In this document: piece after piece, positions 1 to 22,551 of the stretch | How positions within the stretch are numbered: the first letter of the stretch is position 1 | How the letters are laid out: each line of letters opens with the position of its first letter | DNA from: a virus | IMG/VR virus record: IMGVR_UViG_3300034407_000318 | Coordinates: 1 to 22,551 of that record | Strand: one strand, 5' to 3' | Length of the DNA: 22,551 nucleotides | Notes under the pieces: model-generated | Told to the model about the DNA's origin: nothing | Databases searched by the model: none | The model's input: the letters and a program-made list of their open reading frames with translations, nothing else | Program-made: the position numbers and the translations under genes

Positions 1-34
1 AGTAGATTAGATTAATTTAAACAGAGAGGTAAAT

Positions 35-244
35 ATGAAATTAACAATGAATGATATAAACAAGAAAAAACAAGATGCATATAATATCTATAATAAGTAT
101 CAAGCAACTATGGCTGGTCAATCAAATGATGATACTGATAAGTTAGAGTGTGATTTTGATGAGTTAGCTGTGGAGTTAGGTTGGGAAAGTAGTGACCTTT
201 GGGAGTTATGTGAAAACCAACATTCTGCAAGTCAGGGATTATGA
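35..244 (+). CDS. Small acidic phage protein, unknown function
   Basis: This 69-residue protein is not one I recognise. It is rich in Asp, Glu, Asn and Gln and has no membrane segment, signal peptide or cysteine-pair motif. The last third (around residues 38-60) is acidic with three Trp/Leu-rich turns and could be a protein-binding surface. The start is supported by an AGAGAGGT Shine-Dalgarno about 7 bases upstream. Its stop overlaps the next start in an ATGA arrangement, so the two are probably translationally coupled. It lies in the small-accessory-gene stretch at the left edge. Coding status is likely; the function is unknown. Confidence 0.65.
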   Translation: MKLTMNDINKKKQDAYNIYNKYQATMAGQSNDDTDKLECDFDELAVELGWESSDLWELCENQHSASQGL

Positions 245-612
245 TGAACTACATAGAAGTCAATCTTGGTAAAGGTGTATCTGATGCACGAAAGACTCTT
301 ACTAAAGAAATCGCAGAGTGGTGTCTTGGTCAATTACTTCCAAAAGTTAGAACACTAGATATAACTATTGATTTATTAGATGAGTTAGATGATGGTATTG
401 ATGGTGCTCAATGGTCTGGTGAAGACAATCGACAACATTTTATTGAGATAAATGAGAATCAATATTATGATGATTTTATAACAGCTGTAATGCATGAGAT
501 GGTTCATGTGAAACAAGATTACAGAAAAGACAAAAGACCAATAAAAGAAAGAGAAAAAGAAGCATACGAACAACAAGAAATTTTATTCAAGAGGTGGAAG
601 AATGATAATTGA
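241..612 (+). CDS. Putative zinc metallopeptidase-like protein (HExxH)
   Basis: This 123-residue protein carries HEMVH at residues 85-89, the HExxH signature of zincin metallopeptidases, in which two His bind zinc and Glu is the catalytic base. A downstream Glu-rich helix (about residues 103-112, with EKEAYE) could supply the third zinc ligand, as in short SprT/M48-like phage proteins. There is no signal peptide or transmembrane segment, so it would act in the cytoplasm or in the virion. The substrate is unknown. The start overlaps the previous stop (ATGA), with an alternative Met one codon later. The 3' end overlaps the next gene by 11 bases. Metal binding is seen from the motif; proteolytic activity is inferred. 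Confidence 0.6.
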   Translation: MMNYIEVNLGKGVSDARKTLTKEIAEWCLGQLLPKVRTLDITIDLLDELDDGIDGAQWSGEDNRQHFIEINENQYYDDFITAVMHEMVHVKQDYRKDKRPIKEREKEAYEQQEILFKRWKNDN

Positions 613-1132
613 AAGTATAATAGGTGGAATGTTAATAATGACTCCCATAGATATGGATAAAAATTACAGTGAACAATTAGAAGAAGTAGGTCAAGCAAAA
701 TGTCTTGCAGACAATATGTATTTTGAGGCACGAAATCAAGGTACAGCTGGTATCATTGCAGTGTCAAATGTAGTATTGAATAGAGTTGCAAGTGATATGT
801 ATCCTGATACAGTATGTGGGGTGGTAAGAGAAGGCCCTCATAGAGAGAGTTGGAGAAAAGATGGAACATACTACCCTGTCAGACATAGGTGTCAGTTTAG
901 TTGGTATTGTGATGGCAAACCAGATAAGCCTGGAAATATAAAACAGTATGATGAATTTTTTAGTTTTGCATTGATGATTATTAAAGGTGATGTAAGTTTA
1001 CTTGATATTACTGATGGTGCGTTGTGGTATCACGCAGATTATGTAAAACCCTCTTGGGCAAAACACAAAGAGATGACTACAGAAATTGGTGACCATATTT
1101 TTTACAGAATTAAAGATGAGGAAAAAAAGTGA
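602..1132 (+). CDS. SleB/CwlJ-type cell wall hydrolase
   Basis: This 176-residue protein matches the SleB/CwlJ (Hydrolase_2) family of peptidoglycan hydrolases. The family landmarks are visible. YFEAR at residues 40-44 contains the expected catalytic Glu42, followed by a helix with AGIIAVSNVVLNR. Near the C-terminus WYHADYVKPSW is followed by IGDHIFYR. It probably cuts host peptidoglycan at lysis or entry. An AGAGG ribosome site precedes ATG 602, but Met10 (629) and Met13 (638) are possible alternative starts. The first 13 residues are hydrophobic but too short for a confident signal anchor. It sits about 2 kb from a separate T4-type lysozyme, so the phage carries two unrelated muralytic enzymes. 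Confidence 0.8.
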   Translation: MIIESIIGGMLIMTPIDMDKNYSEQLEEVGQAKCLADNMYFEARNQGTAGIIAVSNVVLNRVASDMYPDTVCGVVREGPHRESWRKDGTYYPVRHRCQFSWYCDGKPDKPGNIKQYDEFFSFALMIIKGDVSLLDITDGALWYHADYVKPSWAKHKEMTTEIGDHIFYRIKDEEKK

Positions 1133-1704
1133 ATATATTTTATCTAAATGAGAGTGCTCAAATATCTGCACAAGAGCAATGCGATAAACACGTTTGTAAA
1201 ATGACCATAGAGTATTGTCAATTACTATCTACTACCCATAGAGTTTTAGATGGTGTAGATTATTATGATGAAACTAGGAATGGTAGAAGAATTAAAAGAT
1301 GGTTGTTACCAGATGAGAGAGAAGTTCATCTAATGAAGGCTAGTCACGTTAATCACCCATCAAACATATGGGCTAGAAAATGTGCAGAGAACTATGATTG
1401 GTTATTGGATATGTGGGTTAGCACTTGTTATGAGTTTGAATACAGATACGGTAAAAAACATAAGACACTAGAGAGATTAAAATACTTGACAAACAGACCA
1501 AAGAATATTATAATCAATGGTAGTATGACTGAGATGCCTCAATGTATGCCAGACTATTGTAAAGTAAAAGACAATCCAATACAAGGTTACAAGTCCTACT
1601 ATATAAACGAGAAGAATAAATTCGCAACTTGGAAGAAAAGACAGATTCCAAATTGGTATATTGAAGGATTAAATAATGGGAATGATGGACGAAGCATGGC
1701 GTGA
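1129..1704 (+). CDS. Conserved marine-phage protein, unknown function
   Basis: This 191-residue protein begins with GTG, which overlaps the previous stop as GTGA. I recognise the overall pattern as a family common in marine T4-like phages: MNIFYL near the start, CDKHVCKM at 18-25, a THRVLDG motif, HVNHPSNIWAR in the middle, RYGKKHKT, and MPQCMPDYCK towards the end. I know of no established function. The many invariant-looking His, Cys and Trp residues suggest an enzyme or metal-binding protein. There is no membrane segment. A perfect sigma70-type promoter (1486-1514) lies inside this gene and points at the next ones. Coding is near certain; the function is open. Confidence 0.75.
   Translation: MNIFYLNESAQISAQEQCDKHVCKMTIEYCQLLSTTHRVLDGVDYYDETRNGRRIKRWLLPDEREVHLMKASHVNHPSNIWARKCAENYDWLLDMWVSTCYEFEYRYGKKHKTLERLKYLTNRPKNIIINGSMTEMPQCMPDYCKVKDNPIQGYKSYYINEKNKFATWKKRQIPNWYIEGLNNGNDGRSMA
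1486..1514 (+). promoter_or_regulatory. Perfect sigma70-type promoter inside a gene
   Basis: TTGACA at 1486-1491 and TATAAT at 1509-1514 are separated by exactly 17 bases. This is a full consensus match, on the coding strand, within the gene at 1129-1704. Initiation near 1521 would transcribe the coiled-coil gene at 1676 and the FmdB-like gene at 1924. A host-RNA-polymerase early or middle promoter is inferred. Confidence 0.7.
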
Positions 1705-1924
1705 ATCTGTTAAACGCACTCCAGAACAAGAGAAAAATATGACAGCAACTTTAACAATAGGTGAATTAGAAATTATGCAAGAAGATATGAAACAATTAAC
1801 AAAAAGTTATTATGAGGCTCTAGCAAGAATAAAAGAACTTGTAGAAAAAGTAGAACAACTAAAAAATGAAGTTGAGTCTTTGAAGGGTGACAAAGTTGAG
1901 TTACGAAGTATCAGAGGACACTAA
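1676..1924 (+). CDS. Small coiled-coil protein
   Basis: This 82-residue protein has a long heptad-like stretch from about residue 28 to 76, rich in Leu, Ile, Glu and Lys, consistent with a coiled coil. No other motif is recognised. ATG 1676 is preceded by AAGGA at good spacing, which favours this start over Met3, Met4 or Met22. It overlaps the preceding gene by 29 bases and its TAA shares a base with the next ATG. It is the first gene downstream of the promoter at 1486-1514. A structural or scaffolding role is possible but not shown. Confidence 0.65.
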   Translation: MGMMDEAWRESVKRTPEQEKNMTATLTIGELEIMQEDMKQLTKSYYEALARIKELVEKVEQLKNEVESLKGDKVELRSIRGH

Positions 1925-2277
1925 TGCCGACTTATATAATTACAGACACTAAGAAGAAAAAAACATTTGATGTGTTTTGTTCTTGGGATAGATTACAAGA
2001 ACTATTAAAAGAAAATAAACATTGGGTTAAGGGTATCACTGCAGCTGCAATTGTAGGTGACCACGTTAGAACAAAAACTGATGGTGGTATGAAAGAAGTC
2101 TTTTCAAAGATTGCAGAAAAACACCCAAACAGTGCTCTTGCAGATAGATACGGTGGAAGTAAAACAAATGCAGCTGTCAAAGCAAAAACACTTGCAAAGA
2201 AACATGGTTTAGTAAAAGACGGTGGTCAGGATTTAAGTAAGAGATTTAAGAAGAATAAAACAACAGGACTGTTTTAA
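1924..2277 (+). CDS. FmdB-like phage protein lacking zinc-ribbon cysteines
   Basis: This 117-residue protein opens with MPTY and a short beta-rich segment like the FmdB-type putative regulatory zinc-ribbon proteins common in cyanophages and pelagiphages. It also has the following AIVGDHVRTKTDGGMKEVF segment and the KIAEKHPNSALADR helix typical of the phage version. The paired cysteines of the classical ribbon are missing; only Cys19 is present, so zinc binding is doubtful. The C-terminal third is Lys-rich and probably unstructured. The start is coupled to the previous stop (TAATG). A T4-type late promoter overlaps its stop codon. Its function is unknown; a regulatory or small structural role is a guess. 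Confidence 0.6.
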   Translation: MPTYIITDTKKKKTFDVFCSWDRLQELLKENKHWVKGITAAAIVGDHVRTKTDGGMKEVFSKIAEKHPNSALADRYGGSKTNAAVKAKTLAKKHGLVKDGGQDLSKRFKKNKTTGLF

Positions 2278-2285
2278 TATAAATA
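2278..2285 (+). promoter_or_regulatory. T4-type late promoter box TATAAATA
   Basis: An exact match to the T4 late promoter -10 element lies in the 92-base gap before phoH, starting immediately after the stop codon of the preceding gene. It would drive phoH and lysozyme late in infection, from a leader of roughly 75-80 bases. Confidence 0.75.
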
Positions 2286-2323
2286 CATTGTGTATCGTCA
2301 AATTGTTGCGTGTACACAACATA

Positions 2324-2347
2324 GTGGTAGGGGGTAACCTCTACCAC
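2324..2347 (+). promoter_or_regulatory. GNRA-capped hairpin in the phoH leader
   Basis: GTGGTAG at 2324-2330 pairs with CTACCAC at 2341-2347. The stem continues through one G-U pair and two G-C pairs to a GUAA tetraloop (2334-2337), giving about 10 bp. No U-tract follows, so it is a poor intrinsic terminator. It sits about 10 bases before the AAGGA ribosome site of phoH. It could protect the mRNA 5' end, mark RNA processing, or modulate translation. Confidence 0.55.
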
Positions 2348-2369
2348 AGTTATATTATAAGGATAGATA

Positions 2370-3077
2370 ATGCCAAAGAAAAATAAAGAAATTAGTTCAA
2401 ACGATTTAATCAAAGTAAAACCAATAACAGAAGGTCAAAAGGCTGTTTTTGAAACTTATAAAAAAGGTCAAAATCAATTCTTATTTGGCTGTGCTGGAAC
2501 TGGTAAAACCTTTGTATCATTATATCTTGCAATGCAAGATGTTCTAAACTTACAAACAAAATATGACAAAGTTATATTAGTGCGTTCATTAATACCAACA
2601 AGAGAAATAGGTTTCTTGCCTGGCGATGAAGAAGATAAGGCTGCACTGTATCAAGTACCGTATCAGAATATGGTTAAGTTTATGTTTGAACAACCTAACG
2701 AACAAGCATTCAATATGTTATATGATAGATTAAAAAATCAAGGTAGCTTGTATTTTCTATCTACATCATTTTTAAGAGGTCTAACTTTTGATAATTCAAT
2801 TATAATCGTTGATGAGTGTCAGAACTTAAACTTTCATGAATTAGATACTATTACTACAAGAGTGGGTCAAGATTCTAAAATAATATATTGTGGTGACTTT
2901 AGCCAAACAGATTTACTAAAACAAAATGAAAGAAATGGATTGCATGACTTCCTTAGAATATTAGAAGAAATGCAAGAGTTCAACTGCACTGAATTTAATA
3001 TCGGTGATATAGTTCGTTCTGGATTTGTAAAGAACTATTTAATTCAGAAAACAAAACTAGGAATGGGAATGGAATAA
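2370..3077 (+). CDS. phoH: PhoH-like P-loop ATPase
   Basis: This 235-residue protein is a PhoH-family ATPase. The Walker A loop GCAGTGKT is at residues 40-47. The Walker B region ends in IIIVDECQNL with Asp148-Glu149. The PhoH-typical segments RGLTFDN (136-142) and GDFSQTD (175-181) are present. PhoH is very common in marine phages and is often discussed with phosphate starvation or RNA metabolism, but its phage role is unresolved. The start has a clear AAGGA site. It lies behind a TATAAATA late promoter and a leader hairpin and is coupled to the lysozyme gene by TAATG. The family call is secure; the role is not. Confidence 0.93.
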   Translation: MPKKNKEISSNDLIKVKPITEGQKAVFETYKKGQNQFLFGCAGTGKTFVSLYLAMQDVLNLQTKYDKVILVRSLIPTREIGFLPGDEEDKAALYQVPYQNMVKFMFEQPNEQAFNMLYDRLKNQGSLYFLSTSFLRGLTFDNSIIIVDECQNLNFHELDTITTRVGQDSKIIYCGDFSQTDLLKQNERNGLHDFLRILEEMQEFNCTEFNIGDIVRSGFVKNYLIQKTKLGMGME

Positions 3078-3517
3078 TGGATATAGAAAAACTAAGAAAA
3101 CAATTAGAAATTGACGAAGGAGTCAAATATGAAATTTACAATGACCATCTTGGTCTTGCTACATTTGGGATTGGTCATTTGGTTATACCGAGTGATAAGG
3201 AACATGGAGAACCAGTTGGGACGGTCATATCCGAAGAAAGAGTCAAAGAATGTTTCGACAATGATGTGAAATCAGTATTAAGAGATTGCTCATTATTATA
3301 TAAAGACTTTGACGAGCTACCAGAAGAAGTACAACAAATTGTTGCAAACATGATGTTCAATATGGGTTATGGTAGATTATCTAAATTCAAAGGAATGAAA
3401 CGTGGTGTTGATGCAAAAGATTGGAACAAGGCTGCAGATGAGATGATTGACAGTCGTTGGTATAAACAAGTTACAAATAGGGCTCAAAGATTAGTTGACA
3501 GAATGAGAAACGTCTGA
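3077..3517 (+). CDS. T4-type lysozyme (GH24 endolysin)
   Basis: This 146-residue protein aligns by eye with T4 lysozyme. The N-terminal helix ends in DEG with catalytic Glu14. Asp23 and Thr29 sit in the YNDHLGLATFGIGH stretch, at the same spacing as T4 Glu11, Asp20 and Thr26. The C-terminal part has NMMFNMGYGRLSKF and the RW..QVTNRAQRLVDR pattern of the family. It would hydrolyse the beta-1,4 glycosidic bond of peptidoglycan. There is no signal peptide, so a holin is expected elsewhere. The start overlaps the phoH stop by one base. The length is near the family norm (164 in T4). Confidence 0.92.
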   Translation: MDIEKLRKQLEIDEGVKYEIYNDHLGLATFGIGHLVIPSDKEHGEPVGTVISEERVKECFDNDVKSVLRDCSLLYKDFDELPEEVQQIVANMMFNMGYGRLSKFKGMKRGVDAKDWNKAADEMIDSRWYKQVTNRAQRLVDRMRNV

Positions 3518-3523
3518 TACAAT
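3495..3523 (+). promoter_or_regulatory. Sigma70-type promoter before the exonuclease
   Basis: TTGACA at 3495-3500, a 17-base spacer, and TACAAT at 3518-3523 (5 of 6). Predicted initiation near 3530 is only about four bases before ATG 3534, and no ribosome site is visible, so the mRNA may be nearly leaderless. Confidence 0.6.
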
Positions 3524-3533
3524 ATATTACATT

Positions 3534-4223
3534 ATGACATTTAAACATTTAGAAGTAAAACTTCCTAAAGTTATACAAAGAAACAAAGCATTACCTAGTG
3601 GTGGTCGTGGATACGAAACACCAGATGGAAAGTTGTATCCATCAGTTACTACAGTATTATCCATAAGAAATAAAGAAGGTATATTCGAATGGAGAAAGAG
3701 AGTAGGTAATGATGTTGCAAACTATATTATGAGAACAGCTGCATCAAGAGGAACTGCTGTACATAAAATGTGTGAGGATTATCTAAACAATCAACATATT
3801 AAGTGGCCTAGTGAGTTTGATAAACATAAGACAAACAACTTTCTTGCGTGGTCTATGTTCACACAAATGAGAGATATACTTGGTAATGTCGATAATATCA
3901 GGTGTCTTGAGAGTAGCCTATATAGTGATGAACTAAAACTTGCTGGACAAGTCGATTGTATCGCAGAGTATAAGGGTAAGTTATCTATTATAGATTTCAA
4001 AACATCTACCAAAGAAAAGAAAGATGAATGGATTGAAAACTATTATATACAGACTTGTGCTTATGCACAGATGTTTGAAGAGAGGACAGGACAAGAAGTA
4101 AATCAACTTGTCATATTAATAGTTACACAAGATGGTACTGTACAAGAGTTTGTAAAAGACAAGAAAGAATATCTACCATTACTTGACAGTGCATTAAAAG
4201 ATTGGTATAGTAAGAACCAATAG
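3534..4223 (+). CDS. Cas4/RecB-like PD-(D/E)XK exonuclease
   Basis: This 229-residue protein has the full motif set of Cas4/RecB-type nucleases. SRGTAVH places His77 upstream. GQVDCIA carries Asp141. IIDFKTS carries Asp154 and Lys156. The RecB motif Q-x3-Y is at Gln173/Tyr177 (YYIQTCAYA). YPSVTTVLS near residue 35 is also typical of the phage members. It probably acts on DNA ends in recombination or replication, in line with uvsX lying 8 bases downstream. No iron-sulfur cysteine cluster like that of Cas4 is evident. The start lacks a ribosome site and lies just after a promoter. Confidence 0.85.
4183..4211 (+). promoter_or_regulatory. Sigma70-type promoter before uvsX
   Basis: TTGACA at 4183-4188 and TATAGT at 4206-4211 (5 of 6), with a 17-base spacer, lie at the 3' end of the exonuclease gene. 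Initiation near 4218 would give a very short leader containing the AGGAG ribosome site of uvsX. Confidence 0.65.
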
Positions 4224-4231
4224 GAGATATT

Positions 4232-5245
4232 ATGAGTGATTTTTTAAAAGATATTATAAAGACAACTGGTAACGAGTATGCAGCTCTAGTATCAGACGGA
4301 GTAGAAGCTGGTGATGTTGATAGTTTTATTGACACAGGTTCATATGTGTTTAACGCATTGTTATCTGGTTCAATACATGGTGGATTACCAGCAAACAAAA
4401 TAACTGCATTGGCTGGTGAAAGTGCAACAGGTAAGACATTCTTTCTAATGGGTATTGTTAAAAACTTCTTAGATGCAAATCCAAAGAGTGGTGTTGTATA
4501 CTTTGAAAGTGAAAGTGCAATTACAAAACAGATGGTGATTGATAGAGGTATAGACCCAGAGAGAATGGTTATCGTTCCAGTTACAACGGTTCAAGAGTTT
4601 AGAACACAATCATTAAGAATATTAGACAGATATATGCAAGAAGATGTAAATGTTAGAAGACCTTTATTTTTATGTTTAGATTCGTTAGGTATGTTATCTA
4701 CAACCAAAGAAGTAGAAGATACAGCAGATGGTAAAGAAACAAGAGATATGACTAGAGCTCAAGTATTGAAGGCTGCATTTAGAGTATTGACTTTGAAACT
4801 TGGTAAAGCAAAAGTTCCTATGGTTGTAACGAATCATACTTACGATAGTATGGGTTCAATGTTTCCAACAAAAGAAATGGGTGGTGGTTCTGGATTGAAG
4901 TATGCAGCCTCATCTATTATATTTCTATCCAAGAAAAAAGAAAAAGATGGAACAGAAGTTGTTGGTAATATCGTACATTGTAAGAACCATAAATCAAGAT
5001 TGACTATAGAGAATAAAATGGTTGATGTAAGATTGTCTTATGAAAAAGGTCTTGACAAATACTATGGACTGTTAGATATTGCAGAGAAGTATAACATATT
5101 TAAAAAGGTATCAACAAGATATGAATTACCAGACGGTTCTAAACAATATGGTAAATCTATTATGAGTGACCCAGAGAAATATTTTACAGAAGATATAATG
5201 AAACAGATTGAAGAAGCTGTAGGTAAAGAATTTAAATATGGATAA
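4232..5245 (+). CDS. uvsX: UvsX/RecA-like recombinase
   Basis: This 337-residue protein is a RecA-superfamily strand-exchange ATPase of the T4 UvsX type. Walker A GESATGKT is at 62-69. The catalytic-Glu region YFESESA is near 90-96. Walker [12 protein letters not shown] has Asp150. VVTNHTYDS and [15 protein letters not shown] are the expected UvsX-type motif and loop regions. It would polymerise on ssDNA and drive recombination-dependent replication and repair. An AGGAG site precedes the start. It has its own sigma70-type promoter and overlaps the next gene by 8 bases. Neighbouring exonuclease and helicase genes fit a T4-like recombination module. Confidence 0.93.
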
Positions 5246-5780
5246 CTATATTAAGTGTTATGATAATGTAGTAACAGATGAGTTTTGTGATGATATCGTA
5301 AGTAAGTTCGAAAACGATTATACTCAACACGAACAATGGCCTACAAGTAATCCATTTTTTACTCAAATCAATTTACAAAAGAGTGGTATCTGGGAAAGTG
5401 AACAATCTGAATTAAAAGAAGCATTTGAAAAATATATTAAGTTATATAAAAAAGAATGTGAGATTGATGGTAACCAGTGGCCTAATAGTTTTGGATTAGA
5501 ACCTTTTAGAATAAAAAGATACTTACCTGATGGTCAAAGTTTTCCACCTCATGTTGATGTAAACACAAAACAAAATTCTACAAGGTTTCTTGCTTTCTTT
5601 TTATACTTGACAAACAACAAAGAAGGTAGTACAATATTTACTAAACATGAAGTGAAATCATCTTGTACAAAGGGTTCACTTTTAATATTTCCACCAAACT
5701 GGTTATATTTACATTCTGGTGAAAAGTGTGTGGAAACAAATAAATATATTGTAGGTAGTTATGCTCATTACATTAAATAA
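5238..5780 (+). CDS. 2OG-Fe(II) oxygenase (prolyl-4-hydroxylase-like)
   Basis: This 180-residue protein has the 2-oxoglutarate/Fe(II) dioxygenase iron triad. PHVD supplies His105 and Asp107, and LHSGEKC supplies His159. Ten residues on, Lys169 in KYIVGSY is placed to bind 2-oxoglutarate, as in P4H-like enzymes. The double-stranded beta-helix pattern ([19 protein letters not shown]) is also typical. The substrate cannot be read from sequence; protein, nucleobase or lipid are all possible. It overlaps uvsX by 8 bases and the next oxygenase by 20. Such enzymes are frequent auxiliary genes in marine myoviruses. A promoter for the next gene is embedded near its 3' end. Confidence 0.85.
5607..5635 (+). 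promoter_or_regulatory. Sigma70-type promoter inside first oxygenase gene
   Basis: TTGACA at 5607-5612 and TACAAT at 5630-5635 (5 of 6), with a 17-base spacer. Initiation near 5642 would transcribe the second oxygenase (5761) and the YkgJ-like gene (6261). Confidence 0.55.
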
Positions 5781-6264
5781 TTGTTGTTCAAAAACTTATC
5801 TAGACTCTATGATGTTATTATCACAAAGAAGTGACCAATGGAACTTTAGATATCCAGAAGGTAAACCTTTTGAACAGAGGTTTGCAAAGATAAATTTAGT
5901 ACCAGACAATCAGAATACATCTCTTGCTGGTATGGCTATGGGATTATTATTACAAATCTATGATGCTGGTGGATACAAATACTTTGAACCAGAAGTAAAG
6001 TTCTGTGGTATATCAGTCAAAGGTATGGGTATAGATGACCCACATACAGACACTTGGGATAAGGATACAGTCAAAATTCTAGGATTGTTAAATAGTGATT
6101 GGAATAGTGAAACAATGGGTGGTGGGTTTATGCACGACAATAAATTACACTTCCTGAAGCCTACAAGTTTCGTTATATTTGATTCGAATAAAGTACATTG
6201 TGCTCAAGATGTTTTGACAGATAAGAAAAGATTTGCAATAGATTACGCAGTGAAAAAAGTATGA
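5761..6264 (+). CDS. Second 2OG-Fe(II) oxygenase-like protein
   Basis: This 167-residue protein is a divergent 2OG-Fe(II) oxygenase. DPHTDTWD supplies His95 and Asp97. KVHCAQD supplies the distal His146. Arg157 in KKRFAIDYAV is placed to bind 2-oxoglutarate. MGGGFMHDNKLHFLKPTSFVIFD is the usual strand-turn-strand before the distal His. It differs clearly from the preceding oxygenase in length and sequence, so a recent duplication is unlikely and a different substrate is expected. It overlaps both neighbours (20 bases upstream, 4 downstream). No strong ribosome site is seen, so coupled translation is likely. Confidence 0.78.
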   Translation: MLITLNNCCSKTYLDSMMLLSQRSDQWNFRYPEGKPFEQRFAKINLVPDNQNTSLAGMAMGLLLQIYDAGGYKYFEPEVKFCGISVKGMGIDDPHTDTWDKDTVKILGLLNSDWNSETMGGGFMHDNKLHFLKPTSFVIFDSNKVHCAQDVLTDKKRFAIDYAVKKV

Positions 6265-6917
6265 ACTATTGTATGGAACAATGTCAAGGTGTTAAAGGTA
6301 ACAATGGGGATTGTTGTCACATAAGAGATAAAGATTGGATTATAGGGCCAGTAAAAGATGATAAAGAACTACTTACTAGAGTTCAAAAGGAACACGATAA
6401 AGATTTAACTTGGAGTGATTTATTCATAGATTATAAAGAGGGAAGTAAAATGTTCCCTGATAAACCTTTGTGGCAAGATAAAGAACAATATCCAGCTATG
6501 AGAGTTAATCCAGAACTTGAAGGTTCACCTTGCGTATTTTTTGATAATGGTTGTAAGATACATGAAATTAAATCTGATGTTTGTAAAAATTATAAATGTC
6601 AGTGGTTATGGAGTAAAGAAGTAAAAGATAAGTTTGCTTATGTAACTACAGAAGCACAAGACCAGACTTTGATAGGTATTAAAGAGGGTAAGTTTGCTGG
6701 TGTAGTATACAAATATGGTAAAGTGTCATTTGCAGAAAAAGAAGATGAAAATGGAAACTTGCCAATGCATTTTCAATATGATATAGTAGATAATAATGAA
6801 ATACCAAGAGAACAATTTGGTGAAGATTTTTTCACCCTTATAGGAGATATCCTAGTAGAAGTAATAGAGGAACAAGCAAATAATGAACCAGTCGATAGAA
6901 AGAACAGCTCTAAGTAA
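6261..6917 (+). CDS. YkgJ-family cysteine-cluster protein
   Basis: This 218-residue protein has the cysteine pattern of the YkgJ family (putative Zn- or Fe-S-binding). Cys4, Cys8, Cys18 and Cys19 are near the N-terminus. Cys91 and Cys98 follow in SPCVFFDNGCKIHE, and Cys108 and Cys113 in SDVCKNYKC. The last of these matches the family's C-x-IYE-x-RP-x-xCRNYPC style. The family binds metal, but its biochemical role is not settled. It begins four bases inside the second oxygenase gene, and its 3' end overlaps the helicase gene by 35 bases. Adjacency to two iron-dependent oxygenases makes an iron-related function attractive, but that is inference. Confidence 0.75.
   Translation: MNYCMEQCQGVKGNNGDCCHIRDKDWIIGPVKDDKELLTRVQKEHDKDLTWSDLFIDYKEGSKMFPDKPLWQDKEQYPAMRVNPELEGSPCVFFDNGCKIHEIKSDVCKNYKCQWLWSKEVKDKFAYVTTEAQDQTLIGIKEGKFAGVVYKYGKVSFAEKEDENGNLPMHFQYDIVDNNEIPREQFGEDFFTLIGDILVEVIEEQANNEPVDRKNSSK
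6759..6787 (+). promoter_or_regulatory. Candidate sigma70-type promoter before the helicase
   Basis: TTGCCA at 6759-6764 and TATAGT at 6782-6787 (each 5 of 6), with a 17-base spacer, lie inside the YkgJ-like gene about 95 bases before the helicase start. It is weaker than the others, but orientation and spacing fit the same set. Confidence 0.4.
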
Positions 6918-8289
6918 CTTAATCACAAATGAAGATTACGCAAGAAAGGTAATCCCATTTCTAAGAAGTAACTATTTTAAAGTAAGAGAAGAAAGAATTG
7001 TATTTGAAGAAATACAAAAGTTTGTCGACAAGTATAAAAAGATACCTACCAAAACTGCACTAGAAATAGAAGTAGATAATAGAAAAGATTTAAGTCAAGA
7101 TGACCACGATAAGATTGTAAAACTTATTACAAGTTTAAATTCTACTGATGTAGATTTAGAGTGGTTATTAGAAACAACAGAAAAGTTTTGTAAAGACAAA
7201 GCTATATACAATGCGATTGTAGATGGTGTAGAGATTATCGAAGGTAAAGATAAGAAAAGAACACCAGATGCAATACCAGACATACTTACTGAAGCACTTG
7301 GTGTTTCATTTGACAACAGTGTAGGACACGACTACTTAGCTGATGGTGAACAAAGGTATGACTACTATCACAAAAAAGAGGAGAAGATACCGTTTGATTT
7401 AGAATTTTTCAACAAGATAACAAAAGGTGGGTTACCACCAAAGACACTGAACATTGCACTAGCTGGAACTGGTGTAGGTAAAAGTTTGTTTATGTGTCAC
7501 GTTGCATCTAGTTGTCTTGCACAAGGAAAGAATGTATTATACATTACAATGGAGATGGCAGAGGAAAAGATTGCCGAAAGAATAGATGCAAATATGATGA
7601 ATGTAGAAATTCAAAACTTACCACAGTTACCTAAAATGATGTTTGAAGATAAACTCACACAGATTAGGAAGAAGACAAGTGGAAAACTAATAATTAAAGA
7701 ATACCCAACTGCGTCTGCACATAGTGGACACTTTAGAGGGTTAATCAAAGAACTAGCTATTAAGAAGTCATTTAAACCAGACATTGTGTTTATTGACTAT
7801 CTCAATATTTGTGCATCAAGTAGATTTAAAGGTGGTGCAAATATCAATTCATATACAATCATAAAGTCGATTGCAGAAGAACTCAGAGGACTTGCAGTGG
7901 AAACAAATGTTCCATTCATGTCTGCAACCCAAACAACCAGAACAGGTTTTGTATCTAGTGATATAGGACTGGAAGATACTTCTGAAAGTTTCGGTTTACC
8001 TGCTACTGCTGACCTTATGTTTGCACTCATATCCACAGAAGCATTAGAAGAAATAGGACAAATGCAAGTTAAACAGTTGAAGAACAGATATAACGACCCC
8101 AGCATGAACAAACGATTTGTTGTGGGAGTGGATAGAAGTAAGATGAGATTATATGATGTTGAATCACAAGCACAAATGGAGATAGTAGACAATGGTCAAA
8201 CTAAACTTAATACAGAATTTGAGAAACCGTCTTTTGGGAAAAACACGAAAGACAAACAATATGAGAAATTTCAAGACTTCAAAGTCTAA
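6883..8289 (+). CDS. Replicative DNA helicase, gp41/DnaB-like
   Basis: This 468-residue protein is a RecA-fold hexameric helicase of the T4 gp41/DnaB group. The N-terminal helical domain (about 1-150) is followed by Walker A AGTGVGKS at 194-201. The catalytic Glu224 lies in YITMEMA. Walker B PDIVFIDYLNI has Asp305. MSATQTTRTG and LKNRYNDP follow, the latter the usual C-terminal basic segment near the arginine finger. It would unwind DNA 5' to 3' at the fork with primase and polymerase encoded elsewhere. The start overlaps the YkgJ-like gene by 35 bases and has GAGG upstream. The length matches T4 gp41 (475). Confidence 0.92.
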   Translation: MNQSIERTALSNLITNEDYARKVIPFLRSNYFKVREERIVFEEIQKFVDKYKKIPTKTALEIEVDNRKDLSQDDHDKIVKLITSLNSTDVDLEWLLETTEKFCKDKAIYNAIVDGVEIIEGKDKKRTPDAIPDILTEALGVSFDNSVGHDYLADGEQRYDYYHKKEEKIPFDLEFFNKITKGGLPPKTLNIALAGTGVGKSLFMCHVASSCLAQGKNVLYITMEMAEEKIAERIDANMMNVEIQNLPQLPKMMFEDKLTQIRKKTSGKLIIKEYPTASAHSGHFRGLIKELAIKKSFKPDIVFIDYLNICASSRFKGGANINSYTIIKSIAEELRGLAVETNVPFMSATQTTRTGFVSSDIGLEDTSESFGLPATADLMFALISTEALEEIGQMQVKQLKNRYNDPSMNKRFVVGVDRSKMRLYDVESQAQMEIVDNGQTKLNTEFEKPSFGKNTKDKQYEKFQDFKV

Positions 8290-8467
8290 CTTTTATGTTA
8301 GCAAAGACGATAAAGACGTAGAAAGACCCTTTACGGTTGTAGAGTATGCATCAAGAAAGGTTATAATTAGGTGTGAAACAAGAGATATTGCAGAAGGTAT
8401 TGCAAGGTTTCAAAATAAAACACCAACATTTGGCTATAATGGAATCCCTGAATTTTTGAAAGAATAA
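8261..8467 (+). CDS. Small protein downstream of the helicase, unknown
   Basis: I do not recognise this small protein (68 residues from ATG 8261). It has a basic N-terminus, then alternating beta-like stretches (RPFTVVEYASRKVIIRC) and a helix (DIAEGIARFQNK), suggesting a compact alpha/beta fold. The frame stays open back to ATG 8192, which has a GGAG upstream. That start would overlap the helicase gene by 98 bases and encode an unrelated basic extension, so 8261 is preferred with moderate confidence. A late-type promoter box overlaps its stop codon. It is probably the last gene of the replication operon. Confidence 0.55.
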   Translation: MRNFKTSKSNFYVSKDDKDVERPFTVVEYASRKVIIRCETRDIAEGIARFQNKTPTFGYNGIPEFLKE

Positions 8468-8470
8468 ATA
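8463..8470 (+). promoter_or_regulatory. Late promoter box AATAAATA
   Basis: AATAAATA matches the NATAAATA late motif described for T4-like cyanophages. It lies at the junction between the replication block and the virion-type genes, about 35 bases before ATG 8506. A short AT-rich hairpin (AGTAT, loop AAA, ATACT; 8470-8482) follows it. Confidence 0.5.
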
Positions 8471-8505
8471 GTATAAAATACTTTGTACTAATGGGAGTTT
8501 GATTC

Positions 8506-10026
8506 ATGTCGTTAAGAGGCTATGTTAAACAGTTAAGACCAATTCAAGAAAATAAAGTCGATTATGTGAGTAGGGTTCAGTCATTGATTGAAACCACGAC
8601 CACTGAAGCAACATATGCTGAAATGGCAATTTGTTATCAATATAATTTACTAAGAGCAGATGGTGATAAGGATAGAGCATTATCTCAATCAGGTATAACT
8701 CCAGATAATTTTAAAAAACTAACTCCTGAATTACTAGAAACTGGTAAAAATGTTGCAAGAGATATGGGAAATAGAGGGCCTTGGTTGTTACATTCTGGTG
8801 CAGGCTCTGCCGATACTAATTATGAACAAGGTAGAGATACCACACCTAAAGCAGATTTTACAGGTAATAGTAAAAATTACATATCGTTGAAAAAGAAAGG
8901 GGATAGTGGTTCTGGAGCTCAATTGATGAGTGCAAAATCTGGTGAAGCATCTGGAGTTGTCAAATCTGCAATTGGTCACTATGAAAAAAACACTTCAGAT
9001 AAAATTAGTCAAGATAAAGATTTTTTAGAAGCTGTTGATATTTTAGAAAATAAAATGAAAGAAACTGCAAGAAATGATTTAAATGTAGAAGTTGGTAAGG
9101 GAAAAAAAGATTTTGAAAGTTGGTATACTACTAAAAGTGCTCAAGCAATAAAGTTAAAATCAAACAGAAAATTAAAACCTAAAGATATTGAAAAACACTT
9201 AAAAGCAGAATTATCCTTACTAGGTGCAACTCGTATGAGTGCAAGTGCGAAGAAAAATTTAATTAAAGGTATACCTCCAATAACAAAATCTGAAATTGAT
9301 AATGAATTTAATATGTATCAATCAGATGGTGATGTTAAAGTAGGAGATGTTAAAGTTAGTGCAAGAAATTTAGTAAATGTATCTCCAGATAAATTAACAA
9401 ATCCAAAATTAAAAAAACAAATTGTTGATGTAATACAAACCTCAATAAATGCTACTGAGTGGCAAGATACATTACAAAAATGGTTTAATAATAATAATGA
9501 GTTAAAAAAGTGGTTAGTTTATGAAGCTGCTTCTGGTTTATTTAAGTTTACAGGAAAATACTCTGATGGTAAAAATTATTTTGGTTCACAGTCTGCTGTT
9601 GCAAACAGAATTTTAGTTTTTTCAGATAAAGGTATAGATAGTGAATATGATATATTAAAATATTCAATGAATAGTCCTCAACTCGCAGATAAATTAAGTA
9701 TTTCCTATAAAGGTTCTGGTAGGTCAAAGTATATAAAACTTGGAATATCTGCATCTTATGAGTCTGAACTACCATTTTTACAAGAAGAGATACATCAACT
9801 ACAAAGACAATATGTATTAACAGAGGGAATCTTTAGAACCTTGAAAAATAAATTTTTAGGTTTCGTAAATAGATTAAAAGATATTATAAAAATGTTTTAC
9901 GAAAGAGTTATAAAAAAATTTATAGATGGGATAAAGAACCTTGCAAATAGAGGTATTACTGTTTTTTTAGATGCTCTAGGTTTAGAGGTAGATGGAACAG
10001 TAAGTTTTAAAACTCCAAGTTGGTAG
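8506..10026 (+). CDS. Large phage protein with restriction-endonuclease-like motif
   Basis: This 506-residue protein appears to be a virion-type accessory protein. Residues 113-146 read as a candidate PD-(D/E)XK-type site: TPKADF with Asp117, then YISLKKKG with Lys129 two residues after a Ser in the usual acidic position, then AQLMSAKSGE. The pattern D, spacer, iSLK, QL resembles several phage and restriction-enzyme sequences. The middle is Lys- and Asn-rich. The last 85 residues form hydrophobic/basic amphipathic helices (EGIFRTLKNKFLGF, MFYERVIKKFI), a tail I associate with phage polyvalent proteins. The N-terminus (basic/hydrophobic, then PIQE at 12-15) fits a capsid-targeting leader. GGGAG precedes the start. 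Nuclease activity is inferred only. Confidence 0.6.
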   Translation: MSLRGYVKQLRPIQENKVDYVSRVQSLIETTTTEATYAEMAICYQYNLLRADGDKDRALSQSGITPDNFKKLTPELLETGKNVARDMGNRGPWLLHSGAGSADTNYEQGRDTTPKADFTGNSKNYISLKKKGDSGSGAQLMSAKSGEASGVVKSAIGHYEKNTSDKISQDKDFLEAVDILENKMKETARNDLNVEVGKGKKDFESWYTTKSAQAIKLKSNRKLKPKDIEKHLKAELSLLGATRMSASAKKNLIKGIPPITKSEIDNEFNMYQSDGDVKVGDVKVSARNLVNVSPDKLTNPKLKKQIVDVIQTSINATEWQDTLQKWFNNNNELKKWLVYEAASGLFKFTGKYSDGKNYFGSQSAVANRILVFSDKGIDSEYDILKYSMNSPQLADKLSISYKGSGRSKYIKLGISASYESELPFLQEEIHQLQRQYVLTEGIFRTLKNKFLGFVNRLKDIIKMFYERVIKKFIDGIKNLANRGITVFLDALGLEVDGTVSFKTPSW

Positions 10027-10029
10027 AAT

Positions 10030-11274
10030 ATGCTTAGATTTATAGACACATTAAACGAAAGTAAGGCAGGTAAGAACTTACACCTAGAACACATTGAAGA
10101 TGAGATAATCAATTTTGGTGTTGATGGTGGTAGAGCTGCAATCAACTTTCTGCGTTCACTACGAGATATGTTATCTGGTGGTGCAAGGTCTTCAGTCAGT
10201 ATGACTGTGAAGTGGGACGGAGCTCCTGCAATCTTTACAGGTATTGACCCCTCAGATGGACAGTTCTTTGTTGCAAAGAAATCAGTGTTTAATATTAATC
10301 CAAAACTATACAAGACAAACGCAGAGATAGATGCAGACTTGTCTGGTGCATTGAACTCAAAGTTTAAGATTGCACTTGCAGAGTTTCCAAAGTTAGGTAT
10401 CAAAAATGTATTGCAAGGTGACTTGATGTATACAGATGATATTGAAACAGATACTATAGATGGAGTAAAGTATTATACATTCCAACCTAATACAATCGTG
10501 TATGCAGTTCCAGTAGATTCTGATTTAGGTAAGACTATGAATAAGTCAAAGATAGGTATTGTGTTTCACACAACTTATGAGGGTAAAGAATTACAAAGTA
10601 TGAAGGCTAAGTTTGGTGCAGATACATCTAAACTAAAAAAGACAAGTTCAGTCTGGTTAGATGATGCAACATACAAAGATGTATCTGGTACTGCAACATT
10701 CAATGCAAAAGAAACAGAATCAGTAACAGCTGTCTTATCAAACGTGGGTAAGACATTTCAAAAGATAAACGCACCAATGTTAAGGAGTTTTCTTAAACTC
10801 CAAGATGGTATGACTGGTAACCTTGTCGGTGCGTCATTAAAGACATTTAATAATACTAAAGTTCGACAAGGACAAAAGGTTACCAATCCAAAGAAACACG
10901 CAATAGACTATGCATCTCACGTTCAAAAACACTTTGACAAAATGATGGATAAGGTTAAGACACCAGCTGCAAAGAACAAGTATCAGAAACAACAACGAGA
11001 ATATGTAAGAGAGTTTAGAAAACACGCAAGTAATTTAGGAAATGTCATACTCTTTCAAAATCTTATGATAGATGCAAAGATGCAAATAGTAAGAAAACTA
11101 AATAGTGTTAAGGGTCTAACGGACACTTTTATACGAACTGCAAATGGATATAAAGTAACAAATCCAGAGGGATATGTTGCAATTGATAGAGTTAAAGGTA
11201 ACGCAGTAAAATTAGTAGACCGTATGGAGTTTAGTTATAATAACTTTACGGCTATAAAGGCATGGGACAAATGA
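10030..11274 (+). CDS. Ligase-like nucleotidyltransferase-fold phage protein
   Basis: This 414-residue protein carries marks of the covalent nucleotidyltransferase (DNA/RNA ligase, capping enzyme) superfamily. Motif I is VKWDGAPAI with Lys61-x-Asp63-Gly64. A motif III-like LQGDLMY is at 128-134, a motif IV-like KIGIVFHTTYEG at 174-185, and a possible motif V NAVKLVDR at 391-398. I recognise it as a family of uncharacterised proteins widespread in T4-like phages (I believe DUF6267). If active, Lys61 would form the lysyl-AMP adduct. The N-terminal MLRFIDTLNE could be a targeting leader ending in LxE. Residues 270-350 are Lys/Gln-rich and helical. It starts 4 bases after the previous stop. Confidence 0.68.
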   Translation: MLRFIDTLNESKAGKNLHLEHIEDEIINFGVDGGRAAINFLRSLRDMLSGGARSSVSMTVKWDGAPAIFTGIDPSDGQFFVAKKSVFNINPKLYKTNAEIDADLSGALNSKFKIALAEFPKLGIKNVLQGDLMYTDDIETDTIDGVKYYTFQPNTIVYAVPVDSDLGKTMNKSKIGIVFHTTYEGKELQSMKAKFGADTSKLKKTSSVWLDDATYKDVSGTATFNAKETESVTAVLSNVGKTFQKINAPMLRSFLKLQDGMTGNLVGASLKTFNNTKVRQGQKVTNPKKHAIDYASHVQKHFDKMMDKVKTPAAKNKYQKQQREYVREFRKHASNLGNVILFQNLMIDAKMQIVRKLNSVKGLTDTFIRTANGYKVTNPEGYVAIDRVKGNAVKLVDRMEFSYNNFTAIKAWDK

Positions 11275-11660
11275 AACAGTTTAAAGATTTTTACAACGGA
11301 GAACTATCCGAGTTCAAAGTTATCAGTAAAGCACAAAGAAGAAAGATGGCACTTCGTCTAAAAAGACTTGTCAAATCATCTGCATTTCAGAAAAAAGTAC
11401 AGAAGTCTAAACTTCGTATTGCAAATCCAGCAAAACAAAGAGTTAAAGCTGCAAAGTTAGCTAAACAAAAAGTCATTGATAAGTATTATCCCAAATACAA
11501 AGAGATGGGTCTTGCACAGAGAATGAAGACTGACCAAATGATACAGGCAAAATATAGTGGTATGATTACTGCGTTAACAAAAAAGTTAGCAAAAGTTGTA
11601 AAAGCAAAAGAAATCGCAAAGGTTAAAAAAGCAAGAGAGGCTATAAAACAAGATGCGTAA
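11271..11660 (+). CDS. Lysine-rich basic protein, possible internal head protein
   Basis: This 129-residue protein is roughly one quarter Lys, with repeated AK/KV/KK helical segments and only a few acidic residues, so it probably binds nucleic acid. ATG 11271 gives ATGA coupling with the previous gene; ATG 11262 is an alternative that adds three residues. The N-terminus MKQFKDFY followed by ELSE at 10-13 of this start resembles the leader of T4 internal proteins. The small basic composition also resembles T4 internal (IP) proteins, but no direct homology is claimed. It sits between the ligase-like and NMNAT-like genes, overlapping the latter by 8 bases. Confidence 0.65.
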   Translation: MKQFKDFYNGELSEFKVISKAQRRKMALRLKRLVKSSAFQKKVQKSKLRIANPAKQRVKAAKLAKQKVIDKYYPKYKEMGLAQRMKTDQMIQAKYSGMITALTKKLAKVVKAKEIAKVKKAREAIKQDA

Positions 11661-14400
11661 ATTTCACGAACAGGCTAGTTCAGTAGTATTTACCTTTGGT
11701 AGATTTAATCCACCCACCACAGGACACGAAAAACTATTAGATAAATTAAAGACAGTTGCTGGTACAAGTCGATATGTAGTATTTCCATCTCAATCACAAA
11801 ACCAAAAGAAAGACCCATTACCATTTGCACTTAAAGTTGCATACATGAGGAAGATGTTTCCTAAACATTCTAGAAGTATACTTGCTGACAAAAAAGTATA
11901 CAACGCATTTGATATAGTTGTCAAGTTATATAATGAAAAATATACAGATGTTACAATGGTTGTTGGTTCAGATAGAGTAAAAGAGTTTCAAAGTATATTA
12001 GACAAGTATAATGGTGTGACTGGTAAAAGACATGGTTTCTATAAGTTCAATACAATTAATGTAGTAAGTGCTGGAGAGCGTGACCCAGATGCAGAGGGTG
12101 TTACTGGAATGTCTGCTTCTAAAATGAGAGCAGCTGCATCACTAGGTGACAGTAAATCATTTATGATGGGATTACCAAAAGGTTTCAAAGATGGACAGAA
12201 GTTATTTGATGATGTAAGAAAGTATATGGGTATTCGTGAAGAAAGAGATATGGGTTTAATGACAGACTATGAAGAACTCAGAGATGCATATCTTACAGGA
12301 GATGTTTGGAATATAGATGACCTTATAGAAGCAAGAGGTATTACAGGTAAAATTATTCGTAGAGGAACAAACTATGTATCATTCGTAGATGAGGATAACA
12401 AAGTACACAAAGCTTGGTTACACGAAATCAATGTAAATGAAAATCCATTCAAAGGTGGTATGTTAGACCCATCAAAATTTATATCAAAGATTAGAGGTAA
12501 ATTAGATAGTAGAATTATATCAAATGTTATCAAAAAGTATATGGACGGAGTTGATAAAGGTAAAGATAAAGGTGGTGACCCAAGAACAACTGGAAAAAAC
12601 TCTAAGAATAGATTAATACAAGATATTGCTATACAGTATGGTTTAGAACGAAAATACGGAATGAATCCAAGAGAGATAGTTAAGTATATTAACAAATTAG
12701 TCAGTAAAGGTAAACTTAATAGAAAGTATACAGTAGAAGTAAAACAAGACAAAGACATTAAAGATAGAGAAGGTACGCAACCAGCAAAGTATTATGCAAA
12801 AGACACAGAGGGTGATGCAATGGCACCATCTACAAAGAAAAAAAGAGCAGCCCACTTTGCGAAAAAGAAGAAAGGCCCTGCTCCAGGCGATGCGTCTGCA
12901 ACAACCAGACCTTCTAAACATACAAATAAGTTTAAACAAATGTATGGAGAGAAGTTAGGTAAGAACGCAGATATGGGTGATTACATAGATGACTTTGAGA
13001 AATCAGACTCACCACAGTTTAAGGGTAAGTCAAAAGAAAAACGCAAAGAGATGGCAATAGCCGCATACTTATCAAGGAATGAGGAAATGGAAAAACTAGA
13101 TGAAAAAATAGCAGGTTTAGTAACCAAAGCAAAGAAATCAGGTATGCCCTATGGTATCCTAAAAAAAGTATATGACAGAGGAATGGCTGCATATAAAACT
13201 GGACACAGGCCAGGAACTACTGCACAACAGTGGGCATTTGCGAGAGTTAATTCATTTACAACAAAGAGTGCTGGAACTTGGGGTAAAGCAGACAAAGACC
13301 TTGCAGATAAAGTAAGAGGTGAAGAAGTTGATAAAGACTTTGGTATGATACCAAAGAAGAAGAAAAAAGGACATGAAGTTCTTGGGACTGGAGGCCCATT
13401 TGCATCTGGTGAGTCAGTCAAAGAATGGTTTGAATCTAATATTACCAGAGCAAAATATCAGATGAAACATGGAGATGACTGGTGGTGGAAGATGAACGAA
13501 GTCCACGATAAGTTATTAGAGAAACTAGATGAAAGTTGTTGTGAGGATTGTATTACAGAAGAAGAAAAACCTTGTCCACCAGCAACACAAGATGTAAAGT
13601 TAAACACCAAGAACAGAGATTTAACAGTTAAGAACCATATGTATGGCCCACTCAATGTAGATGAGCCTGGGGATTACTGGGAAAAGATTGCAAAGAAGTG
13701 GGACACAACAACAGAAGCTGCAAAGAAGTCATTATGTGGAAACTGTGTTGCATTTGACATATCACCAAGAATGAAAGAGTGTATGCCTGGCGAAACATCA
13801 GATGGTGATGGAGAACTAGGATATTGTTACATGCATCATTTCAAATGTCATTCTGCAAGAAGTTGTGAAACTTGGGCAAAGGGTGGCCCTATCAAATCAG
13901 ATGAGAAGTCATATGATTGGCAAAGTAAGAATGAAGACCTCAAAGAGAAGGGGCCAGGATTATGGGCAAATATTCATAAGAAGAGAAAAGAAGGTAGACC
14001 AATGAGAAAGAAGGGTGAGAAGGGAGCACCTACACCAGCACAACTAAAAAGAGCACAAGGTGAAAACAAACTACACAACTTCAAAGAGTTTCAATTAAGA
14101 AACGCATGGGGTGAAATAACTGAGAAATCAGAGTATCAAGGAAGACCTGTCGAACTAAATAATCCTACAAAGGGTGATACAAAAAAATACAAGGTCTATG
14201 TAAAGAACGATAAGGGTAATGTGGTCAAAGTAGAATACGGTGACCCAAATATGTCTATTAAAAGAGATGACCCAGCAAGAAGAAAAGCATTTAGAGCAAG
14301 ACATGGTTGTGACGACAATCCAGGCCCTAAATGGAAAGCAAAATATTGGTCATGTAAGTTTTGGAGTACCAAATCTGTAACAGACTTAATGAAGGGGTAA
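11653..14400 (+). CDS. 915-residue multidomain protein with NMNAT-like N-terminal domain
   Basis: Several separable parts are visible. Residues 10-195 form a HIGH-type nucleotidyltransferase: GRFNPPTTGH at 16-25, VVGSDR at 103-108, and GMSASKMR at 152-159 matching the distal S-x-S/T-x-x-R motif of NMN/cytidylyl transferases. Residues 390-435 hold a basic segment (TTRPSKHTNKFKQMYGE) common in phage proteins. Residues 486-556 form the GMPYGILKKVYDRGMAAYKTGHRPGTT region. Residues 693-746 hold a cysteine cluster (Cys695, 698, 710, 725, 732, 738), possibly Fe-S or zinc. GLWANIHKKR is at 769-778. The C-terminus (about 829-905) has DPNMSIKRDDPARRKAFRARH. This architecture resembles phage polyvalent proteins delivered with DNA. 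The function of the later domains is unknown; the NMNAT-like call is the firmest. Confidence 0.75.
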   Translation: MRKFHEQASSVVFTFGRFNPPTTGHEKLLDKLKTVAGTSRYVVFPSQSQNQKKDPLPFALKVAYMRKMFPKHSRSILADKKVYNAFDIVVKLYNEKYTDVTMVVGSDRVKEFQSILDKYNGVTGKRHGFYKFNTINVVSAGERDPDAEGVTGMSASKMRAAASLGDSKSFMMGLPKGFKDGQKLFDDVRKYMGIREERDMGLMTDYEELRDAYLTGDVWNIDDLIEARGITGKIIRRGTNYVSFVDEDNKVHKAWLHEINVNENPFKGGMLDPSKFISKIRGKLDSRIISNVIKKYMDGVDKGKDKGGDPRTTGKNSKNRLIQDIAIQYGLERKYGMNPREIVKYINKLVSKGKLNRKYTVEVKQDKDIKDREGTQPAKYYAKDTEGDAMAPSTKKKRAAHFAKKKKGPAPGDASATTRPSKHTNKFKQMYGEKLGKNADMGDYIDDFEKSDSPQFKGKSKEKRKEMAIAAYLSRNEEMEKLDEKIAGLVTKAKKSGMPYGILKKVYDRGMAAYKTGHRPGTTAQQWAFARVNSFTTKSAGTWGKADKDLADKVRGEEVDKDFGMIPKKKKKGHEVLGTGGPFASGESVKEWFESNITRAKYQMKHGDDWWWKMNEVHDKLLEKLDESCCEDCITEEEKPCPPATQDVKLNTKNRDLTVKNHMYGPLNVDEPGDYWEKIAKKWDTTTEAAKKSLCGNCVAFDISPRMKECMPGETSDGDGELGYCYMHHFKCHSARSCETWAKGGPIKSDEKSYDWQSKNEDLKEKGPGLWANIHKKRKEGRPMRKKGEKGAPTPAQLKRAQGENKLHNFKEFQLRNAWGEITEKSEYQGRPVELNNPTKGDTKKYKVYVKNDKGNVVKVEYGDPNMSIKRDDPARRKAFRARHGCDDNPGPKWKAKYWSCKFWSTKSVTDLMKG

Positions 14401-14404
14401 AGTA

Positions 14405-15757
14405 ATGAGATACAGTAAATCAATGATAGAAGCAGTCAAACAAGTAGGTTTGTATGAAGCTCTCGATTATGCAATCGTAGATGGTGATAATAAAATCATA
14501 GGATTGTATAAAGGTAATATGGCAAAGAAACACGCACAGATGAATATGAAAGGTGCAGAAAGACAAGTTGGTGTTAAGAAACCCCTTAAAATAATGCCAG
14601 TGAGTAATAAGAAAAAAGGTGATACAGTCATAGGTATCGGTGAACTAACTGATAAAGACAGAGAAGCTATTGATGAAGATGTAAAGAACGCACTTGCTGG
14701 ATTTGATAATCGTATTAGAGATGGTGGAATGGATAGAAAAGATTTCATCAAAGCAAAAGAGTTGTATAAAAGAAAAGATGTTAAGGGATTAAGAAAACAT
14801 ATTTACAGTTTAGACACATCACCTTTAGAGGTTGTGATGAATCTTATATCAATACAAGACAGACCATTCTTTGATAAGATGTATCCAAATACAAGAGGTG
14901 GAGAGTTCTTAGCCAAGATTGCATACGACCACAGAAAACTGGACGAAAATCTTGATGAGAATAAAGATGACGAAAAGAAAAGAATGAAGGGTGCAAAACT
15001 AAAACTCAAGATGGGTGATGAAGTAATCAAAGAAGACGGACACACAGATGTATCAAGTGCAGTTCGTCAGTGTAAGACAATCGTAGAAGATGCAACACAG
15101 ATGATGGGTAAGTTACAATCTATGAATGGTGAAGAATCATTACCTACATGGTGGACAAACAAACTTGCAGTTGCATCAAACAGTATGAACAAAATAAGAG
15201 ATTATCTACTTGTCCCAAGTATGCAAAATGAAAGAATGGAAAAGGGTATTGATAAACTTCCAAGACAATTCTTAAACCCAGATAAAGAAGTAATGGTTAT
15301 GAAGAAGAACAAAGTAATTGTGATTGATAAGAAAGACCAAGACAGATATATGAAACAGGGTTGGGAACTTGCAGAAGTATTAGACAAAGAAGATGAACCT
15401 AAAGTCAAAGAAGTAATTAAGAAGTTAAAAGGTGCAAGTAAAGCTCATGCTGGTCAAGCAAAAGACCTAGAGAAAGCAGTGAGTGAAACTACAATTACAG
15501 GTAAAGATTTATTAGAAAATAAATATAAAGAAGAAAAGAACGGAGCTCAACATTTTTCCAAGATAGAAGAAGACAATTATGTTTGGAATTTTGTATATGA
15601 TGACTTTGGAAGAACTAAACTCACTACTGAACCAGATAAGGCAACGCACTTGGTTTATACTATGGAGGGAAAAGACAATCCTCAACTCTTGAAAATCAGT
15701 GAGAAGGAAATTTTAGATTACAAAAAAGGAGAAACTAATGAAGTATCTAAAAAGTAA
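14405..15757 (+). CDS. 450-residue virion-type accessory protein
   Basis: No enzyme fold is assigned. Recognisable phage segments are a short alpha/beta domain at about 20-66 (YAIVDGDNKIIGLYKG), a helix with LPTWWTNKLAVASNSMNKIRDYLL at about 252-276 that recurs in virion-type proteins of marine myoviruses, and a small beta segment (VMVMKKNKVIVIDKKD, about 298-313) that recurs in the same context. The leader contains IEAV and GLYEA, two possible (L/I)-x-E type prohead-protease sites. An AAGGGG ribosome site lies upstream. The 3' end overlaps the next gene by 20 bases. A role as a packaged internal protein is inferred from its neighbours and N-terminus. Confidence 0.65.
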   Translation: MRYSKSMIEAVKQVGLYEALDYAIVDGDNKIIGLYKGNMAKKHAQMNMKGAERQVGVKKPLKIMPVSNKKKGDTVIGIGELTDKDREAIDEDVKNALAGFDNRIRDGGMDRKDFIKAKELYKRKDVKGLRKHIYSLDTSPLEVVMNLISIQDRPFFDKMYPNTRGGEFLAKIAYDHRKLDENLDENKDDEKKRMKGAKLKLKMGDEVIKEDGHTDVSSAVRQCKTIVEDATQMMGKLQSMNGEESLPTWWTNKLAVASNSMNKIRDYLLVPSMQNERMEKGIDKLPRQFLNPDKEVMVMKKNKVIVIDKKDQDRYMKQGWELAEVLDKEDEPKVKEVIKKLKGASKAHAGQAKDLEKAVSETTITGKDLLENKYKEEKNGAQHFSKIEEDNYVWNFVYDDFGRTKLTTEPDKATHLVYTMEGKDNPQLLKISEKEILDYKKGETNEVSKK

Positions 15758-16391
15758 AAGTGGTAGTCTTGAAAATTCCATACTAAATGTTTGGAGTGAG
15801 GCTGCAAAGAAAGAAGGAAACGCATTTGGACAAGCTGTAACAAGTGCAAAAGAAAAGGGTGACAAATCATTCATGTTTGCTGGAAAGAAATATGATGTTG
15901 AAGAAACCTTAAAAAGAATAAAAGAAACAAACAAGAACGACAAATCAGATGACGGTGAAGGAATGGACGCAGTTCAACCTAAAGCTGTTAAGAAGAAGTT
16001 CAAAGACAGAAAAGACAAAGATATCGACAATGATGGTGATGTAGATTCTACAGATAAGTATCTTCATAAGAGAAGAAAAGCAGTATCTAAAGCAATCAGT
16101 AAAGAGAACTTTGAAGTGGGTACAAAAGCAAGAACAGACCACACACTTAATGTTACTCCAGGCCAATCACCAGAAGAGTTTGACCAACAGGTAAGTATAA
16201 TGCATAAGAAGAAGAACTCAATGCGTGAAGCTCTTGCAAAGATGTGGGGTATCAAAGAAGGTAAAAATCCATTTGACAAGAAGGAAGAAGAAGGGTATAA
16301 TAAAGTTAAGAATAAGAAAGAAGCAAAAACTCTAACAGGTAAAGCAGAAACGAAAGTGGAAGTAGAACCGAAAATGGAAAAAAAGAAATAA
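15738..16391 (+). CDS. EF-hand-loop protein of the virion-type cluster
   Basis: This 217-residue, Lys/Glu-rich protein contains one complete EF-hand/dockerin-like calcium loop. Asp95, Asp97, Asp99, Gly100, Asp101, Val102 and Asp106 fit D-x-D-x-D-G-x-V-x-x-x-D, followed by KYLHKRRKAVSKAI. Upstream, NAFGQAVTSAKEKGDKSFMF (29-48) is a short conserved-looking helix-strand unit. Near 152-170, SIMHKKKNSMREALAKMW is another phage-typical helix. The C-terminal 45 residues are low complexity and charged. AAGGAG precedes the start. A perfect sigma70-type promoter lies within its 3' part. It is probably a virion or internal protein; calcium binding is predicted. Confidence 0.65.
   Translation: MKYLKSKSGSLENSILNVWSEAAKKEGNAFGQAVTSAKEKGDKSFMFAGKKYDVEETLKRIKETNKNDKSDDGEGMDAVQPKAVKKKFKDRKDKDIDNDGDVDSTDKYLHKRRKAVSKAISKENFEVGTKARTDHTLNVTPGQSPEEFDQQVSIMHKKKNSMREALAKMWGIKEGKNPFDKKEEEGYNKVKNKKEAKTLTGKAETKVEVEPKMEKKK
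16273..16301 (+). promoter_or_regulatory. Perfect sigma70-type promoter inside a late-type gene
   Basis: TTGACA at 16273-16278 and TATAAT at 16296-16301, with a 17-base spacer, form a full consensus match. Initiation near 16308 would drive the nucleotidase gene at 16391, letting it be made early despite its late neighbours. Confidence 0.7.
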
Positions 16392-16915
16392 TGAAAGAAA
16401 TATACGAACTGGGTGAAGTAAAAGTAGACAAAGGAGATTTACCAGACATATATTGTGATATGGATATGGTTTTATGTGATTTTATCAAGGGTGCAGATGA
16501 AGCCGTTGGTGGTAGTTTTGTGATGTCTGATAAGGATACTCGTTGGAAGAAGATTGGAAACACTAAAGGTTTCTGGGCAAACTTGCCTTGGTTCAGAGGT
16601 GGTAAGAGATTGTATTCTTTTATCGCAAAATACGACCCATATATACTTTCTGCACATAGTACGAGTGATACAAACTCAAGGTCAGGAAAAAATAAATGGT
16701 TAGACAAGAATACAAAGATTCCTAAAGGTAAGAGGAATATTGTATTAAGAGAACAAAAGAAGAAGTATGCAGTGAACAGAGATGGTAGTTCAAATCTCCT
16801 AATTGATGATTATATAAAAAACATAAAAGAGTGGGAAACTGCTGGTGGTATAGGTATAGTCCATACTGACACTGGAAAAACACTTGGAGAACTCAAGAAA
16901 TTGGGTTTCAAATAA
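16391..16915 (+). CDS. HAD-type 5'(3')-deoxyribonucleotidase-like protein
   Basis: This 174-residue protein fits the NT5C-like deoxyribonucleotidase branch of the HAD superfamily. Motif I YCDMDMVLCDF has nucleophile Asp23 and acid/base Asp25. Motif II ILSAHS ends near Ser87. The C-terminal NLLIDDY with Asp139 and Asp140 binds Mg, followed by the usual NIKEWETAGGIGIVH. A Lys in the KGKRNIVL region probably supplies motif III. It would dephosphorylate dNMPs and tune nucleotide pools or salvage. It overlaps the previous gene by one base and lies downstream of its own sigma70-type promoter. A TATAAATA late box follows its stop. Confidence 0.78.
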   Translation: MKEIYELGEVKVDKGDLPDIYCDMDMVLCDFIKGADEAVGGSFVMSDKDTRWKKIGNTKGFWANLPWFRGGKRLYSFIAKYDPYILSAHSTSDTNSRSGKNKWLDKNTKIPKGKRNIVLREQKKKYAVNRDGSSNLLIDDYIKNIKEWETAGGIGIVHTDTGKTLGELKKLGFK

Positions 16916-16916
16916 T

Positions 16917-16924
16917 TATAAATA
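16917..16924 (+). promoter_or_regulatory. T4-type late promoter box TATAAATA
   Basis: An exact late-promoter match lies in the 31-base gap between the nucleotidase and the structural gene at 16947, immediately after the stop codon and upstream of a TAAGGAG ribosome site. Confidence 0.75.
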
Positions 16925-16946
16925 GTTAGAAAATAAGGAGAAACAG

Positions 16947-17819
16947 ATGCCTTTACAGAAGAGTTTCAATATTTTATTGGAAGATGTTAATGCAGCCGAG
17001 AATGATGCATTCTTGCTACTTGACAGAACAGCTGATGGCGTTGATATCGGTGATAAACTCATTGGTGTTGATGCGTCTGCAAGTGAAGCAAAACCATCAG
17101 GATTATCAGAAAATGCTGACGGTAGTGGAGATTATGACAAGAGAGATGTTATCGCAACAGATAGTGGTTGGGTTTTTAAAGCTGGAACACCTAACTCAGG
17201 TAATGATAACAAGGGTGCTCAACCAGAAGTATTACAGTGTATCAGAGGATTAAAAAAGTCAATAGACGTTCCTTCTGCACACCAAATATCAATTGGTAAT
17301 ACATCAGACAGAACAAAGTATTATCCAGACGGAGATACATTTACTGGAGTTGCATCATCAACTTTAGGTGATATAACAGTTTATTGTTATTTCAACGAAC
17401 CAGTTCATGTTACTGGAACACCACAATTACAACTAAAACAAGCAAGTGCGTTAGGTTCAAACTTTGGAACAATAATGGATATCAATACATCAGTATCAAT
17501 TTTCTCTGAAGGTATTGTTGGATTTTCATTACCAGCAAGTACAGACACAAGAACAACTAATGTAACTAATAATACACTAGGTATTAAAGCTGACGACCTT
17601 ATAGGTTTAAATAGTGGAACAATACAGAAGTTAAATGACGAAAGAGTTATATTAGAAAGTGGAGTTGCAAACGACCAAGTATATCTAAAGTTAGATGGAA
17701 CAGATAGTTCAAGTAGAGATAACAATGGTTTTGTTACACACGAAGGTGGTGTTGGAATGGCTGCAGACTTAGGTTTAGCTATTGACTCAAATGCTACAAT
17801 GACTGTTACTGCTGCTTAA
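16947..17819 (+). CDS. Predicted virion structural protein with Ig-like region
   Basis: This 290-residue protein is Thr, Ser, Gly and Asp-rich with few Lys, unlike its upstream neighbours, as usual for secreted or virion beta-proteins. Around residues 138-165 the run ITVYCYFNEPVHVTGTPQL resembles the strand-turn-strand signature (sEPVtVTGTPtL) of bacterial Ig-like/adhesin domains. A decoration, tail or fibre-associated role is likely. It follows a TATAAATA late box and an AAGGAG site. The N-terminus has NILLE at 8-12, a possible (L/I)-x-E cleavage context. No exact phage counterpart is identified. Confidence 0.7.
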   Translation: MPLQKSFNILLEDVNAAENDAFLLLDRTADGVDIGDKLIGVDASASEAKPSGLSENADGSGDYDKRDVIATDSGWVFKAGTPNSGNDNKGAQPEVLQCIRGLKKSIDVPSAHQISIGNTSDRTKYYPDGDTFTGVASSTLGDITVYCYFNEPVHVTGTPQLQLKQASALGSNFGTIMDINTSVSIFSEGIVGFSLPASTDTRTTNVTNNTLGIKADDLIGLNSGTIQKLNDERVILESGVANDQVYLKLDGTDSSSRDNNGFVTHEGGVGMAADLGLAIDSNATMTVTAA

Positions 17820-17826
17820 TAAAACG

Positions 17827-17834
17827 TATAAATA
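17827..17834 (+). promoter_or_regulatory. T4-type late promoter box TATAAATA
   Basis: An exact late-promoter match lies in the 36-base gap before the coiled-coil gene at 17856. The expected start site would be only a few bases from the gene. Confidence 0.7.
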
Positions 17835-17855
17835 AAAATAAAGTGAGATTATATT

Positions 17856-18065
17856 ATGGTAAATGAAGATACTATTAAAAAAAGAATTGCAGCTCTTGAT
17901 AGTGATATCAAAGTAATGACAAATACTATTCAAGAGATAGATGCTAAGAAACAGGAAGCAATCGCAAACTTGAACGCACTACATGGTGCAAAACAACAAT
18001 GCGAAAGTTTCTTAAAAGAATTACATAATGATGACCAGACTGCTTCGGCTGTTACTGGTTCGTGA
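17856..18065 (+). CDS. Small coiled-coil protein, late
   Basis: This 69-residue protein has a heptad-like helix over residues 5-55 (Ile, Leu and Met at core positions, including Leu14, Ile18, Met21 and Ile25) and a short polar tail. No enzymatic motif is seen. It has its own TATAAATA box and is followed by two hairpins, so it is probably a separate late transcript. Upstream GTGAG gives a weak ribosome site. A structural linker or assembly helper is likely; the exact role is unknown. Confidence 0.65.
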   Translation: MVNEDTIKKRIAALDSDIKVMTNTIQEIDAKKQEAIANLNALHGAKQQCESFLKELHNDDQTASAVTGS

Positions 18066-18083
18066 TGTGGGAAATTACCCACA
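18066..18083 (+). other. Hairpin after the coiled-coil gene
   Basis: TGTGGG at 18066-18071 pairs with CCCACA at 18078-18083 across a six-base loop. There is no U-tract of its own. It lies nine bases before a second GC hairpin with a T-run, so it may assist termination or protect the mRNA 3' end. Confidence 0.5.
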
Positions 18084-18091
18084 GTAACATT

Positions 18092-18110
18092 CCCCAATTA
18101 AGGGGTTTTT
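18092..18110 (+). terminator. Short intrinsic terminator CCCC-loop-GGGG-TTTTT
   Basis: CCCC (18092-18095) and GGGG (18102-18105) form a four-pair stem with loop AATTAA, followed directly by five T. It is short but has the classical form. The ribosome site of the next gene starts three bases later, so read-through or processing must supply that gene. Confidence 0.5.
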
Positions 18111-18125
18111 ATAAGGAGAAGCCAA

Positions 18126-18608
18126 ATGGCCGATAAAAAAATTACAGCGCTTACTGACTTAAGCACTGGAGTTGCTGGTGCAGACTTACTTCATGTTGTT
18201 GATGACCCTACAGGTACACCGATTAACAAGAAAGTTTCTGTAACAAACTTCGTAAATAACTTACCAACTTTCATAGGATTTTCAAATTCTGTGCAAGACA
18301 TATCTTCTGCTGTTACTACAGCAATCTCAATCACAACTGCATTGACATTGTTAGAAACAACAGGTACAAACGCTGCTACAACACTTGCTGATGGAACAGT
18401 GGTTGGACAAATCAAGATAATCGTTCACGATACTGCTGGTGGTACATCAGAGATGACACCTGCTGACCCAATGGGTTATATTGATGTTGACTTTGCATCT
18501 TTAGGTGATTCCGTAACATTAGTTTGGAGTGGAACAAAATGGGCTGCATTAGCAAACACTGCGTTGGCTGCTGATGACGGTATCATTGAAATCACTGCAA
18601 CTGACTAA
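18126..18608 (+). CDS. Predicted virion structural protein (MADKKITALTDL type)
   Basis: This 160-residue protein has an N-terminus (KKITALTDL, then DLLHVVDDPTGTPINKKVS) that I recognise as typical of structural proteins in marine myoviruses and in tail-fibre-like proteins. The rest is Thr/Ala/Gly-rich and beta-like, ending with VTLVWSGTKWAAL, a common fibre/baseplate-type closing strand pair. It has no catalytic motif. AAGGAG precedes the start. It lies between two hairpin terminators, so its mRNA is bounded on both sides. Virion location is well supported by family appearance; the exact part is not known. Confidence 0.72.
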   Translation: MADKKITALTDLSTGVAGADLLHVVDDPTGTPINKKVSVTNFVNNLPTFIGFSNSVQDISSAVTTAISITTALTLLETTGTNAATTLADGTVVGQIKIIVHDTAGGTSEMTPADPMGYIDVDFASLGDSVTLVWSGTKWAALANTALAADDGIIEITATD

Positions 18609-18622
18609 TTTAGTCGCTCACT

Positions 18623-18655
18623 ATAGTGGAGGGGAAACTCTCCACTATCTTTTTA
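18623..18655 (+). terminator. Strong GNRA-capped intrinsic terminator
   Basis: ATAGTGGAG at 18623-18631 pairs with CTCCACTAT at 18640-18648. The stem extends by a G-U and a G-C pair to a GAAA tetraloop (18634-18637). It is followed by CTTTTTAT. This is an 11-bp stem with a U-tract, ending the 18126 transcript. Confidence 0.75.
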
Positions 18656-18671
18656 TAATAAGGAAGTAGAT

Positions 18672-19124
18672 ATGAAATCATTTAAAAATTATATTAAAGA
18701 AGTTGCTGGAGCAGGGCCAGGTGGTGGAGATGCTACAGATATGGCAGTTGATGTCGATACTGGTATGTCTGCTGGTGATGTTACCAACCCAGATACTCTA
18801 AGAAAATTAAATGCATTTTTAGGTTCTATAGGTAATATGGAATATCTACTACCAGAACACGCACTTAATCGTTTAAGAACCAGTTTGATGAAAGTTGGAT
18901 TATCCTTTGGTGAAATACCAGCAATGGAAGGTTCAAGTGGTTCATTTGACTTACCTTTAACCAGATTTGGTGGAAGATTCGGTAAAGATGAAAATACCCC
19001 TAGTGATGAATTTATTAATGATGATGGTATCTCACACATTATCGAAGGTGGACTTGCTCTTAAAATACAGTACGAGATGTCACCAAAAAATAGTTCATGT
19101 AGGGTTTTTGCAAAGATAGCATAA
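18672..19124 (+). CDS. Predicted head/internal protein with capsid-targeting-like leader
   Basis: This 150-residue protein opens MKSFKNYIKE followed by VAGAG, the closest match in the window to the T4 internal-protein leader (MKTYQEFIAE then A). The (I)-K-E/V junction fits the (L/I)-x-E rule of T4 prohead protease gp21. A Gly/Asp-rich linker (15-38) follows, then a mixed helical and beta domain (NAFLGSIGNMEYLLPEHALNRL, then GSSGSFDLPLTRFGG) that resembles conserved proteins of pelagiphages. An AAGGAAG site lies upstream, after a strong terminator. A packaged or head-associated role is inferred; coding is secure. Confidence 0.68.
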   Translation: MKSFKNYIKEVAGAGPGGGDATDMAVDVDTGMSAGDVTNPDTLRKLNAFLGSIGNMEYLLPEHALNRLRTSLMKVGLSFGEIPAMEGSSGSFDLPLTRFGGRFGKDENTPSDEFINDDGISHIIEGGLALKIQYEMSPKNSSCRVFAKIA

Positions 19125-19128
19125 CTCA

Positions 19129-19491
19129 ATGTACGAGAACATTACGAGTGATAATGTTATGATGTACGCAATTAGACATTATAATAACCCTCAGTGTGAA
19201 GGTGAAAAAGAATTTCAAGATGATTTGAAACGGTTCAAATACATCAAAAGACTTCTCAGAAAATATCACGAAACTGATATCCTCAAAGAAAGATTACTTC
19301 TCAATCATTTTATCGTATTAAACAATGTATTCGGTGCAGAAGCTTGTGCAACACTACTATTGTTCAAAATACAGAAAGAATACTGGTCTACACTCAAGTC
19401 ATTTTTATTATACCTAAATATACTTAGAGAAGATGAACTTAAAGATATTGAAGAAGATATCAAAGTACAACAAGTTTTAAAGGAACTATAA
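19129..19491 (+). CDS. Conserved phage protein, all-helical, unknown function
   Basis: This 120-residue, probably all-helical protein contains FQDDLKRFKYIKRLLRKYH, then ERLLLNHFIVLNNVFGAEA, then QKEYWSTLKSFLLYLNIL. I recognise this as a small family conserved in T4-like marine phages (possibly DUF7207), without a known function. It begins 4 bases after the previous stop with no clear ribosome site, and its stop is coupled to the next start (TAATG). It is therefore probably translated with its neighbours as a unit. There is no transmembrane segment, although the second helix is quite hydrophobic. Confidence 0.68.
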   Translation: MYENITSDNVMMYAIRHYNNPQCEGEKEFQDDLKRFKYIKRLLRKYHETDILKERLLLNHFIVLNNVFGAEACATLLLFKIQKEYWSTLKSFLLYLNILREDELKDIEEDIKVQQVLKEL

Positions 19492-20105
19492 TGGGTAGAG
19501 CTGTAGATTTATTTGTAACTTATAGATTTTTAAAGTTACTTACAACACCATTTGAAAAGACAGATGCATTCAAGTTAGGTATCATAGACAAAGATGGACA
19601 TAGAATAAAAATACCCAAATCTAGTAAACCTGCTGTAGAACTTACCACGTCTGAACTTAAAAACGCATACACAATTCTCCATAAACTTATCTTTAATATT
19701 AAGAAGTTATTTGCAAAGGTGCCAGGCTTAAGAACAAAGGTTGGTACATATGCAGCTGCATTATTCTTATTGAAAGATACATTCAAAGAACACGTTGAAG
19801 ACCCAGATATGTTTGAGAAAGAGTTTATGAAATATCTCAAAGAAAATAATATAGAGTTAGATAGAGAGATATCAGAGGAAGTTATAGGGTTTGGAGAGGT
19901 ATTACCCAAAGGTGAGTATGTTCTAAAGAACGATATACTAAATAAAGAAGAAGAAGAATTAACTGCTAAAAAGGGTGATAAGGTCATTGCGTTTGCAGAT
20001 GAATCACCAATAGATACAGTGTTGGGTGTTGAGATATTTCCTGTTGTTCATGTTAAAACCCAAGAAAAAATCTATGTAAGTTTGGAGGATATAACAGATG
20101 ACTAA
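19491..20105 (+). CDS. Conserved phage protein with membrane-like helix, unknown
   Basis: This 204-residue protein begins MGRAVDLFVTYRFLKLLTTPF, a pattern I associate with conserved proteins next to structural genes of T4-like marine phages. Helices around 50-105 include VGTYAAALFLLKDTF, which is hydrophobic but short for a membrane span. The C-terminal half is acidic and beta-like (KGEYVLKNDILNKEEEELTAKKGDKVIAF, then GVEIFPVVHVKTQEKIYVSLEDI), like a small barrel. An AAGGAA site and TAATG coupling support the start. The function is unknown; a virion-assembly role is likely from context. Confidence 0.65.
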   Translation: MGRAVDLFVTYRFLKLLTTPFEKTDAFKLGIIDKDGHRIKIPKSSKPAVELTTSELKNAYTILHKLIFNIKKLFAKVPGLRTKVGTYAAALFLLKDTFKEHVEDPDMFEKEFMKYLKENNIELDREISEEVIGFGEVLPKGEYVLKNDILNKEEEELTAKKGDKVIAFADESPIDTVLGVEIFPVVHVKTQEKIYVSLEDITDD

Positions 20106-20859
20106 ATGGACAGAAGTAGACGCATACAGTGGACAACCTATGGAAGAAAAAGCACCAACTAATAATGCTGGTTCTGGTAAAGTTGCAATGCCACCTGATG
20201 CAATGATGAAAAAGAAAAAGAAAACATTCTTAGATGCAAGAACAAAAGCATACAAAGAACATCAAAAGAAATTAGAAGCTGCAAGACAAAGAAGAGAAGA
20301 GAGAAAAAAGGCTGCATCTAAAATAAATGAAGAACAGATTGATGAAATGAAAAAAGTAGAGATAACACTTAATAATCCAAATGATGTTAAAAAGATAAAA
20401 AAAGATGTGATAGATTTAACTAACAAAAAAAGAAAAGTTAATATTACAATGAAACAAATGGGTAAAAAATTAATAATTGATGGTGGTGACTATGATATCA
20501 ATAGAGAAGTTAAAGATATAAGAAACTTCATAGGTTACAAAAGTGCAAAGGTTGTAGAAGATATACAACCAAAAACATTCTCTCAAAAAATAAAAGAACA
20601 AGTTACTGCATTTGGTAGAGAATCATTCCTTGCAGAGAACAATATGGACGTAATCAAAAGTATTGTCAAGAGTAAGGGTGCAAAAGATTTGAAAATGAAA
20701 GATGGTAAATTAAAGATGGACGCTTTTACTGCATCTGCAATTGCACAAGTATATGACAAAGTTAATCCAACCAATAAGAAGAAAATGGAAGACCTTGCAA
20801 ATGGTAAGAAATCAGACTTAATGAAACTACAAAAACTTGCAATGAAATTCGTAAAGTAG
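20098..20859 (+). CDS. Basic virion-type protein with conserved C-terminal phage domain
   Basis: This 253-residue protein has three parts. Residues 30-80 are a highly charged helix (MMKKKKKTFLDARTKAYKEHQKKLEAARQRREERKK). Residues 85-150 form an alternating beta/alpha domain (KKVEITLNN, KKLIIDGGDYDI). The C-terminal 70 residues (DVIKSIVKSKGAKDLKMKDGKLKMDAFTASAIAQVYDKVNPTNKKKMEDL) are a segment that recurs at the ends of phage virion-type proteins and is recognisable by FTASAI..VYDKVN. GGAGG precedes the start. There is no signal peptide or catalytic motif. It shares this module style with the large proteins upstream, suggesting module shuffling. Confidence 0.66.
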   Translation: MTKWTEVDAYSGQPMEEKAPTNNAGSGKVAMPPDAMMKKKKKTFLDARTKAYKEHQKKLEAARQRREERKKAASKINEEQIDEMKKVEITLNNPNDVKKIKKDVIDLTNKKRKVNITMKQMGKKLIIDGGDYDINREVKDIRNFIGYKSAKVVEDIQPKTFSQKIKEQVTAFGRESFLAENNMDVIKSIVKSKGAKDLKMKDGKLKMDAFTASAIAQVYDKVNPTNKKKMEDLANGKKSDLMKLQKLAMKFVK

Positions 20860-20866
20860 ACAATGA

Positions 20867-22551
20867 ATGAAAAAATTGAAAAGTTTCAGGTCTTATTTCA
20901 AAGAGTATGGAGCTCTTAATCCATCACACCCAATAGGAGGTAATTCTTCTGGGCCTGGTATGGGTCAGTATGTTCCAAGTGCAGACCTGAATCTTCGAGC
21001 ATCAAAACAAGCAGTATCAGGTCGCAAAATTGCAAAATTTGTTACAGGTAATGATGTAACCTTTCAAGGTAAAAAATATAAGAAAGTTGAGTTTGAGGTA
21101 TTAAACGTAAATAATAAAACTCAAAGAGTAGAAATATCATTTATATCTCCACCAGAATTAAAAGACAAAGTAACAATGATACCTTTCCGATTTTTAAGAA
21201 GAGGCCCATTCGTTGCAAGTGAAGAAAAAAATCCAAGAATACCACGCAAGAAAGGTCAACCTGCTGGTTCTAAAAAACATTCCGATTTATACACAGACGA
21301 AAATCCTGTAGGAACAATACATGGATTAGGTTTCAAAGATGTTGAAACTGCAAGAGCAAGTGTAAAGAAGATAGAGGGTTCTGGTAAGAAACACGCACAT
21401 AAGATACAAGCTGCAATCGCAATGGAACAACGTGCAAAAGAGATGGGTAAGACAGCAGAGGCTGCAGTCTATCGTGCATACATTGAGAAGATGAAGAAGA
21501 AAACCAAAGAAATGCAGAAAGAAGATTTCTTAATGACAGAGGATTTTGGAGTTGTAGCAAATCAATCTAAACTATCAGAAATTATCTTTCAAGGAAGTCA
21601 TAAAGCAAAAGAGGGAAAAGAAGTAGACAATATGTATATACCAATGTCAAGTGCATTGTTTAAGAGAGTTTTTCCAAAACAAGTTAGAGTTAGAACTTTT
21701 CATGTAACCTCTCCAGATGGTTTTGAAAGATTATATGATATTCAAAATTCAAAGAAATCTATATCAACATTTGCAAACATGAGTTCTAGAAATATTGCTG
21801 GTGGTATTGCAGAAGGTTCTGGAGTTGTTGCAGAAATAGATGGAAATGCTCTTGTAAGTTCTGCACAAGATTTATTCTCAGTCCCAATAAAAGATGGTAG
21901 AAGATTAATAAGTTATGGTTGGTTAAGGGGGAAGTGGGGTGAAAGAAATCTTGATAAAATAGATAAAGATATGACTGTGCTTTTAAAAGCACTTATTAGA
22001 AAATACGCACCAGAAAGAGCAAAAAAAAGAACCTCTCCTTACTTTACAGATTTTGAAGTTTGGAAAAGTGTAAGAGCAAGTTACGAACACTATAAACATG
22101 GGTCAGATAAAAAACTGCAAAGAGAAGCTGGTAAAAAAATGCAGAAAATAATTAAAGATTATTTAGATGGTGTAGAGAGAGTTCTAAAAAAGAATGCAAC
22201 ACAAGTTCAAGAGATTCTAACAAGATATCTAAAAAGTAGACAAACTGAAGATAACTGGGACGAAATCATAGTAGATGATGTTAATATTCTAAAGGTTTTT
22301 ATAATCTCTGACCACGAGGAAACTGCAATATTTAAGAAAGACCAACTTGACCACGAAGCATATAAAAAAATGCTTGAAGGTACAAAACTACCAGTAGAGA
22401 TTATTGATTCAGTAAAAATGGAAAGATATGTATTAGGAGTTGCAGAGCAAGAAAAAAAGAAAATAACTGAAGAAAGAAACTATAAGAAAGAATATGCAAA
22501 CTATCAGGGTAAACCTGAACAGATTGCAAGAAGGTCTTCAAGAAATAAAGC
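20867..22551 (+). CDS. Large virion-type accessory protein, 3' end beyond window
   Basis: This frame stays open for 561 codons to the window edge, so the C-terminus is missing. The start MKKLKSFRSYFKEYG is again a basic/aromatic leader. Residues 132-213 hold the phage-conserved segment KKHSDLYTDENPVGTIHGL, then KIEGSGKKHAHKIQAAIAMEQRAKEMGKT. Residues 232-360 form another domain with RTFHVT, KKSISTF, GVVAEIDGN and KDGRRLISY; a remote ADP-ribosyltransferase-like fold is conceivable but not shown. Residues 360-561 are helical and charged. ATG 20867 lies 7 bases after the previous stop with no strong ribosome site. It was missed as a closed ORF only because it is cut. Confidence 0.7.
   Translation, partial: MKKLKSFRSYFKEYGALNPSHPIGGNSSGPGMGQYVPSADLNLRASKQAVSGRKIAKFVTGNDVTFQGKKYKKVEFEVLNVNNKTQRVEISFISPPELKDKVTMIPFRFLRRGPFVASEEKNPRIPRKKGQPAGSKKHSDLYTDENPVGTIHGLGFKDVETARASVKKIEGSGKKHAHKIQAAIAMEQRAKEMGKTAEAAVYRAYIEKMKKKTKEMQKEDFLMTEDFGVVANQSKLSEIIFQGSHKAKEGKEVDNMYIPMSSALFKRVFPKQVRVRTFHVTSPDGFERLYDIQNSKKSISTFANMSSRNIAGGIAEGSGVVAEIDGNALVSSAQDLFSVPIKDGRRLISYGWLRGKWGERNLDKIDKDMTVLLKALIRKYAPERAKKRTSPYFTDFEVWKSVRASYEHYKHGSDKKLQREAGKKMQKIIKDYLDGVERVLKKNATQVQEILTRYLKSRQTEDNWDEIIVDDVNILKVFIISDHEETAIFKKDQLDHEAYKKMLEGTKLPVEIIDSVKMERYVLGVAEQEKKKITEERNYKKEYANYQGKPEQIARRSSRNK

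Follow-up and report, generated by a model that had tools for sequence, protein, structure and literature searches.

The question raised by this locus is whether the short leaders with which many of its proteins begin are capsid-targeting sequences of the T4 type, in other words, whether its genes encode a set of proteins packaged in the phage head. The window, by which we mean the whole 22,551-base virus record analysed here, is a genome fragment from a marine T4-like myophage of the Kyanoviridae. Of the annotated genomes, that of Methylophilales phage Melnitz is closest to it (77% DNA identity in the RecA gene, 70% identity in the DUF6267 protein), and the block under study, window 8506-22551, shows broad synteny with Melnitz 12203-23656; part of the block is also present in Stenotrophomonas phage DLP6. 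An initial annotation had proposed that this block encodes a head-packaged, co-injected set of proteins on the basis of basic/hydrophobic leaders, several of which end in (L/I)-x-E, and all the N-termini that it quoted are present where it had placed them.

The likeness to the T4 internal proteins IPI-IPIII and Alt (PMC9026906) lies in a leader of about 10 residues with aromatic or hydrophobic residues at positions 4 and 7 and Glu at position 10, in the (L/I)-x-E site, in a gp21-family protease present in relatives, and in the use of one leader on unrelated proteins. In the T4 IPIII leader, residues 4 and 7 serve targeting, while residues 8 and 10 serve processing (PMC9026906). The features considered here are listed below, with a slash marking the predicted cut.

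8506-8550, plus strand: MSLRGYVKQLRPIQE, an uncertain leader on the protein at 8506-10026; Glu conserved, P3 often Arg
10030-10059, plus strand: leader MLRFIDTLNE/ of the DUF6267 protein; site in 41/41 distinct homologous leaders
10060-11274, plus strand: predicted mature DUF6267 protein (PF19782), a possible nucleotidyltransferase/ligase; Pfam and invariant motifs
11271-11312, plus strand: MKQFKDFYNGELSE/, leader on the small, basic protein at 11271-11660; site in 29/33 distinct homologous leaders
11653-11670, plus strand: MRKFHE/, a short leader on the NMNAT-like protein; shortest in the homologue leader series
11671-14400, plus strand: NMNAT-like nucleotidyltransferase, also containing DUF5824 and other domains; Pfam and PHROGs, orthologues in virion proteomes
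14405-14431, plus strand: MRYSKSMIE/, a candidate leader on the protein at 14405-15757; homologue leaders
16947-16982, plus strand: weak leader candidate MPLQKSFNILLE; close relatives only
18672-18701, plus strand: MKSFKNYIKE/, leader on the protein at 18672-19124; exact fit to the register of T4 internal proteins
20867-20905, plus strand: leader MKKLKSFRSYFKE/ of a large protein running off the window end; strict pattern

The leader pattern in the window and in related genomes

In ten related genomes, 12.8% of genes carry the loose motif used in the initial annotation, (L/I)-x-E by residue 16, as do 10.3% of shuffled N-termini. It is present in 6 of the 15 genes of the block (P=0.008 against the 12.8% background) and in 2/15 genes of the window's upstream half, and the direct comparison of block and upstream half gave Fisher P=0.11. 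By this measure the block stands out mildly; with such a background in related genomes, the loose motif alone was rejected as evidence.

A strict pattern was defined by the T4 register: a hydrophobic or aromatic residue at both P7 and P4, L, I, V, M or F at P3, and Glu at P1. As a positive control it recovers the two MKTYQEFIAE proteins of T4, and in SPO1, the negative control, there was 1 match with 1.0 expected. Within the block, the 18672 and 20867 proteins alone carry the pattern, that is, 2 against 0.10 expected from shuffled N-termini, a count reached in 8/2000 shuffles. We then counted matches in ten whole Kyanoviridae genomes (Melnitz, S-SZBM1, S-SCSM1, S-CREM2, S-PM2, Syn9, S-CRM01, P-SSM2, HTVC008M and C48C1) together with the window. 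Among 2440 called genes 29 matched, compared with a mean of 4.8 and a maximum of 13 in 1000 rounds of shuffling the N-termini of the same genes, and with 7.4 predicted from internal Met positions. Within a single genome, the matches lie on differing protein families, as seen in S-CREM2, S-CRM01, C48C1 and Melnitz.

Conservation of the leaders and nature of the proteins

Homologues were drawn from viral contigs and phage genomes, and their leaders were taken ahead of the conserved cores. In the 10030, 11271 and 11653 families, leaders ended by (L/I)-x-E are far more frequent than in shuffles, even among representatives below 60% identity; since homologous leaders are mutually dependent, these shuffle tests overstate the significance.

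The clearest case is the DUF6267 protein, for which the proposed leader is borne out. The (L/I)-x-E stands directly before the conserved core in 41/41 distinct leaders (mean of 9.5 after shuffling, never above 20 in 5000 runs), a count that omits the orthologues without a leader in S-SZBM1, Syn9, S-PM2, P-SSM2 and S-CREM2. These leaders vary in both sequence and length (MLRFIDTLNE, MISFKQLNE, MIKFLEE and, in DLP6, MMKFTQFLAE). The leader of the 11271 protein is likewise upheld, with L/I at P3 in 29 of 33 distinct leaders (shuffle mean 9.0); its homologue in C48C1 begins MLSFKQFVSE/. Here the ATG at 11271 is the better start, because homologues begin MKTF or MITF, although the list of open reading frames runs the frame to 11262. 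For the 18672 protein, 11 homologues share K2, F4, K5 and E10 without exception but vary in the stretch downstream, and together with the strict pattern this supports the proposed leader.

For two proteins the initial annotation saw no clear cut site, and in both a candidate is present. The 20867 leader fits the strict pattern with Phe at P3 (YFKE/Y), which is retained in the L216 homologue. The NMNAT-like 11653 protein has relatives with leaders such as MRSFKSHITE/, MRKFSDIITE/ and MKKFSELME/, and in this series MRKFHE/ is the shortest form, with a candidate F-x-E site. In its family L/I stands at P3 in 25/33 leaders, most of the others having F or V (shuffle mean 3.7). The register is carried by 6/6 of the cyanophages studied here that have a stand-alone NMNAT-like gene, namely S-SCSM1 (MKSFLQFLKE), Syn9 (MKKFSAFLSE), P-SSM2 (MKSFSQFLTE), S-CRM01 (MKLFNQFFKE), S-CREM2 (MKNFSSFLTE) and S-SZBM1 (MRFRQFIIE); the NMNAT of HTVC008M is without the Glu site.

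The remaining leaders fared less evenly. A leader on the 14405 protein is backed by some homologues (MTRYNKTMSE/A, MTRYTKTMAE/A, MTTYRKSMSE/A), but the proposed GLYE/A site is not; SMIE/A is likelier because these homologues share the form Y-x-K-[ST]-M-x-E/A. Relatives of the 8506 protein conserve [YF]V[RK]QL.P..E, so the Glu stands, but L/I-x-E is not kept and P3 is often Arg; the Melnitz homologue begins MQGFKTFLSE/. The 16947 leader is weak and confined to close relatives, and we rejected this protein as cargo since its orthologues in Melnitz and HTVC008M begin MALWG or MGLWG, without a leader. It can be concluded that the shared capsid-targeting-like leaders hold for a subset (18672, 20867, 10030, 11271, 11653 and 14405), and alignment across homologues supports four of these (10030, 11271, 11653 and 14405).

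As to the proteins themselves, the description of 11653 as NMNAT-like was substantiated by Pfam (CTP_transf_like, PF01467, E=2.6e-6, over the cut-off), with an (H/T)xGH motif in GRFNPPTTGH, and it also matches a PHROG cytidyltransferase (E=4e-88). By sequence it is assigned to the NMN adenylyltransferase/cytidylyltransferase superfamily. About 80 residues at its C-terminus (window 14113-14364) match small proteins of unrelated pelagiphages and of a Flavobacterium phage, and this stretch is a mobile phage domain.

The term ligase-like for the DUF6267 protein has weak support. Its invariant KWDG, EGxV and KLVDR resemble ligase motifs I (KxDG), IV (EGxV) and V. The predicted structure (mean pLDDT 75, pTM 0.62, residues 1-15 below 50) retrieved its own family first from a viral fold library and then, weakly, viral RNA ligases, but comparison with PDB folds gave no match at E<0.001, and no ligase was found by Pfam, by PDB profile search or by hhalign to T4 Rnl2. 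A ligase identity thus rests on the motifs and the weak fold matches. The S-PM2 protein named cytidyltransferase-like also has the DUF6267 fold and PHROG 455 covers both, which links the NMNAT-like and DUF6267 proteins.

A further explanation has to be weighed here, namely that the leaders simply form amphipathic N-terminal helices of an ordinary kind, which resemble one another by composition, start context or descent and are unrelated to head targeting. The commonness of the loose motif in related genomes is in line with it, and similarity within a family is partly plain homology. However, the T4 register is commoner than in shuffles or at internal Met positions, the Glu and the P3 residue next to the core persist although the leaders vary in length and sequence, and proteins detected in virions by mass spectrometry (MS) are enriched for leader bearers (see below). 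We therefore consider ordinary helices improbable.

The prohead protease site and published virion proteomes

Capsid-targeting propeptides of the T4 type require a matching protease in the lineage. We found gp21 (PF03420) in 7/7 T4-like genomes tested, T4 included; it was not found in the window's own 22,551-base record, as expected of a fragment. In the major capsid protein alignment, the T4 cut FLTE/A corresponds to FLAE/A, LSE/A, LGE/A, LGE/I, FLTE/T and LNE/V in relatives. L-x-E is thus kept at the gp23 cut position, and therefore an L-x-E-specific protease is expected in this lineage.

In T4 itself, gene 61.1 (NC_000866, 18966-19130) begins MKTFKEFIKE/DMVAGDSGG, and residues 2-38 of its product match gp23 residues 57-93 around the gp21 cut site (E=2e-4); judged by sequence, the product is a candidate for an unrecognised capsid-targeted protein of T4.

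Virion proteomes have been published for three relatives. The S-CREM2 virion comprises 52 MS-detected proteins (PMC10665884, Table 3), and 5 of the 7 annotated strict-pattern proteins are among them (hypergeometric P=0.009): SAM hydrolase gp6 (MKDFDSFLEE), gp13 (MKDLHSFLTE), APH-like kinase gp14 (MKRFDAFLTE), gp136 (MQTFSMFFSE) and NMNAT-like gp154. The NMNAT of S-SCSM1 is annotated as a virion protein (PMC9602691), and the leader-bearing, NMNAT-like S-SZBM1_140 was detected in virions (PMC9146016). For the three phages together, the detected proteins include 7/12 strict matches, where 17.7% is the base rate of detection (P=0.002), a count that mixes gene calls and annotations and comes from CsCl-purified virions in which contaminants may be included. 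The leaderless DUF6267 proteins S-SZBM1_141 and S-CREM2 gp87 are absent from the accessible virion lists, and the leader-bearing S-SCSM1_30 and S-SZBM1_191 are not given there as MS-detected.

The authors of the proteome papers left undecided whether such proteins are packaged or contaminating. The enzymes, NMNAT-like and others, could be abundant late proteins that co-purify unpackaged, the leader for instance binding the scaffold without retention of the protein. Apart from the contamination named by those authors, the fact that two leader-bearing small proteins went undetected speaks for this. Nevertheless, NMNAT-like proteins recur in the virions of several phages, and the T4-register leader is enriched among detected proteins, an enrichment that contamination does not predict. 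Co-purification is thus an unlikely account, about as unlikely as that of ordinary helices, and the leader favours packaging. For the proteins of the window, packaging is inferred from these relatives.

Two observations concern the same genomes. A small family with a perfect leader, MK[ST]FK[QS]F[LM]SE/SVNISGDFNGNLY, is encoded upstream of the large terminase gene in S-SCSM1 (44215-44535) and S-SZBM1 (122311-122628), and is absent from the accessible virion lists. In MS-detected, Cas9-like S-CREM2 gp12 (OR473000, 7704-10313), a leader-like stretch, LRFASFMAE/A, sits at residues 18-26, after a longer annotated start.

Proposed packaging of enzymes in the phage head

The T4 register, the conservation among homologues, the gp21 protease and gp23 cut position kept in relatives, and the virion detection of orthologues lend good support to capsid targeting of the T4 type, although the initial annotation over-extended it to 16947 and it is uncertain for 8506. 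We regard it as likely, with good confidence, that the leaders are T4-type capsid-targeting propeptides and that the block encodes head-packaged proteins, enzymes included. The aromatic and hydrophobic residues of the leader would attach the protein to the scaffold core of the prohead, gp21 would then cut the leader off after (L/I/F)-x-Glu, and the mature protein would be retained in the head and ejected into the host with the DNA. Among the putative cargo are small accessory proteins, the NMNAT-like nucleotidyltransferase and the DUF6267 protein, which may be a nucleotidyltransferase/ligase; the virus thus probably carries a small enzyme kit delivered with its DNA. In the host, these proteins may act in early NAD or nucleic-acid repair, or in counter-defence; the pairing of an NMNAT-like enzyme with what may be a nucleotidyltransferase/ligase hints at the restoring of NAD or the repair of nucleic acids.

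More tentatively, one could imagine that an enzyme kit, tagged by leaders and injected, is a conserved lineage trait of the Kyanoviridae and of those relatives that infect heterotrophs, and that during the first minutes of infection it counters host defences by restoring NAD or repairing nucleic acids. In this possible but doubtful extension, the kit would comprise the NMNAT-like and DUF6267 proteins, with kinases, SAM hydrolase or a Cas9-like nuclease being lineage-specific.

The targeting mechanism is the known part, being that of T4. The T4 cargo, however, consists of small restriction inhibitors, whereas here it is a conserved enzyme block in another phage family with other hosts, and leaders are as short as six residues, with cleavage predicted by analogy. 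The MS-detected, leader-bearing NMNAT-like proteins of S-SCSM1, S-CREM2 and S-SZBM1 (PMC9602691, PMC10665884, PMC9146016) are orthologues of window 11653, which differs from them in extra C-terminal domains and a shorter leader; no packaging signal is pointed out in the accessible parts of those papers. The giant phages phiKZ and SPN3US (PMC9026906) also have a Glu-specific prohead protease and packaged, ejected proteins, but that protease is a diverged gp21 homologue and the phiKZ site is S/A-x-E, unlike (L/I)-x-E here. In the open-access literature searched, subscription papers being outside its scope, we found no earlier report of a capsid-targeting sequence in cyanophages, nor any that describes it on a conserved block of enzymes in Kyanoviridae, six-residue leaders included.

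T4-like phages are some of the most common viruses in the ocean, and an NMNAT-like enzyme has been reported from their virions in several papers without being explained. The leader makes the question of contaminant or cargo directly testable, allows packaged proteins to be predicted from marine T4-like genome sequences, and flags orphan genes acting at the very start of infection. If the proposed packaging is true, T4 head targeting extends beyond small restriction inhibitors to enzymes of metabolism and repair.

Leader-like starts were also noticed elsewhere. In Melnitz, a RimK-like ATP-grasp enzyme (L001, 82-1131) starts MTQKFSQFITE/ and is a candidate cargo enzyme. A Zeta-toxin-like P-loop kinase has a short leader-like start in both HTVC008M (L009, 11718-12380, MIPFILKE), where its gene lies between the DUF6267 and NMNAT genes, and Melnitz (L002, 15855-16523, MKTFAELQE). 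In KVP40 (NC_005083, 37733-39834), two adjoining genes just past a gp23/gp24 paralogue begin MLGNFDSFLSE/ and MKQFCNFLAE/.

Between the genes of the window, the following T4 late-promoter-like elements were noted.

16917-16924, plus strand: TATAAATA, upstream of 16947
17827-17834, plus strand: TATAAATA, upstream of 17856

The copy number of TATAAATA in the window shows no excess over chance, but 3/3 copies fall within the window's 396 intergenic bases, and this placement, unlike the count, is a suggestive hint of late promoters. The intergenic gaps 18066-18125 and 18609-18671 contain hairpins followed by T runs, resembling intrinsic terminators, and in both the hairpins are followed by AAGGAG-like ribosome sites.
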